A stretch of 64,000 bases of DNA. It comes from Rubidibacter lacunae KORDI 51-2 (GTDB lineage Bacteria > Cyanobacteriota > Cyanobacteriia > Cyanobacteriales > Rubidibacteraceae). Shown piece after piece: positions 1 to 64,000 of the stretch. The stretch's first letter is position 1; each line of letters starts with the position of its first letter. The stretch covers positions 62,001 through 126,000 of the forward strand of contig NZ_ASSJ01000079.1 in the NCBI RefSeq assembly GCF_000473895.1. The letters are read 5' to 3'. A program made the translations under genes and the position numbers. Below the pieces are notes generated by a model. That model did no database searches, was not told the origin of the DNA, and saw only the letters and a program-made list of their open reading frames with translations.

Positions 1-348
1 GTACGTCATTGGCGCTTAGGGTTTAGTTTTCTCCACGCATCCTACCCCTGCCTCCCGATATATCGATAAATTCAAGCCGGTTGTCCGAGCGCGACCGTAT
101 AGATTTCATGGGCTTAGACTTAAAAAAAGACATAGATAGGCAAGGTGACTGTCTTTTTGTTGTTTCCCGAGCGTAACTACAATCTTGGATAGCTGATTGG
201 TTGGGCGATGGTATTGAAAATACACCCGATAGATTCACTCAAATAAGAACCTTGCAAGGTCGTACTTGGTGCAGTCGGCAACCTCACCGATAGCTAAAGC
301 TTTCCTCCAGTTTCGAGTAGAACAGGCTCTTGCAATTCAGCCTCGTAT
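1..348. other. No supported gene at left edge
   Basis: I see no convincing gene here. Short open frames on both strands lack a recognisable family, a good ribosome site or a plausible neighbour. The stretch leads into the terminase remnant and is probably decayed phage or spacer DNA. Confidence 0.5.
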
Positions 349-953
349 TCTCTCCTTCAATCCGAGTCATACAAGTCCGATCGGCGCATCAAACCGCAAT
401 GTCGCTGGTACGGGATTCAGGGTCGCTCGGGCGATCGCCAGCTGGTGTCGGCCCCGTCGGCACAAGAGATCAGCTACCGGGGGCGCAAGGTTAAGGGTGG
501 CATCGCGCTTTACACGGTTGGCACCGACCGAGCAAAGGAGCTCATTTACGCGCAGCTGCGAGTGTCCGAGCCGGGCGAGCGCTTCGTGAACTTCCCGAAC
601 CGTTTGGAGGCGCGCTACTACTCCGGACTTTGTTCGGAAGTGCAGATGATTCACCATCGCAACGGGATTGCGTCAGTGCGATGGGTCGAGGTTGCGCCTG
701 TCGCTTCTAACGAACCGCTCGCCTGCGCAGTGTCTGCATTCGGTCATTCGCCCACCTGGTGCGCTCGGCACAGGAGTGGAAGGCTGGTGTGAAAGTGGCG
801 AAGTACGCGATCGCTGCTAACCTCAACGAGAACGACTTACCCGATGACCTGCGCGCGGCAGTGGAGCAAGCAAAGGCAGAATCGCTCCCAAAGTCCCGAG
901 GTGCGGAGGCGATCGCGCAGGAGATCCTGAGCTGGAGCGGGTCCTTGCAGTAA
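349..953 (+). pseudogene. Phage terminase large subunit (GpA type), C-terminal remnant, frameshifted
   Basis: Read in the frame of position 349, the translation contains the pattern around the nuclease domain of GpA-type phage terminase large subunits: RWYGIQGRSGDRQLVSAPS, then a segment ending IALYTVGTDRAKELIYAQLR and an SEPG..FVNFP block. In the family this ATPase-nuclease cuts and packages phage DNA. The N-terminal ATPase half is absent. Near 750 the frame shifts: the continuation HLVRSAQEWKAG is one frame over (759-953) and ends in TAA at 951-953. Missing N-terminus plus frameshift make it a pseudogene and mark an old prophage. The family call rests on remembered motifs only. Confidence 0.6.
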
Positions 954-1090
954 TGCTGGCAGCGGGACAGTTTAAGACGCGATCGCTGCTAGTCGTGGCG
1001 ACGATGACCGTGGGGCTGGCGCTGTGGCGGGGGCGCTATGGGCTGCTGGTGCTGGGTGGGGTAGCGATCGCGCTGACTTGGCGAGGGTAA
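953..1090 (+). CDS. Small membrane protein (45 aa), phage-remnant context
   Basis: An ATG at 953 overlaps the upstream TAA (TAATG), the usual sign of translational coupling. It opens a 45-codon frame ending in TAA at 1088-1090. The product is almost all hydrophobic, with two short apolar stretches (about residues 11-24 and 30-42) around a WRGRYG turn, so a small membrane protein or hairpin is plausible. I do not recognise it. Its position directly behind the terminase remnant suggests a phage morphogenesis or lysis-type small ORF, or simply a frame left open by chance. Two HIP1 sites lie inside it. Confidence 0.35.
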   Translation: MLAAGQFKTRSLLVVATMTVGLALWRGRYGLLVLGGVAIALTWRG

Positions 1091-1103
1091 GCGATCGCGC
1101 GCG

Positions 1104-1535
1104 CTACGCAAACTCGTCGATAGCCTGCTCTCTGGGAATCTCCCAGAAGTACTGCACGCCAGAGCGCCATCCGAAATACAGGGCGCGGTTAATCATTCCT
1201 CTGCCCTCGGCAAGCTCGCGCTGAACCAGGGGAATCGCCATCCGGAGGGACTCCAGCTGTTCGGAGCGGCGCAGGTCGGCATCGAGCAGGAGAATCAGCC
1301 CGCCGTGAACTTCGGAGGCTCGGGCGATCGCCTCAAAGTCTTTAACGTTGGCGGTTACCAGAATTCTGTCTTCTTTGTATGCGAGAGCCCAAACTTCGCG
1401 ATCCGAGCGCCCGCAATGCCCGCGATTTCTGATTGAGACCGCGTCAACCAGATCCTCTTCGCAGAGAGTCTGAGCGATGTTGGGAGAGAGGTTCTCGTCG
1501 AGCAGCAGTTTGAGGCTTTCCGTGGCTTCAGGCAC
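1104..1535 (-). CDS. DUF5615 PIN-like protein (putative toxin)
   Basis: A protein of about 143 residues with the DUF5615 pattern: LKLLLDENLSP near the N-terminus, DREVWALAYKEDRILVTANV in the middle, then the acidic GGLILLLDADLR strand. DUF5615 is a PIN-like/Mut7-C-type fold, usually encoded beside a DUF433 protein and regarded as the nuclease-like toxin of a toxin-antitoxin pair. The expected acidic residues (DEN, D in TANVKDF) are present. I favour the GTG start at 1535, which overlaps the end of the DUF433 gene by 8 bases. A TTG at 1565 in the same frame would extend it by 10 residues. The gene looks intact in otherwise decayed DNA. Confidence 0.75.
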   Translation of the reverse strand: MPEATESLKLLLDENLSPNIAQTLCEEDLVDAVSIRNRGHCGRSDREVWALAYKEDRILVTANVKDFEAIARASEVHGGLILLLDADLRRSEQLESLRMAIPLVQRELAEGRGMINRALYFGWRSGVQYFWEIPREQAIDEFA

Positions 1536-1794
1536 GAGGATTGGAGCGGGCGTAGACCTGAGCAAAGCGCAGATCCTGCTCGGACAAGAATGGGTAGTCC
1601 TCTAGAATCTCAGCCTCAGTTGCAGCGTCAGGACTGCGGTCCAGCATGCTACCGATGTGGTAGGCCGTCAGCCGAGAGTTCGGAAAGACTGGCTCGCCGC
1701 CCATTATGCTAGGGTCCTCCGTCAACCCAGCTCTCCAATTCGCGTAGTCAGGGTAGGCTCTGCTCTCAAAACCTTTTGCTTTCGCAGTAACCAT
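1528..1794 (-). CDS. DUF433 protein (putative antitoxin)
   Basis: An 88-residue protein with a DUF433 core: DPSIMGGEPVFPNSRLTAYH followed by an ILEDYPFLSEQDLRFAQVYA helix-turn-helix-like segment. DUF433 proteins are small DNA-binding proteins, typically the antitoxin partner of DUF5615. The ATG at 1794 is chosen because GGAGG lies about 9 bases upstream. The frame stays open further upstream, but that extension has no family similarity. It overlaps the downstream DUF5615 gene, so the two are co-transcribed and probably translationally coupled, with antitoxin first as is usual. Confidence 0.75.
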   Translation of the reverse strand: MVTAKAKGFESRAYPDYANWRAGLTEDPSIMGGEPVFPNSRLTAYHIGSMLDRSPDAATEAEILEDYPFLSEQDLRFAQVYARSNPRA

Positions 1795-1919
1795 GCCGCG
1801 CACCTCCGTAGTGGTGTGCTTCTCGCTCGTACTCCAATCGTACAACCCGCTTGCGAGCACACTCGTTCTCGGTTGGTACTCGCCAGTCTCCGCATTTCCT
1901 GCATAGTTGACCAATTCGC

Positions 1920-2081
1920 AATCGCAACCCCAGGAAAGCGCTTGGCGAGAGTATCACGGCAGTAGTCATCGCACTCGCAGAGCCCGACGAACCGGAACCC
2001 GCCGAGCTGGAGTGCGGCAAACGGGAAGCCCGCACCCACCCCCGAGCAGAGGACGAGCTGGTTCAAAGGTTCTTCCGTCAT
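1920..2081 (-). pseudogene. Cytosine-C5 DNA methyltransferase, N-terminal stub
   Basis: From ATG 2081 the first ~53 residues match the start of a C5-cytosine methyltransferase: QLVLCSGVGAGFPFAALQL (S-adenosylmethionine-binding loop), FVGLCECDDYCRDTLAKRFP, then GVAI. The next expected element, the PCQ catalytic loop, never appears; the frame stays open to 1722 without further similarity. No catalytic cysteine motif, recognition domain or C-terminus follows, so this is a truncated gene. It lies just upstream of the DUF433/DUF5615 pair on the same strand, within the phage-remnant area. Confidence 0.6.
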
Positions 2082-2111
2082 CACCCGTGTTCGGGGCGCG
2101 ATCGCCCGCAT

Positions 2112-2670
2112 TCAGAGAGCCCCGTCCGATGACCCCAAACCCAGACCCAGAGAGAACTTGAGGTCACTGGACAGCTATTGCGACATGGTTGCGAGTGTCC
2201 TACGACTCAACCCCTTGCCATGACTGCACTTCAGGGTAGCGGGACAAGGTGTCTGGTGACACCCCTCAGTTCAGGTCGCCGCGCGCGTAAAGCGATCGCT
2301 GGCCGCTGCGATCGCGCAGCACTGACCGACATCGCGTCTCCCAGAGATCGCATACATTCTCCGGTCAGTGGAAGAGCCGGCAGAACTGCTCTCAGGGTAC
2401 TCTCAGGCGCGATCGCGCAGGACGCGCTTCCCTTCCACGCGCGGAACTCCACATCCCTTTCGCCGCACCACCGACCCAGCGAAAACTAGCGGGTTTCTAA
2501 GGGAACTCTGCTCGACCCTGCGCTTGCGTCCGAGCAGACTGCCAGCCGCTCGACCGGACTCGCTACTGGCTGATTGGGTAGACATGCCTTGCGCTGAACC
2601 AGCTGGGTAAAGTTACCCCACCCTGGTGTGCAAGATATGTGCAGGCGGAAATGCCAACCGCTGAAAGGAG
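2112..2670. other. Gene-less stretch between phage remnant and tRNA-His
   Basis: Several open frames occur on both strands but all have arginine- and serine-rich, low-complexity translations typical of chance frames in GC-rich DNA. I recognise no product. Several HIP1 octamers are present. It may hold further decayed phage sequence next to the tRNA, a common integration target, but I could not find an attachment-site repeat. Confidence 0.45.
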
Positions 2671-2744
2671 GGCGAACGACGGGACTCGAACCCGCGAGTG
2701 GTGGAACCACAATCCACTGCCTTAACCACTTGGCTACGCTCGCC
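2671..2744 (-). tRNA. trnH: tRNA-His (GTG anticodon)
   Basis: The reverse complement folds as a 74-base cloverleaf. The acceptor strands GGCGAGC and GTTCGCC pair over seven positions (one G-U). The D arm contains GCCAAGTGGTTAAGGC, the anticodon stem GTGGA/TCCAC encloses loop TTGTGGT, and the T arm contains GGGTTCGAGTCCC. The loop gives anticodon GTG, histidine. The CCA end is not encoded. It is the only tRNA I found in the window. Confidence 0.95.
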
Positions 2745-2833
2745 GTAAACGGCTTCTCATTGTAACACCATAGCCTTACTGCATTGCGGTATGGACTTCG
2801 GTTACGCTGAGAACAGAAGCCAGAGGTTAACTC

Positions 2834-3244
2834 ATGAAGTTACTGAATCTCGCAGCTGCGGCTGGAGGTGTGGTTGTAGCAGGCATCGGACTTGCCTTCG
2901 CGATCGCCAATCCCGGGCGAGATGCCTATGAGACCTACGCTGTCGAACGCTTGAGCGCGTATCTCAAAGATGAGGTCTGCCAGCAAGTTCCCCAAGTCGG
3001 TCGTGGTTTATGTAGGACTGCCGTAGATTCATCCCAACCTTTGCTGCGCGAGCTTGTTGCCGAGGGTACCGAGCGGCAGAACTTTCTCTTTTTCAGCATC
3101 TATCGCACGGATTTGCAACTCGATGCACTGCTCCCCGACCGTTTCGACCTACCTGGTGGCTATCGAGCTGAAACTGTAGGGGCATTTCAAAATTTCTACA
3201 TCTATGACGTCGGAGAGCAAGGCGATCGCGACGGAGAACGCTAG
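2834..3244 (+). CDS. DUF4359 family protein
   Basis: A 136-residue protein with an N-terminal hydrophobic helix (about residues 4-25, AAAAGGVVVAGIGLAFAIAN) that acts as signal or anchor, followed by a soluble domain beginning NPGRDAYETYAVERLSAYL and containing two cysteine positions (EVCQQV, GLCRTA). This layout matches DUF4359, a cyanobacterial family of unknown function with an exported domain. The segment LFFSIYRTDL is part of the conserved second half. The last codon and stop overlap the convergent pterin dehydratase gene through a shared CTAG. No operon partner on its own strand. Confidence 0.8.
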   Translation: MKLLNLAAAAGGVVVAGIGLAFAIANPGRDAYETYAVERLSAYLKDEVCQQVPQVGRGLCRTAVDSSQPLLRELVAEGTERQNFLFFSIYRTDLQLDALLPDRFDLPGGYRAETVGAFQNFYIYDVGEQGDRDGER

Positions 3245-3519
3245 AGATCCGAGATGGCTGCAGCCATAGCAAAGTCTGCATCGGTGAGACCCCCAGCATC
3301 GTGGGTCGTCAAGGCAATCGTGACCTTGTTGTAAGAAATTGCCAAATCGGGGTGATGTCCAGCGGCTTCAGCCGGCTCGACTAATTTATTCACGAAGGCG
3401 ATCGCCTCAACGAACCCAGCAAATTCTCGCGTACATTCAATCTGGTTTCCATTCAGATGCCAACCAGGACATCGAGCTAGGTTTGCCCGGATGGCTTCAG
3501 TGCAGAGTAGTATCGCCAT
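3241..3519 (-). CDS. phhB: 4a-hydroxytetrahydrobiopterin dehydratase (pterin-4a-carbinolamine dehydratase)
   Basis: A 92-residue protein with the PCD/DCoH signature: GWHLNGNQIECTREFAGF, then EAAGHHPDLAISYNKVTIAL and THDAGGLTDADFAMA. The adjacent histidines (HHPD) and the later TTHD histidine are the catalytic triad of the family, which dehydrates 4a-hydroxytetrahydrobiopterin and recycles the cofactor of pterin-dependent hydroxylases. In cyanobacteria lacking such hydroxylases its role is uncertain. The ATG at 3519 has GGAGGAAG about 8 bases upstream, so the longer open frame to 3573 is not the start. Stop codon is interleaved with that of DUF4359 on the other strand. Confidence 0.92.
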   Translation of the reverse strand: MAILLCTEAIRANLARCPGWHLNGNQIECTREFAGFVEAIAFVNKLVEPAEAAGHHPDLAISYNKVTIALTTHDAGGLTDADFAMAAAISDL

Positions 3520-3728
3520 TATCGACTTCCTCCATACCAGTTTCCGAAAGTTAGGTTGCGTATGGATCGCCACAAACTGCTCGAGGTCAAAGACCTAGTG
3601 GCGCGCTCAGAAACAAACTCGCGGGTGTTGATTTGCCAAGACGTATGCACTTGTAATAAGGGGGAGGAGTCCAGACGCAGCTGGCATGATCCGATGTTGA
3701 AGTGCATGCAAGTTAATCCTAAAACTAT

Positions 3729-3767
3729 CCGCTCCCGCAGCGATACAAAAATCGCTAGCGGGAGCGG
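3729..3767 (-). terminator. Strong GC-rich hairpin, probable terminator of the 23-codon unit
   Basis: CCGCTCCCGC plus AGCGA pairs with TCGCT, a one-base bulge and GCGGGAGCGG around an A-rich loop (3744-3751), about 15 base pairs. On the minus strand it is followed by GATAGTTTTAGG, a weak T-tract; on the plus strand there is none. It lies about 110 bases beyond the stop of the small ORF at 3876-3947, where a transcript end is expected. Confidence 0.5.
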
Positions 3768-3875
3768 TCTAGTCGGGTTGCCTTTGTCAACACCTAACTG
3801 CCGGGAGGATCGCCTGCAGCTCAATTGTTAGATAGACCAGCTATCTCCGATCTCAGAAGAGAAAACAACTTACTG

Positions 3876-3947
3876 CTAGAGAACAGCCCCGACACACAGC
3901 CGGCTCTCGTCAACCAGGAAACCCACAAATTTACTACCACTACCCAT
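3876..3947 (-). CDS. Short ORF (23 aa) with perfect Shine-Dalgarno; product unknown
   Basis: ATG at 3947 opens a 23-codon frame ending in TAG (3876-3878). The peptide begins MGSGSKFVGFLV and ends with a cysteine near RLCVGAVL; it has no clear membrane segment. Directly upstream (3952-3963, minus strand) is AAAGGAGGTGAT, fully complementary to the 3' end of 16S rRNA, with eight bases between AGGAGG and ATG, an optimal spacing that few genes in this window have. A promoter-like pair (3977-4006) precedes it and a hairpin (3729-3767) follows. I recognise no family; a regulatory leader or small peptide are both possible. Confidence 0.45.
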   Translation of the reverse strand: MGSGSKFVGFLVDESRLCVGAVL

Positions 3948-3976
3948 GGGCATCACCTCCTTTACTCCTAAACGGA

Positions 3977-4006
3977 ATTAAAACTCTATTAACTTGCAAG
4001 CATCAA
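3977..4006 (-). promoter_or_regulatory. Candidate sigma-70-type promoter for the 23-codon ORF
   Basis: On the minus strand TTGATG (4006-4001) and TTTAAT (3982-3977) are separated by 18 bases, four and five matches to the -35 and -10 consensus. Transcription would start near 3970, giving a 5' leader of roughly 20 bases that carries the perfect Shine-Dalgarno sequence. Confidence 0.4.
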
Positions 4007-4328
4007 AGCTCGCTGACCGCAAGTTTAACACATCAACCCGATGTGCTCGGCACCCATATCGCGTGAATCTGGATTAATTCGTAGTCTATTAGCCCTTGCC
4101 CTTTCGTGCAATCACGAGAATGCAACTCAGCTTATTGAGAATAAATTCGTCCTTTGTGACTCATGCAGTGCTTCAGTTCCAAATCCCGTCCTAGCCTGGA
4201 ACTCCGCATATTTTTTCCCTTGCTAAGTGGGTGAATACCCGGTAGGGGGATTGAGGAAACTTGACAAAATCGGCATTCTATAAGGGTGTGCTAAGGTTCC
4301 CTGAGACAGATAGTTGAGGACAAAGCTC
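4007..4328. other. Spacer before the nickel operon
   Basis: No supported gene. TTGACA (4261-4266) and TATAAG (4279-4284) precede the operon, but only 12 bases apart, too close for an ordinary promoter. A small GGGT/ACCC hairpin sits near 4229-4240. I find no B12 box and no NikR-type palindrome. Confidence 0.4.
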
Positions 4329-5180
4329 GTGAAGATGCGCGCGCTCGCGACTCTCGCCTTGCTGGTGCTGACGCTGCTTGGCTGCAGCCAGCAATCGGAA
4401 ACCGAAGAGACTGACGATCCGGCATCTGCCGCGGGCACTGCGAGCCCGAAAGCTAACGAGCTCGCCCTCGAAGTGAGTGGCGAGGCGTATGTTCGAGACG
4501 GCTTTACAACTAAAGACGGGTGGGAGCTCGAGTTCGATCGCGTGTATGTAACACTAGCGGACGTGGTGGCTTATCAGGTTGAGAGCGGCTTCGACCCCAG
4601 TCAAAGCGGCGACGTGGAGACAGCGGTGGCGGTGACGTTGTTACCCGGTCCGTTGGCTGTAAACTTGGCAGCGGGAGATGAGAGTTTCGTGCGGGCAGCG
4701 ACCGTGCAAGACGCACCGTCGGGAACATACAACGCCCTATCGTGGAAGCTCATACCGGCTCAAGCCGGACCCGCCAAAGATTCCACCGTGTTCTTGGGCG
4801 GAACGGCCGCGAAGGGCGAGCAAACCTATTTTTTCACCATTAGCTTCGACCGGTCTTTGTCTTACCTGTGTGGCGAATACGTAGGCGAAGCGCGTAAAGG
4901 CGTGCTCGAAGCCGGCACAGATGCGGCAGTGGAAGCCACGTTTCATTTCGACCACATCTTCGGTGACGCGGATGCCCCAGCAGACGACGAGATCAATGCT
5001 GGCGCAGTCGGGTTCGAACCTTTCACGGCATTTACCCAGGGCCCGTCGCTGATTGCTGAGGGCTTAGACGCCATTCAGAGCGAGCTCACGGAAGAGCAGT
5101 ACCAAAAATTGACCGCCGCGCTCGAGAACCTCGGGCACGTTGGCGAAGGACACTGCCAGCTTCAAGCAGACGCAGACTAG
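4329..5180 (+). CDS. Putative metal-binding lipoprotein heading the nickel/cobalt uptake operon
   Basis: About 283 residues. GTG 4329 is preferred because GAGGA lies nine bases upstream. The N-terminus is a lipoprotein signal: charged start, apolar core, then LTLLGC with the lipidated cysteine at residue 19, followed by an acidic Ser/Glu/Thr linker. The exported part has beta-rich segments (LEFDRVYVTLADVVAYQV), histidine and aspartate clusters such as TFHFDHIFGDADAP, and a C-terminal GHVGEGHC. I do not recognise a named domain. Position as first gene of a NikLMQO-type operon suggests an outer-face metal capture protein for nickel or cobalt; that is inference from context. It ends 78 bases before the NikL-like gene. 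Confidence 0.6.
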   Translation: MKMRALATLALLVLTLLGCSQQSETEETDDPASAAGTASPKANELALEVSGEAYVRDGFTTKDGWELEFDRVYVTLADVVAYQVESGFDPSQSGDVETAVAVTLLPGPLAVNLAAGDESFVRAATVQDAPSGTYNALSWKLIPAQAGPAKDSTVFLGGTAAKGEQTYFFTISFDRSLSYLCGEYVGEARKGVLEAGTDAAVEATFHFDHIFGDADAPADDEINAGAVGFEPFTAFTQGPSLIAEGLDAIQSELTEEQYQKLTAALENLGHVGEGHCQLQADAD

Positions 5181-5258
5181 TCGCCGCGCAGGTGCCGGGT
5201 TGGCACGGATGCAGCGAGCAACACAAACGCTGGCGTGTAGATCTGATGTGCAGAGCTT

Positions 5259-5771
5259 ATGAGATGGCATCTTTTACCACTGCTGGCGGCCCCGGTTATC
5301 GGGATAGCAGCCAGTACAACTATCGTGCGGGCTCACGGTTCGGCAATCGACTACCGCCGTGCGGAGGCAATCGAATTGCGCGCTACCTTCGATAGCGGCG
5401 AACCGATGGCCGGTGCGCAAGTAACGGTGTATGCGCCCTACCGTCCCACGGAGCCCTGGCTCAAGGGGACGACAGATGCAGGCGGACGGTTTACATTTTT
5501 GCCCGATCCCAAGCGGGCTGGAAGTTGGGATGTCAAAGTCAGACTGGCCGGACACGGCACTATCGTTAGCATACCGGGAGCCGAAGAAGATGAGGTCACT
5601 ACCCTTGCGCAGACCGAGTGGTCGAGTCATAGCGGGTACACGCCGCTGCAGACAGCTGTAATGGCAGCTGCGGGCATCTGGGGATGCGTTGGCACGGCAC
5701 TGTTTTTCAGTCGCGATCGCCAACCCGGCAATCGCCCTCCGAGCAAACGATCCGAACGCAAGCGAGACTGA
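5259..5771 (+). CDS. NikL-like accessory subunit of nickel/cobalt ECF transporter
   Basis: 170 residues: signal peptide (about 1-25, ending VRA before HGSAID), an Ig-like/transthyretin-like beta domain (GEPMAGAQVTVYAPYRPTEP, TTDAGGRFTFLPD, GSWDVKVRLAGHG) and one C-terminal transmembrane helix (about 130-152) with a short basic tail. This matches the NikL/DUF4198-like accessory components found between nickel ECF transporter genes, which take the place of CbiN. The histidine at the mature N-terminus fits a metal-handling role. Its stop lies five bases before the NikM start, so the genes are tightly coupled. Confidence 0.65.
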   Translation: MRWHLLPLLAAPVIGIAASTTIVRAHGSAIDYRRAEAIELRATFDSGEPMAGAQVTVYAPYRPTEPWLKGTTDAGGRFTFLPDPKRAGSWDVKVRLAGHGTIVSIPGAEEDEVTTLAQTEWSSHSGYTPLQTAVMAAAGIWGCVGTALFFSRDRQPGNRPPSKRSERKRD

Positions 5772-5775
5772 TGCG

Positions 5776-6429
5776 ATGCACGTACCGGACGGACTGCTCC
5801 CTCCCAGCACGGCGATCGCGGGATATGCCATTACCGGTGGCATGACATGGTATTGCCTGCGGAAAATCGAGCGCGGGAACTACCCGAGCGAGAAGATTCC
5901 TAAGGCATCCCTGCTGACTGCAGGATTTTTCGTAGCATCACTCATTCACATACCAATACCGCCAGCAAGCATTCACTTAGTCCTCAACGGCATGATGGGC
6001 GTGACATTAGGGTACTTTGCCTTTCCGGCAGTCCTGGTGGGCTTGTTTTTCCAGACCGTGCTATTCCAGCACGGGGGGCTGTCTACACTTGGGGTTAACA
6101 CAGCCATGATGGGAATTCCCGCGTTGCTAGCCTATGGGTTGTTTCGTTTGCTCGCACGACGGAGCTGCATTCGGCCGGCGCGGGCGATCGCAGCTGGTTT
6201 TTGGGCTGGCTCCTTGGCATTAGCATTGTCGGCAGCGATTTTTTGCACGTTGGTGCTCGCGACCCTGCCAGCAGAAATCGATGCGCAGGCAGAACGCACG
6301 GCCCTGTGGGCAGCCGCCATCGGTTACGGCATCCAAGCCCCGATCGAAGGAGCGTTTACGGCAATGCTGGTCGGCTTCCTACAACGAGTCAAGCCAGAGC
6401 TGTTGGAGGACCGATCGGCGGGAGCCTAG
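5776..6429 (+). CDS. cbiM: Nickel/cobalt ECF transporter substrate-binding subunit (CbiM/NikM)
   Basis: 217 residues, integral membrane S-component. The start is fixed by biology: the mature protein must begin MHVPDG because in NikM the metal is held by the amino group of Met1, His2 and a later histidine. From this ATG that later histidine falls at position 67 (PASIHLVLNG), the same number as in the structurally known NikM2. Other family blocks are present: SLIHIPIPPAS, FQHGGLSTLGVNTAMMG. Longer frames would bury the N-terminus and are wrong. Nickel is likelier than cobalt given the NikL-like neighbour and the ureE/ureF genes elsewhere in the window. Confidence 0.93.
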   Translation: MHVPDGLLPPSTAIAGYAITGGMTWYCLRKIERGNYPSEKIPKASLLTAGFFVASLIHIPIPPASIHLVLNGMMGVTLGYFAFPAVLVGLFFQTVLFQHGGLSTLGVNTAMMGIPALLAYGLFRLLARRSCIRPARAIAAGFWAGSLALALSAAIFCTLVLATLPAEIDAQAERTALWAAAIGYGIQAPIEGAFTAMLVGFLQRVKPELLEDRSAGA

Positions 6430-6438
6430 AGAGAGTCA

Positions 6439-7221
6439 ATGAAACTTGCGCTAGACCGCTATGCCTACCTTTGCTCGCCTATCCATCGCTGGGAACAACG
6501 CTCGAAACTTCTCGCACTTCTGTCACTGATATTTGCATTTGCCTGCGTCCGCCACCTACTCCTCTTGCCAGCGATGGTCGTCGTGACTGCGGGGCTATAT
6601 TGGGCTTCGCGGTTGCCGGTCCGCTACCTGCTAAGGCGCTTGCGCTATCCGGGGCTGTTCATTGCCGCAGCAGTAGCATTGTTGCCGTTTGCGGGCGGCG
6701 AGACGGCGATCGCGCAGTGGGGACCGCTAACCGTTTGGCTAGAAGGGTGTAAGGCTTTGGTGCTAATTGCAGTGCGGTTCGCCTGCATTCTTACAATTAG
6801 CTTAATTTTGTTCGGAACCGCGCCTTTTGCCACCAGTATTAAGGCGATGCGCGCGCTCGGTCTGCCGGCGACCATCGTTGACATGATGTTGCTGACGTAT
6901 CGTTACCTCGACAGCCTTGGCGATACGCGACTGCGGATGCAGCGTGCGATGCAATTGCGCGGTTTCCAGACACACGGGTGGAACTGCAGGACGCTAGCGA
7001 TGCTGGCGTCGCTAGCCGGCAGTTTGCTCGTCCGCAGTTACGAACAGTCCCAGCGAGTTTACTATGCCATGCGGTTGCGCGGTTACGGCAACCCTCATTC
7101 ACGTTTGAGCGTTCCATTCGGTGGCGATGCAAGTGGGCGGCTAGCCTGCGGTATCGTGCTGGCGCTCGCGACGGTTTTTGTGGCAGCCGAATTGCTGTTG
7201 CAGGTTGGCGCTGTGAGCTGA
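6439..7221 (+). CDS. cbiQ: ECF transporter transmembrane subunit CbiQ/NikQ
   Basis: 260 residues with several hydrophobic helices. The coupling-helix motifs for docking ATPases are visible as RMQRAMQLRGF and YYAMRLRGYG, the two A-R-G boxes typical of the EcfT/CbiQ family. N-terminal segment DRYAYLCSPIHRW is also characteristic. It transmits ATPase motion to the NikM substrate subunit. It starts nine bases after the cbiM stop and is followed 50 bases later by the ATPase gene, in operon order M-Q-O. Confidence 0.92.
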   Translation: MKLALDRYAYLCSPIHRWEQRSKLLALLSLIFAFACVRHLLLLPAMVVVTAGLYWASRLPVRYLLRRLRYPGLFIAAAVALLPFAGGETAIAQWGPLTVWLEGCKALVLIAVRFACILTISLILFGTAPFATSIKAMRALGLPATIVDMMLLTYRYLDSLGDTRLRMQRAMQLRGFQTHGWNCRTLAMLASLAGSLLVRSYEQSQRVYYAMRLRGYGNPHSRLSVPFGGDASGRLACGIVLALATVFVAAELLLQVGAVS

Positions 7222-7271
7222 GGCTCGAAGCAGCAAAGCCCATTTTCTGTATGCTTTTCAGGCAAAGAAGA

Positions 7272-8063
7272 ATGACCTCACTGGCTCCTCGACCCTCCCA
7301 AACAATCGAAACCGACGTCAGCAGAGCGTTGGCAGTCGAGCATCTGAGTTTCTGCTATCCCACTGGCAAACAAGTGTTGGATGACATTTTCTTGGAGATT
7401 CGAGCAAACGAGCGCGTCGGGTTGGTGGGACCGAATGGTTCCGGCAAGACCACCTTATTTCTATTGTTATGCGGAGTGTTAGCGGGCGAGGGACTAATCA
7501 GCGTATTCGGCCGACAGGTTATCCCGGGGGAATTCCGCCCGGAGGTGGGGTTGGTGTTTCAGAATCCGGACGACCAGTTGTTTTGCCCGACCGTCCGCGA
7601 TGACGTGGCGTTCGGGCCGCAGAACTTACAACTGGCCACTGAGGAGATCGACCGCCGGGTCCGAGATGCGCTCGCATTAGCAGGCGTGTCGGCGCTAACG
7701 GAACGCGTCCCTCACCAGCTTTCGGGCGGCGAGAAGTGCATGGTGGCGATCGCCGCCGTGTTGGCAATGCAGCCGCAGTTAGTGCTATACGACGAACCGA
7801 GTGCCAATCTGGATTTGCGCGCGCGGCGGCGACTGATCGAATTTCTGCAGTCGGCGCGGCAGTCAATGCTGATTTCGTCCCACGACCTGGAAATGGTCCT
7901 AGAGGTGTGCGATCGTGTCGTGCTTCTCGATGGCGGCCGGATCGTTGCCGATGGCGCGCCGGCAGTCGTACTGGGCAATCGCGCCCTGATGGAAGCACAC
8001 GGATTGGAAAAGCCTCATTCGCTCTCGCCCCATCACCGCGACGCTACTGGCGAGCAGGCCTAG
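7272..8063 (+). CDS. cbiO: ECF transporter ATP-binding subunit CbiO/NikO
   Basis: 263 residues from ATG 7272, which has AAAGAAGA just upstream; an in-frame ATG at 7251 is an alternative. ATPase motifs in order: Walker A GPNGSGKTT, Q-loop VFQNPDDQLF, signature LSGGE, Walker B LVLYDEPSANLD, switch histidine ISSHD. The Q-loop wording is typical for CbiO/EcfA ATPases. It powers uptake by the CbiMQ complex in the plasma membrane. Last gene of the nickel/cobalt operon; no clear terminator follows. Confidence 0.93.
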   Translation: MTSLAPRPSQTIETDVSRALAVEHLSFCYPTGKQVLDDIFLEIRANERVGLVGPNGSGKTTLFLLLCGVLAGEGLISVFGRQVIPGEFRPEVGLVFQNPDDQLFCPTVRDDVAFGPQNLQLATEEIDRRVRDALALAGVSALTERVPHQLSGGEKCMVAIAAVLAMQPQLVLYDEPSANLDLRARRRLIEFLQSARQSMLISSHDLEMVLEVCDRVVLLDGGRIVADGAPAVVLGNRALMEAHGLEKPHSLSPHHRDATGEQA

Positions 8064-8226
8064 ACTTGCCGTCGGCGCATTCCAGCTCCCCATTTCTTGC
8101 GCACACTAGGGTTTGGGGGGGCTAGATGCATCCGAATTGCTCGATAGCAACTCAACGGAAGATAGGGCACTTGAATCACTAGGAAAGAGTCCGGGCTCTA
8201 ACTACTCCGGGCGGGTCCACTGCCGG

Positions 8227-9969
8227 TCAGCTGAGAACCGATTCGAGTTGGTGCTGCTGCCACAACGAACGGTATAACCCCGGTCGTGCGAGTAACTCAT
8301 CGTGCGTGCCGGAATCCACAACCCGTCCGGAATCCATCACCAGGATGCGATCGGTCTTCGCTGCCGCCGATAGCTGATGCGTGACAAACAAAATCGTGCG
8401 CTGCTGCACGCCATTTGCCAGCTCTGCCAGAATCCGCGTCGCAGTTTGGTTATCCACGCTGGAGAGGGCATCGTCGAGGATTAATACGGGTGCCCGTGCT
8501 ATCAATGCGCGGGCAAGGGACGTGCGCTGGCGCTGACCGCCCGACAGGGTGATACCGCGCTCGCCGACGATCGTGTCGTACTGCCGCGGGAACGTAACGA
8601 TCTCGTTGTGGATTTGAGACTGCTTCGCTGCCCCTTCGACTTCGGAGAGATCGCTGAGCGGATTGACGTAAGCAATGTTATTGCCAACACTCGTGCTGAA
8701 CAAGAAACTGTCCTGTGGCACGTAGGCGATCGCCTGCCGCAAGTCGTTCAGGGCAATCTCGGTAATATCGATGCCGTCAAGGAAGAGCTGACCCGGTGCG
8801 ATATCCAGCAAGCGCGGTAGTGCGTTCGCCAAGGTTGACTTCCCCGCTCCGATCGTGCCGACTACAGCCACGGTCTCGCCCGGTTCGATTGCGAAGCCGA
8901 CGCAATCGAGTGCCGGCGCGCGCGCGCCGGGAAATGTGTAGGTGAGGTCGCGCGCCTCGATGCGACCCCGCACGTTTTCTAGCGGCAAAACCGTCGCGTC
9001 CGGCTCCGACTGGATCTGCGGCTCGGCATTGAGGATGGCCTCGACGCGATCGACGCTAACTTCCCCGCGCTGATAAGCCGTGATTGTGAAGCCTAGTAGC
9101 GCGATCGGGAACACCAAGCGTTGGGCAAACACGATCAACTCCAAGAAGTTGCCGTTCGTAATGACACCGCTTGCCAATGCCTGCGATCCTTGCCAGACCA
9201 GCACCAACAAGCTTGCTGACGCCAAGCCCTCGATCAGCGGAAACAACAAGTTGCGCGATCGCGCCAGCTTCAAATTCGCGTCCAGCAACTGGCGATTGAG
9301 CCGCCCAAATGCCCGACGCTGGTTGTCTTCCTGAGAGTAGATCTTGACCAGTGCGATCCCGCTCATGTCTTCTTGGATCGCCTCGCTTACGTCCGAAAGC
9401 CGCTCTTGCACCTGACGCTGTTCCTCGCGCAGGCGATCGCTAAACAACTGCACCGTTATTAAAATCAGCGGATACGGTGCCAGTGCCAACACGCTCAAGC
9501 GCAAGTCGATTGCCAACATGACCGGTAGCGTTAGCGCGTAAGCAAAAATCGTATTCGCCGTGCTGAGGATCGCAAATCCCAGTAGGCGGCGGATGTTATC
9601 CACGTCGCTGGTGGCGCGGTTGATCAAATCGCCAACGGAATTCGTTGCAAAATATGATGGCTCCAGGCGCAACAGATGTTGGAAGATTCGCTGCTTGAGG
9701 TCGAACTCCACCTCCCGCCCGATACCGAATAACCAAACCCGCGATAGCATCCTGACGATCCACATCACCGATGCCAAGACGGCGATCGAGGCGACGTAGA
9801 ACCAGAGACTGCCGCTGCTGGTTAAACCTTCGTCGATCGCGTTGCCGATCGCGAGGGGAATATAAACGCTGAGGGCGTTGACGACAAACAACGCGCCGAC
9901 GCCAAGGGCGACGCGCTGTCGGTGAGGGCGCAAATAAGCGCCGAGTTTTCGTATTCGCGAATATGCCAT
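8227..9969 (-). CDS. ABC transporter, fused permease/ATP-binding (MdlB/MsbA type)
   Basis: 580 residues: six predicted membrane helices in the first ~310, then an ATPase domain with Walker A GTIGAGKST, signature LSGGQRQR, Walker B LILDDALSSVD and switch histidine FVTHQ. This is a half-size exporter that works as a dimer. The LDDALSSVD form is common in the MdlA/MdlB-like multidrug or lipid exporter subgroup. Substrate cannot be told from sequence. It is transcribed against the nickel operon, its stop 163 bases from cbiO, and apparently alone. The adjacent polysaccharide genes run the other way, so a link to them is only possible. Confidence 0.88.
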   Translation of the reverse strand: MAYSRIRKLGAYLRPHRQRVALGVGALFVVNALSVYIPLAIGNAIDEGLTSSGSLWFYVASIAVLASVMWIVRMLSRVWLFGIGREVEFDLKQRIFQHLLRLEPSYFATNSVGDLINRATSDVDNIRRLLGFAILSTANTIFAYALTLPVMLAIDLRLSVLALAPYPLILITVQLFSDRLREEQRQVQERLSDVSEAIQEDMSGIALVKIYSQEDNQRRAFGRLNRQLLDANLKLARSRNLLFPLIEGLASASLLVLVWQGSQALASGVITNGNFLELIVFAQRLVFPIALLGFTITAYQRGEVSVDRVEAILNAEPQIQSEPDATVLPLENVRGRIEARDLTYTFPGARAPALDCVGFAIEPGETVAVVGTIGAGKSTLANALPRLLDIAPGQLFLDGIDITEIALNDLRQAIAYVPQDSFLFSTSVGNNIAYVNPLSDLSEVEGAAKQSQIHNEIVTFPRQYDTIVGERGITLSGGQRQRTSLARALIARAPVLILDDALSSVDNQTATRILAELANGVQQRTILFVTHQLSAAAKTDRILVMDSGRVVDSGTHDELLARPGLYRSLWQQHQLESVLS

Positions 9970-10266
9970 TTTACAAACTTAATAATTTACGCGTGTTGCC
10001 AGATCGGCAGCAATCTGGGGTCGCACCGAGCCGGCACCTTCTTCAAACAGTCTGCGTACGGTGCAGAGCCGTCGGGCAAACGCCCCGCCCGCCCCGCTAG
10101 CAGTAAAGACCGCCGATTGCAAAAATTTTGGAGGCACCTCGACGAACGGGAGACGCGTTTTCAAACGTACGGGTCACAATAAAAGAAGTTTACGTGCGGG
10201 ACTTACGGCTGTCATCTGTCTCGCGAGTGTCCGCGCTGCCCCTAGCAGGATTGGAGACGTTAGGTC

Positions 10267-10722
10267 ATGGCTGGTTTGCGTTATTTCGGGTGGCAGGCGA
10301 TCGCTGGAAGTTTCATCCTCGGTGGCACCCTTGGCAGTTGTGCGCCGACTCGCTACGCTCAGTGCAGCGAGATGTTCGCGATTGCCAACACCGCCGTTAC
10401 CGAAGCCCGTGCCCTCACCGACGACGGGCAAACGGACAACCCGCAGGCAATGCTCCAAGCTGCCGACACGATGGAAGCGGCCGCCCAGGACATGGAGACG
10501 CTCAAACTTGCCGACGCGCAGTTGCAAGCCTACCGCGCTGACTTCGCGAATATGTACCGCCAAACCTCCGAGTCCACTCGCGCCTTCGTCAAAGCCCGTG
10601 AGGAGTTCGATCGCGAGGCGGCCGAAGATGCAAAAGATCGCCTCGAACGCGCCACCGCTGGCGAGCCGCAGCTCGTCTCTAACATCAACACTTACTGCGA
10701 TAGCGATGATAGCGGCAGCTAA
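10267..10722 (+). CDS. Exported helical protein with lipoprotein-like signal, unknown function
   Basis: 151 residues. The N-terminus is a signal with a lipobox-like end (GGTLGSC, Cys about 24). The rest is alanine- and glutamate-rich and helical, with two conserved-looking cysteines (YAQCSEMF, NTYCDSDD) and heptad-like stretches such as MEAAAQDMETLKLADAQLQA and RDREAAEDAKDRLERA-type repeats. It resembles small helical lipoproteins seen in cyanobacteria, but I cannot name a family. It lies 56 bases before the glycosyltransferase on the same strand, so it may be first in that transcript. Frames overlapping it on other readings are less plausible. Confidence 0.6.
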   Translation: MAGLRYFGWQAIAGSFILGGTLGSCAPTRYAQCSEMFAIANTAVTEARALTDDGQTDNPQAMLQAADTMEAAAQDMETLKLADAQLQAYRADFANMYRQTSESTRAFVKAREEFDREAAEDAKDRLERATAGEPQLVSNINTYCDSDDSGS

Positions 10723-10778
10723 CCAGGCACGACCTGCAACCGCGTCTGCTGCGATCGATGCGTGACAGGAGCGCGACC

Positions 10779-11906
10779 TTGACTAAAACCCACGCCCTCG
10801 TCCACGAGTGGTTGACACCGCTTGCCACTGGCGGCTCGGAGCTCGTCGTCAAAGAAATTCTCCAATTCATCGATGCCGACCTCTACGCGCTGATCGACTT
10901 CGAGTCGCGCAACGCCAACAGCCATCTCTACGGCCGAGCGATTGGCACCACCTTTCTGCAACATTTCCCTTTTGCTCGGCACGGCATCCAAAAATACCTA
11001 CCACTGCTACCGCTAGCGATCGAACAGCTCGACTTGCGCGCCTACGATACGATTCTTACGTCATCTCATGCCGTTGCCAAAGGGGTCTTGAGCGCGCCCC
11101 ACCAAACCCATGTTTGCTATTGTCATACGCCTATGCGGTACGCCTGGGATCTGACCTTCGACTACCTGGCGGCCTCGCGTGCCGGTCGCGGTCTGCCCGG
11201 TATCTTGACGCGCTATCTGCTCCACCAATTGCGACAATGGGATGCGATCTCCGCCCACCGCGTCGATTACTTCATCGCTAACTCTCACCACACCGCCCGG
11301 CGCATCTGGCGCTGCTACCGTCGCGAAGCCGAAGTCGTCTACCCGCCCGTTCAGCTCTCGCGCTTCCAATATCGCGAGCAAAAAGACGATTTCTACCTCA
11401 TCGTGTCGCGCCTCGTGAGCTATAAACAGGTTCCCTTAGTCGTCGAAACCTTTAACCGCATCCAGCGCCCGCTCGTCGTTATCGGCGGCGGACCGCAACT
11501 AGACGCTCTGCGTCGCCTGGCCCAATCGCCCGTGCGCGTGCTCGGTCCCCAACCCGACGCCGTCGTTGCTGACTATATGAGCCGCGCCAAGGCATTTGTC
11601 TATGCAGCTTGCGAGGATTTCGGGATCGCCCTTGTCGAAGCCCAGGCCTGCGGCACGCCTGCGATTGCTTATGGTCGCGGCGGTGCCGCCGAAACCGTTT
11701 GCGATCGCGCGGCCGTTGCCGACGGCGCCACCGGCATCCTTTTTCCAGAACAAACGTCCGAAGCCCTAGAGGCAGCTGTCAGGTCCTTTGAAGCCTACGC
11801 CGGTGAGTTTGCTCCGGATGTTGCTCGCTCCCGCGCCGAAATGTTTGCGCCATCCGTTTTCAAAAAGCAATATATGGAACACCTGGCACGCTGGGGAGCG
11901 CTCTAG
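10779..11906 (+). CDS. Glycosyltransferase family 4
   Basis: About 375 residues from TTG 10779, which has AGGAG seven bases upstream and gives the family-like start TKTHALVHEWL; ATG 10758 is the alternative, seven codons longer. GT-B fold with N-terminal acceptor part (CYCHTPMRYAWDL) and C-terminal nucleotide-sugar part: VSRLVSYKQVPLVVETFNR, VIGGGPQLDALRRLA, then the acidic E-X7-E motif in EDFGIALVEAQACGTPAIA. This grouping resembles WbaZ/mannosyl-type GT4 enzymes of O-antigen or exopolysaccharide synthesis. With the priming transferase and GDP-fucose genes next to it, a role in an envelope polysaccharide is likely; the sugar is not determinable. Confidence 0.88.
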   Translation: MTKTHALVHEWLTPLATGGSELVVKEILQFIDADLYALIDFESRNANSHLYGRAIGTTFLQHFPFARHGIQKYLPLLPLAIEQLDLRAYDTILTSSHAVAKGVLSAPHQTHVCYCHTPMRYAWDLTFDYLAASRAGRGLPGILTRYLLHQLRQWDAISAHRVDYFIANSHHTARRIWRCYRREAEVVYPPVQLSRFQYREQKDDFYLIVSRLVSYKQVPLVVETFNRIQRPLVVIGGGPQLDALRRLAQSPVRVLGPQPDAVVADYMSRAKAFVYAACEDFGIALVEAQACGTPAIAYGRGGAAETVCDRAAVADGATGILFPEQTSEALEAAVRSFEAYAGEFAPDVARSRAEMFAPSVFKKQYMEHLARWGAL

Positions 11907-12022
11907 CCAGAAACGTCGCAAATGGAAAAATCCGCGCTGGCGTTCGCCAGAATGCCCCAGGTATTGCCCTGTGGCTTTATGATCGGGACTGTGTGGTGTG
12001 ATGTGTGTTGTGTAGGAGTAAG

Positions 12023-12751
12023 ATGACTGCCCATAGCCAACTTACGTCCGTCAAGTTGCGGGCAGCGCTCTCCCGCGGTTGGGGATTGCCGTTCGGACAA
12101 TCCCAACGTCGCGGATTCGCGCGCCCTTTTGTTGACGGAGAGGCCGCCAAGCGGTTGTTCGATATCGTCTTTTCACTCGCGGTCTTGGTGCTCTGCCTGC
12201 CGCTGTACTTGCTACTCGCGGCCGCGATCGCGATCGACTCGCCCGGACCGATCTTTTACGTGCAAGAGCGCATTGGCAAGAACCGCCAGTACTTCGGCTG
12301 CATTAAGTTTCGTACGATGGTGGCGAATGCAGATGAAGTCATGGAAGCTCTCATGGCCGAGTCGCCCGAGCTGCGACAGGAGTTCGAAGAGAACTTTAAG
12401 TTGCGCGACGATCCGCGCGTGACAACGGTCGGCAAATTCTTGCGATATACCAGTCTCGATGAATTTCCCCAATTTTGGAACGTGCTTCGAGGCGATATGA
12501 GTGTTGTCGGGCCCCGACCGCTCGTGCCAGAAGAACTTTACAAGTACGGCCGTCACATCGAGAAGGTGCTGATGATTCGGCCGGGAATCACGGGGTTGTG
12601 GCAGGTTTCTGGACGCAACAACATTCCCTACGAGCGACGGGTGAACATGGACGTTTACTACGTTAACTTCCGTACCTGGGCTTTAGATTCTTGGGTCGTC
12701 CTCAAAACCGTTGGAGTCATCTTGTTTCCACAGCAAAGCGGCGGCTACTAA
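12023..12751 (+). CDS. Priming sugar transferase (undecaprenyl-phosphate glycosylphosphotransferase)
   Basis: 242 residues with one N-terminal transmembrane/re-entrant helix (KRLFDIVFSLAVLVLCLPLY) and the catalytic bacterial sugar transferase domain: SPGPIFYVQERIGKN, IKFRTM, the SLDEFPQFWNVLRGDMSVVGPRP block and ITGLWQVSGRN. It is the short WcaJ/WbaP C-terminal form without the extra four-helix N-terminal region. It transfers a sugar-1-phosphate to the polyprenyl carrier, the first step of polysaccharide assembly. ATG 12023 has AGGAG close upstream. A GC-rich hairpin follows the stop. Confidence 0.93.
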   Translation: MTAHSQLTSVKLRAALSRGWGLPFGQSQRRGFARPFVDGEAAKRLFDIVFSLAVLVLCLPLYLLLAAAIAIDSPGPIFYVQERIGKNRQYFGCIKFRTMVANADEVMEALMAESPELRQEFEENFKLRDDPRVTTVGKFLRYTSLDEFPQFWNVLRGDMSVVGPRPLVPEELYKYGRHIEKVLMIRPGITGLWQVSGRNNIPYERRVNMDVYYVNFRTWALDSWVVLKTVGVILFPQQSGGY

Positions 12752-12783
12752 TTGCTTTGATTTTGAAATCGGTTCTCGACCTC

Positions 12784-12820
12784 CCCGCAACAGCGACACG
12801 TGTCGTTTCGTTGTTGCGGG
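12784..12820 (+). terminator. Hairpin after sugar transferase, possible terminator
   Basis: CCCGCAACA pairs with TGTTGCGGG and the stem continues inward through GCGACACG/CGTTTCGT with one mismatch and a G-U. No strong T-tract follows (CTGTTAATAGG), so termination efficiency is uncertain. Confidence 0.45.
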
Positions 12821-13216
12821 CTGTTAATAGGAAAATATTCTTCTTGGCGGGATAGAACTGCTAAGCTACCTCAGCCACATAACACTTTAGCCATAGCTGC
12901 AGGAGAACTTCAGCCTGACTTGTCATTGCCAGGCGGCAACGGCTGCTGAGGCATTTTACTGGTAATGCCCGTTGCTCTAGGTATAGGCTTCCGTTAGAGT
13001 ATGTGGATACTGTGAAATGGTGATGCTGCGCCCGCTGAGGCACACTCTAGCGAACGCCGCCGGTCAAGTCGAGCTGGCTACAAGTCTTTGCATCCATTAC
13101 TGCCGTGTTTTTGCCGACACTAGCTGCAGCTGCACGATGCCGGTTTTGCGCACGTGTCGCATTTGTACAGTTATGTAGTGCCCTCTTTAACTAAATCGCA
13201 TCCAGGAAGATAGAGA
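12821..13216. other. Spacer upstream of gmd
   Basis: No supported gene. The region presumably carries the gmd promoter. An AGGAAGATAGAGA ribosome site precedes the gmd ATG at its right end. A 60-codon minus-strand frame (12861-13043) has no recognisable product. Confidence 0.5.
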
Positions 13217-14308
13217 ATGACTCAGCCGAAACGCTCGCTTATCACCGGAATTACCGGTCAAGACGGGTCGTATCTCAGCGAGCTGTTGTTAGAGAAGGGT
13301 TATGAGGTACACGGCATAATTCGCCGAACGTCGACGTTCAATACCGATCGTATCGAACACATTTACGTCGATCCCCACTACGCGACGGCGAAGCTATTCC
13401 TGCACTACGGCGACCTCACCGACGGAGCGACACTTCGGCGATTGCTTGAGGAGATCCAACCAGTTGAAATCTACAATTTGGGCGCGCAGTCCCACGTCCG
13501 CGTAAGTTTCGATTCGCCCGAGTACACTGTCGATACAGTTGGGATGGGGACCCTGCGCCTGCTCGAGGCCATTCGCGACTACCAGCGCCGAACGGGCATT
13601 CAGGTACGTTTCTACCAAGCAGGCTCCTCGGAAATGTTTGGGAAGGTTCAGGCTGTTCCCCAGTCGGAGACAACGCCGTTCTATCCGCGCAGTCCTTACG
13701 CGTGTGCCAAGGTTTATGCTCATTGGCAAACTGTGAATTATCGCGAGTCCTATGACCTCTTTGCGTGTAATGGTATTTTGTTCAACCACGAATCGCCCCG
13801 CCGGGGTGAAACCTTCGTAACGCGAAAGATCACTCGCGCGATCGCGCGGATCGTTGCCGGACAGAAGGATCCCTTATACATGGGCAACCTCGATGCCAAG
13901 CGCGATTGGGGCTACGCCAAGGATTATGTCAAAGCCATGTGGCTGATGTTGCAGCAAGACGAGCCGGATGACTACGTCATTGCCACTGGCGAGACTCACT
14001 CAGTGCGCGAATTCCTCGAATTGGCGTTCGGATATGTCAATCTCAACTGGGAAGACTACGTGCGTTTCGACCCCCGCTACCTGCGTCCGGCAGAAGTAGA
14101 ATTGCTAATCGGCGATCCGACTAAAGCTTTGCAGGCGCTGGAGTGGGAGCGTTCGGTAACGTTTCCGGAACTAGTTCGGCTTATGGTCGATGCCGATTTG
14201 GCCGCCCTCGGACTGAAGTCGCCGAGCGGGACAGTAGATCCGAACGGGACTCCACACGCCGCGTATGCCCGGCAAGTGCCCAGCATGATAGATGGAGGGC
14301 GACCCTAA
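13217..14308 (+). CDS. gmd: GDP-mannose 4,6-dehydratase
   Basis: 363 residues, short-chain dehydrogenase superfamily, extended class. The start [20 protein letters not shown] contains the NADP-binding glycine motif; the catalytic Tyr/Lys pair is in [14 protein letters not shown], and [20 protein letters not shown] is a Gmd hallmark. It converts GDP-mannose to GDP-4-keto-6-deoxymannose. Full length for the family. A clear ribosome site lies just before ATG. The GDP-fucose synthase follows 22 bases later, so the two act in sequence in one transcript. Confidence 0.96.
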
Positions 14309-14330
14309 CGAAGCGGAAAGGCGGCGAGTG

Positions 14331-15269
14331 ATGTTGGACCTCGGCAATAAACGAATTGTCGTCACGGGGGGTGCGGGCTTCCTCGGCAAGCAAGTTGTCG
14401 ATCGCCTCTGCCAGTCTGGAGCCCAACGCGACAAGATTTCCGTACCGCGATCGCGCGATCGCGACCTGCGCGACTTTGCGAATTGCCAGCGAACTGTTGC
14501 CGAGCAAGATATCGTCATCCACCTCGCCGCTCACGTGGGCGGGATCGGACTCAACCGCGAAAAACCCGCCGAGTTGTTCTACAACAACCTGATGATGGGC
14601 GCGCAGCTGATCCATGCGTCCCACACGGCTGGTGTGCAAAAGTTCGTGTGCGTGGGGACGATTTGCGCATACCCCAAATTCACGCCCGTCCCCTTCAAAG
14701 AAGACAACCTTTGGGATGGCTATCCAGAAGAAACAAACGCGCCGTATGGAATTGCCAAGAAAGCTCTGCTCGTTCAATTGCAGTCTTATCGGCAGCAATA
14801 CGGGTTCAATGGGGTGTATCTGCTGCCAGTAAACTTGTACGGCCCGGAAGATAATTTCGATCCACGCAGTTCGCATGTAATTCCGGCTCTAATACGCAAG
14901 GTCTACGAAGCCCAGCAACGCGGCGACAATGCGATTCCCGTTTGGGGCGATGGCAGCCCGACACGGGAATTTTTGTATTCAACTGATGCCGCCCTTGGCA
15001 TTGTCATGGCAGCGCAAGGGTTTGACGGTCCGCAGCCGGTGAATTTGGGGACAAACTGCGAGATCTCAATTCGGGCATTAGCCGAACTGATTTGCGAGTT
15101 GATGGCGTTTGATGGCGAGATTGTCTGGGAAACTGACAAACCCACCGGCCAGCCCCGCCGTTGCTTGGATACAACGCGCGCGCAGGAGCTGTTCGGGTTC
15201 GCGGCCCGGATGGATTTCCGCACGGGTCTCAAAAACACAATTGACTGGTACCGCCAGCATGCCGCGTAG
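14331..15269 (+). CDS. fcl: GDP-L-fucose synthase (WcaG/Fcl)
   Basis: 312 residues. Glycine motif [15 protein letters not shown] at the N-terminus, family block [17 protein letters not shown], catalytic [11 protein letters not shown] (Tyr-X3-Lys) and [20 protein letters not shown]. It epimerises and reduces the product of Gmd to GDP-L-fucose. ATG 14331 gives the expected [14 protein letters not shown] start. Directly downstream of gmd. Together with the glycosyltransferases upstream it suggests a fucose-containing or 6-deoxysugar-containing surface polysaccharide. Confidence 0.95.
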
Positions 15270-15427
15270 ATGCAAAAGGGTCATTTGAGGAACAACCAGC
15301 GGTCCTCACACCATCGTTGACGTTTTATAGTCGCGTTAAACTTCAGAGAAGGCGACGTTCGAGCCGGCCGGCTGCGCGCGTTCTTCATTCCATCTCTGAT
15401 GGGTTGTATCTTTCGCAGATAAGCTAT

Positions 15428-15976
15428 ATGGAAACCGCAATTGCCGATGAGTTCTTGCCCTGGCTCCAGTGGTCGGGTATTCTGACGGCAGCAAGTGCGA
15501 TCGTGACGATTGCGGCCTTCCTATTCGGTTGGGGAATTCGTTTTCGCTTAGTCGGAATCACTGGATTCTCAGCCGTTCTAGCAATGGGCGTTTTTGGTTT
15601 GTCACTCGGCTTACTGGGCACGAACGAAGTTCCAGGAGCGGTGCCTTTCAATACGGTCTACGACAATGGCGGCACTCAGCTGGTTATCAAGCTACCGCCG
15701 ACGGTGACGGAGAGCGAGGTTGAATCGACCCTGCGCAAGGCCGCTGCCGATTTGTTTTCGCTCGGACGCATGGGCGAGCGCAGCGACCGCCTGACGGTCC
15801 GCGCGCGCACGATAACTCATCCCGTATCCGGAATCTCACAACCGCTGTTCCTTGGTCGAGCGACGCGCTCGCTGACGAGCCGCGATGATGAGGTAAAGAT
15901 CGAGGTTTTTGCAGAACGCTTCTCGCAGCTCCCAGCTTCCGGGTCAGCGTTTTCTAAAGAGCAAGCGTCTAGCTAA
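15428..15976 (+). CDS. ycf51: Ycf51 family protein (DUF2518)
   Basis: 182 residues. Two N-terminal transmembrane helices (about 15-33 and 38-58, ITGFSAVLAMGVFGLSLGLL) are followed by a soluble domain with VPFNTVYDNGGTQLVIKLPP and RARTITHPVSGISQPLFLG. This matches Ycf51, conserved in cyanobacteria and red-lineage plastids, function unknown. ATG 15428 yields the typical short N-terminus; upstream in-frame sequence to 15317 looks non-coding. About 50 bases separate it from the GldA-like gene. Confidence 0.82.
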   Translation: METAIADEFLPWLQWSGILTAASAIVTIAAFLFGWGIRFRLVGITGFSAVLAMGVFGLSLGLLGTNEVPGAVPFNTVYDNGGTQLVIKLPPTVTESEVESTLRKAAADLFSLGRMGERSDRLTVRARTITHPVSGISQPLFLGRATRSLTSRDDEVKIEVFAERFSQLPASGSAFSKEQASS

Positions 15977-16027
15977 TTTTGGGGACGACTGAGGACTGGG
16001 CTTTAGGCGATATCGCTACCAACTGCT

Positions 16028-17185
16028 ATGGACGAAACGCCAACGACAATGGCAATGACCGCAACAGATGTGCTGCTCGCAGTCGCTCCCACGCGCATCA
16101 TGCGCGGATCGGGAGTGATTGCCCGCGTCGGAACAGCGCTCGCTCAGCTGGGACAGCGGCCGATTCTGGTCGGTGGAGACCGCACGCTTGCTGCCGCGAG
16201 TCCCTTTTTGCAACCCGTGCTGGAAGCTCAACAACTAACAGCACGATCGGCGACTTATTGCCCGGATTCCTCAGAACGAACGCTGGCGTCACTGCAAGCG
16301 GTTGCAGCAGATCACCGCGCTGATTTTGTCATCGGCATCGGCGGGGGGAAAGCGTTGGATGCTGCCAAGTTACTGGGCGATCGCGCACACGTGCCGGTCG
16401 CGACCGTTCCGACCTCTGCAGCAACTTGTGCGGCATGGACCGCTCTGTCGAATATTTATACCGATGAGGGCGCGTACTTATTCGACATTCCGCTTACCCG
16501 CTGTCCAGAGTTGTTGGTGCTCGATTACGACCTTATACAAACAGCTCCCCAGCGAACGCTGCTGGCAGGAATCGGAGATGCACTGGCGAAATGGTACGAA
16601 GCAGCGGCTAGCAGCGGCGACTCTCCAGCAGCACTAACGATTGCGGCAGTCCAGCAAGCGCGGGTTTTGCGCGACATCCTGTTTCAGAAATCGGCAGCGG
16701 CCATCGACGCACCGGGCTCCCAAGAGTGGTGCGAAGTCGTCGATGCAACGGTCTTGCTGCCTGGCATGATCGGTGGTTTGGGCGGTGCAAACTGCCGGAC
16801 CGTAGCTGCACACGCCATTCACAACGGACTGACACACTTGCCGGCTGCCCATCGCGCACTGCACGGGGAGAAAGTGGCCCTTGGTATCCTGGCGCAGTTG
16901 CGCTTGGAGGAACTTGCACGAGGTAACCAGCTGGCCGCATCGGCTCGACAGCAGCTGCTGCAGTTCTTCGCGCGAATCGGGCTGCCGCGAACCTTGGACG
17001 ATCTAGGACTGGGGCAGGTACCGTTAAACGAGCTGCGTCGCGCGATTGAAGTAGCTTGTGCGCCCCAGTCGGATATTCATCGCTTGCCGTTTCCCGTGCA
17101 GCCGGAGCAAGTTTTAGCCGCACTGGTATCGACAACGCTGCCAGTTGACACCGCATCGCGTGCGACCTTACCACCCTCAGACTAG
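16028..17185 (+). CDS. Iron-containing alcohol/glycerol dehydrogenase-like protein (GldA type)
   Basis: 385 residues. The NAD-binding block GIGGGKALDAAKLLGD and the metal-site region IGDALAKWYEA, AHAIHNGLTHLP and HRALHGEKVALGILAQL (histidines and Asp for the divalent metal) are those of GldA-like glycerol dehydrogenases. The N-terminus has APTRIMRGSGVIARVG. Members oxidise glycerol or related polyols with NAD+; cyanobacterial members are annotated only by homology. A second in-frame ATG (16049) could serve as start. It stands between ycf51 and the aminotransferase on the same strand. Confidence 0.82.
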   Translation: MDETPTTMAMTATDVLLAVAPTRIMRGSGVIARVGTALAQLGQRPILVGGDRTLAAASPFLQPVLEAQQLTARSATYCPDSSERTLASLQAVAADHRADFVIGIGGGKALDAAKLLGDRAHVPVATVPTSAATCAAWTALSNIYTDEGAYLFDIPLTRCPELLVLDYDLIQTAPQRTLLAGIGDALAKWYEAAASSGDSPAALTIAAVQQARVLRDILFQKSAAAIDAPGSQEWCEVVDATVLLPGMIGGLGGANCRTVAAHAIHNGLTHLPAAHRALHGEKVALGILAQLRLEELARGNQLAASARQQLLQFFARIGLPRTLDDLGLGQVPLNELRRAIEVACAPQSDIHRLPFPVQPEQVLAALVSTTLPVDTASRATLPPSD

Positions 17186-17276
17186 GCATGCACTTGCAGT
17201 CATGGGCAAGGGCGCGTCCGGCTGAATGTTAGGCTAGATGGCACTGCCTAGCACCGCAACGTTTCGATAACTGGTA

Positions 17277-18482
17277 ATGGATTTAGGTTGGATCGCCCCT
17301 GCAGACCGCTTGAGCGCGCTGCCGCCCTATGTGTTTGCTCGCTTGGACGAACTGAAAGCCAAGGCGCGGGAGCAAGGTTTAGATTTGATCGATCTGGGCA
17401 TGGGCAACCCCGACGGTTTAGCACCGCAACCGGTGATCGAAGCCGCAACGGCGGCCTTGCAGGTGGCCGGGAATCACGGGTATCCGCCTTTTGAGGGCAC
17501 TGCGAGTTTCCGACAGGCGATCGCGCGGTGGTACGAGCGTCGCTACGGCGTGGTCCTTAATCCAGATGGGGAAGCGCTTCCGCTCATCGGCTCGAAGGAA
17601 GGGCTTACGCATCTAGCACTCGCCTACGTAAATCCGGGCGATTTAGTTCTGGTGCCGAGTCCGGCGTATCCAGCACACTTTCGGGGACCGCTGATTGCCG
17701 GCGCGCGCTTGCACCAGCTTTTCTTGAGTGATGAACGCGACTGGCTGATCGACTTGAGTGCCATTTCCGAACGCACTGCACGAGAGGCCAAACTTTTTTA
17801 TTTCAACTATCCGAGCAATCCGACAACGGCGACTGCACCCCGCGAGTTTTTCGAAGAGATCGTTTCGTTTGCTCGTCATTACAAGATTCTGCTCGTCCAC
17901 GATCTCTGCTATGCCGAACTAGCCTTTGATGGCTATCAACCGACGAGCTTGCTAGAAATCCCTGGTGCGAAAGAGATCGGTGTCGAGTTTCACACGCTCT
18001 CGAAAACCTACAACATGGCTGGCTGGCGCGTTGGATTTGCTGTTGGCAATGAAAAGATTTTGCAGGGCTTGCGGACGCTCAAAACCAACCTGGACTACGG
18101 CATTTTTGCAGCGATCCAATCGGCAGCAGAAACTGCATTGAACTTACCCGATCGCTACGTTGGCGAGGTTCAAGAGCGCTATCGCCAACGCCGCGATTTT
18201 TTAATTCAGGGGCTCGGCGAACTGGGCTGGACAATCCCCAAACCCAAGGCGACGATGTATTTGTGGATCCCTTGCCCCCCGGGGCAGAGTTCGACGGACT
18301 TCGCCCTCGACACCTTACAGAAAACGGGGGTCGTCCTGACGCCAGGAAATGCGTTTGGAGAAGCCGGAGAAGGTTTCGTTCGCGTCAGCTTAATTGCCGA
18401 GCACGAGCGCTTGGGAGAAGTGTTAACTCGGTTTCGCGATGCCGGGATTGGCTTTCAGCAGCAAGCTGCACTGCACTCGTAA
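17277..18482 (+). CDS. PLP-dependent aminotransferase (LL-diaminopimelate/aspartate aminotransferase-like)
   Basis: 401 residues, fold-type I class I/II aminotransferase. Start ADRLSALPPYVFARLDELK and LIDLGMGNPDG are typical of the AlaC/DapL-like subgroup. The PLP lysine is in HTLSKTYNMAGWRVGFAVG; the Asn and Tyr binding PLP are in NYPSNPTT and HDLCYAELAFDG; the carboxylate-binding Arg is in EGFVRVSLI. Likely substrates are aspartate, alanine or LL-diaminopimelate with 2-oxoglutarate; sequence alone does not decide. It is monocistronic by appearance, followed by a small CCCCT/AGGGG hairpin at 18609-18624. Confidence 0.85.
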   Translation: MDLGWIAPADRLSALPPYVFARLDELKAKAREQGLDLIDLGMGNPDGLAPQPVIEAATAALQVAGNHGYPPFEGTASFRQAIARWYERRYGVVLNPDGEALPLIGSKEGLTHLALAYVNPGDLVLVPSPAYPAHFRGPLIAGARLHQLFLSDERDWLIDLSAISERTAREAKLFYFNYPSNPTTATAPREFFEEIVSFARHYKILLVHDLCYAELAFDGYQPTSLLEIPGAKEIGVEFHTLSKTYNMAGWRVGFAVGNEKILQGLRTLKTNLDYGIFAAIQSAAETALNLPDRYVGEVQERYRQRRDFLIQGLGELGWTIPKPKATMYLWIPCPPGQSSTDFALDTLQKTGVVLTPGNAFGEAGEGFVRVSLIAEHERLGEVLTRFRDAGIGFQQQAALHS

Positions 18483-18979
18483 CCCTGGCTGGCTGACACA
18501 ACTCGTGAAACCCCTGAAATCTCGCCACGAGCTTGATTGGCTTGAGGCAATTGTGTCAGTCAATCAGCTCGTAACCATATTCACTTGTAACAATAAATTC
18601 ATCCTCGACCCCTGCACTGAGGGGTATCCGAGATGCTCGATCGGTTGAGGAGTTGGTTCAGACGCTTTGTGTCTGAAACGATTGGGTATCGTAACTGCGA
18701 TCGTAGATTTTTTCAGAACGCTCCCTACCGCTGCCATTCAAGCGACGGGTCGCAAAGGACTTCTAGGAAGATGGTTGTCGCGCAGCAGGTGTGAGACGCC
18801 AGCGAACCTTCGTCTACTCATCACAATCACAATGTTAGGCGCCCTGGCGTTGCGGATGTGAGTTCTGGTTAAGAGATTCTTCTGAGTTTCTCCAGCAGAG
18901 GAATTCGACTCTGGGGCTTGTTAACGCTAGGAAATGGTTGCGGTAACATGAGGGCTCTAGATGAGTCCAAACGAGTGTT
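18483..18979. other. Spacer after the aminotransferase
   Basis: No firm gene. It holds a small CCCCT/AGGGG hairpin (18609-18624), a second hairpin TTCAGAC/GTCTGAA (18657-18677) and a 53-codon ORF from ATG 18633 to TGA 18794 beginning MLDRLRSWFRRFV. That ORF has an amphipathic start but no known family, so I leave it unannotated. Confidence 0.4.
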
Positions 18980-19285
18980 GTGGAGTTGGCGAACGTGACA
19001 TTCATCGAATTGCTTGCGCTGCTGGCGATCGCAATGGTTTGCGGCAGCCTAGGTCAGCAGTTAGTCGGTTACTCAGCTGGAGGATGCCTTATTTCCTTGG
19101 TAGTCGGGGCGTTCGGGGCCTATCTCGGGTTATGGATGGCAAACCACTTCGGTCTGCCCGTGCTGCTGCCAATCAACTTTGGAGGGCGCGAGTTTCCCGT
19201 TCTTTGGTCTATCCTTGGCTCGGCACTATTCTCAATAGCGCTCGGCTTAGTTAACGCTGCGATTAGGCCGCGCCGCCGGCGTTAA
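18980..19285 (+). CDS. Small membrane protein, GlsB/YeaQ-like
   Basis: 101 residues from GTG 18980 (GTG 18995 is a shorter option). Three hydrophobic helices: IELLALLAIAMVCGSLGQQL, CLISLVVGAFGAYLGLWMA and the C-terminal FSIALGLVNAAI, ending in a basic RPRRRR tail. The glycine-spaced first two helices resemble the GlsB/YeaQ/YmgE (transglycosylase-associated) family of small inner-membrane proteins; the middle GLPVLLPINFGG segment is less typical. Function unknown. It faces ppk1, which runs convergently about 120 bases away. Confidence 0.55.
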   Translation: MELANVTFIELLALLAIAMVCGSLGQQLVGYSAGGCLISLVVGAFGAYLGLWMANHFGLPVLLPINFGGREFPVLWSILGSALFSIALGLVNAAIRPRRRR

Positions 19286-19401
19286 GAGCCAGTTCGCCGC
19301 GCGATGGCGATCGCTTTCCAGGAAGTATTGCAATCAGGCAAGACCACTGTGGGGTCGTGCTAGATTTTGCGGGTGTCTGGCAGCTGCCTTGGTCCAATGC
19401 G

Positions 19402-21573
19402 CTAATCGGTTTCTTCTACAGCAGCTTTCAGCGCGTTCTCGGTCAAAATGCGGTGGGTGCTGCGCTCGGCCTCGCCATCTGCCGGTCGCCTCTGGATGTA
19501 GCTGCCGTCCGACTGTAACTCCCAGGCCTGGCGGTTGTCCGACAGCATGACGCCGAGCACTTCCTGGAGTGCCCGAAAGCTCGTTTCGTCCTCCACAGGC
19601 GTCACCGCCTCCACGCGGCGATCGAGATTGCGTTGCATCCAATCCGCGCTGCCGATATAAATTTCTTCGTCACCGCCATTGTGGAAATAGAAAATCCGCG
19701 AATGCTCTAAGTAGCGGCCGATGATGCTGATGACGCGGATGTTGTCGCTCACGCCCGCCACGCCCGGTCGCAAACAGCAAATGCCGCGGACGATCGCGTC
19801 CACCTTTACGCCGGCTTGGGATGCCTCGTATAGGTTGGCGATAATTTCCGGATCGACCAGCGAGTTCATCTTTGCCACGATGCGACCCGACCCGCCCGCA
19901 CGGGCGAGATCGCGTTCGCGTTGGATCATCTCCACCATGCGGCTGCGGAGGCTGACCGGCGCGACCAAAAGCTTGCGATAGGCGCGCTGGTGGGAGTATG
20001 CCGTCAGGAAATTAAACAGATCCGTGAGATCGGATCCGAGGTTTTCGCGGCAGCTCAGTAAGCCCAAGTCCGTGTACAGACGAGCGGTTTTCGGATTGTA
20101 GTTGCCCGTGCCGATGTGGACATAGCGGCGGATGAGCTCGCCTTCTCGGCGCACCACCAGCGCGATCTTCGTATGCGTCTTCAGACCCACCACACCATAG
20201 GCCACGTGCACCCCTGACGACTCTAGCCGCCGCGCCCACACAATGTTGTTTGCTTCGTCAAAGCGCGCCTTCAACTCCACTAGTACGGCCACTTCCTTAC
20301 CTGCTTCGGCCGCCGCAATGAGTGTATTGGCGATCGGCGAGTCGCCCGACGTGCGATACATCGTCATCTTCAAGCCCAGCACCTGTGGGTCGCGGGCGGC
20401 ATGGTCGATGAACTGCTGGACCGTTGCTGCAAATGAATGATAGGGGTGATGGACGAGGATATCGCCTTTACGGATTTCGGCAAAGAACTCGTCGGGGGTG
20501 GATGGGTCGTCATCCGCCTGAGCGCTGTGAAAACGCTGTAAACGCTGTGGGACCGTAGTGACCCACTCTGGGTCCTTCAGCTCTGGCAAGGGCAAATTGC
20601 GCAATGCCATGACGTCGCCGAGCCCGAGCATGCCGTCGATGTCGTATACATCGCGATCGCACAATTGCATTTGCTCCATCAACATCGCCCGGATAGCCGG
20701 CGGCGCGATCGCCTCGATTTCCATCCGGACGACCGACCCACCAATTCGCCGCTTGCGCAATTCCTGTTCGATCGCTAGTAGCAAGTCATCTGCTTCGTCT
20801 TCCTCAACGGCGATATCGGCATTGCGAGTAATCCGAAAGGCATAACATTCCTGGATGGTCATGCCAGCAAACAGCGCGTCGAGGTTGTGTGCCACGATTT
20901 GCTCGAGAGGCACGCCTGCCCAGACAGCCGGCTTGCCGTCGCGATGCGGTCGCAGGTGCTCGGGTAGCGGCACGAAGCGAGGTAGAGACTTTGACTTGGG
21001 AACTTTGATGCGCGCGAACAGCTCTTTATCCCGCTGCGGCTCTCGCAGCACAACGATCAAGTTGAGACTGAGGTTGGAAATGTAAGGGAACGGGTGGCCG
21101 GGATCGTAAACGGCTAGCGGCGTCAGGACGGGAAAGACCTGCGCTTCGAAGAAGTTTTGGTAGTAGGCACGTTGTTCTTGGTTGAGATCGACGTACTTGA
21201 TGATGTAAGCACCGACATCGGTTAGTTTCAAGCGCAGCGCTTGCTCGAAATTGAGACTGTGCTCTTGCATCAAGGGGTGCAAGCGCGCGCTGATATCGGC
21301 CAGTTGCTGCATAGGCGAGCGACCGTCGGGCGTCAGCTTGGATACGCCGGCCTCAACCTGTTTCTTGAGTCCGGCCACTCGCACCATAAAGAATTCGTCG
21401 AGGTTGGAGCAAAAAATAGCAGTGAATTTTAAACGCTCTAGGAGTGGCGTGCGCTCGTCGAGAGCTTCAGCCAGCACGCGATAATTAAATTCGAGCCAGC
21501 TGAGCTCGCGGTTGAAATAGCCATCCGGACTATCGAGGCGAACGGGCGGGGTAGCAGTAGTTGACTCCGACAT
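19402..21573 (-). CDS. ppk1: Polyphosphate kinase 1
   Basis: 723 residues from ATG 21573, giving the usual short tail before YFNRELSWLEFNYRVL. PPK1 domains in order: N-terminal, head (LTPLAVYDPGHPFPYISN), and the two phospholipase-D-like catalytic domains with LKMTMYRTSGDSPI, LVELKARFDEANNI, and the autophosphorylated histidine in RYVHIGTGNYNPKTARLY. It reversibly polymerises the gamma-phosphate of ATP into polyphosphate. Length fits the family. Its start lies 66 bases from the end of the DUF3067 gene on the same strand, so co-transcription is likely. Confidence 0.96.
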   Translation of the reverse strand: MSESTTATPPVRLDSPDGYFNRELSWLEFNYRVLAEALDERTPLLERLKFTAIFCSNLDEFFMVRVAGLKKQVEAGVSKLTPDGRSPMQQLADISARLHPLMQEHSLNFEQALRLKLTDVGAYIIKYVDLNQEQRAYYQNFFEAQVFPVLTPLAVYDPGHPFPYISNLSLNLIVVLREPQRDKELFARIKVPKSKSLPRFVPLPEHLRPHRDGKPAVWAGVPLEQIVAHNLDALFAGMTIQECYAFRITRNADIAVEEDEADDLLLAIEQELRKRRIGGSVVRMEIEAIAPPAIRAMLMEQMQLCDRDVYDIDGMLGLGDVMALRNLPLPELKDPEWVTTVPQRLQRFHSAQADDDPSTPDEFFAEIRKGDILVHHPYHSFAATVQQFIDHAARDPQVLGLKMTMYRTSGDSPIANTLIAAAEAGKEVAVLVELKARFDEANNIVWARRLESSGVHVAYGVVGLKTHTKIALVVRREGELIRRYVHIGTGNYNPKTARLYTDLGLLSCRENLGSDLTDLFNFLTAYSHQRAYRKLLVAPVSLRSRMVEMIQRERDLARAGGSGRIVAKMNSLVDPEIIANLYEASQAGVKVDAIVRGICCLRPGVAGVSDNIRVISIIGRYLEHSRIFYFHNGGDEEIYIGSADWMQRNLDRRVEAVTPVEDETSFRALQEVLGVMLSDNRQAWELQSDGSYIQRRPADGEAERSTHRILTENALKAAVEETD

Positions 21574-21638
21574 AACGGCACTCGCTAGTATTAAGCGACT
21601 TGATTCTATCGCGACCTGAAAGCTCTGCCTTCTTGCAC

Positions 21639-21956
21639 CTAAACCTCGTCCAAAAGCCATTCCGACGCGCGATCGCCCAACTCTAATGGCACGCTAACGG
21701 CCTTGCCTAAGCGCGGACGCTCGCGCGTCGATATTAAGTAATCGGCAAACTGTGCGGCCCCGCCCAAGGCTTCGAGATAAGCCGCGATCGTGTCGAGGCG
21801 ATCTAGATACTCTGTTTCAGAGAGCGGAAACGAGACCTGCTCGGCATAGCGCCACATAACCTGGACGAAAATTCGCCCGCGCACTCTCCGCAACTGCACG
21901 TCGAACGAGCGCCCCCATTTGGCAACGAGCAGTTGCTGCAATTCACGTCCGGTCAT
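21639..21956 (-). CDS. DUF3067 family protein
   Basis: 105 residues beginning MTGRELQQLLVAKWGRSFDV, followed by RVRGRIFVQVMWRYAEQ, SFPLSETEYL and the C-terminal STRERPRLGKAVSVPLELG. This is the full pattern of DUF3067, a soluble family conserved in cyanobacteria and plant and algal plastids, function not established to my knowledge. ATG 21956 is preferred over 21971 because it gives the conserved MTG start. Divergent from petC, with about 425 bases between, and upstream of ppk1. Confidence 0.85.
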   Translation of the reverse strand: MTGRELQQLLVAKWGRSFDVQLRRVRGRIFVQVMWRYAEQVSFPLSETEYLDRLDTIAAYLEALGGAAQFADYLISTRERPRLGKAVSVPLELGDRASEWLLDEV

Positions 21957-22381
21957 CTCAGCCCCCGCCAATCAACCTTGTTATCGCTGCTTGACCAATC
22001 GAATCGCAAGCTACTTGTCAAAAGTTCGCGACTCAATGTTACGCCGACTCCGACTTGCATGCAGGATTGCAACCGCCCGGGTGCTGTCGATTACCCACGT
22101 CCGCCGCCGATACCCTTCTTGCCCAAACATGTAATAACAGTTCCTAGGCAATCGGACTGCACAAAAAATACTTAACACTCCACTGCGGAGGGTAAAACTT
22201 CTGTAATAATACAAAGCGGACTTTGCAGTGCCCGTTCTGTGTGGCAAAACGAGCGCTCGCATACTGTAGAGTTCGCTGGCGACTGGCATTGATTGCGACA
22301 GTAAAACGCGAAAAAATGCAAACTTTTGTTGCAATCGCGCGTCGAACTCTTAACAAAAGTATACATCCAAGTACTTAACTC
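21957..22381. promoter_or_regulatory. Intergenic region between DUF3067 and petC
   Basis: No gene is supported. It must hold promoters for petCA (rightward) and DUF3067 (leftward). Upstream of petC the sequence turns AT-rich, with GTATAC-like and TTAACAAAAG elements near 22350-22365, but I could not settle on a -35/-10 pair with normal spacing. Confidence 0.45.
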
Positions 22382-22927
22382 ATGGCTCAACTGTCTGCTT
22401 CCAACTCCGACGTTCCCGATATGGGGCGTCGCCAGTTTATGAATCTACTGGCATTCGGAACAATCTCGGGGGTTGCTCTGGGCGCGTTGTATCCGATCGT
22501 GCGCTATTTCATTCCACCGTCCTCTGGCGGCACGGGTGGTGGCTTAACGGCAAAGGACAAGCTAGGAAACGATTTGGTCGCGAGCTCCTTTCTTGGCGCA
22601 CACGGTGCAGGCGATCGCGTTCTGGCGCAGGGGCTGAAGGGCGACCCAACCTACGTGATCGTGACCGAGGACGCAGAGATTGCGAGCTACGGTCTGAACG
22701 CGGTGTGCACCCACCTGGGCTGTGTGGTGCCTTGGAACGCCAACGAGAACAAGTTCATTTGCCCCTGCCACGGCTCGCAGTACAACGCTGCGGGCAAGGT
22801 CGTCCGCGGTCCTGCGCCGTTGTCGTTGGCGCTGGTCAATACGACCGTCAGCGAAGAGGGCAAGGTTGTCTTTAGCCCCTGGACAGACACCGACTTCCGC
22901 ACGGGCGAGTCGCCGTGGTGGTCGTAG
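22382..22927 (+). CDS. petC: Cytochrome b6f complex Rieske iron-sulfur protein
   Basis: 181 residues. Twin-arginine-like start [20 protein letters not shown] with a single uncleaved membrane helix (about 19-40), a glycine-rich hinge (PSSGGTGGG), and the Rieske domain with cluster ligands in [10 protein letters not shown] and CPCHGSQYN, plus the conserved GPAPLSLAL. It accepts electrons from plastoquinol and passes them to cytochrome f in the thylakoid lumen. Full length. petA follows 43 bases later, the standard petCA operon. Confidence 0.98.
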
Positions 22928-22970
22928 TCCATCCGCATTTATCCCGCATTTTGGAATGGTTTGGCACAGA

Positions 22971-23912
22971 ATGATGAGAAAATCGGCGATTCAGTTAGCA
23001 CTCGTCGCGCTCGCGGCGATTGTTCTAGCGTTCGCGCAACCCCAGCCGGCAGCAGCTTATCCGTTTTGGGCCCAGGAGACGGCCCCGGATACGCCGCGCG
23101 AGGCGACCGGTCGTATTGTTTGCGCGAACTGCCACTTGGCAGAGAAACCGGCTGAGGTCGAGCTGCCGCTGTCGGTGTTGCCCGACAGCGTTTTCGAGGC
23201 CGTGGTGAAGATTCCGTATGATGCAAGCTCCCAGCAAGTGCTCGGCGATGGCTCTAAGGGCGGACTGAATGTCGGCGCGGTGCTTATGCTGCCCGAGGGA
23301 TTCAAGATCGCACCGCCCGATCGCATCTCACCGGAGCTGCAGGAGCGCGTGGGCGACGTGTACTTCCAACCCTACGCCGAGGGTCAGGAAAACGTAGTGT
23401 TGGTGGGTCCGCTGCCCGGTGACGAGCATAAGGAAATTGTTTTCCCGGTGCTTGCACCCGATCCAGCCACGGACAAGAATGTAAATTTCGGCAAGTTTGC
23501 CGTCCACTTGGGTGCCAATCGCGGTCGCGGTCAGGTTTACCCGACGGGTCAGAAGAGCAACAACACTGTTTACACAGCAGCGAAAGCCGGCAAGATCGAC
23601 AGCATCACCGACACCGGTTTTGGATACGAAGTGGCGATCTCGTCCGAGGACGGCAGCACTGTAACTGAATCGATTCCGCCGGGACCGAAGCTACTCATTG
23701 CGGAGGGCGATGCGGTTGCAGCCGGTACCGCACTGACGACCAATCCGAATGTAGGTGGCTTCGGTCAGGAAGATGCTGAGATCGTGCTGCAAAGTCCGAC
23801 GCGCATCCTCGGATTGCTAGCCTTCATCGGCGGTTTGATGCTCGCTCAGCTCTTCTTAGTCTTGAAGAAGAAGCAAGTCGAACGCGTCCAAGCTGCCGAA
23901 ATGGACTTCTAG
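22971..23912 (+). CDS. petA: Apocytochrome f
   Basis: 313 residues from ATG 22971 (22974 and 22956 are also in frame). A cleavable signal peptide ends at AAA before YPFWAQET; the exposed Tyr1 amino group is the sixth haem ligand. CANCH is the covalent haem site. The large lumenal domain contains [11 protein letters not shown] and [14 protein letters not shown], and one C-terminal transmembrane helix ([20 protein letters not shown]) is followed by the stromal [15 protein letters not shown]. It relays electrons from the Rieske protein to plastocyanin or cytochrome c6. Second gene of the petCA operon; a clear terminator follows. Confidence 0.98.
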
Positions 23913-23964
23913 ATTGTCACTAATCGGCGATCGTGCCGATCCAGACGTTCCTCAAGCCAGATTT

Positions 23965-24003
23965 AGGACGGGTTAATGAAACCCGTCCTTTGTTGTATTT
24001 TTT
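23965..24003 (+). terminator. Rho-independent terminator of petCA
   Basis: AGGACGGGTT (23965-23974) and AACCCGTCCT (23980-23989) form a perfect ten-base-pair stem with a five-base loop. TTGTTGTATTTTTTAT follows on the plus strand. Confidence 0.9.
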
Positions 24004-24149
24004 ATACTTAATTAATTATTTATTGATTTAAGGTCCGCCCTGGATTTTGCTGGGATCGTCAAAACACAAGCGCTCGCATCTGTCGCGAAGTCAGTAATCG
24101 AAACCGATGTTCGTATTCCTGTATGTTGCCGGTAGGGGATCGTTACTTA

Positions 24150-24359
24150 GGGTTTGCTGAAAAAGTCCACGAAACGAATTTAGGAGGCAGAGAGCTTATT
24201 GAATCAAGCTTTTACCATCTAGCTCCAGCTTTTTGCCTCGGATTCTCGGACATATTGCAAGGGGTTTGAGGCTCTGGTGCCTATAAATTTGCACTTTATC
24301 TGGCGTAGAAAACGCTGAGATCCTTTCATTATGGGGATTCCAGCCTTTTCAGCAAGCCC
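24150..24359. mobile_element. Miniature inverted-repeat element (MITE), 210 bp
   Basis: The element starts GGGTTTGCTGAAAAAG and ends with the inverse of GGGCTTGCTGAAAAGG, near-perfect terminal inverted repeats of about 16 bases. Both ends are flanked by the six-base direct repeat TACTTA (24144-24149 and 24360-24365), a target-site duplication. The interior contains no credible ORF, so it must have been mobilised by a transposase encoded elsewhere. It sits in the spacer after the petCA terminator. I cannot assign the parent insertion-sequence family with certainty. Confidence 0.85.
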
Positions 24360-24490
24360 TACTTACCCAAAATTTGAGATGCCCTGCTGACAGCAATCAA
24401 TCCTATCGAGCGAAGCGAGCAGAACGTCAATTTTTTTCGCTCCGGTTGAACGATTTGTTATGCGGCAATGAACCGTTTTCCCGCCTCTAT

Positions 24491-24930
24491 TCAGTCAGCC
24501 CCATCGTCATCCAGCAACGTCCAAGTGAACATTACAGTGTCCTCAACCCGTGTGCCTGGAATCGATCCGTAGAGATTCATTGCCGCTGTCTTGTGGCGTT
24601 CTGTAAGTATCCAAACAGCATAGCAGCCGAGCCTGGCTGAGATTTCAAAGAGCATTTTGAGCATAAGGTTGCAACCCCTTGCTTTCGGAACGGCGGTGCT
24701 CCGCCGAGTTCGTTCACCCATAGTTCAGGTGACGGCTTGTCTGGATGCAAGTAGTGTACGGTCGAGGCAAAGCCAATAATCTGGCTGTCGACCAAAGCTA
24801 CAACCAAGTGGTGCCCTGGGTCGGAGGGGAATTTCTTTGCACGTCGACTGTCAATAGCGTCATCGAAGACATCATCGGCAACGGATGCTAGAAGCTGCAA
24901 GTCATGTGTAGATAACTTTTTGATTTCGAT
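24491..24930 (-). pseudogene. GNAT-family acetyltransferase, frameshifted
   Basis: Two minus-strand frames together give a GNAT/aminoglycoside 6'-N-acetyltransferase-like protein. The first (24930 down to about 24663) reads IEIKKLSTHDLQLLASVADD, HHLVVALVDSQIIGFAS and the acetyl-CoA loop FRKQGVATL. After a one-base shift near 24663 the second frame continues MLFEISARLGCYAVWILTER, KTAAMNLYGSIPG and TVMFTWTLLDDD. The expected start codon reads ATC (24928-24930) where ATG would fit, and no other start precedes it in frame. A shifted frame plus lost start indicate a pseudogene; a sequencing error is the alternative. Confidence 0.7.
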
Positions 24931-24992
24931 CGCCCGACTCCTTCAATAGACGCAGCAGCATAAAAATGGCAACAACTGCTTGCAGCTTTCTG

Positions 24993-26387
24993 CTAGCGGT
25001 TGCGTTCGGGGTCGCCATATGCGGGTGTCGCCTCTTCCGAAGTCGGCAGGGGTTCGACAACCTGCGATCGCGCTAGCCCTGCAACCAACCAATCCTGTTC
25101 CTCCCGGAACTGCTCGAGGGGTCCCTCTGTATTGGCAATCGCGAAATACAAGCTATCCTCACGCGCGGCGAAGGGTATGACTCCGGCTAGCGAACTGACG
25201 TTCCACAGGGTGCCGGTTTTAGCCGCTACCCCGGAGGGCAGCTCGCGATCCACTAACGTGCCCACTGCATCCAACCGGGCCACCGGCAGTACGTCGGCGA
25301 GTGTTAGCGATGAGCTGGCAAGGTGGCGAGCGATCGCTATGAGGATTCGGCAGGTGGCGCGCGGCGAGATGAGATTGGCTGCGCCCAATCCCGAACCGTT
25401 GATCAATTGCACCTCCGATGCCGACACGCCGGTTGCCGCGATCGTTTGCGCGGCGACTACCTCCGCACCGCCGAGAGCATCAGTAAGAGCATCCGCAACC
25501 GCATTGTTGCTGTAAGCATTCATCAACTTCAGCACCTGCACCAAAGGCAGCGACTCTCGCTCAAGGAGCAGTTGGGAATTGGAAGGCATCTTCGGGCTCG
25601 CGCGTACCAGTCCGCGAATAGCAATTTCCGGACGCGGCGTACCGTCGGGCAGCCGGCGGTAGGCTGCTTTCACTGCCGCCGACCAGCGGCGCGCATCTAG
25701 GGCTTGCTGAAGCGACTGTGCGGCGATGCGATCGCGGCGGAAGTTCATGGCAAACTCGCCGACAACAACCAGATCGCCTTGCACCTGACGGATACCCAAT
25801 TCGTTCAGGGCATTGCCGATCGCGATGGCTTCTTCCCACACGAACAGCGGATCGCCTTCCCCAAGGACGAGCAAGTCGCCCGTAAGCGTCCCATCTTCAA
25901 GCAATACACCCGTAGCTCGCACGCGCGTGACGAAGCGGTGCTCGAGCTCCCAAACCTGGAGCGCCGCGTAGGTGGTTGCCAATTTGGTTAGGGATGCTAC
26001 GGGTAAGGGCTCGCGGCTGCGGTGTCCGGCTAGCTCTCCCCAGGCCGAGGCGATGCAGATGCCCTGCGCGTCCGAATCGATGTCGCGCTCGCGCAGGCGC
26101 GCCAAATATTGTTCTAATAAGGCTTCAACCGACGGATCGGGGACGGGCGGCAGCTCGAAATATCGTACCAACTGCCATGCCAGAGGTTGCAGCGGCACGA
26201 GTGGTACTCGATAGCTATCAAACAGAGTCGGCAGCCCGATCGCGCCCATTGCCAAACCCGTAATGAGCGCCGTCTGCGCCCTCGAAGGAGGCAGGAGTCG
26301 GCGCGATGGCAGCAGGCATTCGCACCAGTGGAAAATCGAGTCGGAGCTGAAGAAAGGCAATTCGATTAGCTCGTCGAAAACGGGCAT
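24993..26387 (-). CDS. dacB: D-alanyl-D-alanine carboxypeptidase/endopeptidase (PBP4 type, S13)
   Basis: 464 residues. A hydrophobic segment (about 40-58) serves as signal or anchor. The penicillin-binding motifs are present and ordered: SLTK in LPVASLTKLATTYAAL, SNN in NAYSNNAVADAL, KTG in VAAKTGTLWN. The long insertion between SXXK and SXN is typical of class C PBP4. It cleaves the terminal D-Ala or cross-links of peptidoglycan in the periplasm. An unusual point is the longer N-terminal region preceding the signal-like helix, so the true start may be internal. Divergent from plsX. Confidence 0.9.
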   Translation of the reverse strand: MPVFDELIELPFFSSDSIFHWCECLLPSRRLLPPSRAQTALITGLAMGAIGLPTLFDSYRVPLVPLQPLAWQLVRYFELPPVPDPSVEALLEQYLARLRERDIDSDAQGICIASAWGELAGHRSREPLPVASLTKLATTYAALQVWELEHRFVTRVRATGVLLEDGTLTGDLLVLGEGDPLFVWEEAIAIGNALNELGIRQVQGDLVVVGEFAMNFRRDRIAAQSLQQALDARRWSAAVKAAYRRLPDGTPRPEIAIRGLVRASPKMPSNSQLLLERESLPLVQVLKLMNAYSNNAVADALTDALGGAEVVAAQTIAATGVSASEVQLINGSGLGAANLISPRATCRILIAIARHLASSSLTLADVLPVARLDAVGTLVDRELPSGVAAKTGTLWNVSSLAGVIPFAAREDSLYFAIANTEGPLEQFREEQDWLVAGLARSQVVEPLPTSEEATPAYGDPERNR

Positions 26388-26528
26388 GGGTATGGACTAT
26401 GGCGCAAAGCTGCGAAGCCGTCAAGCCGCTCCTACCGCACGCGCGGCGCTTGCCAAAAGGCAGCCTTCCTTCTAAGCTTGCAGCATAAGTGTTTGCACAG
26501 TTTCTAGAGGGTTTTGACCCGGTTTACC

Positions 26529-27581
26529 ATGGGTTCGACTCGCGCCAAGATTGCTGTTGACGCGATGGGAGGCGACCGCGCTCCCGAGGAAATTGTTGCC
26601 GGAGCGCTACGCGCCACGGAAGAGTTAGATGTAGACGTTTTGCTCGTTGGCGACTGCCCGCGCATGCGCTCGCTGCTCGGAACTCGTGCGGATTCGCCGC
26701 ACTTAGAGCTCGTCCCGGCTGAAGGCGTGATCGAGATGGACGAGGAGCCACTTGTCGCACTCAAACGCAAGCCCGAGGCGTCCATTAACGTGGCAATGGA
26801 TTTGGTCAAGCAGCAGCGAGCGGAAGCCGTTGTTTCGGCGGGCCACTCCGGCGCGGCGATGGCAGCTGCACTGTTGCGCTTGGGTCGGATTAAGGGCATC
26901 GATCGCCCGGCGATCGGTGCACTGCTCCCCACGATGGTGGCGGGCAAATCGGTCATCGTGCTGGACGTCGGCGCGATCGTCGATTGCCGGCCGAAGTATC
27001 TCGAGCAGTTCGCGATTATGGGTACGGTGTACAGCAAGTACGTGCTCGACGTGAACGAGCCGAAAGTCGGCTTGCTCAATATCGGCGAAGAATCGAGTAA
27101 AGGGAATGACTTGGCGGCGCGAGCGCACAAGCTGCTAGCGGCTAACGAGCGCATTCCATTTATCGGTAATGCCGAAGGGCGCGACGTCCTCTCGGGAGAG
27201 TTCGACGTCATCGTCTGCGACGGCTTTGTCGGCAATATTTTGCTCAAGTTTGCCGAAGCTGTGGGCGAGGTCATGCTGCAGATCGTGCGCGAGGAACTGC
27301 CTCAGGGCTTGCGAGGGCAGCTCGGAACGGCGATGCTTAAACCCAACCTGCGCCGCATCAAGCAGCGCATGGATCACGCCGAACACGGTGGTGCCCTCCT
27401 GTTCGGCGTTGCCGGTATTTGCGTCATCGGTCACGGCAGTTCGCAGGCGCCGTCGATCTTTAACGCTATCCGCTTTGCCCAAGAGGCAATCGACCATCGG
27501 GTATTAGAGCGCATTCGGTCCTACTACTCGAACGATTGCGAGGCAGGAACGGCTACGGTGGCTCGGGCTACAGACGGATGA
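26529..27581 (+). CDS. plsX: Phosphate acyltransferase PlsX
   Basis: 350 residues from ATG 26529 (a TTG at 26514 is an alternative). Family blocks: KIAVDAMGGDRAPEEIV, AVVSAGHSGAAMAAAL, IGALLPTMVAG, LNIGEESSKGNDL, FIGNAEGRDVLSGEFDVIVCDGF and HGGALLFGVAG. It makes acyl-phosphate from acyl-ACP for phosphatidic acid synthesis. First gene of plsX-fabH-fabD, the common fatty-acid cluster; fabH starts 53 bases downstream. Confidence 0.97.
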   Translation: MGSTRAKIAVDAMGGDRAPEEIVAGALRATEELDVDVLLVGDCPRMRSLLGTRADSPHLELVPAEGVIEMDEEPLVALKRKPEASINVAMDLVKQQRAEAVVSAGHSGAAMAAALLRLGRIKGIDRPAIGALLPTMVAGKSVIVLDVGAIVDCRPKYLEQFAIMGTVYSKYVLDVNEPKVGLLNIGEESSKGNDLAARAHKLLAANERIPFIGNAEGRDVLSGEFDVIVCDGFVGNILLKFAEAVGEVMLQIVREELPQGLRGQLGTAMLKPNLRRIKQRMDHAEHGGALLFGVAGICVIGHGSSQAPSIFNAIRFAQEAIDHRVLERIRSYYSNDCEAGTATVARATDG

Positions 27582-27634
27582 AACGCAACTTCGACAATAA
27601 GGTCGGTCGCGGGCGGTAAGGGAGACTCGAAACC

Positions 27635-28639
27635 TTGAATCATATTTCGGCAGGCATTGCCTTCACCGGTAGCGGTTCGGCAGCACCGGCGGCGACGCTG
27701 GATAACGCGACCCTCAGCCAACGGGTCGAGACTTCGGACGAGTGGATTCACAGCCGCACGGGCATGCGCGATCGTCGAATCGCCGGACCCCAAGAAACGC
27801 TGGCCGAGCTGGCTGCCCTTGCGGGCGAGCGGGCTTTGGCGATGGCGGGCATCACTGCTGTCGAGCTAGACTTGATCGTCCTCGCCACTTCGACGCCGGA
27901 CGACCTGTTCGGAAGTGCAGTCTCGGTGCAGCACGCTCTGGGTGCGACAAGGGCAGTGGCATTCGACTTGACGGCTGCTTGTTCGGGTTTTGTTTTCGGG
28001 ATGGCAACGGCCGCTCAATTTTTGCGAACTGGGACGTATCGCAACTGTTTGCTCTTGGGCGCAGACGTGCTGTCGCGCTGGGTTGATTGGGACGATCGCC
28101 GGACCTGCGTGCTATTTGGCGACGGCGCGGGTGCAGTCGTGATGCAAGCAGTAGAACCGGCGCGCGATCGCTTGTTGGGTTTCGAGCTGCGCAGTGACGG
28201 TACGCTCAACCACACGCTAAATCTGGGGTTCGTTGGCGAGGCGCAACCACTGGCAGGCGATCTAACCTACGCAAGTGGATCCTATCGATCGATTTCGATG
28301 AACGGTCGTGAGGTATATCGCTTTGCGGTCGAGCGGGTACCGGAAGTAATTTCTAAAGCACTGTTCCGCTCGCAGCTCTTGCCCGAGCAGCTCGACTGGC
28401 TGCTCCTCCACCAGGCCAATCAGCGCATTATGGATGCAGTGGCAGCGCGTCTCAAGCTCGCGCCGGAGCAAGTCATCAGCAACATCCCTCGGTACGGCAA
28501 TACCTCGGCGGCGTCGATTCCCTTGGCACTGGACGAGTACGTGCGCACCGGCAAGGTTACTCCAGGTCACGCGATCGCTGCTGCGGGCTTTGGTGCCGGC
28601 CTGACGTGGGGCGCGGCGATTTTCCGCTGGGGACCGTAA
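27635..28639 (+). CDS. fabH: Beta-ketoacyl-ACP synthase III
   Basis: 334 residues. Catalytic Cys in FDLTAACSGFVFGMATA, His in LLHQANQRIMDA, Asn in NIPRYGNTSAASIPLAL, the KAS III triad. SDEWIHSRTGMRDRRI and the C-terminal GFGAGLTWGAA are also typical. It condenses acetyl-CoA with malonyl-ACP to start fatty-acid synthesis. The start is TTG 27635 with GGGAG about ten bases upstream; no in-frame ATG fits the conserved N-terminus. Second in the fatty-acid operon. Confidence 0.96.
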   Translation: MNHISAGIAFTGSGSAAPAATLDNATLSQRVETSDEWIHSRTGMRDRRIAGPQETLAELAALAGERALAMAGITAVELDLIVLATSTPDDLFGSAVSVQHALGATRAVAFDLTAACSGFVFGMATAAQFLRTGTYRNCLLLGADVLSRWVDWDDRRTCVLFGDGAGAVVMQAVEPARDRLLGFELRSDGTLNHTLNLGFVGEAQPLAGDLTYASGSYRSISMNGREVYRFAVERVPEVISKALFRSQLLPEQLDWLLLHQANQRIMDAVAARLKLAPEQVISNIPRYGNTSAASIPLALDEYVRTGKVTPGHAIAAAGFGAGLTWGAAIFRWGP

Positions 28640-28713
28640 GCGGATCGCGTCCCTCGCGCCCGTCAGATGATTTTAAGTCACGTCAACTCTTTGTTTTTTT
28701 GACTGCAATACTC

Positions 28714-29601
28714 ATGACCAAAACTGCCTGGGTCTTTCCCGGTCAGGGCTCGCAAGCCCTGGGGATGGACGCCGACCTCACCGAGCTGCTGACCGCGCGC
28801 AATCGTTTTGCGATCGCCGAGGAAATTTTGGGTTGGTCGATTCCGGAGCTGTGCCATAGCTCGGAGGAGACCTTAGCACGGACCTTATATACGCAGCCGT
28901 GCTTGTACGCGATCGCCTGTATTTTGGCGGACGTGCTGCGCGATCGCGGTCGAGAACCGCAACTGGCCGCCGGCCACAGCCTGGGGGAATACGTGGCGCT
29001 TTACGTAGGGCAGGTGTTCGATTTCGCAACGGGCTTGCAGTTGGTCAAGCGGCGGGCGGAGTTAATGGATGCAGCGACTGGCGGTCAGATGGTAGCGCTG
29101 ATGAAGTTCGATCGCGCGCAGCTAGAGGCAGTCGTGGCACAAACCCCTAACGCTGTCCTCGCCAATGACAACAGCGAACAGCAAGCCGTTATTTCCGGCA
29201 CGCCCGATGCAGTTGCCGCCGTATTAGAACAAGTCAAGGCACGGCGCGTAATACCACTGAAAGTGTCGGGGGCATTTCATTCGCCGCTGATGGGCGCTGC
29301 GGCAGCGGAGTTCGAATCGGCGCTGGAGCCGATTCCGTTCGCCGATGCGAGCGTGCCGGTGCTGTCGAACGTCGATCCGACGCCCGAAAAGGCTGGCCAC
29401 GTCCTCAAACAGCGCATCATCGCCCAGATGACCGGTCCGGTCCGCTGGCGCGAGATCGTGTTGCGATTGGGTGTAGAGGAAATTACCGACGTCGTGGAAG
29501 TGGGACCGGGCAACGTACTAACGGGTTTGCTCAAGCGCACCGATCCCAATATCGCCTTACACAACGCCAGAAGTGCCGCGACCTGCGAGGCGATCGCCTA
29601 A
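28714..29601 (+). CDS. fabD: Malonyl-CoA:ACP transacylase
   Basis: 295 residues from ATG 28714: AWVFPGQGSQALGMDADL at the N-terminus, catalytic Ser in AAGHSLGEYVALY, Arg in LVKRRAELMD, and His in VSGAFHSPLMGAA. It loads malonate onto ACP, supplying FabH and the elongating synthases. Third gene after plsX and fabH. Longer upstream frame to 28606 overlaps fabH and has no similarity. No plsC or acpP follows in this window. Confidence 0.96.
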   Translation: MTKTAWVFPGQGSQALGMDADLTELLTARNRFAIAEEILGWSIPELCHSSEETLARTLYTQPCLYAIACILADVLRDRGREPQLAAGHSLGEYVALYVGQVFDFATGLQLVKRRAELMDAATGGQMVALMKFDRAQLEAVVAQTPNAVLANDNSEQQAVISGTPDAVAAVLEQVKARRVIPLKVSGAFHSPLMGAAAAEFESALEPIPFADASVPVLSNVDPTPEKAGHVLKQRIIAQMTGPVRWREIVLRLGVEEITDVVEVGPGNVLTGLLKRTDPNIALHNARSAATCEAIA

Positions 29602-29925
29602 GTTCGGAAATCGCTCGCCAGCCATTTGGTTCTCAATTGTGGGAGCAACAACGCCAGTAGAAAGCACGGTCGAATCTATTGCGGACCCGTGACTTTTGCG
29701 TCAGTCCTGAACTCAAACGACCATCGATCGCTGGCGCTTTTACGTAGCTCCTGCTGAAGCAAGGTTTGCTGTCAGACTGAATGCTCGAGCAACTCAAATG
29801 TCCATCAATAGCTATGGCTTTTGCGTCAGTCCTAAGTTCTGCTCGGGAGCAGAGCTGCAAACCACCTGCGAACCGTTGGCGTTCGCACCGAGGTTGCACG
29901 GTGCGCATTCCAGTCGCCTCCCTGT
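29602..29925. other. Spacer after fabD carrying degenerate repeats
   Basis: No convincing gene. A minus-strand frame (29633-29995) translates the repeats as IDGHLS and IDGRLS segments but overlaps the methyltransferase end and looks spurious. See the repeat entry at 29693-29835. Confidence 0.5.
29693..29835. repeat. Degenerate intergenic repeat, two blocks in shuffled order
   Basis: Block A, CTTTTGCGTCAGTCCTRA, occurs at 29693-29710 and 29818-29835 with one difference in 18. Block B, about 31 bases beginning ACTCAAAYG and containing CCATCRAT, occurs at 29711-29741 and 29792-29822. The order is A-B, spacer, B-A, each B running into CTTTT of an A or A-like block. Spacing is irregular, so not CRISPR. 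Confidence 0.6.
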
Positions 29926-30402
29926 CTAATCCCCAATTGTCCAGAGGTAAAGGGTTGCATCGGCGGTTACGGGCACCACGCGCTCGGGCGGCCAATCGCC
30001 CATGTCGAAATCAAGAGACACCACCCGCGCGCCTGGCTGGAGCTGCTGCAGCGCCGAACGCAGCTTCAGATTGTGTAGCGGCATCAGATACAGCGTCACG
30101 ACGGTTGCCGTGCTGAAGTCGGATGCAAACACGTCTTGCTGATAAAACTGCACGCCCTCGCCGACGCCTGCTAACCTTGCATTTTCCTTTGCCTCCGCCA
30201 CGCGCTGCGGATTGATGTCTACACCGACCGCACGCGCCCCAAAGCGTTCAGCCGCCGCGATCGCAATGCGACCGTCGCCGCAACCAAGGTCGTAGAGTAC
30301 GTCATCGGGCCTGACTGCTGCCAAGTCCAGCATTGCCGCGATGACCTCCGGCGGCGTTGTAATAAACACGACGTCGCTCAGGCGATCGGGGATGGCATTC
30401 AT
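29926..30402 (-). CDS. Class I SAM-dependent methyltransferase
   Basis: 158 residues from ATG 30402 (30429 also possible). Motif I is VLYDLGCGDGRIAIAAAERFG, the acidic end of strand 2 is AVGVDINPQRVAEA, and the motif IV region is LMPLHNLKLRSALQQLQPGA. The N-terminus VFITTPPEVIAAMLDLA precedes the fold as in small DUF-type methyltransferases. Substrate unknown. It starts 43 bases after the stop of the RlmL-like gene on the same strand, so both are probably co-transcribed. Confidence 0.8.
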   Translation of the reverse strand: MNAIPDRLSDVVFITTPPEVIAAMLDLAAVRPDDVLYDLGCGDGRIAIAAAERFGARAVGVDINPQRVAEAKENARLAGVGEGVQFYQQDVFASDFSTATVVTLYLMPLHNLKLRSALQQLQPGARVVSLDFDMGDWPPERVVPVTADATLYLWTIGD

Positions 30403-30444
30403 CGCAATCGGTCGACGCCCGCGCGACAACCGCCTCGATACAGT

Positions 30445-31578
30445 TCAATACAGTTCGTAGCGTAAAAGGGTACAGCGAAGCGGGCCATTGTAGACGGGTA
30501 GTCGCTGCGACGCTCTCAGTCCAATGCATTTGGACAATTCTTTGCTACCCGATAAAACGTATGCCGTCCAACCCGTGAAGCGTTGCTTGAAAATATCGCC
30601 GAGCTGTTTGTAAAGTTCGCACAGCTCCTCTTCATCGCCGAGGCGCTTACCATAGGGCGGATTGCAAATCATCACGCCGCGATCTGCAGGGGCGGTCACC
30701 TCCGCTAGGTCGCGACACTCAAAGTGAAGGCGATCGCCTAACCCGCAGCGCCGCGCGTTGTCGCGGCACTGCAAGATCGCCTCGGGGTCGAGATCGCTGC
30801 CCACAATCGGGGCGGGCAATTCCGACCGTTGCTGCTGGCGCGCTTCAAAAACCAATCGATCCCACAGCTCGGCATCAAAATCCAACCAGCGCTGGAAACC
30901 GAACTCTTGGCGGAACAACCCCGGCGCGATGTTGCAGGCGATCGCCCCAGCTTCGAGCAACAGCGTCCCCGACCCGCACATCGGATCCAGTAAGGGCAGC
31001 TCCGGCTGCCAGTCGCCAAGTGCGAGCAGTCCGGCGGCAAGGGTTTCCTTCAAGGGTGCGTGCCCCACTGCTGGGCGGTACCCACGCCGGTGTAAGCTCG
31101 ACCCGGAACTATCCAGGCTGACCGTGCCGCGATCGCCTCGAATATGTAAATGCACCGCCACGTCGGGCTCTTGGGTGTCGATACTCGATCGCTTACCGAA
31201 TTGTTGGCGCTGGCGATCGACGATTGCGTTTTTCACCTGTAGCGCGCTGAAGTGGGTGTGATTGAGCTGTCGGTTGCTGCCCGTGCAATACACTGCCAGG
31301 GTGAGATGCGGGGGTAAATACTCTTCCCAGGAGATCGCGTAAGTTCCTCTGAATAAATCTTGCGCGGAACGACAGGGAAACTCCGCCAGCGGCACTAAGA
31401 CTCGAAATACCGTCCGCAACCAAAGGTTGGCTTTGTAGAGCGTGGCGCGATCGCCCGTGAATGCAACCCCAGCCACTTCCGGTTGCACGAGCGCTGCCCC
31501 TAGCTGCTGCAATTCCCGCGCGGCGATCTCCTCGAGACCGCGTGCCACTGTCGCAAAGTATCGTTGTTTTCCTGTCAC
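30445..31578 (-). CDS. THUMP-domain 23S rRNA (guanine-N2) methyltransferase-like (RlmL N-terminal/YpsC type)
   Basis: 377 residues. Start RYFATVARGLEEIAARELQQ leads a ferredoxin-like plus THUMP RNA-binding region (about 1-160), followed by the UPF0020 Rossmann methyltransferase with LDPMCGSGTLLLEAG (SAM loop) and catalytic NPPYGKRLG. This is the stand-alone form of the RlmL N-terminal half, which methylates a guanine N2 in 23S rRNA. GSDLDPEAILQCRDNARR is a further block. Head of a short transcript with the downstream small methyltransferase. Confidence 0.9.
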   Translation of the reverse strand: MTGKQRYFATVARGLEEIAARELQQLGAALVQPEVAGVAFTGDRATLYKANLWLRTVFRVLVPLAEFPCRSAQDLFRGTYAISWEEYLPPHLTLAVYCTGSNRQLNHTHFSALQVKNAIVDRQRQQFGKRSSIDTQEPDVAVHLHIRGDRGTVSLDSSGSSLHRRGYRPAVGHAPLKETLAAGLLALGDWQPELPLLDPMCGSGTLLLEAGAIACNIAPGLFRQEFGFQRWLDFDAELWDRLVFEARQQQRSELPAPIVGSDLDPEAILQCRDNARRCGLGDRLHFECRDLAEVTAPADRGVMICNPPYGKRLGDEEELCELYKQLGDIFKQRFTGWTAYVLSGSKELSKCIGLRASQRLPVYNGPLRCTLLRYELY

Positions 31579-32219
31579 GCTATTTTGTTACCACGTTTTC
31601 CTGCTGCCACTATCGGTTACGTGCCCGAAACTACCGGCTTTAGCGCGCGCATTATGTCTGCGGCCTGCCGCAGCTGGTCCCCGCCATAAGAAGATTCAGG
31701 AAACGACATATCATCGGGCAGGAGAAGGATTTGTAGCTTCTAGGCTTCGAGCTCCGCCGGTGTCGGTTGCGGCTGGTCCGACACGAGCGTAGCGCGTTCT
31801 GCAAATCCCTCTGGCAAGAACAATGGTAGCGATCGCTGTGGAAACCCGACGGTAAGAAGGAACTTTATACACTAGTCTCCATTGCAATGAGCTAATGTCA
31901 CATCTGCTGGCTTTCCAATTCGTTCAAGCCGGGATCGCTCGCCGCTCGACGTTTTCGGCTTGCAAGCGATTTATCTATCCCTAGCTATCCCCGCAATTCT
32001 TCGCATTAGCTGCCTATTGGATGGTCCCACGCGAACGATGACGTACTGCATCGTTCGCGTGGGACGGTAGAGCTTGCATGGCAGCCATTGCTAGCGCAAT
32101 TGCCTGGAAAAAGTCTTGCTGTACTGCCCACTGACCGCACTGGCTCAAACACGATTTAGTGACTTTGTGTCAATTCATCCGTAGGTCTAAAATGACGAAA
32201 AACCCTGGTAGCAGTCAAC
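31579..32219. other. Spacer between the rRNA methyltransferase and rimB
   Basis: No credible gene. It separates divergently transcribed units and contains the perfect inverted repeat at 32024-32065. Small frames near 31442-31792 are chance readings across the methyltransferase start. Confidence 0.5.
32024..32065. repeat. Perfect 17-bp inverted repeat (hairpin)
   Basis: GTCCCACGCGAACGATG (32024-32040) is followed, after the eight-base loop ACGTACTG, by its exact reverse complement (32049-32065). There is no T-tract on either side in either direction, so an ordinary terminator is unlikely. It lies about 155 bases before rimB. Confidence 0.85.
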
Positions 32220-32705
32220 TTGTCCGCACCTCCTCCCTTGCCAACCATCGGCTGGCGCGAACGCTTAGCCCTGCCCGACCTCGGCATTGATATCGTCAAA
32301 GCCAAAATCGATACGGGTGCGCGATCGTCGGCGCTCCATGCCTTCGATCTCGAAGAATTTCAACACGACGGTCGGCGATGGGTTCGCTTTAGCGTTCATC
32401 CCCAACAGCGCAACACGCATCGGACGATTGTCGCCTCGGCCGAGTTGATCGACATTCGAGCCGTGCGCAGTTCCTCCGGACAAAGCCAGCTAAGACCAGT
32501 TATCCAGACTGTTGTAGAATTGGGCGGCAAGCACTGGCCGATCGAGCTGACGCTGACGGACCGAGATGCAATGGGCTTTCGCATATTGCTCGGCCGCCAG
32601 GCCATTCGGCGCCGCTTCCTCGTCGATGCGGGACGCTCATTTATCGGTGGCGGACCTAGCGACGCGATCGCTGCCCACCGAGCCGAACGTTCCCAGCCGT
32701 CATGA
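32220..32705 (+). CDS. rimB: RimK-associated retropepsin-like protein (RimB, COG4067)
   Basis: About 161 residues. [20 protein letters not shown] leads to the aspartic-protease-like motif [14 protein letters not shown]; the second half has [33 protein letters not shown] and FLVDAGRSF. These are the hallmarks of the COG4067/RimB family (putative ATP-dependent zinc protease, retropepsin fold), which pairs with RimK. The start is TTG 32220 or TTG 32238; neither has a strong ribosome site. The stop overlaps the rimK start as ATGA, so translation is coupled. Confidence 0.82.
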
Positions 32706-33607
32706 GAATCGCGATTCTGTCACAGGATGCGTCGCTGTATTCCACGCGCCGCCTCAAACAAGCCGGCAAACAGCGCGGTCATGACATCCGAGTTGTGAAT
32801 TATTTGCGCTGCTACATGAACATCACCTCGCACAAACCAGCGGTGGTGTATCAAGGGCAACCGCTGACCGATATCGATGCCGTAATTCCTCGCATTGGCG
32901 CATCGCGGACGTTTTACGGCACGGCAGTTGTACGGCAGTTTGAAGTCATGGGCGTGTTTTCGACCAACGAGTCCCAGGCGATTTCGCGATCGCGCGATAA
33001 GCTGCGCTGTTTGCAGATCTTGGCTCGTGAAGGCATCGGCTTGCCCGTCACTGGCTGTGCCCACGCGACGGAAGACATCGACGGATTGATCGAAACCGTG
33101 GGCGGCGCACCTTTGGTGATCAAGCTTTTGGAGGGAACGCAAGGCATCGGCGTCGTCCTTGCTGAAACCCGACAGGCGGCAAAGTCGGTCATCGAAGCAT
33201 TTCGCGGGTTGGATGCGAATATTCTCGTTCAGGAATTCATTGAGGAAGCTAAGGGAGCGGATTTGCGTTGCTTTGTGGTCGGCGGCAAAGTGATTGCGGC
33301 GATGAAGCGCCAAGGGGCGGACGGCGAATTCCGCTCGAACCTGCACCGCGGTGGTAAAGCCGAGTCCATCAAGCTAACGCCAGAAGAACGCAGCACGGCG
33401 GTGCGGTCGTCAAAAGCAATGGGGTTGCGCGTGGCGGGAGTAGACCTGCTTCGCTCCAACCACGGTCCGGTGGTGATGGAGGTGAATTCGTCGCCTGGAT
33501 TGGAAGGCATCGAGCAAGCAACCGGCGTAGACGTAGCGGACAAGATTATTGAGTTCGTCGAGAAACAATCCGAACCGAAAAAGACCGCCGATCGCATCCC
33601 TTACTAA
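32702..33607 (+). CDS. rimK: RimK family ATP-grasp glutamate ligase
   Basis: 301 residues, full RimK length. N-terminal part [20 protein letters not shown] and [20 protein letters not shown]-grasp region [39 protein letters not shown] and the metal-binding end [18 protein letters not shown]. RimK adds glutamates to the C-terminus of ribosomal protein S6 or makes poly-alpha-glutamate. It overlaps rimB by four bases and is followed 85 bases later by a deacylase-family gene, a conserved trio. Confidence 0.95.
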
Positions 33608-33692
33608 GATCGCGGCGATCGCTGCTGTTCTCTACCCTGTAACCCTTTTTAGCCCTCCTTACCTGTTGTCATCGAGAGACTAGGAGCCGCGC

Positions 33693-34733
33693 GTGCAAGA
33701 GGCGATCGAAATTGCGGGCATGGCAATCGCGCCAGGAGGTCGAGAGCTCCTGGAGATCCCGGTCACGCGGCTGCCTACGCAAACATCAATCGCACTGCCG
33801 GTGACCGTGCTGCACGGTTGCGAACCAGGACCTCGATTATGGCTGAGTGCAGCAATTCACGGCGACGAGATTAACGGCGTCGAGATCGTGCGGCAGGTGC
33901 TGGAGCGCGTGCATCCCGAGCAGTTGCGTGGCACGTTGATCGCCGCGCCGATCGTCAACGTCTTCGGCTTCATCGAACAATCGCGTTATTTGCCGGACCG
34001 CCGGGACTTGAATCGCTCGTTTCCGGGCTCGCCGGACGGCTCGCTGGCTGCGCGGCTGGCTCATTTATTCATGCGCGAGATTGTCAGCCGCTGTACCCAC
34101 GGCATCGACTTGCACACAGCATCGGACCACCGCACGAACCTGCCACAGATCCGCGCGAACTTGCACGATCGAGAAACCCGTCGCTGCGCCCTGGCATTCG
34201 GCGCGCCAGTTGCAATCCATGCCACCACGCGCGATGGATCGCTACGTCAAGCAGCAGCCAAGCGAGGGATTCCCGTGTTGCTCTTCGAAGGTGGTGAAGC
34301 GCTGCGGTTTGATATGACAGCTATTCGCGTTGGCGTTGCAGGTGTATTGCAGGTAATGACAACGTTGGAAATGCTGCCGGCTGCGGAAACCTCCCCCGCG
34401 CTCGTCCCCCCGGAGCAACCGCTTTCGACATCGATGCCTCAGGAAGTCTTCCAAACCAAATGGGTGCGTGCTGCCCGCAGCGGGATCCTTCGCCTGGGGG
34501 TGCGTTTGGGCGATCGCGTCGAGAAGCGCCAGGTCCTCGGGGTTATTGCCGATGCCTTCGGAGCAACGGCTGCCACGGTCCGTGCGCCTATTGCCGGACT
34601 CGCAATCGGGCAGACACTCAACCCGTTGGTAAACCAGGGCGATGCGATTTTACATCTGGCCGTGCTGGGTGCCGATGCGCCGGTCGCGCTTGCCATTGCC
34701 CCACAAGGTAAACACGCGCGTAATAGCAGCTAA
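33693..34733 (+). CDS. Succinylglutamate desuccinylase/aspartoacylase family protein (COG3608), RimK-associated
   Basis: 346 residues from GTG 33693, with AGGAG six bases upstream. The M14-like zinc site is visible: Zn ligands in SAAIHGDEINGVEIV (His and Glu) and the later HGIDLHTASDHR; LPDRRDLNRSFPGSPDGS is the family arginine/asparagine block. The C-terminal third contains a lipoyl-like beta-barrel (GILRLGVRLGDRVEKRQVLG), usual in COG3608. Such enzymes cleave N-acyl or peptide-like bonds to acidic residues. Its place behind rimB-rimK suggests trimming of glutamate tails; that is inference. Confidence 0.85.
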   Translation: MQEAIEIAGMAIAPGGRELLEIPVTRLPTQTSIALPVTVLHGCEPGPRLWLSAAIHGDEINGVEIVRQVLERVHPEQLRGTLIAAPIVNVFGFIEQSRYLPDRRDLNRSFPGSPDGSLAARLAHLFMREIVSRCTHGIDLHTASDHRTNLPQIRANLHDRETRRCALAFGAPVAIHATTRDGSLRQAAAKRGIPVLLFEGGEALRFDMTAIRVGVAGVLQVMTTLEMLPAAETSPALVPPEQPLSTSMPQEVFQTKWVRAARSGILRLGVRLGDRVEKRQVLGVIADAFGATAATVRAPIAGLAIGQTLNPLVNQGDAILHLAVLGADAPVALAIAPQGKHARNSS

Positions 34734-35785
34734 AGGGGATACAGCCGAAGAACTAGGGCGATGCCGTCCATTCCGGCTATACAGCGTTCATGTCGTCAGC
34801 CAGCTACCAGAACCGACTGTAGGTACTGTTGCCATCGCAGTCACCAGTCTCGCCGATAAAGAGATTATCATTGGCAAAATCGTAGATTTTAGTTGATGAA
34901 GCACCTCGGTCCCCCCATCCAACCTCTCTCAGCGGGACTACCTCGAAGATGCCCTTATTTTTCAAAGTGCCCTTTACAGATACCCGCAAAGGTTGATAGC
35001 AAACATGATATTGAACGTCCTTTTGATAGAAGCCTGAAGTACCAAACTCACTAGCGAAGTTGCATTTGTTGCATTAGAAGCGGTAGCGCCGGTTATCCCT
35101 CCAGAAGTCGATTTGTACCTCATCGCCGTGCTGACCAACTCTAAGTTTGAAAACCATGCATGCGTTTGCTGCAATTGCGCGTTGAAGTTTCGTGCCCCTT
35201 CCTAGAGAAGGTAATAGAAGCTTTCAATTAGGCAATTCACCCAAGCGCAATTGACCTCCCCGCGCAACGCGGGTTGGTCTGGCGGTATGGCAGGCGGGCG
35301 ATCTGACCAAACGGGGATCGGCTCTCAGGCAGTTGGCGGTGAAGTTCTGCCACCGTGGTGGGGGACTTGAAAGACCGATGCTGGGAGGGTGCCCGATCGT
35401 GAAATCTCGTCATCGGGCTCGACGGCTGCCTTATCAAGCTGTCCCGTCCAGGCAGCAGGTAAAGGGTAGTGAAGCTCAAGATATCGTAGTGCAGAGTTTA
35501 GGGAACGCCGCGCAACCCATTGGTTAGCGCGACCAGGAGGAAAAAGCATTTCGCCTGTCTTATTAACAAGGTACGGGTAAGCATGGCGGGCGGGGACGTT
35601 TAAGACCAGTGCTAGGTGAAGTATCTGCGGTACCAAAACCAACCACTCGGTAATGTTGTTGCGAGTCTGCGAGTTACGTCAATGACAATTGTCATGGATG
35701 GCACGCCAGCTTGTACAGGAACATCCAAGCCATTGCGAGCTGGTCGAATATTCGGACGGCATCAGTAGCTGAAGTAGGGTCGCAA
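34734..35785. other. Long stretch with one broken reading frame
   Basis: About 1 kb between the deacylase and the Hpt gene. Besides the interrupted frame at 34804-35157 I find no supported gene. Minus-strand frames at 35237-35642 have proline/arginine-rich chance-like translations. Coding character is low and HIP1 sites are few compared with neighbouring genes, so this may be decayed or acquired DNA. Confidence 0.45.
34804..35157 (-). pseudogene. Unrecognised 118-codon frame with one internal stop
   Basis: From ATG 35157 the frame reads MVFKLRVGQHGDEVQIDFW, meets TAA at 35076-35074, and then stays open for 89 codons: NFASEFGTSGFYQKDVQYHV, SVKGTLKNKGIFEVVPL, GASSTKIYDFANDNLFIG, ending NSTYSRFW. 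The stretch after the stop has balanced amino-acid use unlike chance frames nearby. I cannot assign a family. Either a decayed gene or a shorter gene starting after the stop without a good start codon. Confidence 0.3.
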
Positions 35786-36697
35786 CTAACGGCTTGCTAC
35801 CAGTAGCTGGGCGATCTGGTCGAGCTGCTGTGGATTGAACACCCGGCGCAAGATTTCGGTCGCGCCGTGGGGCTCGACCGGGAGCAATACTTGCTGGACA
35901 TCAGCAGCACCTAGGCGCTGCAGCGCTTCACTGGGAGCAATTTCGCCGGCCCGCTCGAGTTCCAGTAAGTCACTGCCCCCTTTTAGCTCCTTAATCGCAA
36001 CCGGAGCTAGGGTACTGTAGCTGTATTGGGGATTGGCCGCAGCGATCTTAATGGCTTGGACGAGGGTAACCCAGCCGCCTTCATTGGTGACAGCCTCGAG
36101 GCGATCGCACAAATCCTGCAGGATGCGGCGCCCTTCAGATGTGTCGGCTTGTTTAAATTCAGCCAGCATTTTTCTGAGGAGCGCGCGGATGCGGTTGGCG
36201 CGTTCGTCGTTGTTAAGGGGGGCGGTGTTAAGGGTTGCAGCAGCGGCGGGAGCAGGAGTAGCAGCGGGAGCAGGTGCGTCCATCGACCGTTCGAGATACT
36301 GCTGCAGCTCGTCGAACTTCGGCTCCGCGGCCTGTACGATGCGCGCGGCCTCCTCAGCTTGTAAGCCCGACGGTTCTTCAAGCTTATCGATGAGTTCCTG
36401 GAGGGCATCGAGACCACTGAGAAACAGCGACTCGAGTTGGGAGTCGATGGTGACGCGGTTTTCCTGGAGGAACTTAAACGCGTCTTCGAAACGGTGGGCA
36501 GTCTTCTGAATACTGGTATAACCGAGCATACCACCGCCGCCTTTGATTGAATGGGCGGCGCGGAAGAGCTCGTTGACTTCCTCTTGATCGCAAATAACCT
36601 CAGAGAGATTGAGCAACCCTTTCTCCAGAGTTGTCAAATGTTCTCGGGCTTCTTCAATGAAATAACCGAGGATTCGCTGTTGGTTTTCGGTACTCAC
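35786..36697 (-). CDS. Stand-alone Hpt-domain protein (CheA/PilL N-terminal type)
   Basis: 303 residues. The Hpt domain occupies the first ~105 residues, with the phosphorylatable histidine in LFRAAHSIKGGGGMLGYTSI. An alanine/proline-rich linker (about 140-160) leads to a second helical region (NRIRALLRKMLAEFKQADTS, VTLVQAIKIAAANPQYSY) and a C-terminal segment with PVEPHGATEILRRVFNPQQL. No kinase, CheW or receiver domain follows. Such proteins match the N-terminal part of split CheA/PilL-like kinases of cyanobacterial phototaxis and pilus control, and would act as phosphotransfer intermediates. No partner gene is next to it. Confidence 0.8.
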   Translation of the reverse strand: MSTENQQRILGYFIEEAREHLTTLEKGLLNLSEVICDQEEVNELFRAAHSIKGGGGMLGYTSIQKTAHRFEDAFKFLQENRVTIDSQLESLFLSGLDALQELIDKLEEPSGLQAEEAARIVQAAEPKFDELQQYLERSMDAPAPAATPAPAAAATLNTAPLNNDERANRIRALLRKMLAEFKQADTSEGRRILQDLCDRLEAVTNEGGWVTLVQAIKIAAANPQYSYSTLAPVAIKELKGGSDLLELERAGEIAPSEALQRLGAADVQQVLLPVEPHGATEILRRVFNPQQLDQIAQLLVASR

Positions 36698-37238
36698 GAT
36701 TCAATCCCCCGACCGTCATTAATCACTAGTTGGCGATCGCCCTAGGGCATATCTTTTAGTCCGAACTCTAAAACCGGACGATACACCGCTTTGCTGCACC
36801 GAGCTTGCTCCAAGGATAGCTGAAAAAGATAACTCGCGGTAGGACTGCAGGGCTACCCTGTCCCTAGTGAAACCAGGAGAAACGCAACCTGATTTCGACG
36901 TCACCAAAGTATAAAGATTTCAGAGATCTGGAGCGTTGAGACTCAGCTCTACGTTTTCAATAAACTTCGATTGAGCCGAGCATGTTGCGAAACTTGAGCC
37001 GAAGTTTCGAGTATTCATTTGCCCTGTCTGTAATGACCATAAATTCCAACAGTAGGGAAACTTGCGAGAACGTGAGGGCTTTAGCTGGATGTGACAATCC
37101 GCAACGGCGATGCCCGGTCTTACCTGCAGTCGAGCTTGGGGCTTGCCTTAAGAATGCCCGAGACCGTCCTGCTGGTCGGCTGATAATGTGCGGTGCTTAA
37201 GTTGGCAATAGGTTTGGGCGCGGCAAGCGTGTTTTGCG
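36698..37238. other. Spacer upstream of the Hpt gene
   Basis: No supported gene in about 540 bases. Short frames on both strands lack ribosome sites and family features. It probably holds the Hpt promoter on the minus strand. Confidence 0.5.
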
Positions 37239-37886
37239 CTATGACTCTCGCTGCAGCCAGTAGGCGCGGAGTCCTGCTGCCCTTGCACCGAGGTAGTCCT
37301 CGCGATAACTATCGCCGACGTGCCAGGCGCGATCGGGCGTTACTTGCTGCGACGCCAAGGCAGCGGCAAAGATACGCGGGTCCGGTTTCGCCGCACCGAC
37401 CTCCGAGGAACTGGTGATGCTGGAAAAGAGCGGCTTGAGCTCTAGCGCCTCTAGCACTGCATGCAAGCGCGCGTCAAAGTTGGAGACGATTCCAAGGGCA
37501 ACCCCGCGATCGCGCCAGCGCTCTAGAGCGGGCAACACGTCGGGGTAAAGGAACCAGGCAGCTGGCGTTGCAAAATAATCGAACAAAGATACGAATCTAG
37601 CGTCAAAGTCGTCGAACTGCGCGATGGTTCCGTTGGCTGTGAAGGTTGCACGGGCGACATCGCGCCACCATAGGTATTCGTGGCGGGGTAGGGCCTCCGG
37701 CAGCACGCCCGGGAAGGCGCAAGGCGGTGCGGCGCGGAAGGCTCGGACGAAATCGGCGTCGAGGGCATCGGGGTCGGCTTCGACGCCGAGTTTGCGAGCG
37801 AGGTCGCTGTAGATTTGCCCGACACTTCCGCGCACGCCAAACAGAGTTCCGACGGCATCGAAGAAAATCACATCCGGGTGCTGCAT
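37239..37886 (-). CDS. HAD superfamily hydrolase (subfamily IA)
   Basis: 215 residues from ATG 37886: nucleophile motif PDVIFFDAVGTLFGVRG (DXVGT variant of DXDGT), cap-domain helices, motif II VALGIVSNFDARL, motif III lysine in GAAKPDPRIFAAAL and motif IV HVGDSYREDYLGARAAG. The DAVGT form, with valine in place of the usual second aspartate, occurs in a minority of HAD-IA enzymes and may affect phosphatase activity. Its start lies two bases after the stop of the NADH dehydrogenase gene, so it is translated as the second gene of that operon. The open frame to 38135 merely overlaps that gene. Confidence 0.85.
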   Translation of the reverse strand: MQHPDVIFFDAVGTLFGVRGSVGQIYSDLARKLGVEADPDALDADFVRAFRAAPPCAFPGVLPEALPRHEYLWWRDVARATFTANGTIAQFDDFDARFVSLFDYFATPAAWFLYPDVLPALERWRDRGVALGIVSNFDARLHAVLEALELKPLFSSITSSSEVGAAKPDPRIFAAALASQQVTPDRAWHVGDSYREDYLGARAAGLRAYWLQRES

Positions 37887-37888
37887 CG

Positions 37889-39094
37889 CTAGCTTGCCAT
37901 CAAGTCGAGCATCGGTTGCGTCATCCAGTTCGCACCCACTGCAAATTGATGCTTGAGCGTGGGCATTCGCCCGAGATACACCAAGCGTCGTGAAAGGTAT
38001 GCTAGCGGACCGTCCAGCTGTACGCCCAGGCCGGAGAGCGCGGCATCGTTCACTCCAAGAACCATCATTTCGCCTAAATGTTGGTAGCGGAACGGAAGTA
38101 GCGGCCGGCCGGTTAATGTTGCCCAGAGATTCCACGCACAGTAGTCAGCTTGCTGGATTGCCGCTTGGGCGGTGTGGGGCACTTGCTGTCCGCTCGCGTC
38201 GCGACACGTTGCCAAGTCGCCCAAGGCAAAGAGATTTTGGCAAATGGTTTCGCGATCGCGCACTTGTAGGGTTGGCTCTACGAAGAGGCGGCCGAAATCG
38301 TCGCGCTCGAACGGCAGAGCAGCAATGAGTTCGGACGCTCTGGTGCCGGTGGTCCACAGGACCAGATCGACGGGAATTTCGTCGCGCTGGCCCTTATAGC
38401 TCATCGCGAGCCTATCGGCCGCGATTTCATCGACGCTGGTTTCGAGATCGACCCACACTTGACGCGTGTCGAGTGCTTTGCGTGCTGCCGTGCGATTGAA
38501 GTCCGCGGCCGACTGCAGAATTGTATCGCCGCGATCGATGATGCGAATTCGGCCGCGCTCGCGCAGGCGATCGGCAAGCTTGCATGCCACTTCAACCCCG
38601 CTGTACCCGCCGCCCACGATCGCAACGCGCACCACATCGCGGTCGGCTTCTTCAAGCTGACGTAGGCGTTCTTCCAAGCGATACGCATCGCCTAGATTCC
38701 GGAACGGAATAGCATGTTCCGCCGCACCCGGTACACGATCGAGGCGTGCGGTGCCGCCTAGTGCCAGAACCAACTCGTCCCAGGGCAGGTCCCCGCCATC
38801 GCTATGAACCGCGCACTCATTGAGGTCGATGCCAGTAACGGCAGCTTGCAGAAACCGCACGCCCGTATCTGCTAAAACTTCAGAAAACGTCGGCGCAATT
38901 TCCCAACTGCGCAGCTCTCCCGTCAGTAGTTCGTAGAGCAGTGGAGAGAACAAAAAGCGATCGCTGCGATCGACTAATACGATTTCGGGCGTGCCGGTGG
39001 GTTCCCACGGCAATTGGCTCAGACGGAGTGCGGTGTATAGTCCGCCGAAACCGCCGCCGATGATGCAGATGCGCTTTGTGGAGCTGTCGGTCAT
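37889..39094 (-). CDS. ndbB: Type 2 NAD(P)H dehydrogenase (NDH-2, Ndb family)
   Basis: 401 residues from ATG 39094. FAD site RICIIGGGFGGLYTALRL, quinone-side block RFLFSPLLYELLTGEL, NAD site VAIVGGGYSGVEVACKLADR, then VLWTTGTRAS, the FAD-contacting NLFALGDLATC and AAIQQADYCAWNLW. It oxidises NAD(P)H and reduces a quinone at the membrane without pumping protons. Of the cyanobacterial paralogues it looks most like the NdbB branch linked to phylloquinone metabolism, but that subtype is uncertain. Two bases separate it from the downstream HAD gene. Confidence 0.85.
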   Translation of the reverse strand: MTDSSTKRICIIGGGFGGLYTALRLSQLPWEPTGTPEIVLVDRSDRFLFSPLLYELLTGELRSWEIAPTFSEVLADTGVRFLQAAVTGIDLNECAVHSDGGDLPWDELVLALGGTARLDRVPGAAEHAIPFRNLGDAYRLEERLRQLEEADRDVVRVAIVGGGYSGVEVACKLADRLRERGRIRIIDRGDTILQSAADFNRTAARKALDTRQVWVDLETSVDEIAADRLAMSYKGQRDEIPVDLVLWTTGTRASELIAALPFERDDFGRLFVEPTLQVRDRETICQNLFALGDLATCRDASGQQVPHTAQAAIQQADYCAWNLWATLTGRPLLPFRYQHLGEMMVLGVNDAALSGLGVQLDGPLAYLSRRLVYLGRMPTLKHQFAVGANWMTQPMLDLMAS

Positions 39095-39354
39095 GGGAAC
39101 GAGCCGTACGTTCGGTGCGAGATGCCGGAAACGGTTGCCCGGGCTGTTCATAGGATAGCGTCCGCCGATCGCGGCAGCCTTGTTCCTGTGGCGGTAGAAA
39201 CCGTCTGGTGAGCGGGCTTGCATCCGGGCCGCTCGGTTGTGCGTGTTGGCTGTCGAGGCGGCCGGGAAATACAGTTAGACGGCAGGGGATTGTCATACTT
39301 GTTTGGCGCTCTTGTTTGGCAGTTGCCTCTAACAGTCACCAGGTGGTCTGGCAG

Positions 39355-39474
39355 TCACGGCAAACCCGCTGTCAAGGGCCCTCGTTTGCATTGCCAGAAC
39401 GCCCACGCCAGTCCGAAATCGATAATGAGGCAGGCAACGAGCAAAAGGAGAAGGGGTAAGGCAAGATTTGTCAT
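39355..39474 (-). CDS. Possible 39-aa single-span membrane peptide
   Basis: ATG 39474 opens a 39-codon frame ending TGA (39355-39357). The peptide is one hydrophobic span, LALPLLLLLVACLIIDFGL, then AWAFWQCKRGPL with a basic end, the general shape of small photosystem or complex-associated subunits. It matches none of the PSI, PSII, b6f or NDH-1 small subunits that I can recall. No strong ribosome site is visible. It is upstream of and parallel to the ndb gene. Low confidence. Confidence 0.3.
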   Translation of the reverse strand: MTNLALPLLLLLVACLIIDFGLAWAFWQCKRGPLTAGLP

Positions 39475-39762
39475 CAGAAACTGAGATAGGGGTGCTACAT
39501 CTACTAGTCAACCATGTTGTCCAAAATCGTCTGTAAGCTATGCCCTGACTTGGTTGTAACCCACTACTATTTGTAGATCGTTAGGGCGCGAGGACGTCGC
39601 GGCTTCAACCGAGCGGCAAGTTCGGCACCCCAACCGTACCTGGAGAGGGGATCGTGCTGCGTGCTGACCGCTATCCTGGCTAGTAGTATCTTGCGCCACC
39701 GGTACGGGCAGCCGAACGACAGTTCGCAATCAACTCCTTCAGATGACATTCGAGTCAAGGTC
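39475..39762. promoter_or_regulatory. Intergenic region before psbQ
   Basis: Divergent spacer between the small membrane ORF/ndb unit and psbQ-thiO. No gene is supported. It must contain the psbQ promoter; no consensus pair is obvious. Confidence 0.35.
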
Positions 39763-40224
39763 ATGCGAAGCCTGCAATCTCTCTTCTCCCTCACCCTAAT
39801 ACTGGTCTCCGTATTTGCAGTCAGCTGCAGCGGCCCGAGCCCTTTGGAACCGCCCACCTACACGTCCGATCAATTACAGTCGATCGCGCTCTATCGCGTG
39901 CCGGTTGACACTGCCCGCGATCGCTTCAACGAGCTCAACAAGCTGATTGGTAACCGTAGCTGGGTCGATGTGGACACCTTCATCCACGGACCGCTAGGAC
40001 TGTTGCGCCGCGATATGAGCGTGCTGACGCGCACCTTGCTACCGGACGATCTAGATGCGGCCAGCGACCTCACCCGCAAGCTGTTCCTTGATTTGGAGCG
40101 CTTGGACTTAGCAGTTGACTCGCGGGATTATGCTGCCGCGCGGGGCAACTTCGGTGCAGCAATAGACGACTTAGATGCTTATCTAGACGTGCTGCCTTCG
40201 GCACCTACCAAACCGGCGACATGA
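39763..40224 (+). CDS. psbQ: Photosystem II extrinsic lipoprotein PsbQ (CyanoQ)
   Basis: 153 residues from ATG 39763: a lipoprotein signal ending SVFAVSC (Cys about 22), then the four-helix PsbQ domain with YTSDQLQSIALYRVPVDTAR, NRSWVDVDTFIHGPLG, RRDMSVLTRTLLP and the C-terminal DDLDAYLDVLPS. It binds the lumenal face of photosystem II near CP47 and stabilises the oxygen-evolving complex. Its TGA is shared with the next gene's ATGA start, an unusual partner for psbQ. Confidence 0.9.
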   Translation: MRSLQSLFSLTLILVSVFAVSCSGPSPLEPPTYTSDQLQSIALYRVPVDTARDRFNELNKLIGNRSWVDVDTFIHGPLGLLRRDMSVLTRTLLPDDLDAASDLTRKLFLDLERLDLAVDSRDYAAARGNFGAAIDDLDAYLDVLPSAPTKPAT

Positions 40225-41306
40225 GCCGCATCGCGATCGTTGGCGGAGGTGTTGTCGGCGCGACGATCGCCTACGAACTGAGCGGCGTTTCGGGATTAGA
40301 CGTGCAGCTGTTCGAACGCGGGCAGCCGGCTTCTGCTTCAACGTGGGCGGCTCTGGGTTTACTCGTTGCGGTCAGCAGCCGTAAAACGAAGGGGCGCGCC
40401 TGGGAATTAAGGGCGGCAAGCCTGCGCCAGTACCCCACGCTGATTGACGAGCTTGAAGCGCTCTCCGGGATGGCGATTCCGGTTAACCGACAGGGATTGA
40501 TTTCGCTGTGCTATGACGCAGCACGGCTATCCGACTGGGAGCAGCTAGTCGCGTGGCGGCGCGATCGCGGCTGGACGCTGGAGCTGTGGGAACCGCAGGT
40601 CGTCCGCTCGCGCTGCCCGCATTTGGATCTAACGGGCGCGATCGCCGGGATTTACTCCCCACAAGACTGGCAGATCGATCCTCAAGCCCTGACGCAGGCT
40701 GCGATTGCAGCTGCCGAGCGGCGCGGTGCGACGTGCTACCGAGAAACAACGGTGGAAGCGATCGCCGCTGCCGACGGCACGTGTTCGGCAGTGCACACGA
40801 CGGCCGGCACCTTCGAGTGCGACTGGTTGGTTATCGCAGCCGGGTTAGGTTCGCTGCCGTTGACGGCCATGCTGGACCAACCGCTAGCGTTGCGACCGGT
40901 GCTCGGTCAGGCGATTGAGGTCGTTGCGCCGCACGAGTTAGGCGATCCGGCATTTCAGCCCGTCGTGACGGCCGACGATGTCCATGCCGTGCCGCTGGGC
41001 GATCGCCGTTACTGGATTGGGGCGACAGTGGAGTTTCCCGACGCAGCGGGGGCGATCGCGGCGGCACCCGAGCTGTTGGCGCAGATGCAAGCGCGGGCGG
41101 TTGCGTTCTGTCCGGAATTGGCAGCGGCGGACATCGTGCGAACCTGGTCTGGATTGCGACCGCGGCCGGAGGGTCGCGCTGCACCCGTCATAGGTCCGCT
41201 GGCCGGTTATCGCAACGTGTTGCTAGCAACCGGGCACTATCGCAACGGCATACTGCTCGCTCCAGCCACGGCGCTGGCCGTACGCGCGGCGATCGCTTGC
41301 GGTTGA
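40221..41306 (+). CDS. FAD-dependent glycine/D-amino acid oxidase (ThiO-like)
   Basis: 361 residues. N-terminal dinucleotide motif IAIVGGGVVGATIAYELS, FERGQPASASTWAALGLLVA, substrate-side GLISLCYDAARL, IAGIYSPQDWQIDPQALTQA, and C-terminal WSGLRPRPEGRAAPVIGPL and LATGHYRNGILLAPATA. This is the DAO/ThiO family, which oxidises glycine or other amino acids; in thiamine synthesis ThiO supplies iminoglycine. The ATGA overlap with psbQ couples translation. No thiG or thiE is adjacent, so pathway membership is unproven. Confidence 0.82.
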   Translation: MSRIAIVGGGVVGATIAYELSGVSGLDVQLFERGQPASASTWAALGLLVAVSSRKTKGRAWELRAASLRQYPTLIDELEALSGMAIPVNRQGLISLCYDAARLSDWEQLVAWRRDRGWTLELWEPQVVRSRCPHLDLTGAIAGIYSPQDWQIDPQALTQAAIAAAERRGATCYRETTVEAIAAADGTCSAVHTTAGTFECDWLVIAAGLGSLPLTAMLDQPLALRPVLGQAIEVVAPHELGDPAFQPVVTADDVHAVPLGDRRYWIGATVEFPDAAGAIAAAPELLAQMQARAVAFCPELAAADIVRTWSGLRPRPEGRAAPVIGPLAGYRNVLLATGHYRNGILLAPATALAVRAAIACG

Positions 41307-41359
41307 GCTAAGGGGTTTGCCCAATTGGCAATTAATCCAGATCGGGCATCACGCGATAC

Positions 41360-43372
41360 TTACTCGGTGGGTGACGACCGACCGATGAGCTTTCCGCGCA
41401 GGTACTTGATGCGATCGCGCAGTTGAGCTGCAGTTTCAAACTCTAGATTCTGCGCAGCTTCTTTCATTTGCCCTTCAAGTACCTCAATCAGCTCGGGGAT
41501 CTTTTCGAGGGGCAAGTCTTCCGATTCTTCGTAGATTTGTTCGAGCTGTTGTTTATTCAGGCGACGCGAGATATCCAGAAACGCCAAGATCGAATTCGCA
41601 GACTTTTTGATAATGGGCTGCGGCGTGATGCCATGTTTCTCGTTGTATGCCATTTGAATCTGACGACGACGCTCGGTTTCCCGAATCGCCTTGTCCATGC
41701 TGTCGGTGAGATTGTCGGCATATAAAATTGCCTGCCCGCGCACGTGCCGCGCTGCACGCCCAATGGTTTGGATCAGCGATCGCTCGGCACGCAAAAAACC
41801 CTCTTTGTCGGCGTCGAGAATCACGACAAGCGACACTTCCGGCAGATCCAAACCTTCCCGCAACAAGTTGACGCCTACGAGGACGTCGAACTCGCCCTCA
41901 CGCAAAGCTTGCAAAATTTCAATGCGCTCAATGGAGTGAATCTCCGAGTGCAAATAGCGCACGCGGACTCCGCGCTCGCCGCAGTATTCGGTTAGATCTT
42001 CGGCCATGCGCTTGGTGAGCGTCGTAACCAGCGTGCGCTCGCCGCGATCGGCGCGCAGCATAATTTCGCTTAGCAGGTCGTCGATTTGTCCCGTCGTCGG
42101 ACGCACGGAAATCTCCGGATCGATCACGCCCGTCGGACGAATGATTTGCTCCACGATGCGCTGTTCGGAAACTTCCAGTTCCCAGTTCCCCGGCGTTGCC
42201 GAAACGAAGATGCATTGCCTGACTTTATCCCAGAACTCTTCTGACTTGAGCGGCCGGTTGTCAGCAGCACTTGGCAAACGAAACCCGTGCTCGATCAGGA
42301 TCCGCTTGCGGGCTTGGTCGCCGTTATACATCCCGCGCAATTGCGGCACGGTCACGTGGGATTCATCGACGACCAGCAACCAATCGTCTGGGAAATAGTC
42401 GATCAGGCACTCCGGGGGCTCCCCTGCCTCGCGCCCGCTCAGATGCCGGGAGTAGTTTTCAACGCCCTGGCAATATCCAACTTCCTGCAACATTTCTAAG
42501 TCGTAACGCGTGCGCTGGCTGATGCGTTGGGCTTCCAAGAGTTTGCCATTGCTCTCGAGTTCGGTGACGCGCTCGTTCAGTTCGTCTGCGATCGCCTGAC
42601 AGGCTGCTTCGAGTTTTTCCTCGGGCGTGACGAAGTGGCGGGCGGGATAGATGTTCAGTGCATCGAGACTTTGGAGGATTTCACCCGTGACCGGATCGAC
42701 AAAGCGAATCGCCTCGACTTCGTCCCCAAAGAACTCCACGCGAACAATGCGGTCTTCGTAAGCCGGACCGATTTCGAGCACGTCGCCGCGCACGCGAAAG
42801 CGCCCGCGCCCGATTTCCACGTCATTGCGCGCGTACTGAACGTTAGCCAAGTCCCGGAGGATTTGCCGCGGGTCCATTTCCTTACCGACGGCAAACGGAA
42901 TCGCGGCCTTGAGGTACTCAGACGGAATGCCCAAGCCGTAAATGCAGCTAATCGACGCGACTACGATCGTGTCGCGCCGCTCGAAAAGCGATCGCGTTGC
43001 CGAGTGGCGCAGCATATCGATTTCTTCGTTAATCGAAGCGGTTTTTTCGATATAGGTATCGGTAACGGGAATGTAAGCTTCGGGCTGATAATAGTCGTAA
43101 TAACTGATGAAATATTCGACGGCGTTTGCCGGAAAAAACTCGCGCAGCTCATTGCACAATTGGGCAGCGAGAGTTTTATTGTGAGCGAGCACAAGCGCCG
43201 GTCGCCCGAGCTGCGCGATCGTGTTGGCGATCGTGAAGGTTTTACCCGTACCCGTTGCTCCGAGCAGCGTCTGGTAGCGCTCTCCGCCGCCGACAGATTC
43301 GACAAGCTGCGCGATCGCTTTCGGCTGGTCGCCTGTCGGCGAGTAAGTGGATTTGAGCAAAAATCCCGACAT
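41360..43372 (-). CDS. uvrB: Excinuclease ABC subunit B
   Basis: 670 residues from ATG 43372. Walker [16 protein letters not shown], beta-hairpin region [20 protein letters not shown], helicase motifs [55 protein letters not shown] and [13 protein letters not shown], then the UvrC-binding UVR motif [18 protein letters not shown] near the C-terminus. It is the damage-verifying helicase of nucleotide excision repair. A long open frame on the opposite strand (42527-43729) is its shadow. Confidence 0.97.
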
Positions 43373-43528
43373 CGTGGCGCCCAACAAATGTACTATCCAC
43401 AATTATGCTTATTTTGCCGGGAGACGATCCCGATAAAACCAGACGCGATTGGGACGGCTGGTTCGCGATCGCGTCTGGAGAGCGCGCGCTGCCGGGAGTT
43501 CCAAGCGACTGACCGATCGCAGGGAGAG

Positions 43529-44410
43529 CTACCGTTTGCCTTCCTCGAAGAGGAGGACCGGGAACCAGCTCGATCGCATTACGTCCTGGGCGACACTCGG
43601 TACCGTCCAATTGAGGAAAACGCCGCGGTCTTCATCGCCAATGGCGATCGCGCTGATGTCGTGAACGAGTGCGGCATCGAGAATGGCCGTGAGGGGATTG
43701 CCCGTTCGCACCTCCACATGAACTTCTAACCCGAGGGCTTCAAGCTCGGCTTTTACCGGTTGAAGCTTCTCAACCGCTTCCTGCAGGCGCGGCTCGAGCG
43801 GAATCGCGGGGTGGCTGCTGTCATCGACCACCCAACATAACATGCAGCTTTGGGTCGCGCAGGTCGGTTGGTCGCTGACGTAGCGCTTGAGCTGCTCGAT
43901 GGTGTAGCGCGCAGTCGGGCTGTCGTTATACGGCACCAGCAAGCAACGCAGCAAGTGGTTGCAGCGCAGGGCCAGTTCTTCTTCGGTGTAGGTTGTAATC
44001 AGCTGCGGGCGGTAGATCAACAGGGGCGTCGAGATCGCGCGCGCCAGTCCCTTACTCGTGCTTCCGAACACCTTTTCGTCCAGCAAGCTCCGGCTCGGCG
44101 TACCGATGATGACAACTTCGATGCCGCGCTCGGTGGCGATGCGCGGAATCGTATCGAGGGGCCGGCCCGAGACCACTTCGACAGCGATTTCGACACCATC
44201 GGGGATGTTGTTTAAAGCTGGGGCAAGGCGCGATCGCGCCTCCTCAAGTTTCTTCGTATCTTCGCGGGGGCGGTTGCCCTCCTCGCTGTAAGGCACGCTA
44301 TGGAAGAAGGTGATGTGCGTGAACCCGCCTGCTAATAAATTGGGGATAAAGTCGACAAGGCGGTGCAGACCGTCGGTGAAGTCGGTACAAATCAAACAAC
44401 GCTCGAACAT
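43529..44410 (-). CDS. Tandem universal stress protein (two UspA domains)
   Basis: 293 residues in two UspA-like halves. The first (1-140) begins RCLICTDFTDGLHRLVDFIP and ends IEVVIIGTPSRSLLDEKVFG..STPLLIYRPQ, the ATP-loop type. The second (about 158-290) has LRCLLVPYNDSPTARYTIEQ and ISAIAIGDEDRGVFLNWTVP. The second half lacks the full G-X2-G-X9-G-S/T loop, so ATP binding there is doubtful. Such proteins act in stress adaptation. About 155 bases separate it from uvrB on the same strand. Confidence 0.85.
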   Translation of the reverse strand: MFERCLICTDFTDGLHRLVDFIPNLLAGGFTHITFFHSVPYSEEGNRPREDTKKLEEARSRLAPALNNIPDGVEIAVEVVSGRPLDTIPRIATERGIEVVIIGTPSRSLLDEKVFGSTSKGLARAISTPLLIYRPQLITTYTEEELALRCNHLLRCLLVPYNDSPTARYTIEQLKRYVSDQPTCATQSCMLCWVVDDSSHPAIPLEPRLQEAVEKLQPVKAELEALGLEVHVEVRTGNPLTAILDAALVHDISAIAIGDEDRGVFLNWTVPSVAQDVMRSSWFPVLLFEEGKR

Positions 44411-44588
44411 AGATGCTGGCGCTCGATCTCGCGATTGCTACCCGCCATAATAAGCCCTGCCGCCCGTCCTGAGACGCTCGGCAGAGCGGGAAAGATTTCG
44501 CGCTCGCATAGTTGGCGCTACTGTTGGTGGAAAATTCTGGTCTAGCGAGTATCTATGTCTAGCTAGTCACTCTATTGACATTCTCCAT

Positions 44589-45569
44589 ATGGACATTTGC
44601 CGGGTGCGTGCCGTGTCTTATCCCAAGCCCGACCAACGCATGAGCAGCGATCGCGAGCGGCGACAGTGGTTCCGGACACTCGTGCGCCTTCGCTTCTCGG
44701 TGCTCCCGGCGATTTTGCCACGGATTATCGTGTGCGGCGCGTTCGGCGAGTTCGTTTGGACGCTCGACCGTCTTGGGCTGCCTGTGGCGTTGCCGATCCT
44801 GAGTTCGATCGTACCGAGTGTCGTGTTGGGTTTGCTGTTGGTTTTTCGGACGAATACGGCCTATGAGCGCTTTTGGGAAGGGCGTAAGCTCTGGGGACAG
44901 CTGATTAACACCGTCCGGAATTTGGCACGACAAATTTGGGTGGCGGTGGAGGAACGCGAGGAAGGCGATCGCGAGCTGAAGGTGGCAACGCTGCGGCTGC
45001 TGGTGGCCTTTGCGGTGGCGACAAAGTTGCATTTGCGCGGCGATCCCCCCGAAGATCCCGACTTAGCAGCCCTCTTACCAGAGCCGTGGTTCGATAAGCT
45101 CCAGAGCATGAACAACCCGCCGCTGGAGGTGGCTTTCTGGATCGGCGATTACATTCAAGGGCAATTCGAACGCGATCGCGTCAACCCATACCAGTTGGCA
45201 GCGATGTTCGAACTTTTAGACAGGATGGTGGACGTGCTCGGCGGCTGCGAGCGCATCCTCAAGACACCGATTCCGTTAGCTTATTCAATTCACCTCAAGC
45301 AGCTGGTGTCTATCTATTGCTTGGCATTGCCGTTTCAGCTGGTAGCTGAGTTGGGGTGGGTCACCGGACCAGCCGTGACTTTGGTGAGCTTTATGGTTTT
45401 TGGCATCGAGGAAATCGGCATCGAGATCGAGAACCCTTTCGGTAAGGACCCTAACGACCTACCCCTCGACACCATTTGCCGGACGATGGAGCGTAACATT
45501 GAAGACTTGATCGTTCTCGCTCCTTGCCTAAGGCACTGGCGCGAGACAACGTTTGCTCGACCTGAATAG
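44589..45569 (+). CDS. Bestrophin-like anion channel (UPF0187)
   Basis: 326 residues (ATG 44589; ATG 44640 is a shorter start). Several membrane helices and the bestrophin pattern: VPSVVLGLLLVFRTNTAYER, FWEGRKLWGQLINTVRNLAR, LKTPIPLAYSIHLKQLVSIY, and EIGIEIENPFGKDPNDLPLD near the end. Bacterial and plastid bestrophins conduct chloride or bicarbonate; in phototrophs some serve thylakoid ion balance or carbon concentration. No neighbour points to one role here. Confidence 0.88.
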   Translation: MDICRVRAVSYPKPDQRMSSDRERRQWFRTLVRLRFSVLPAILPRIIVCGAFGEFVWTLDRLGLPVALPILSSIVPSVVLGLLLVFRTNTAYERFWEGRKLWGQLINTVRNLARQIWVAVEEREEGDRELKVATLRLLVAFAVATKLHLRGDPPEDPDLAALLPEPWFDKLQSMNNPPLEVAFWIGDYIQGQFERDRVNPYQLAAMFELLDRMVDVLGGCERILKTPIPLAYSIHLKQLVSIYCLALPFQLVAELGWVTGPAVTLVSFMVFGIEEIGIEIENPFGKDPNDLPLDTICRTMERNIEDLIVLAPCLRHWRETTFARPE

Positions 45570-45683
45570 GCGGCGTGAGCCGGGGAGGACGGTCGCGATC
45601 GCACGGAAAAACCGTTCGGGCACCCGAACTTGCAGCGCCCGCGACCGTCAGTAAAACTGTTGCTCCACTCACGATCGTTTCCA

Positions 45684-46514
45684 ATGACCGTACCGCCCAT
45701 TGTCTCAGTTCAGTGGCTGCGAGATCGCCTCAACAATTCGCACGTCGCGATCGCCGACTGCCGCTTCCAGCTCGATAACCCGCAGTGGGGACAGCAGCAA
45801 TACGAATGCGGCTGCATTCCCGGAGCCGTCTACTTCGACCTCAATCGCGACCTGTCTGGCCCTGTCGCCCGCCACGGCGGTCGCCACCCGCTGCCCGACC
45901 CGGATCGTTTTGCTGCTGCCCTGGCCGCTGCTGGGATCGATCGCGATACGACAGTTGTTGCCTACGACGACAGCCGCTTTGCCTTTGCAGCCCGTCTGTG
46001 GTGGCTGCTTCGTTATTACGGTCACGACGCCGTTGCCGTTCTCGACGGCGGCTGGCCGGCGTGGCAAGCCAGCGGCTTCCCCGTTGACGTCACTCGCGTT
46101 TCGCCGCAACTTGCGGTCCGAACCGTTGCGTTCGTCGGGCGCACGCAGCCCGGCCGCGCGATCGACATCGCAGCCGTCCGGTCCCGCAAAGACCGTCTTG
46201 ATGTCGCACTGGTCGACTCGCGCGATCGCGACCGCTATCGTGGCGAACGCGAACCCATCGACCCGATTGCCGGCAGCATTCCCGGAGCCATCAACTTTCC
46301 ATGGAAAGAAGTCAGCAGTTCAGACGGTTACCTGCGATCGCCTAAAGCCTTGAAACACCATTTTGCCAACCTTGCTAGTGCCGAGGAAGTCATCGTTTAT
46401 TGCGGCTCAGGCGTCACGGCTTGCGTCAATATCCTTGCCATGGAGGTTGCTGGTTTGACACCAGCCGTCCTTTACCCCGGTGGCTGGAGCGACTGGTGCT
46501 CTTATTTAACTTGA
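45684..46514 (+). CDS. 3-mercaptopyruvate/thiosulfate sulfurtransferase (two rhodanese domains)
   Basis: 276 residues: an N-terminal rhodanese-like domain (VSVQWLRDRLNNSHVAIADC, GCIPGAVYFDLNRDLSGP, VVAYDDSRFAFAARLWWLLR) without catalytic cysteine and a C-terminal active domain with GSIPGAINFPWKEV and the loop VIVYCGSGVTACVN. The CGSGVTA loop points to the mercaptopyruvate sulfurtransferase (SseA) rather than CRKGVT thiosulfate type. ATG 45684 gives the usual N-terminus. It is 114 bases downstream of the bestrophin gene on the same strand. Confidence 0.9.
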   Translation: MTVPPIVSVQWLRDRLNNSHVAIADCRFQLDNPQWGQQQYECGCIPGAVYFDLNRDLSGPVARHGGRHPLPDPDRFAAALAAAGIDRDTTVVAYDDSRFAFAARLWWLLRYYGHDAVAVLDGGWPAWQASGFPVDVTRVSPQLAVRTVAFVGRTQPGRAIDIAAVRSRKDRLDVALVDSRDRDRYRGEREPIDPIAGSIPGAINFPWKEVSSSDGYLRSPKALKHHFANLASAEEVIVYCGSGVTACVNILAMEVAGLTPAVLYPGGWSDWCSYLT

Positions 46515-46938
46515 TGATTGTGCCTTTAATGCCGAATCACGATCGCCTCGGCAACGCTTGACGGCAGACAGGAATGACATGAGGTAATATTTGTTGAGGT
46601 ATATTGGGGCAAGATTAGATTAATGCGGGAAAATTCAGGTAGGCTCGAAAGCGATCGAGTTTGTCCCAGGCACGTTCGAACGGGACCCGAGACGCTAACG
46701 CCTGGGAGTCGAGCTTCGCCGATTGCGGGTCCGAGTTAAAGCTATCCACTCGCATTTGGCAAGAGCGCGAGGCAAAAACTAAAGTAACGTTCAGTTTTTT
46801 TAAACTCTAAGTAGATCGCTCCTATAACGCCAAGACCCAATTCGGGTTGGTGCCCCTGCAATTATCACCCCGAGCAGCTGTGCTGCAAGCACTCCCGCCA
46901 CTGGTTTCGACGTTCAAGCATTTAGGGTTTAAACCTCT
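46515..46938. other. Spacer upstream of the NYN gene
   Basis: No gene seen in 424 bases. The region is moderately AT-rich near 46590-46630 and 46770-46810 and likely contains the promoter of the NYN-domain gene. Confidence 0.5.
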
Positions 46939-47457
46939 ATGAATTCTCAACGCGATATCCGTCTATCAATTTTTGTCGACGGAAATAATATGTTCTATGC
47001 TCAGCAGAAAAACGGTTGGTTTTTCGATCCCCGCCGCGTGCTGGAGTATTTTCGTCGCGACACCAATATTCACCTAGTCAATGCTTTCTGGTATACGGGT
47101 CTCAAAGACGCCCAGGACCAGCGCGGTTTTCGCGATGCACTGATCAGCCTGGGGTACACTGTGCGAACCAAAATTCTCAAAGAATATTACGACGACAACT
47201 CGGGACGCTATTCACAGAAAGCGAACCTCGATATTGAGATCGTTATTGACATGTTCAATACCGTCGAACAGTACAACAGCGTTGTCCTGCTTAGTGGCGA
47301 CGGCGACTTCGAGCGCGCCATCGAATTGCTGCGATCAAAGAATACCTACATCACAGTTGTTTCAACCGAAGGGATGATTGCTCGCGAACTTCGTAATGCA
47401 ACAGATCGCTACATCGACCTAAACGAAATCCGCCAACATATAGAAAAAAACGAGTAA
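46939..47457 (+). CDS. NYN-domain protein of the LabA/DUF88 family
   Basis: 172 residues. The PIN-like NYN fold shows its acidic positions in LSIFVDGNNMFYAQQ, KANLDIEIVIDMFNTVEQ and VVLLSGDGDFERAIELLRSK. HLVNAFWYTGLKDAQDQRGF and GYTVRTKIL are typical of the LabA group, named for a circadian-output regulator in Synechococcus. Predicted RNase activity is inferred from the fold. Stands alone between longer spacers. Confidence 0.85.
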   Translation: MNSQRDIRLSIFVDGNNMFYAQQKNGWFFDPRRVLEYFRRDTNIHLVNAFWYTGLKDAQDQRGFRDALISLGYTVRTKILKEYYDDNSGRYSQKANLDIEIVIDMFNTVEQYNSVVLLSGDGDFERAIELLRSKNTYITVVSTEGMIARELRNATDRYIDLNEIRQHIEKNE

Positions 47458-47809
47458 CATCGATTTGTAATCGAGTCATTGCTTCTGTTTGACGTCCCGC
47501 CTCCGAAACCAGTACACCACCGACGGTAAACAATATATGTAGTTGTAGTTTGTCGCGTCAGCAGTGTACCAAAGCCAGCATCTTGCTCCACAAAGAGCCT
47601 CGAGCCTATCGATATGTGCGATTGCTGGCATGTATATCATTGCTTCACATCGGTCAGTCGACTCCGACCGCGCTAGTAATATGGAAAATAGTAAGGCAAT
47701 CGCGTCCGTCTTCACTATCCGTCAGGTTGCTGTTAGCAGACCCTAGGGACTGTGGTGGTCGAGATTTCGCCTGTTAGCTAACCTGCTGAAAGGAAGGCAA
47801 TCTAAAACC
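47458..47809. other. Spacer before leuA
   Basis: No supported gene. It should contain the leuA promoter or a leucine-responsive leader, but I find no run of leucine codons in a short ORF that would argue for attenuation. Confidence 0.45.
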
Positions 47810-49414
<1,605 letters not shown>

Positions 49415-49429
<15 letters not shown>

Positions 49430-49465
49430 GCCGCGCAGCAGTTTAAGCCGCGCAGCAGTTTAAGC
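49415..49465 (+). repeat. Three 17-bp tandem repeats across the leuA stop
   Basis: CGCGCARCAGTTTAAGC occurs three times without gap: 49415-49431, 49432-49448, 49449-49465; the first differs at one base. The TAA in the first copy is the leuA stop (49427-49429). As 17 is not a multiple of three, duplication could not extend the protein. Confidence 0.85.
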
Positions 49466-49607
49466 CCAGCAGCCGATTGTACGCTCGGGGTCCTGCCGAC
49501 ACGACCCTGACACCCTTTTTCCAAGCGGACTTGGATTGGATGCCATCGAACACCTGTGTACTACCACTTGAGCTGTGGAGGTTACCGCGACGGTGAATGG
49601 GCGAATG

Positions 49608-50129
49608 CTATTTCCCGATCTTTTGTTCGGCAATCAGTGCCAGGATCTGCTCTAAAGCATTCTGAATGCCCTGGCGCGCCCGAGCTGACAACTGCTGCCC
49701 GTATGCAAAGTTTTCTGCAGCCACCTCCATCCACCAAGACCGGGGATGGCGGCAATACAAAGACTGCGTAAGCGCCAGCAACGAACAGGGATGCAATGAC
49801 AGCCCCCATCCCGGCACTGAGGAGCCAGCTGTCTCCAAACCGCAGGTAACTAGAGGACTAAACCGGATGTCGTCGCCTTTCATCAGGCAGGCGTCGACGA
49901 AGACAGCATAGTCAACCGTCGCCAGCTTTGAAGACAGTTCTGGCGTCAGCCTCTCTACGGCACAAACCTCAACATTATGCAATCCCAGCTCTCGAACCAT
50001 TACGGTCACCTGGCGACCGATTGCGTCGTCGCCATGGCTTGGGTTGCCGTACCCAATATCGAGCAGAGAAGGCACCTTAGCAGATACCGATGCAGCGTTG
50101 GCATGGGATACGGTTGCGAGATCGCTCAT
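49608..50129 (-). CDS. Hydrogenase maturation protease (HoxW/HycI family, M52)
   Basis: 173 residues from ATG 50129, with AGAGG about 12 bases upstream. N-terminal VPSLLDIGYGNPSHGDDAIG holds the first family motif (GN..X..DD.G); VDYAVFVDACLMKGDD holds the second acidic metal ligand; LSLHPCSLLALTQSLY contains the histidine ligand. These proteases clip the C-terminus of the NiFe-hydrogenase large subunit after nickel insertion. The first motif is slightly divergent (HGDDAIG). No hydrogenase gene lies within the window. Confidence 0.85.
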   Translation of the reverse strand: MSDLATVSHANAASVSAKVPSLLDIGYGNPSHGDDAIGRQVTVMVRELGLHNVEVCAVERLTPELSSKLATVDYAVFVDACLMKGDDIRFSPLVTCGLETAGSSVPGWGLSLHPCSLLALTQSLYCRHPRSWWMEVAAENFAYGQQLSARARQGIQNALEQILALIAEQKIGK

Positions 50130-51293
50130 GGCAGTAACCTCTTTGAATTCAACGCAAGCACTTTCTCGCCCGATAAGAGTGGTGTACAACCGGCGCCCAG
50201 AAGAACACTAAAAATCCAGGTTTAGCACTGCCGAGACGCATGCGAACCGTACTCTTTGCTGAAGACGATATTGCTATATCCCAAACAGTCGGGTTCTATT
50301 TACTAGAATAAGTCGCTAGCATAAAAAAATAACAATTCCTTCATAAAAATCCAAAGTACCTAGCCGTCCTAACAACTCAGCAATCCAACCTAAAAGTATT
50401 AGATAGCGGACGAGCTGGTACACGGTATTGGCGGTCGCCAAAAGTTTGCACGAGCAAGAATGGACGCAGCGCGCGGACAAGCCCCTACCAGGTGCCGTAT
50501 CGATGCAAGGTGAGAACATGGAGTAATACCAATTTGCAGAATGCCTACGACAGATGGTGCAAGCGAGCCCCGGGAGTAAAAGTTCCCGAGCTGCCATTTG
50601 TCGCAGCACTTCCTAGAGTTGGTATAAAACGGGAAGGCAACCACACTGCCAAGGCGATTGGCAATACCCGAGATACTGTTATTTATTCCTACATCTAAGC
50701 AGACAGCTGATAGTTATTGATTTCCACATCTCTGTCAACATCTGATAGCAGTCACGCACAGATCTGGGGCGGACACCCAACATCAGCAAGATGAGCGTTA
50801 AGCATCGAGAATCGACAATGTCTAGAGCCCTTTTTGTTGCGATATCGGTTTTATATACCAAACGCGATCGCCCTAACGCCGGACGCGTGCCAATCCACCC
50901 AGCTTCCCCCCATCCTGCAAGAACGTCTGAGGCTAATTTGCGACGGTGTGTGACACCGTAAGAGCCAAAAATGTTGCGATCCGTGAACTAATCCTTCGGT
51001 TTCTTTCAAAAAGATCGATAATTAAAATACAAGCAAGAATAACGCACAAGTCTCATATTGGGATGAGGTAGGGCATGTTCATAAATGGAGGGGAACGGAC
51101 CGATACCAACATTGTATTGAATGTCAAGGTGCTGCTTTCTGTGGGATCTTATCTGCCTCAATGCAGGAAGTTTAGGGTGCCAGCATAAACGAGTCATTCC
51201 CCGACACTCTTTCCGATTGATTGAAAATCCGGCAAAGCAAACTCGCAAAACCCCAGTTTGACTTGGGGAACTGCTGATAGGGGGTAAATTCAA
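50130..51293. other. Long gene-poor stretch (about 1.2 kb)
   Basis: No supported gene. Short frames on both strands (for example 50316-50644, 51006-51362 minus) have uneven composition and no family features. HIP1 sites are nearly absent and the stretch is more AT-rich than flanking genes, suggesting decayed or acquired sequence. I found no terminal repeats. Confidence 0.45.
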
Positions 51294-51824
51294 ATGGATG
51301 TTCGAGGGCTTCTGCACGACTACAATCGAGGACGCCGCGATTACTCTGGAGTGGCGCTCCACGGGGTCGATCTCGGCGGGTTGAAGTTAAGTGGAATCGA
51401 TTTCCAAAAGGCCGACCTCAGCGGGGCAGTGCTCGGCAATGCCGACCTCAGCCGTGCCAACTTAAGTCAGGCAAATCTCACTAACGCCGACCTAGGCGGT
51501 GCCGATCTTAGCGGTGCCAACCTAAGCCACATCAACGCGATTGGGGCGGACTTACGGAAAGCCAGTCTCGTCGGTGCCGACCTTACTCAGGCCGACCTGC
51601 GGGCTGCTGACCTTGAAGGGTCCGATCTGTCAGGAGTGAATTTAACTGCTGTTGCTCTTAGTGGCGCAAACTTTAACGATGTAAACTTGTTTGGAGCTTG
51701 TCTGCAAGATATCGATCTTGACGAGATCGATTGTCAGGGAGCGGACTTCTCCGAGCTCGCGTCTTGTCAGCTGAGTTCCAATATTGGGACCACGCATCGC
51801 TGGCTGTCTTGGGGCAAGCACTAA
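51294..51824 (+). CDS. Pentapeptide repeat protein
   Basis: 176 residues. After a short N-terminal cap (LLHDYNRGRRDYSGVALHG) come about 25 pentapeptides of A(D/N)LXX type (GADLSGANLSHINAIGADLR and neighbours) from about residue 20 to 160, which fold as a right-handed quadrilateral beta-helix. The C-terminal tail ends THRWLSWGKH. No signal peptide is visible, so it is probably cytoplasmic. Function of most cyanobacterial members is unknown; a few mimic DNA. It stands alone. Confidence 0.9.
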   Translation: MDVRGLLHDYNRGRRDYSGVALHGVDLGGLKLSGIDFQKADLSGAVLGNADLSRANLSQANLTNADLGGADLSGANLSHINAIGADLRKASLVGADLTQADLRAADLEGSDLSGVNLTAVALSGANFNDVNLFGACLQDIDLDEIDCQGADFSELASCQLSSNIGTTHRWLSWGKH

Positions 51825-52174
51825 GAATCCGGGAAGTATCCAGACAGCCACTGGAGCAGGGGAAGGCGGGAAGGAGAGATATGCTTCTCAGACGCCATCC
51901 GTCAGGAAATTTTGTCGAGGTTCTGAGGATTCGCGACTTGTTGGATCCTTGCCGGTCAGCGATCGCCAGTCGCTTGCACGCAAACTAGGAGATTCGGGAT
52001 CTCGAACAGTTCGAAAGGACCGAACTATACGGTTTCCAAGTAGCGAGTCCCTATCCATTTGTTGACTAAATTCCGACTATCGCCTGCGGTCCATACCGCC
52101 CTCGTCCGATACTGCAATGCTTGCAGGAGCTTAAGTTCCTCATTTCCAACCCCGACACGTACAAAACCATACTC
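51825..52174. other. Spacer ending at a strong plus-strand terminator
   Basis: No convincing protein gene. A plus-strand frame at 51731-51988 has chance-like composition. Because a good terminator closes this stretch (52175-52200), it may be the 3' untranslated region of the pentapeptide gene or a small RNA gene. Confidence 0.4.
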
Positions 52175-52200
52175 GGCTCCCCGAAGAGCCCAGATTTTTT
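52175..52200 (+). terminator. Rho-independent terminator
   Basis: GGCTC (52175-52179) pairs with GAGCC (52186-52190) over the loop CCCGAA, followed by CAGATTTTTT. The T-tract places it on the plus strand, 350 bases after the pentapeptide stop. The opposing pgpH stop lies 50 bases away. Confidence 0.65.
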
Positions 52201-52249
52201 GTGAGATTCAATTTCTTTCCATTCCCCGAACACGAGTGCTCAGAGCGCT

Positions 52250-54649
52250 TCAGTCGGCGGCAACTTTTTTCTCGACGTATGGGCGAGCGGGCCGCGGTTC
52301 GAGTGCTGATTTGGGATAGGCAATACGGCGGTGATTGGACTGCTGCCAGACGCAAACAAAGACCTCAGCAACTCGCGCCAACTCGTTGCGCTGCAGTCCC
52401 GAATCGACAAGCTGGCCGTCCTGCCAGCGGGCCCGCAGAATCTTATTAACAATCGCTAGTGCAGTTTCTTGCGTTGCCTCCTTGAGCGATCGCAACGCCG
52501 CCTCACAACCGTCCGCAAGCATGACGAGCCCGGTTTCACGCGATTGCGGGGCAGGACCGTCGTAGCGGAAATCTGCTTCGCAGACGGACGGTAAGCCTGC
52601 TTGCTGAGCGCGCTGCTGAGCCTGAAAGTAGAAATAGGAAATCAGAAGCGTCCCTTGGTGTTCGGGGATGAAATCCCTCACGGAGCGGGGCAGTCCGTGC
52701 TTGCGCGCCATTGCCAGTCCCTCGCTCACGTGGCGCTTGATGATAGAGGCGCTAACATGCGGGTCTGCAATTTCGTCGTGCTTGTTACTGCAACCTATTT
52801 GGTTTTCGATAAAGCCGAGCGGGTCGTGCATTTTACCGATGTCGTGGTAAAGCGTTCCCGCCCGAACAAGCTCGACATTACAGTGCAGCTCACGGGCTGC
52901 AGCTTCTGCTAGCGATGCCACAAAGAGTGTGTGCTGAAATGTGCCCGGCGCTTCGATCGCCAGTCGTTGCAAAAGCGGTCGGTTGGGATTGGCTAGCTCG
53001 GCCAGGCGAATCGGCGTCACGAGGTCGAAGACGCGCTCCAAGTAAGGTGAAATTCCCAGCGCGACGACGCACCAGGCCAGACCGGTTAGTCCGGAAATGA
53101 CGGCTCCCGGCAATACGAGCAACACGCCCGCGCCGCCAGCGAGGGCAACCGCCAAATACGTACTCCCCTGTGCAAGCCCGACAACGCTGCCCAGGAGTGC
53201 CAACTCTTCGCGAGACCGCAGGCGACCGGCCGCGATCGCTGCCAGCACCCCGCCCGCTGTTGTTGCGATCGCAGCGGGAATCCATCCCGATGCCAATCCA
53301 CCTGCACCGAGCAGCGCGGCTGCAAGACCAACACCAGCCAGCAGCAACACTTGAGATGTTGCCAATACTGGTCCGTAGAAACCACCAGATAGCAACCCGA
53401 TTGCTGGCAGGTTCGCTGGCGATACACCAACAATTGCCAGCAACGGCGTACTCAAACTTAGTAGCAACACCAATACTCGATCGCGCTGCCGCATGCGCGG
53501 GCGAACTCGTTGCTGGATGAGGTAGAACCCGCCCACTGCGATGGTCACTGCTCCACCGAGCGCAGCCAGTCCAGCCCAATTTACACCACGCCGGCTGAGC
53601 TCGAAGGCGTCCAGCAACACGAAGTCGACGCGCGAAATTGCTTCTCCCGACCGAACTATATCCTCACCACGCCGCACGCTAACTGTTACGGGCTCGATCG
53701 TATCGGCAACGCTTTCAGCACGTAAAATCATTTGCTCGCGGTCTTCGCTCAAATTCGGACGCAAGACGCCAAGCAATACTCGATTCGTTAGAGAGCGTGC
53801 AGCGGCCGGAACGTCTGCCGCTAGCTGCATCTGGACGGCACGGGTTAACAACTCGGGAGGCAGGCCCGGCGCGATACCTTGTGCGAGAACTCGCTCGCTC
53901 GCACGGCGCAACCCCTGCTGAGCTTCCTCCCAAACCTCATCGCTCAAATCGAGCATTTCCTGTTTGTCGGCAGCACTCAGTTTGGCAACGCGGGTTGCAG
54001 CAATCTGTCCGGCGGCGGCTGCATAGGCTTCGCGCGCGCTGGAAATCTGTTCGATGAGTGCTCGGTACTCGCCGGCATCGAGCTGTTGGCGCTGCCGGCG
54101 CAATTGAGCGATCGCTCTTCTCAGTGCAGCTGGCGGGCCAGCATCACCAGTTGCATCGGCGGTATCGGGGTCCTTGCGAGCTGAAGCAACGATTGCTTGC
54201 CATTCCTGCTCGGTGCGGCGGCGCAAATCTGCCTGCAACTGGAGCGAAAAGGCTGATTCATCTGCATATGGAAATGGGCCGACTTGCAAGCGCAAGCGCT
54301 GGAGCTGGGCAAGTGCTGAATCGCGCTCGCTGCGGATCTGCTGCGTGATCTTAGGATCGAGCTGGAGAACCGGAGTAATACTGTCGCGGGCAGCGCGAAG
54401 CTTCGCTTCTGTGGCAGCCTTGTCAACTGTCTCTAAGTCATAAGGCGCGCGGATAGTCTGAGGCGCTTGTGTGCCCTCCGCAAGGCGCGGCTGGTCGTAC
54501 AAGTGATAGCCGTTCGCACCCGTCAGAGAGATCGCTGCAGCTACAAAGAGAAAAGGCGATGTGCCTCGCGCTCGCGAACTGCGGCTGCGCGCAGACAATC
54601 CTGTTGGAGATCTGCCCGGCCAATCGGCGAAGAAGCGCAGTACTCTCAT
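52250..54649 (-). CDS. pgpH: HD-domain phosphodiesterase, PgpH type (7TM-HD)
   Basis: 799 residues from ATG 54649. Layout: N-terminal membrane helix, long extracytoplasmic 7TMR-HDED helical domain (about 60-340), seven-helix membrane block (about 350-560), cytoplasmic HD domain with IEAPGTFQHTLFVASLAEAA, LVRAGTLYHDIGKMHDPLGF, IKRHVSEGLAMARKHGLP and DFIPEHQGTLLISYFYFQAQ. The H...HD...D pattern and FIENQ block match PgpH, which hydrolyses cyclic di-AMP to pApA. It therefore probably controls potassium and osmotic responses through c-di-AMP. Confidence 0.9.
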   Translation of the reverse strand: MRVLRFFADWPGRSPTGLSARSRSSRARGTSPFLFVAAAISLTGANGYHLYDQPRLAEGTQAPQTIRAPYDLETVDKAATEAKLRAARDSITPVLQLDPKITQQIRSERDSALAQLQRLRLQVGPFPYADESAFSLQLQADLRRRTEQEWQAIVASARKDPDTADATGDAGPPAALRRAIAQLRRQRQQLDAGEYRALIEQISSAREAYAAAAGQIAATRVAKLSAADKQEMLDLSDEVWEEAQQGLRRASERVLAQGIAPGLPPELLTRAVQMQLAADVPAAARSLTNRVLLGVLRPNLSEDREQMILRAESVADTIEPVTVSVRRGEDIVRSGEAISRVDFVLLDAFELSRRGVNWAGLAALGGAVTIAVGGFYLIQQRVRPRMRQRDRVLVLLLSLSTPLLAIVGVSPANLPAIGLLSGGFYGPVLATSQVLLLAGVGLAAALLGAGGLASGWIPAAIATTAGGVLAAIAAGRLRSREELALLGSVVGLAQGSTYLAVALAGGAGVLLVLPGAVISGLTGLAWCVVALGISPYLERVFDLVTPIRLAELANPNRPLLQRLAIEAPGTFQHTLFVASLAEAAARELHCNVELVRAGTLYHDIGKMHDPLGFIENQIGCSNKHDEIADPHVSASIIKRHVSEGLAMARKHGLPRSVRDFIPEHQGTLLISYFYFQAQQRAQQAGLPSVCEADFRYDGPAPQSRETGLVMLADGCEAALRSLKEATQETALAIVNKILRARWQDGQLVDSGLQRNELARVAEVFVCVWQQSNHRRIAYPKSALEPRPARPYVEKKVAAD

Positions 54650-55261
54650 CGCTATCTCGCTCTCGGTGCATCGCGGACGAGGCAAACCATCTGTTTTCGT
54701 CCTTTGTAGCCCTGCACTGTTAAGGATGCCTAAGGAGCGGGACCCTCACTTAGAGATGCTCTTAATCCAGCACGAACATCACTCTTTAGGACTACTACGC
54801 CCTTAATCCTGACATACTAGTCGATGTCTCGGTCAATTGACATCCCTCGCTAAGTTTCGCTGGCAGTTCCTTGCAGTGATGCAGGCAATGCAACACCCGC
54901 AACTCTAGCCGATAGCACTCGGTTCGGATGGCAAGGTAGTTGTTGTCCCGCTGCCAGGCTGAATCTCGATCTTCGGAGCTGATACGGATGGATGCTGAAG
55001 CAAGCTTGACCTGCCGGACATGCCGTGTAATTTTTTTTATCGTGGCGACTCCCTTGAAATGCTTCGTCGCGTGCATTCATAACAACGATCGGTTATAGAC
55101 GCACGGCATAACGAAGCAGTAGTTGCATGGACGGTAGTTGCAAAGCGTGCTTACAGCGATCGGTCTCAAATTATCGGTCGACTGTTCGCTAGTCTTGATT
55201 GCTTTTGTGCTTTTGTGGTTCTTCAAGTTTATTCACCAACCTAGAGAAGGAGACGGAAACT
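54650..55261. other. Divergent spacer between pgpH and cysC
   Basis: No supported gene in about 600 bases. Promoters for both neighbours must lie here. A GAGAAGGAG ribosome site near 55245-55252 serves cysC. Short minus-strand frames around 54795-55080 lack recognisable features. Confidence 0.5.
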
Positions 55262-55810
55262 GTGGCACAACAACGCGGTGGGGCCCTGTGGTTCACGGGG
55301 TTGAGCGGTTCGGGTAAATCGACAATTGCCCGCTCGTTGGCGCAAAAGTTGCGCGGGGGCGGGGCTCGCTTCGAGCTGCTCGACGGCGACGTCGTCCGAC
55401 AAAACCTCACCAAAGGACTGGGCTTCAGTAAAGAGGATCGCGACGAAAATATTCGCCGCATCGGATTCGTCGCTCATTTACTGGCACGCAACGGCGTACT
55501 CGTTTTGGTCTCGGCCATCTCGCCTTATCGCGAAACGCGCGAGGCGGTGCGCGATCGCATCGGCGCAAACTTCATTGAGGTTTATGTGAACGCCCCGCTT
55601 GAAGTCTGCGAGCAACGGGATGTCAAGGGACTGTACAAGCGCGCGCGGGCTGGCCAGATCAAGGGCTTCACGGGCATTGACGATCCCTACGAGCCGCCAC
55701 TTGAATCCGAGATCGAATGTCGCACAGATCTCGAGTCCCTCGACGAGAGCGTCGCTAAGGTGCTGGGGTACTTGAGAGGAAACGGTTATCTCCACGCTCC
55801 CGTATCGTGA
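55262..55810 (+). CDS. cysC: Adenylylsulfate kinase
   Basis: 182 residues from GTG 55262, with AGAAGGAG at suitable distance; the frame is open to 55199 but that part is not conserved. P-loop LWFTGLSGSGKSTIARSLAQ, LLDGDVVRQNLTKGLGFS, ENIRRIGFVAHLLARNGVLV, and VCEQRDVKGLYKRARAGQIK are APS-kinase signatures. It phosphorylates adenosine 5'-phosphosulfate to PAPS. Next to cysQ, which removes the product PAP, it belongs to sulfate activation. Confidence 0.95.
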   Translation: MAQQRGGALWFTGLSGSGKSTIARSLAQKLRGGGARFELLDGDVVRQNLTKGLGFSKEDRDENIRRIGFVAHLLARNGVLVLVSAISPYRETREAVRDRIGANFIEVYVNAPLEVCEQRDVKGLYKRARAGQIKGFTGIDDPYEPPLESEIECRTDLESLDESVAKVLGYLRGNGYLHAPVS

Positions 55811-56183
55811 AGCGACTAGATTTGGCCTGCATGCGCTTCGGACCTCAGGCCCGGCGCGGAAATTGAAAGACACCTAGAAAGCATTGAGGGGCTTTAACCT
55901 AGGGGCTTTAATCTTCTGTGACTGTCCAACCGCAGCTTCAGCAGTGCAGTTTTGGCAGCCGATGCTAGCGCTCCACTCGCAAATTCCGCCTCCCGAACGA
56001 TGGCTCGGCGGGCGGTCCGGCAGGCGATCGCGGGCAACTGTATAATGCGGTTGCTCGGATTGCCGCTGTTGCGCTAGCGCAACAATGATGTAGGGTAAGC
56101 AGATCGCCACTCAACGTGGGCCAAATCGCCGGCAAACTGCCGCAACAGTCATCAGTCATTGGGTTGGGAACGGCACAACAGGT
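55811..56183. other. Spacer between cysC and cysQ
   Basis: No gene is supported in 373 bases. Its length suggests that cysQ has its own promoter. No strong hairpin was found. Confidence 0.45.
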
Positions 56184-57155
56184 ATGGCATACGAAGCAGA
56201 ACTGCAGGTAGCAATGGCGGCAACTTTAGCGGCTGCCAAGCTCTGCCAGAAAGTACAAGCTGAGATTCCCAAAGCACTGGAGAAGAAGGATCGAACGCCC
56301 GTGACGATCGCCGATTACGGCTCGCAGGCGCTAATTTGCCGGGCGATCGCTGCTGCGTTTCCCAACGACGCGATTGTTGGCGAGGAGGATGCAGTCGCGC
56401 TGCGTTCCGCAGAGCAAGCAGATACCTTGGTGCATGTCGCTCAGCAGGTGAGAGAGTTGGTGCCTGACGCCGGGACCCAGGACGTGTTGAACTGGATCGA
56501 TCGCGGCAACGGCACGGTTGGCGATCGCTTTTGGACGCTCGATCCGATTGACGGCACGAAAGGATTTTTGCGGGGCGAACAGTACGCGATCGCGCTGGCG
56601 CTGGTGGAAGCAGGCGAGATCAAAGTCGGCGTGCTTGGATGCCCGAATTTAACCGAGGATATCGAGACGGGAGCGGGCACGCGCGGTTTGCTGTTCCTAG
56701 CAGTGCGCGGCAAAGGTGCTCAGCTGCTGCCGTTTGGCAGCCAGGCAGCACGCCCGATTCGAGTCGTCGATCCGGACGATGCAGCGAACTTGCGGTTTGT
56801 GGAGAGCGTCGAGTCCGCTCATGGCGATCCCGCACGGCAAGCGGCGATCGCTAAAGCTGCAGGCATTGCATCGCCCTCTTTGCGCATTGACAGCCAGTGC
56901 AAGTATGGCGCAGTAGCGAGCGGGCAAGCAGCGCTGTATCTGCGTTTGCCATCGCCGAAAACCCCAGGCTACCGCGAGAATATTTGGGATCACGCCGCCG
57001 GGGCGATCGTCGTCGAGGAGGCCGGAGGACGCGTAACCGACATGTTCGGCGAGCCGCTGGAATGGCACAAAGGAGCAAAGATGCTGAACAATCAAGGCGT
57101 GGTTGTCAGTAACGGACCCATCCACGATGCTGTCATCTCGGCACTCGGCATTTAG
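56184..57155 (+). CDS. cysQ: 3'(2'),5'-bisphosphate nucleotidase (CysQ/HAL2-like)
   Basis: 323 residues, inositol-monophosphatase superfamily. Metal ligands: Glu in IVGEEDAVALR, Asp residues in FWTLDPIDGTKGFLRGEQY, and Asp in ENIWDHAAGAIVVEEAGG. The spacing is that of HAL2-type PAP phosphatases, which turn PAP into AMP and relieve inhibition of sulfotransferases and PAPS reductase. Same strand as cysC, 373 bases downstream; functional pairing is likely. Confidence 0.92.
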   Translation: MAYEAELQVAMAATLAAAKLCQKVQAEIPKALEKKDRTPVTIADYGSQALICRAIAAAFPNDAIVGEEDAVALRSAEQADTLVHVAQQVRELVPDAGTQDVLNWIDRGNGTVGDRFWTLDPIDGTKGFLRGEQYAIALALVEAGEIKVGVLGCPNLTEDIETGAGTRGLLFLAVRGKGAQLLPFGSQAARPIRVVDPDDAANLRFVESVESAHGDPARQAAIAKAAGIASPSLRIDSQCKYGAVASGQAALYLRLPSPKTPGYRENIWDHAAGAIVVEEAGGRVTDMFGEPLEWHKGAKMLNNQGVVVSNGPIHDAVISALGI

Positions 57156-57291
57156 GAACGGTCGGGGCGATGCGGCTTGCTGCCCTGCATGTCGGCAACG
57201 GTGGGACCGAAGAGCGCGAGACCGGGCAAGTGAACACTGATTTGGAGAATCGGCTCGTATCCCCATACCGCGAGGCCCGAGGCGATCGCGA

Positions 57292-57897
57292 CTACCTTTT
57301 GCCGAGGTTGCGCTTCAAATCGTCGAGTTCGCTGTCGGTTTCCAGGCGCTGGAATTCTGCTTCGAGTGGATCGAAGGCGGACGCGGGCGTGCGCCCGACC
57401 TGCGCGCGCGGTTGCCAGTCGCTCGACTCCCAACTAGAGGCAGTTTGCGCGCGCGCTTGCTGCTGCTGTGCTTGTTGCTTAGATCGGACCTGCTCGGCTT
57501 TGCGGTGAACTTCTTGGCGGCGCTGTCGTACTTGCGCGAGCAGCTCTTGAGCGCGGGCAAGGCGTTGTTGGGTACCTTGCATCTGACCCCAACGTTGATT
57601 GCCTTCGCGGAGCAGGGACGCCTCCTTGTCCAGGGCAGCTTGCATCAAGTCCCTTCGTCCGGCCGCACGGGCGGTGTCGATGCGACCGTGCCAGAGTTTG
57701 ATCTCTGCGCTGAGCGCGAGAATGGCATCTTGTGCGCGCTTTTCTTCGGCTTCTAAATTGCGTATTAAGCGCAGCGTATCGGCTTCTTGCTCGCGTAATT
57801 GTTCTTCCAACGCTTGCAATTCCAAGTGCGGGTGGTCGCGCAGAAATTCTTCCAAGCGCGTCTCGAGAAACTGATTGACATCGTCGAAGATACTCAT
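57292..57897 (-). CDS. TIGR04376 family coiled-coil protein
   Basis: 201 residues. Start MSIFDDVNQFLETRLEEFLR, DHPHLELQALEEQLREQEAD, then a long coiled coil rich in Gln, Glu and Arg (about 30-150), low-complexity QQAQQQQARAQT, and the C-terminal PLEAEFQRLETDSELDDLKR. This matches a family restricted to cyanobacteria (TIGR04376), function unknown. No membrane span. It converges with cysQ. Confidence 0.85.
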   Translation of the reverse strand: MSIFDDVNQFLETRLEEFLRDHPHLELQALEEQLREQEADTLRLIRNLEAEEKRAQDAILALSAEIKLWHGRIDTARAAGRRDLMQAALDKEASLLREGNQRWGQMQGTQQRLARAQELLAQVRQRRQEVHRKAEQVRSKQQAQQQQARAQTASSWESSDWQPRAQVGRTPASAFDPLEAEFQRLETDSELDDLKRNLGKR

Positions 57898-58067
57898 GCT
57901 GGCTTTTGTGCTGCCGCCCGACTCGATACGATCTCGCGGGATGCTGTTATCTTAAGCAAGATCGCGGGCGAGTCCCCAGAGCCTACGTTTGACCCGATCG
58001 CTCCCGGATCGACCGCACTGACAACGGACAGGGTCAATTGGCAGGTTCGGTCAGCGGGTGCGTTGCG

Positions 58068-59135
58068 TCACTCGAAAGAATCGCCAACCGCGATCGACCG
58101 CAGCTGGCCGCCACGCTGGATCGTCGCGCGCCGTGCGTCGACCGAGAGCAAGCGCCAGCCACTGGCCCCGATCGCCTCTCCAACCAAGAATTGTTGGGTA
58201 TTCCCCGCGACGTCTAGCAGCGCGGCCGACTCCGATCCCAACTCCAGCAAACCGACAACCGTATGAACGCGCGCCACCGACGGTGCGGCGGCAGTTGTCA
58301 CGGGGGTCGCCGATCCGGGCGTTGCTTGCGTCAAAGCTGGTGGAGCGGCAACGACAGCCGACGTGGATGGAGCGGGCAGCAATGGGAGCGGCGGTGGCGG
58401 TGGCAGATCGACCGGTGGCGGAGCGATCGCGAGGGTCCGCTCCGGGCTCCGCGGGCGGGCGGGAGATGGAGTAGCTGTTACCGGGCGAGCACTTGCTGAC
58501 GTTGCAGAGGATGCAATGGCAGGGCTAGTGACAGCCGCCTCAACGGCAGCAGTCTCACCTGCCGCTTCGCGCTCGCGGCGGACCGCTGCTTCCGCAGCTG
58601 CCACACGTGCCTCTTCGCGGTAGGCGATCGCGTCGAGGGCGCGCCGCACGTAGTCGGCAAATTCGGCTTCGGATACGTCGGCAATCGGCATCGGCTCGGC
58701 AGGCACGACTTCTGGCGTTTCCGTCACAGGTGCGATGCGGCCGCGTATCGGCGTCCAACCGAGCGCGACTGCCACCAGCGCGGCGCTGGCAGCTGCAAAA
58801 AGCAAGCGATTGGAGCGGGCAGGAGCCGGCGGTGCCGCCGCCGCTGGAGCTTTAGCCGGGGCAGGCTCGGGCGGCATTTCGGGACGCACCGCTCGCACGT
58901 AATCGTGGAGCAATGCATGGAGTTCCGCACGCGCAACAATCGCCGAGCCGTCGACAGAAGAGATATCGCGCTCGCCTTCGGACTGGGACTGCGGTTCGCC
59001 GCCCAAAACGCGATCGATGCTAGAGAATAAGCCGTCCATCAGCGCGTCGGCTTCGATCTCGAGCACGCGACCGTTACCAGCGTCAGGAACGGTATCGCTT
59101 GGCTTCGTGTAATGACGTCCGTGTTGCTGAGACAT
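58068..59135 (-). CDS. Bitopic membrane protein with PilP/GspC-like C-terminal domain
   Basis: 355 residues. Acidic N-terminal cytoplasmic part (to about 95), one membrane helix (RLLFAAASAALVAVALGW, about 108-126), a helical segment with DYVRRALDAIAYREEARVAA, a long Ala/Pro/Thr linker (about 190-285, including a proline run) and a C-terminal beta domain starting VHTVVGLLELGSESAALLDV, with QQFLVGEAIGASGWRLLSVD and AVGDSFE. The end resembles the small PilP/GspC HR-type domain that binds secretins, so a role at the periplasmic side of a pilus or secretion machine is possible; no such genes are adjacent. Confidence 0.6.
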   Translation of the reverse strand: MSQQHGRHYTKPSDTVPDAGNGRVLEIEADALMDGLFSSIDRVLGGEPQSQSEGERDISSVDGSAIVARAELHALLHDYVRAVRPEMPPEPAPAKAPAAAAPPAPARSNRLLFAAASAALVAVALGWTPIRGRIAPVTETPEVVPAEPMPIADVSEAEFADYVRRALDAIAYREEARVAAAEAAVRREREAAGETAAVEAAVTSPAIASSATSASARPVTATPSPARPRSPERTLAIAPPPVDLPPPPPLPLLPAPSTSAVVAAPPALTQATPGSATPVTTAAAPSVARVHTVVGLLELGSESAALLDVAGNTQQFLVGEAIGASGWRLLSVDARRATIQRGGQLRSIAVGDSFE

Positions 59136-59414
59136 TCGTTCGATTCGCTACACTTTCCCCTTCATTAAACTACGCGCTAGGAGGATGAAGTGATGTGACG
59201 GAGTTCACTTGCGCAATCAGTACTCGATCGGGTGCATCCCTACATCAAGATCTCAGTAATATTACGGCGAACGTGCACCTGCACGAGCAGTTTACTTACA
59301 AGAAACCGGATGCGATAGTTCCGATCTCGATTCCTTTTGCCTTCCCGGCAAGTTCGACAACTTAAGACGCAATCGGCGGCAGGCAATTGCCATCTATCCC
59401 GCAAATGAGTCTTG

Positions 59415-60242
59415 CTAAAACTCCAACGTGGGAAATTTCTCCGTGCGTGAGAAGTGCTCCATGTCGGTAAAGCGACGCAGCTCCGCTCGCTTAATATCGA
59501 ACACTTGGGGTTCGGCTTCCAACCACCGATCGTTCGTGGCAGCCAAGAGCTCGCAAAGGGTGACCCGGTCCAACTCGGGAGGGATCGCGCCGAAGTAGCC
59601 AAGCGTAACGTGAGCGGTAAATAAATATTGCTGTTCCACGCCGAGGTTTAGCAATGCTTCGTTCTGGTAAATGGCTCGCCGCAGGCTCAACAAGCGTTCG
59701 TAGGACCGCTCGTCGCGCGGCAACAGAACGGCCACTATTGCTCGCGGGCGAAGCATCAACCCCAACACTTGCCACTGCAACGTTCCGCGCTCGCCCGGCT
59801 GGCGCGCGAACTCGGCAAAACTTTTGGCAACGCACGCTTGAATTTGCTCGTCGAATTCTTGGCTGGCGGCGGTTGCTTCGCGGTAAGCATCGGCCCAGAT
59901 TAAATCGGCTAAAGTGAAATGCAGACTTGCTGGCGGCACTGGCACTAATAAGTCTTCACTAACCTGGCGCAGGAGCTGGATTTGGGCATCCTGCAATTGT
60001 CCGTAGAACTTAGGATTATCGACGTCCTCTCCCGCTAGTGGCGTCACGATGCTAAAACCGGGAAAGGCGGCTGGATGGTAGTAACCGCGTTCGTCACGCT
60101 CGTACTTCGGGGACTCCTGGATATTATCAAGCTGCGCGTGATAGACGGTTTTCTGAGTCAATCGGCCCGCTCGCTCGACATAGGTTCCGTACGCTTCGTC
60201 CAAGCTGATTGCTGCCTCCGCAGGACGCTCTATCCCAACCAT
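59415..60242 (-). CDS. 2H phosphoesterase-like protein (DUF1868-like)
   Basis: 275 residues. Two HXT-type motifs spaced as in 2H phosphoesterases: SLHFTLADLIWADAYR near the middle and TAHVTLGYFGAIPPEL near the end. The first ~100 residues include YYHPAAFPGFSIVTPLAG and FYGQLQDAQIQLL. The fold acts on cyclic phosphates or RNA 2'-5' bonds; for DUF1868-like proteins the substrate is unknown. It diverges from holA, 79 bases away. Confidence 0.7.
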   Translation of the reverse strand: MVGIERPAEAAISLDEAYGTYVERAGRLTQKTVYHAQLDNIQESPKYERDERGYYHPAAFPGFSIVTPLAGEDVDNPKFYGQLQDAQIQLLRQVSEDLLVPVPPASLHFTLADLIWADAYREATAASQEFDEQIQACVAKSFAEFARQPGERGTLQWQVLGLMLRPRAIVAVLLPRDERSYERLLSLRRAIYQNEALLNLGVEQQYLFTAHVTLGYFGAIPPELDRVTLCELLAATNDRWLEAEPQVFDIKRAELRRFTDMEHFSRTEKFPTLEF

Positions 60243-60321
60243 AGACTAAAACTCGACCCAACCCCAGAACTTAAACCGACCGAAGACTCAACTCGCTCCC
60301 CACGTCTGCTTACTCGCTATC

Positions 60322-61347
60322 ATGCCCATTTATCTCTATTGGGGCGATGACGATTACGCGATCGCCCGGGCGGCCAGAACTCTCCAACAGCGCGTCCTCG
60401 ACCCTGCCTGGAGTGCCTTTAATGCCAACAAACTTGACGGTCGCCACCCCGAGGCTGCGTCCAATGCAATCGCCCAAGCTCTAACCCCCCCTTTCGGAAA
60501 CGGCGGTCGGTTTGTTTGGCTGGCTGACACCGACTGGTGCCAGCGTTGTCCGGAACCGCTGCTGAGCGAGCTGACGCGCACGCTCCCACAGTTGCCGCCG
60601 ACGACCACGTTCTTGCTCTCGACACTGAAGAGGCCAGACGGTCGCCTCAAGTCCACTAAACTGCTTCAACGCCACGCTCGATTTACAGAATTCGCTTCGA
60701 TTCCGCCCTGGAAGACCGAAGCCCTGTTGCAGCGAGCCCGCCAGGCTGCAACCGAAGCGAACGTCCGCCTCGATCGGTCTGCCCTAGAGCACCTCGCAGC
60801 GACTGCAGGCAGCGACTCGCGTCAACTTGCCCAAGAACTCGAGAAGCTGCATCTATACGGGCTCGGTCGCGATCGCCCTCTCGACGCCGACGATGTAGCC
60901 GCCCTCGTCTCCACGAACACCCACAACAGCCTTCAGCTGGCCGACGCCATCCGCAGCGCCGACACCGCTCGCGCCCTAACGCTAGTTTCAGCTTTATTGG
61001 CTCGGAACGAACCGCCTTTGCGCATCCTGGCAACCCTCACCGGCCGCTTCCGAATATGGCTGCGGGTCAAGCTGGCAATCGCCTGCGACGATCGCGACGA
61101 TCGAGCAGTGGCGGCGGCAGCGGAGATCGGCAATCCCAAGCGATTATATTTCTTACGTCAAGACGTTCAACCGCTATCTATAGATCAATTAAGAGGGACA
61201 TTGGCGCTATTTCTAGAGTTGGAGCTCGCACTCAAGCGGGGGAGCGAGTCGGCTGCAACTCTTCAACGCGGGGCCATCACAGCCTGTCGCTGGTGTGCAT
61301 CACCCCCGACACGTCCCCCTGGCAATCTCCGTCACATGCAGGCATGA
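60322..61347 (+). CDS. holA: DNA polymerase III subunit delta
   Basis: 341 residues beginning PIYLYWGDDDYAIARAARTL; middle part RPDGRLKSTKLLQRH, FASIPPWKTEALLQRARQAA; then the AAA+-like lid block AATAGSDSRQLAQELEKLHL and the C-terminal helical collar domain SLQLADAIRSADTARALTL, ARNEPPLRILATLTGRFRIW. This is the delta clamp-loader subunit that opens the beta clamp. Length fits. The last residues (after about 320) look less conserved. Confidence 0.92.
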   Translation: MPIYLYWGDDDYAIARAARTLQQRVLDPAWSAFNANKLDGRHPEAASNAIAQALTPPFGNGGRFVWLADTDWCQRCPEPLLSELTRTLPQLPPTTTFLLSTLKRPDGRLKSTKLLQRHARFTEFASIPPWKTEALLQRARQAATEANVRLDRSALEHLAATAGSDSRQLAQELEKLHLYGLGRDRPLDADDVAALVSTNTHNSLQLADAIRSADTARALTLVSALLARNEPPLRILATLTGRFRIWLRVKLAIACDDRDDRAVAAAAEIGNPKRLYFLRQDVQPLSIDQLRGTLALFLELELALKRGSESAATLQRGAITACRWCASPPTRPPGNLRHMQA

Positions 61348-61607
61348 TGCGGAACATCTCTAATTGGGAAGCAGTCCAAGCTACTGCAGGTGAGTCGAAG
61401 AGGACAGTAATATTCTTTCTCATCACTCGTTTGCACCATCGCCGATTGCATTGCGGTTGTTACAAACTGGCAAAATTGGCAACAGTAGCTGACTGACTTT
61501 GTTGTCCGTCAGACTCGCATCAAAGACAATAAAGATCGTTACAAATTGCGATCTTTTGCACGATATCGCTGCCAGCTCTTTCTTAGCTAAGTCTGCCGAT
61601 AGCACCC

Positions 61608-62099
61608 ATGATTGCATCGAAGTTCTCGTTGGCTCGCTTGAAGAAACCGGTGAGGCTCCAGGCGATCGCCGTTGCTGGCTGCATCCTTGCAGCTAGTTCG
61701 ATCTGGGCTGTTGCTCCTGCATCTACCGGCAATTGGTGGGCAATCGCACCGCCTCATGCTCGGGCACAAGGCAGCTCGATTGAATACACGCAAGAGCAGG
61801 TGAACCGCTATGCTCGCTCGGTGTTGGAGATCGAGGAAAAGCGTAAAGCAACCTACGATGAAATCGGCGCGTTAATCGGATCGGGGTCGGTTCCGAGCAT
61901 TGTCTGTAACGAAGGGCGTGGGTTTAACGGTCTTGCGCGGGACGTTCGTACGCTAGTCGTCGAATATTGTACCGATTCAATCGCAATCGTCGAAGAATAC
62001 GGGCTCTCAATTGACGAATTTAATGGAATAACTTCGCGCGTCGAAAATGATCGCGAACTGCGCCAACAAATCCAACGAGCACTACAAGATATGCTTTGA
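61608..62099 (+). CDS. DUF4168 family exported protein
   Basis: 163 residues. A signal peptide spans roughly 1-50 (RLQAIAVAGCILAASSIWAV, cleavage near HARAQG). The mature part has YTQEQVNRYARSVLEIEEKR, two cysteines (SIVCNEG, VEYCTDS), and the DUF4168 end GLSIDEFNGITSRVENDREL. Periplasmic helical protein of unknown role found in many cyanobacteria. It precedes ureE by 124 bases but shows no link to urease. Confidence 0.75.
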   Translation: MIASKFSLARLKKPVRLQAIAVAGCILAASSIWAVAPASTGNWWAIAPPHARAQGSSIEYTQEQVNRYARSVLEIEEKRKATYDEIGALIGSGSVPSIVCNEGRGFNGLARDVRTLVVEYCTDSIAIVEEYGLSIDEFNGITSRVENDRELRQQIQRALQDML

Positions 62100-62223
62100 A
62101 CTTAGCTGCATCAAACTGATGGGTTCAGTCGAACGACTTCACTGCTTTCCAGCATATGGTTTCAGGTTGAAAGACTATTGAAACCGTATCATAAGACCGA
62201 TTTTTTGCGCTAAAATTGGCAGC

Positions 62224-62670
62224 ATGATTGCGCCAAATACTCTCACGTTCGTGCGCTACCTGCCCCCGAATGAACGTGCATCCGTCGATCTAACCTTACC
62301 ACTAGCCGCGGAGGAACGCACCCGCAGCCGCCAACAGCATCAGCTGCCGGACGGACGTTTCCTCCGCTTGCACTTGCCGCGGGGGACTGTGCTCAAAGAT
62401 GGCGACCTTCTGCAGGCAGAAACTGGCGAAGTGCTGCGTGCGATCGCTAAGCCCGAGCCCGTTTTAACCGCAACGGCACCCCATGCACTGGACCTTTTGC
62501 GCGCAGTTTACCACCTCGGCAACCGGCACGTTCCTTTAGAAATCACAACTGATTACCTGCGTTTATCACCCGATCCCGTTTTACAATCGCTTCTCATCCA
62601 ACTCGGACTTGAGGTATGCGAGGAAACCCTGCCGTTCCGTCCCGAACCCGGAGCGTATGCCACCCATTGA
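62224..62670 (+). CDS. ureE: Urease accessory protein UreE
   Basis: 148 residues. N-terminal peptide-binding part with [33 protein letters not shown] and [19 protein letters not shown]-terminal metal-binding part [20 protein letters not shown] with the conserved histidine, and [12 protein letters not shown] at the end. It carries nickel to the urease activation complex. Unlike the enterobacterial form it lacks a long histidine tail, ending with a single histidine. A GCTAAAAT -10-like element lies just upstream. Confidence 0.93.
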
Positions 62671-62892
62671 CACTACAGCCAAGTAATCCTCGCCGAACTC
62701 CAGTAGCTCTCTTTCAAGACTCTCTTTCTCCACCTGCATTCCAGGGATTTTGCAAACGCTCTGCCGCGATCGTCCGCCGATAATTCCGCCGAAAATAACC
62801 TTGTCTGCAATTCAACCGAACTGACCGATCGCGTTTGTTTCGATCGCGCTCCCCCACCCTATTCACTCGGTTCGCAATGGAGGCGATCGCCA

Positions 62893-63573
62893 ATGGACTT
62901 CCCTCCGCCTGCACTTCTCTCGCTACTGCAACTCGCTAGTCCGGCTCTGCCAGTGGGAGCTTTTGGTTATTCCGAGGGATTGGAAGCCTTGGTTGCCAGC
63001 GGCACGATCGACAGTCGCGATCGCCTGACAACATGGTTATCGAACGAGTTAGAAACGGGAGCCGTTCGTGTCGAAGCAGCAGTGATGCTGCGTGCCCGTG
63101 CAGCTGCCGACTGCAGCGATATGGATCGCCTCAATTCGTGGAATGTTTGGCTGGCTGCCACTCGCGAAACCGACGAACTGCACCGCCAGAGTGCTCAAAT
63201 GGGGGGCGCACTGCTGCGGCTGTTGCAAGATCTCGAACCGGATATCGGCACGAACGCGAGCGCACTCGTGGCGCCCTGCCAGTGGGCGATCGCATATGGT
63301 ATTGCCGCTGCTCGATGGGCGATCGCGCCAAATGAAGCTACTCTCGGCTTCCTCCACGGCTGGGCGACGAATCTGATCGGAGCCGGCGTCAAGCTAGTGC
63401 CGCTCGGACAAACTGCTGGGCAGCAAGTCCTGCGATCGCTGCAGCAGCCGTTAGTGGAAACCGCCCAGACAATCGGGCAGTTAGGCGATGACGAGCTTGA
63501 AAGTTGCAGTTGGGGATTGGCTCTAGCCAGCAGCACCCACGAAACTCAATACTCGCGGCTGTTTCGCAGTTAA
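62893..63573 (+). CDS. ureF: Urease accessory protein UreF
   Basis: 226 residues, all-helical. Start LLSLLQLASPALPVGAFGYS with EGLEALVASG is the UreF hallmark; ARAAADCSDMDRLNSWNVWL, ATRETDELHRQSAQMGGALL and the C-terminal SCSWGLALASSTHETQYSRL follow. UreF couples UreG GTPase to apo-urease with UreD. It lies 222 bases after ureE. No ureG start appears in the remaining 427 bases. Confidence 0.95.
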   Translation: MDFPPPALLSLLQLASPALPVGAFGYSEGLEALVASGTIDSRDRLTTWLSNELETGAVRVEAAVMLRARAAADCSDMDRLNSWNVWLAATRETDELHRQSAQMGGALLRLLQDLEPDIGTNASALVAPCQWAIAYGIAAARWAIAPNEATLGFLHGWATNLIGAGVKLVPLGQTAGQQVLRSLQQPLVETAQTIGQLGDDELESCSWGLALASSTHETQYSRLFRS

Positions 63574-64000
63574 AGCGCGATAGGGTGCGCCAGACTCTAT
63601 CCGAAGACATCGCAGTGTGAGGACCGCAATTGCTTCAAGCACGGAGTTCGCGAAACCCAGGTTCGAGCGTGAGGGACGAGATTTGATAGCTAATTGCCAA
63701 CTCATCGTGGCCGAGCGGCATTGCTTTGGGCGCTGCTCTGAGAGGGTGACGCAGAGTCAGAACCTCCGCGGACAGCTCTGGTGACTCAGCATGAGAGCTA
63801 TATTGAGAGCCGAGGCTAGCGGCTGGAAGCCATACGCTGTCAATCTTTGACTCGGTTTATACCCCTCAGCCGTCAATCCCCACATCTGTTGTGTCAGTCC
63901 CGACAGCGTGCCTGCAGGCTTCTCACTTGCACCAGGAGACTGCCAAGCTATGCTCGAAGTGGCGCGAGCGCATATGCTTAGCACCGTTGACGGCAGGAAC
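63574..64000. other. Right-edge spacer; possible partial gene on minus strand
   Basis: No ureG or other urease gene follows ureF. On the minus strand a frame is open from the window edge to a stop at 63757, reading SPGASEKPAGTLSGLTQQMW and LTAYGFQPLASALNIALMLS. I cannot assign it; it might be the end of a gene lying beyond the edge or a chance frame. Confidence 0.3.

Follow-up and report, generated by a model that had tools for sequence, protein, structure and literature searches.

On the minus strand of the window, the 64,000-nucleotide stretch of Rubidibacter lacunae KORDI 51-2 DNA that was analysed as a whole, a short open reading frame (ORF) lies between a strong Shine-Dalgarno (SD) sequence and a GC-rich hairpin. 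As originally predicted, the ORF runs for 23 codons from the ATG at 3947 to a TAG ending at 3876 (3876..3947; MGSGSKFVGFLVDESRLCVGAVL), and its start is well spaced, 8 nt past the GGAGG of the SD sequence; an alternative in-frame ATG at 3953, six bases upstream, would give 25 codons. The SD sequence AAAGGAGGTGAT (3952..3963) had been predicted to match the 16S tail in full, and the match is indeed strong, comprising 11 contiguous bases rather than 12 because the organism's own 16S gene ends in GGATCACCTCCTTATA. Its rarity is borne out, since the 12-mer occurs once in the window against 0.12 expected, and an exact-pattern search of the 4.15-Mb assembly also finds it once. The hairpin expected downstream of the ORF, CTA-GA-CCGCTCCCGC / GCGGGAGCGG-A-TAG (3725..3772), is present and is followed by TTTT at 3724-3721, which makes it terminator-like; in addition, the stretch between the stop codon and this hairpin holds a conserved 3' arm (3775..3806, TCCCGGCAGTTAGGTGTTGACAAAGGCAACCC). 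The pair TTGATG-18-TTTAAT, proposed earlier as the promoter, is not the conserved one. Specifically, a motif TGTG(T/C)TAnnnT occurs upstream in 86 of 112 homologues versus 9 of 114 control stretches, and its counterpart here, the extended -10 box TGTGTTAAACT (4022..4032), is a candidate promoter located just beyond the interval 3729-4006, from which transcription would likely start at approximately 4015. The 286-nt RNA folds better than 200 of 200 shuffled sequences (z -3.05).

The element is flanked by a divergent lipoprotein-like gene upstream and a pterin-4a-carbinolamine dehydratase-like ORF (PCD; 3241..3519, minus strand) downstream. Elsewhere in the window, inspection by eye suggests several unrelated features: ORFs resembling a cobalt or nickel ECF transport operon with CbiM-, CbiQ- and CbiO-like members (5689-8063, plus strand), accompanied by a small membrane ORF (5259-5771); an adjacent pair of ORFs resembling DUF5615 (PIN-like) and DUF433 proteins, possibly a toxin-antitoxin module (1104-1914, minus strand); and a short, possibly fragmentary ORF that resembles the N-terminal part of a DNA cytosine methyltransferase (LVLCSGVGAGFPFAALQLGGF; 1722-2111, minus strand).

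Most photosynthetic cyanobacteria carry the RNA, with one copy in each genome. When window positions 3500-4250 are used as a blastn query, 38 of 40 related genomes prove to contain a homologue, which is single-copy in each of them if split hits are set aside, and the matches either stop at the ORF stop codon or extend into a second conserved block downstream. Our own covariance model finds the element in 145 of 386 genomes sampled across the phylum, with one match apiece, and reaches genomes (family f41) that genome size and sequence mark as picocyanobacteria-like, at E values from 1e-11 to 1e-4; in several small genomes of this family, of ~1.6-1.9 Mb, a covariance-model match was not found. 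Additionally, scanning GTDB species genomes with a degenerate pattern yields at least 114 stretches, and among the matches listed all are cyanobacterial records. The sole covariance-model match outside the class (G115/L208, E 2.6e-4) has only the SD region and start codon in common with the element and was rejected.

This element is almost certainly a member of the ncl0160 family, an assignment that we make from described features, which fit closely, rather than from sequence. ncl0160 was first reported in Synechocystis 6803 by Mitschke et al. 2011 (via PMC4734099), and the text of Brenes-Alvarez et al. 2016, covering Nostoc 7120 and 83 strains, describes 83 homologues of a phylum-wide sRNA found, like the element here, in heterocystous and other cyanobacteria (PMC4734099). 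The predicted peptide in that text has 23-25 residues, mostly starts with ATG and is preceded by a ribosome site, in line with the 115 intact copies of our first set, in which all ORFs have 23-25 codons and no premature stop. Stop codons are likewise mostly TAA or TAG, with 47 TAA, 34 TAG and 2 TGA described for ncl0160 (PMC4734099) and 83 TAA, 57 TAG and 1 TGA counted here outside picocyanobacteria. The original statement that the peptide matches no known family holds for Rfam, Pfam and NCBIfam, and falls short in that the element fits a published sRNA. In Rfam 15, there is no match at the gathering score and none up to E=5 for 3680-4040, while the peptide matches no Pfam or NCBIfam profile, the one sub-threshold hit being a HipA N-terminal profile at E 0.15. 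A full-text literature search for the name ncl0160 returns PMC4734099 only, and transcriptome papers on Nodularia and Acaryochloris contain nothing on the element; ncl0160 is a known but barely studied RNA family. The text of PMC4734099 presents one predicted secondary structure and one peptide logo, and in that text we find neither ORF-3'UTR covariation, a start-codon switch, an absence of codon selection, 17-codon forms nor the psbD2 locus. As far as we have found, the covarying stem, the probable start-codon switch and the absent peptide-level selection described below are new.

Four strongly covarying helices join the 3'UTR to the second half of the ORF. The consensus fold that RNAalifold predicts for 43 diverse sequences (alignment A1) has a long-range stem in which ORF codons 8-21 pair with the 3'UTR, and the terminator hairpin comes next. 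In the window, the 5' strand of this stem (helices 1-4) lies at 3887..3924 and the stem comprises 27 pairs with the 3' arm; the window copy keeps most of them, including a compensated GGGUU/AACCC at the start of the stem, where most homologues have GGGUC/GACCC. Across 40 named pairs, 98.0% of cells are paired compared with 91.7% in shuffles, and cells with double changes number 131 compared with 36; when the partner is slid, 26-48% of cells are paired. In helix 2, double changes occur at all eight pairs, and a swap between U-A and A-U divides the sequences 19:18, so that codon 11 encodes Leu or Gln and the change is compensated in the 3'UTR.

The architecture persists in picocyanobacteria, where the sequence is different. 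Their ORF has 17 codons (..QGLLIAENAG) with an ATG or GTG start and a TGA stop, GGGUC/GACCC begins the stem as in the main group, and the C-terminus QGLLIAENAG is nearly invariant at both the RNA and the peptide level. The main-group hairpin contains a GA/A internal loop (CUA-GA-CCGC../..GCGG-A-UAG), and so does the picocyanobacterial one (GGCGA-GA-GCCCCC../..GGGGGC-A-UCGUU). In the loci L192-L207, this 2x1 GA/A loop near the terminator base is common to the main group despite a different sequence, and it may be a protein-binding feature. Separately, a variant group of eight loci (L050, L064, L069, L088, L091, L211, L216 and L219), five of them titled Pseudanabaena or Oscillatoriales, differs by an insertion of nine bases ahead of GGGU and a later deletion of six; its GCUGG/CCAGC pairing is compensated, and its terminator is an ordinary one that lacks the CUAGACCGC motif.

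The first strand of the stem probably acts as a switch, as judged by thermodynamic modelling. The GGGU at 3921..3924, which is invariant in the 47 sequences of alignment A2, has two alternative partners, the 3' arm (helix 1) and the CCCA at the start codon, the latter being part of a GCCCAU at 3946..3951 that forms the other side of a predicted start-codon hairpin. This alternative pairing would explain why the GCCC before the ATG is nearly invariant. We computed both states at 30 C for 99 distinct elements, comparing the full-length RNA with an RNA ending before the 3' arm. In these predictions, the mean probability that GGGU pairs with the 3' arm is 0.90 in the full-length RNA, and that for its pairing with the start region is 0.78 when the arm is missing, in which case the start-codon hairpin is predicted in 94% of elements. 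Accordingly, the predicted mean probability that the start codon is unpaired is 0.56 in the complete RNA and 0.05 without the arm, and the complete RNA has the more open start codon in 95 of 99 elements. The window copy is an exception, its start codon being predicted as mostly closed at full length (0.89). Because GGG has to fit two partners, the start-codon hairpin covaries little, and the case for the switch therefore comes from energy models together with GCCC conservation.

The reading frame is conserved throughout. Homologous loci lacking the frame or the SD sequence had been named as evidence against the original prediction; every homologue examined has the SD sequence and start codon, and every homologue read in the wider set has an intact ORF of 17-25 codons except one. 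The exception, L011 (G018, element 1996-2262), has a 1-nt deletion that frameshifts the peptide and leaves the RNA stem in place; the deletion may be an assembly error, since this draft genome is 86% complete. Of 141 non-picocyanobacterial homologues, 139 have GGAGG 8 nt before the start, and of 138 copies, 137 place GGGU at an offset of 23, 26 or 32 nt from the start, which means that insertions have kept the frame. Stop codons close frame +1 in 70 of 85 copies, frame +2 in all 85 and frame 0 in none, a zero that is partly due to the selection of 23-codon ORFs; as independent evidence, no locus of that set outside L011 has a shorter or broken frame. Codon statistics, on the other hand, reveal no selection at the amino-acid level. 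Substitutions are spread evenly over the three codon positions (133/132/144), and the proposed synonymous/non-synonymous test finds no excess of synonymous changes over control frames, the dN/dS-like ratio, estimated by parsimony on a short-sequence tree rather than with a full codon model, being 0.92 versus 0.93 and 1.17. Our conclusion is that translation itself is conserved and that no selection on the peptide sequence is detectable beyond the RNA constraints; it is the process of translation, more than its product, that selection seems to keep.

These observations bear directly on the strongest alternative, that the element is an ordinary mRNA, encoding a functional micropeptide of 17-25 residues, in which the stem and hairpins serve stability or translational control. 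Conservation of the SD sequence, ATG, stop and frame everywhere is what such an mRNA would display, a peptide consensus (S-S-K)..G....RLCAGAVL can be written, and a peptide was predicted in the text of Brenes-Alvarez et al. 2016 (PMC4734099). By segment, codons 2-8 have a dN/dS-like ratio of 1.7 and codons 9-23 one of 0.68, which leaves room for some peptide constraint in the latter. However, third-position bias is absent overall, codons 2, 7 and 13 undergo radical changes, the peptide belongs to no Pfam or NCBIfam family, and three lineages (L209, L212 and L214) terminate at codon 18 with the RNA kept, thereby losing codons 18-23, while L209 and L214 retain beyond that stop the nucleotides GUUCUC that encode V-L elsewhere. 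We therefore regard a micropeptide as unlikely, and of the two possibilities raised in the original prediction, an undescribed small protein fares worse than a translated regulatory RNA, which accommodates a phylum-wide SD sequence, start, frame and stop together with a covarying RNA structure.

The genomic setting addresses a second alternative, namely that the element is a cis-acting leader, or 'actuaton', in which translation of the ORF controls read-through into a neighbour such as PCD, a porin gene, a photolyase gene or cysK. The element often sits between psbD2 and PCD or a porin gene. Among 157 loci, 73 have a psbD (D2) gene upstream in the same orientation, and in 46 the contig ends within 700 nt upstream, 42 of these with a psbD fragment at that end, as expected because a duplicated gene breaks assemblies. 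Genes downstream on the same strand are PCD in 60 loci, porin in 81 (partly further away) and cysK in 29. Some picocyanobacterial loci retain the psbD-element-porin arrangement, and other lineages have cobB or glmU before the element and photolyase after it. Leader-peptide attenuators such as tnaC and trpL likewise couple translation of a short ORF to alternative structures and a terminator, and the frequent same-strand PCD and porin genes would suit a leader of this kind. Moreover, 'actuatons' composed of an sRNA plus a gene have been described in Synechocystis (PMC5386190). Nevertheless, the constant downstream gene that an attenuator would have is absent: the neighbour changes from lineage to lineage while the element does not, the next gene is usually hundreds of bases off (median ~380 nt for PCD and ~1160 nt for porin), and four loci (L028, L036, L037 and L044) are followed by an ORF of opposite orientation. 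A cis-acting role is thus improbable. Least probable is a non-coding RNA that binds 30S subunits through its near-perfect SD sequence, as a decoy or a ribosome-tethered RNA with an incidental ORF, for which the exceptional, genome-unique 12-mer and a conservation reaching past the needs of an SD sequence (GGUGAUGCCC) speak, but which needs neither the start codon, the in-frame indels nor the stop, all of which are kept, including by TAA/TAG exchange.

Several known systems resemble the element in part. SgrS/SgrT, RNAIII/hld and PhrS are dual-function sRNAs that likewise carry a short SD-led ORF on a structured RNA of regulatory size; unlike in these RNAs, the ORF here is itself one strand of the conserved stem. 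The hok-type type I toxin mRNAs, which encode a hydrophobic toxic peptide and are countered by an antisense RNA gene, also combine a metastable 5' hairpin during transcription, a long-range pairing of the 3' end and a short ORF. In contrast to them, the peptide here is variable and non-hydrophobic, not forming a membrane helix by inspection, the element is found in one copy per genome phylum-wide, and its start codon is predicted to open rather than close when the RNA is completed. Yfr6 of Prochlorococcus resembles the element as a ~240-nt structured RNA with a short possible ORF; this ORF has 33 codons from nucleotide 97, and Yfr6 lies beside nrdJ-trnS or purK in MED4 and SS120 only (PMC1242208). 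Identity with Yfr6 was rejected on ORF length and locus, and for PmgR1/Ncr0700 and Norf1 the literature gives no sign of identity.

Taken together, these findings lead us to favour, with a chance of being right that falls not far short of even, the reading that the element is a translated regulatory RNA in which what selection maintains is the link between translation and RNA folding. It would be a single-copy, independently transcribed and translated RNA of ~290 nt in the ncl0160 family. Early in transcription, folding predictions suggest that the invariant GGGU would sit on the CCC beside the start codon and hide the start. Once the 3' arm is made, its GACCC (AACCC in the window copy) would capture GGGU, and the long stem would then join the second half of the ORF to the 3'UTR, leaving the strong SD sequence and the start codon more accessible. 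An initiating ribosome would have to melt this stem, so that the 3' arm (GUUCCUUCC/CCUCCCGGCAGUC..) would be exposed for as long as the ORF is occupied, and the RNA could thereby report or act on translation. Most likely, the exposed arm would pair with other RNAs or feed back on its own SD sequence, although that exposure of the arm is the active step, and that it has any target, we infer only indirectly. In a more specific form, which we put forward tentatively and consider somewhat unlikely to hold in full, a translation-gated switch would be ancestral to most photosynthetic cyanobacteria: the ORF would serve as a ribosome-operated latch, translation rather than the peptide would open the ORF-3'UTR stem to release a regulatory arm, and the mutually exclusive start-codon hairpin would delay translation until the RNA is complete.

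A single-copy RNA that is retained through most crown cyanobacteria, often beside the photosystem II gene psbD2, is unlikely to be dispensable. If translation rather than the peptide is what selection maintains, this family would be a clear example in nature of an RNA operated by ribosomes, and it would caution against reading every conserved small ORF as the gene of a functional micropeptide.
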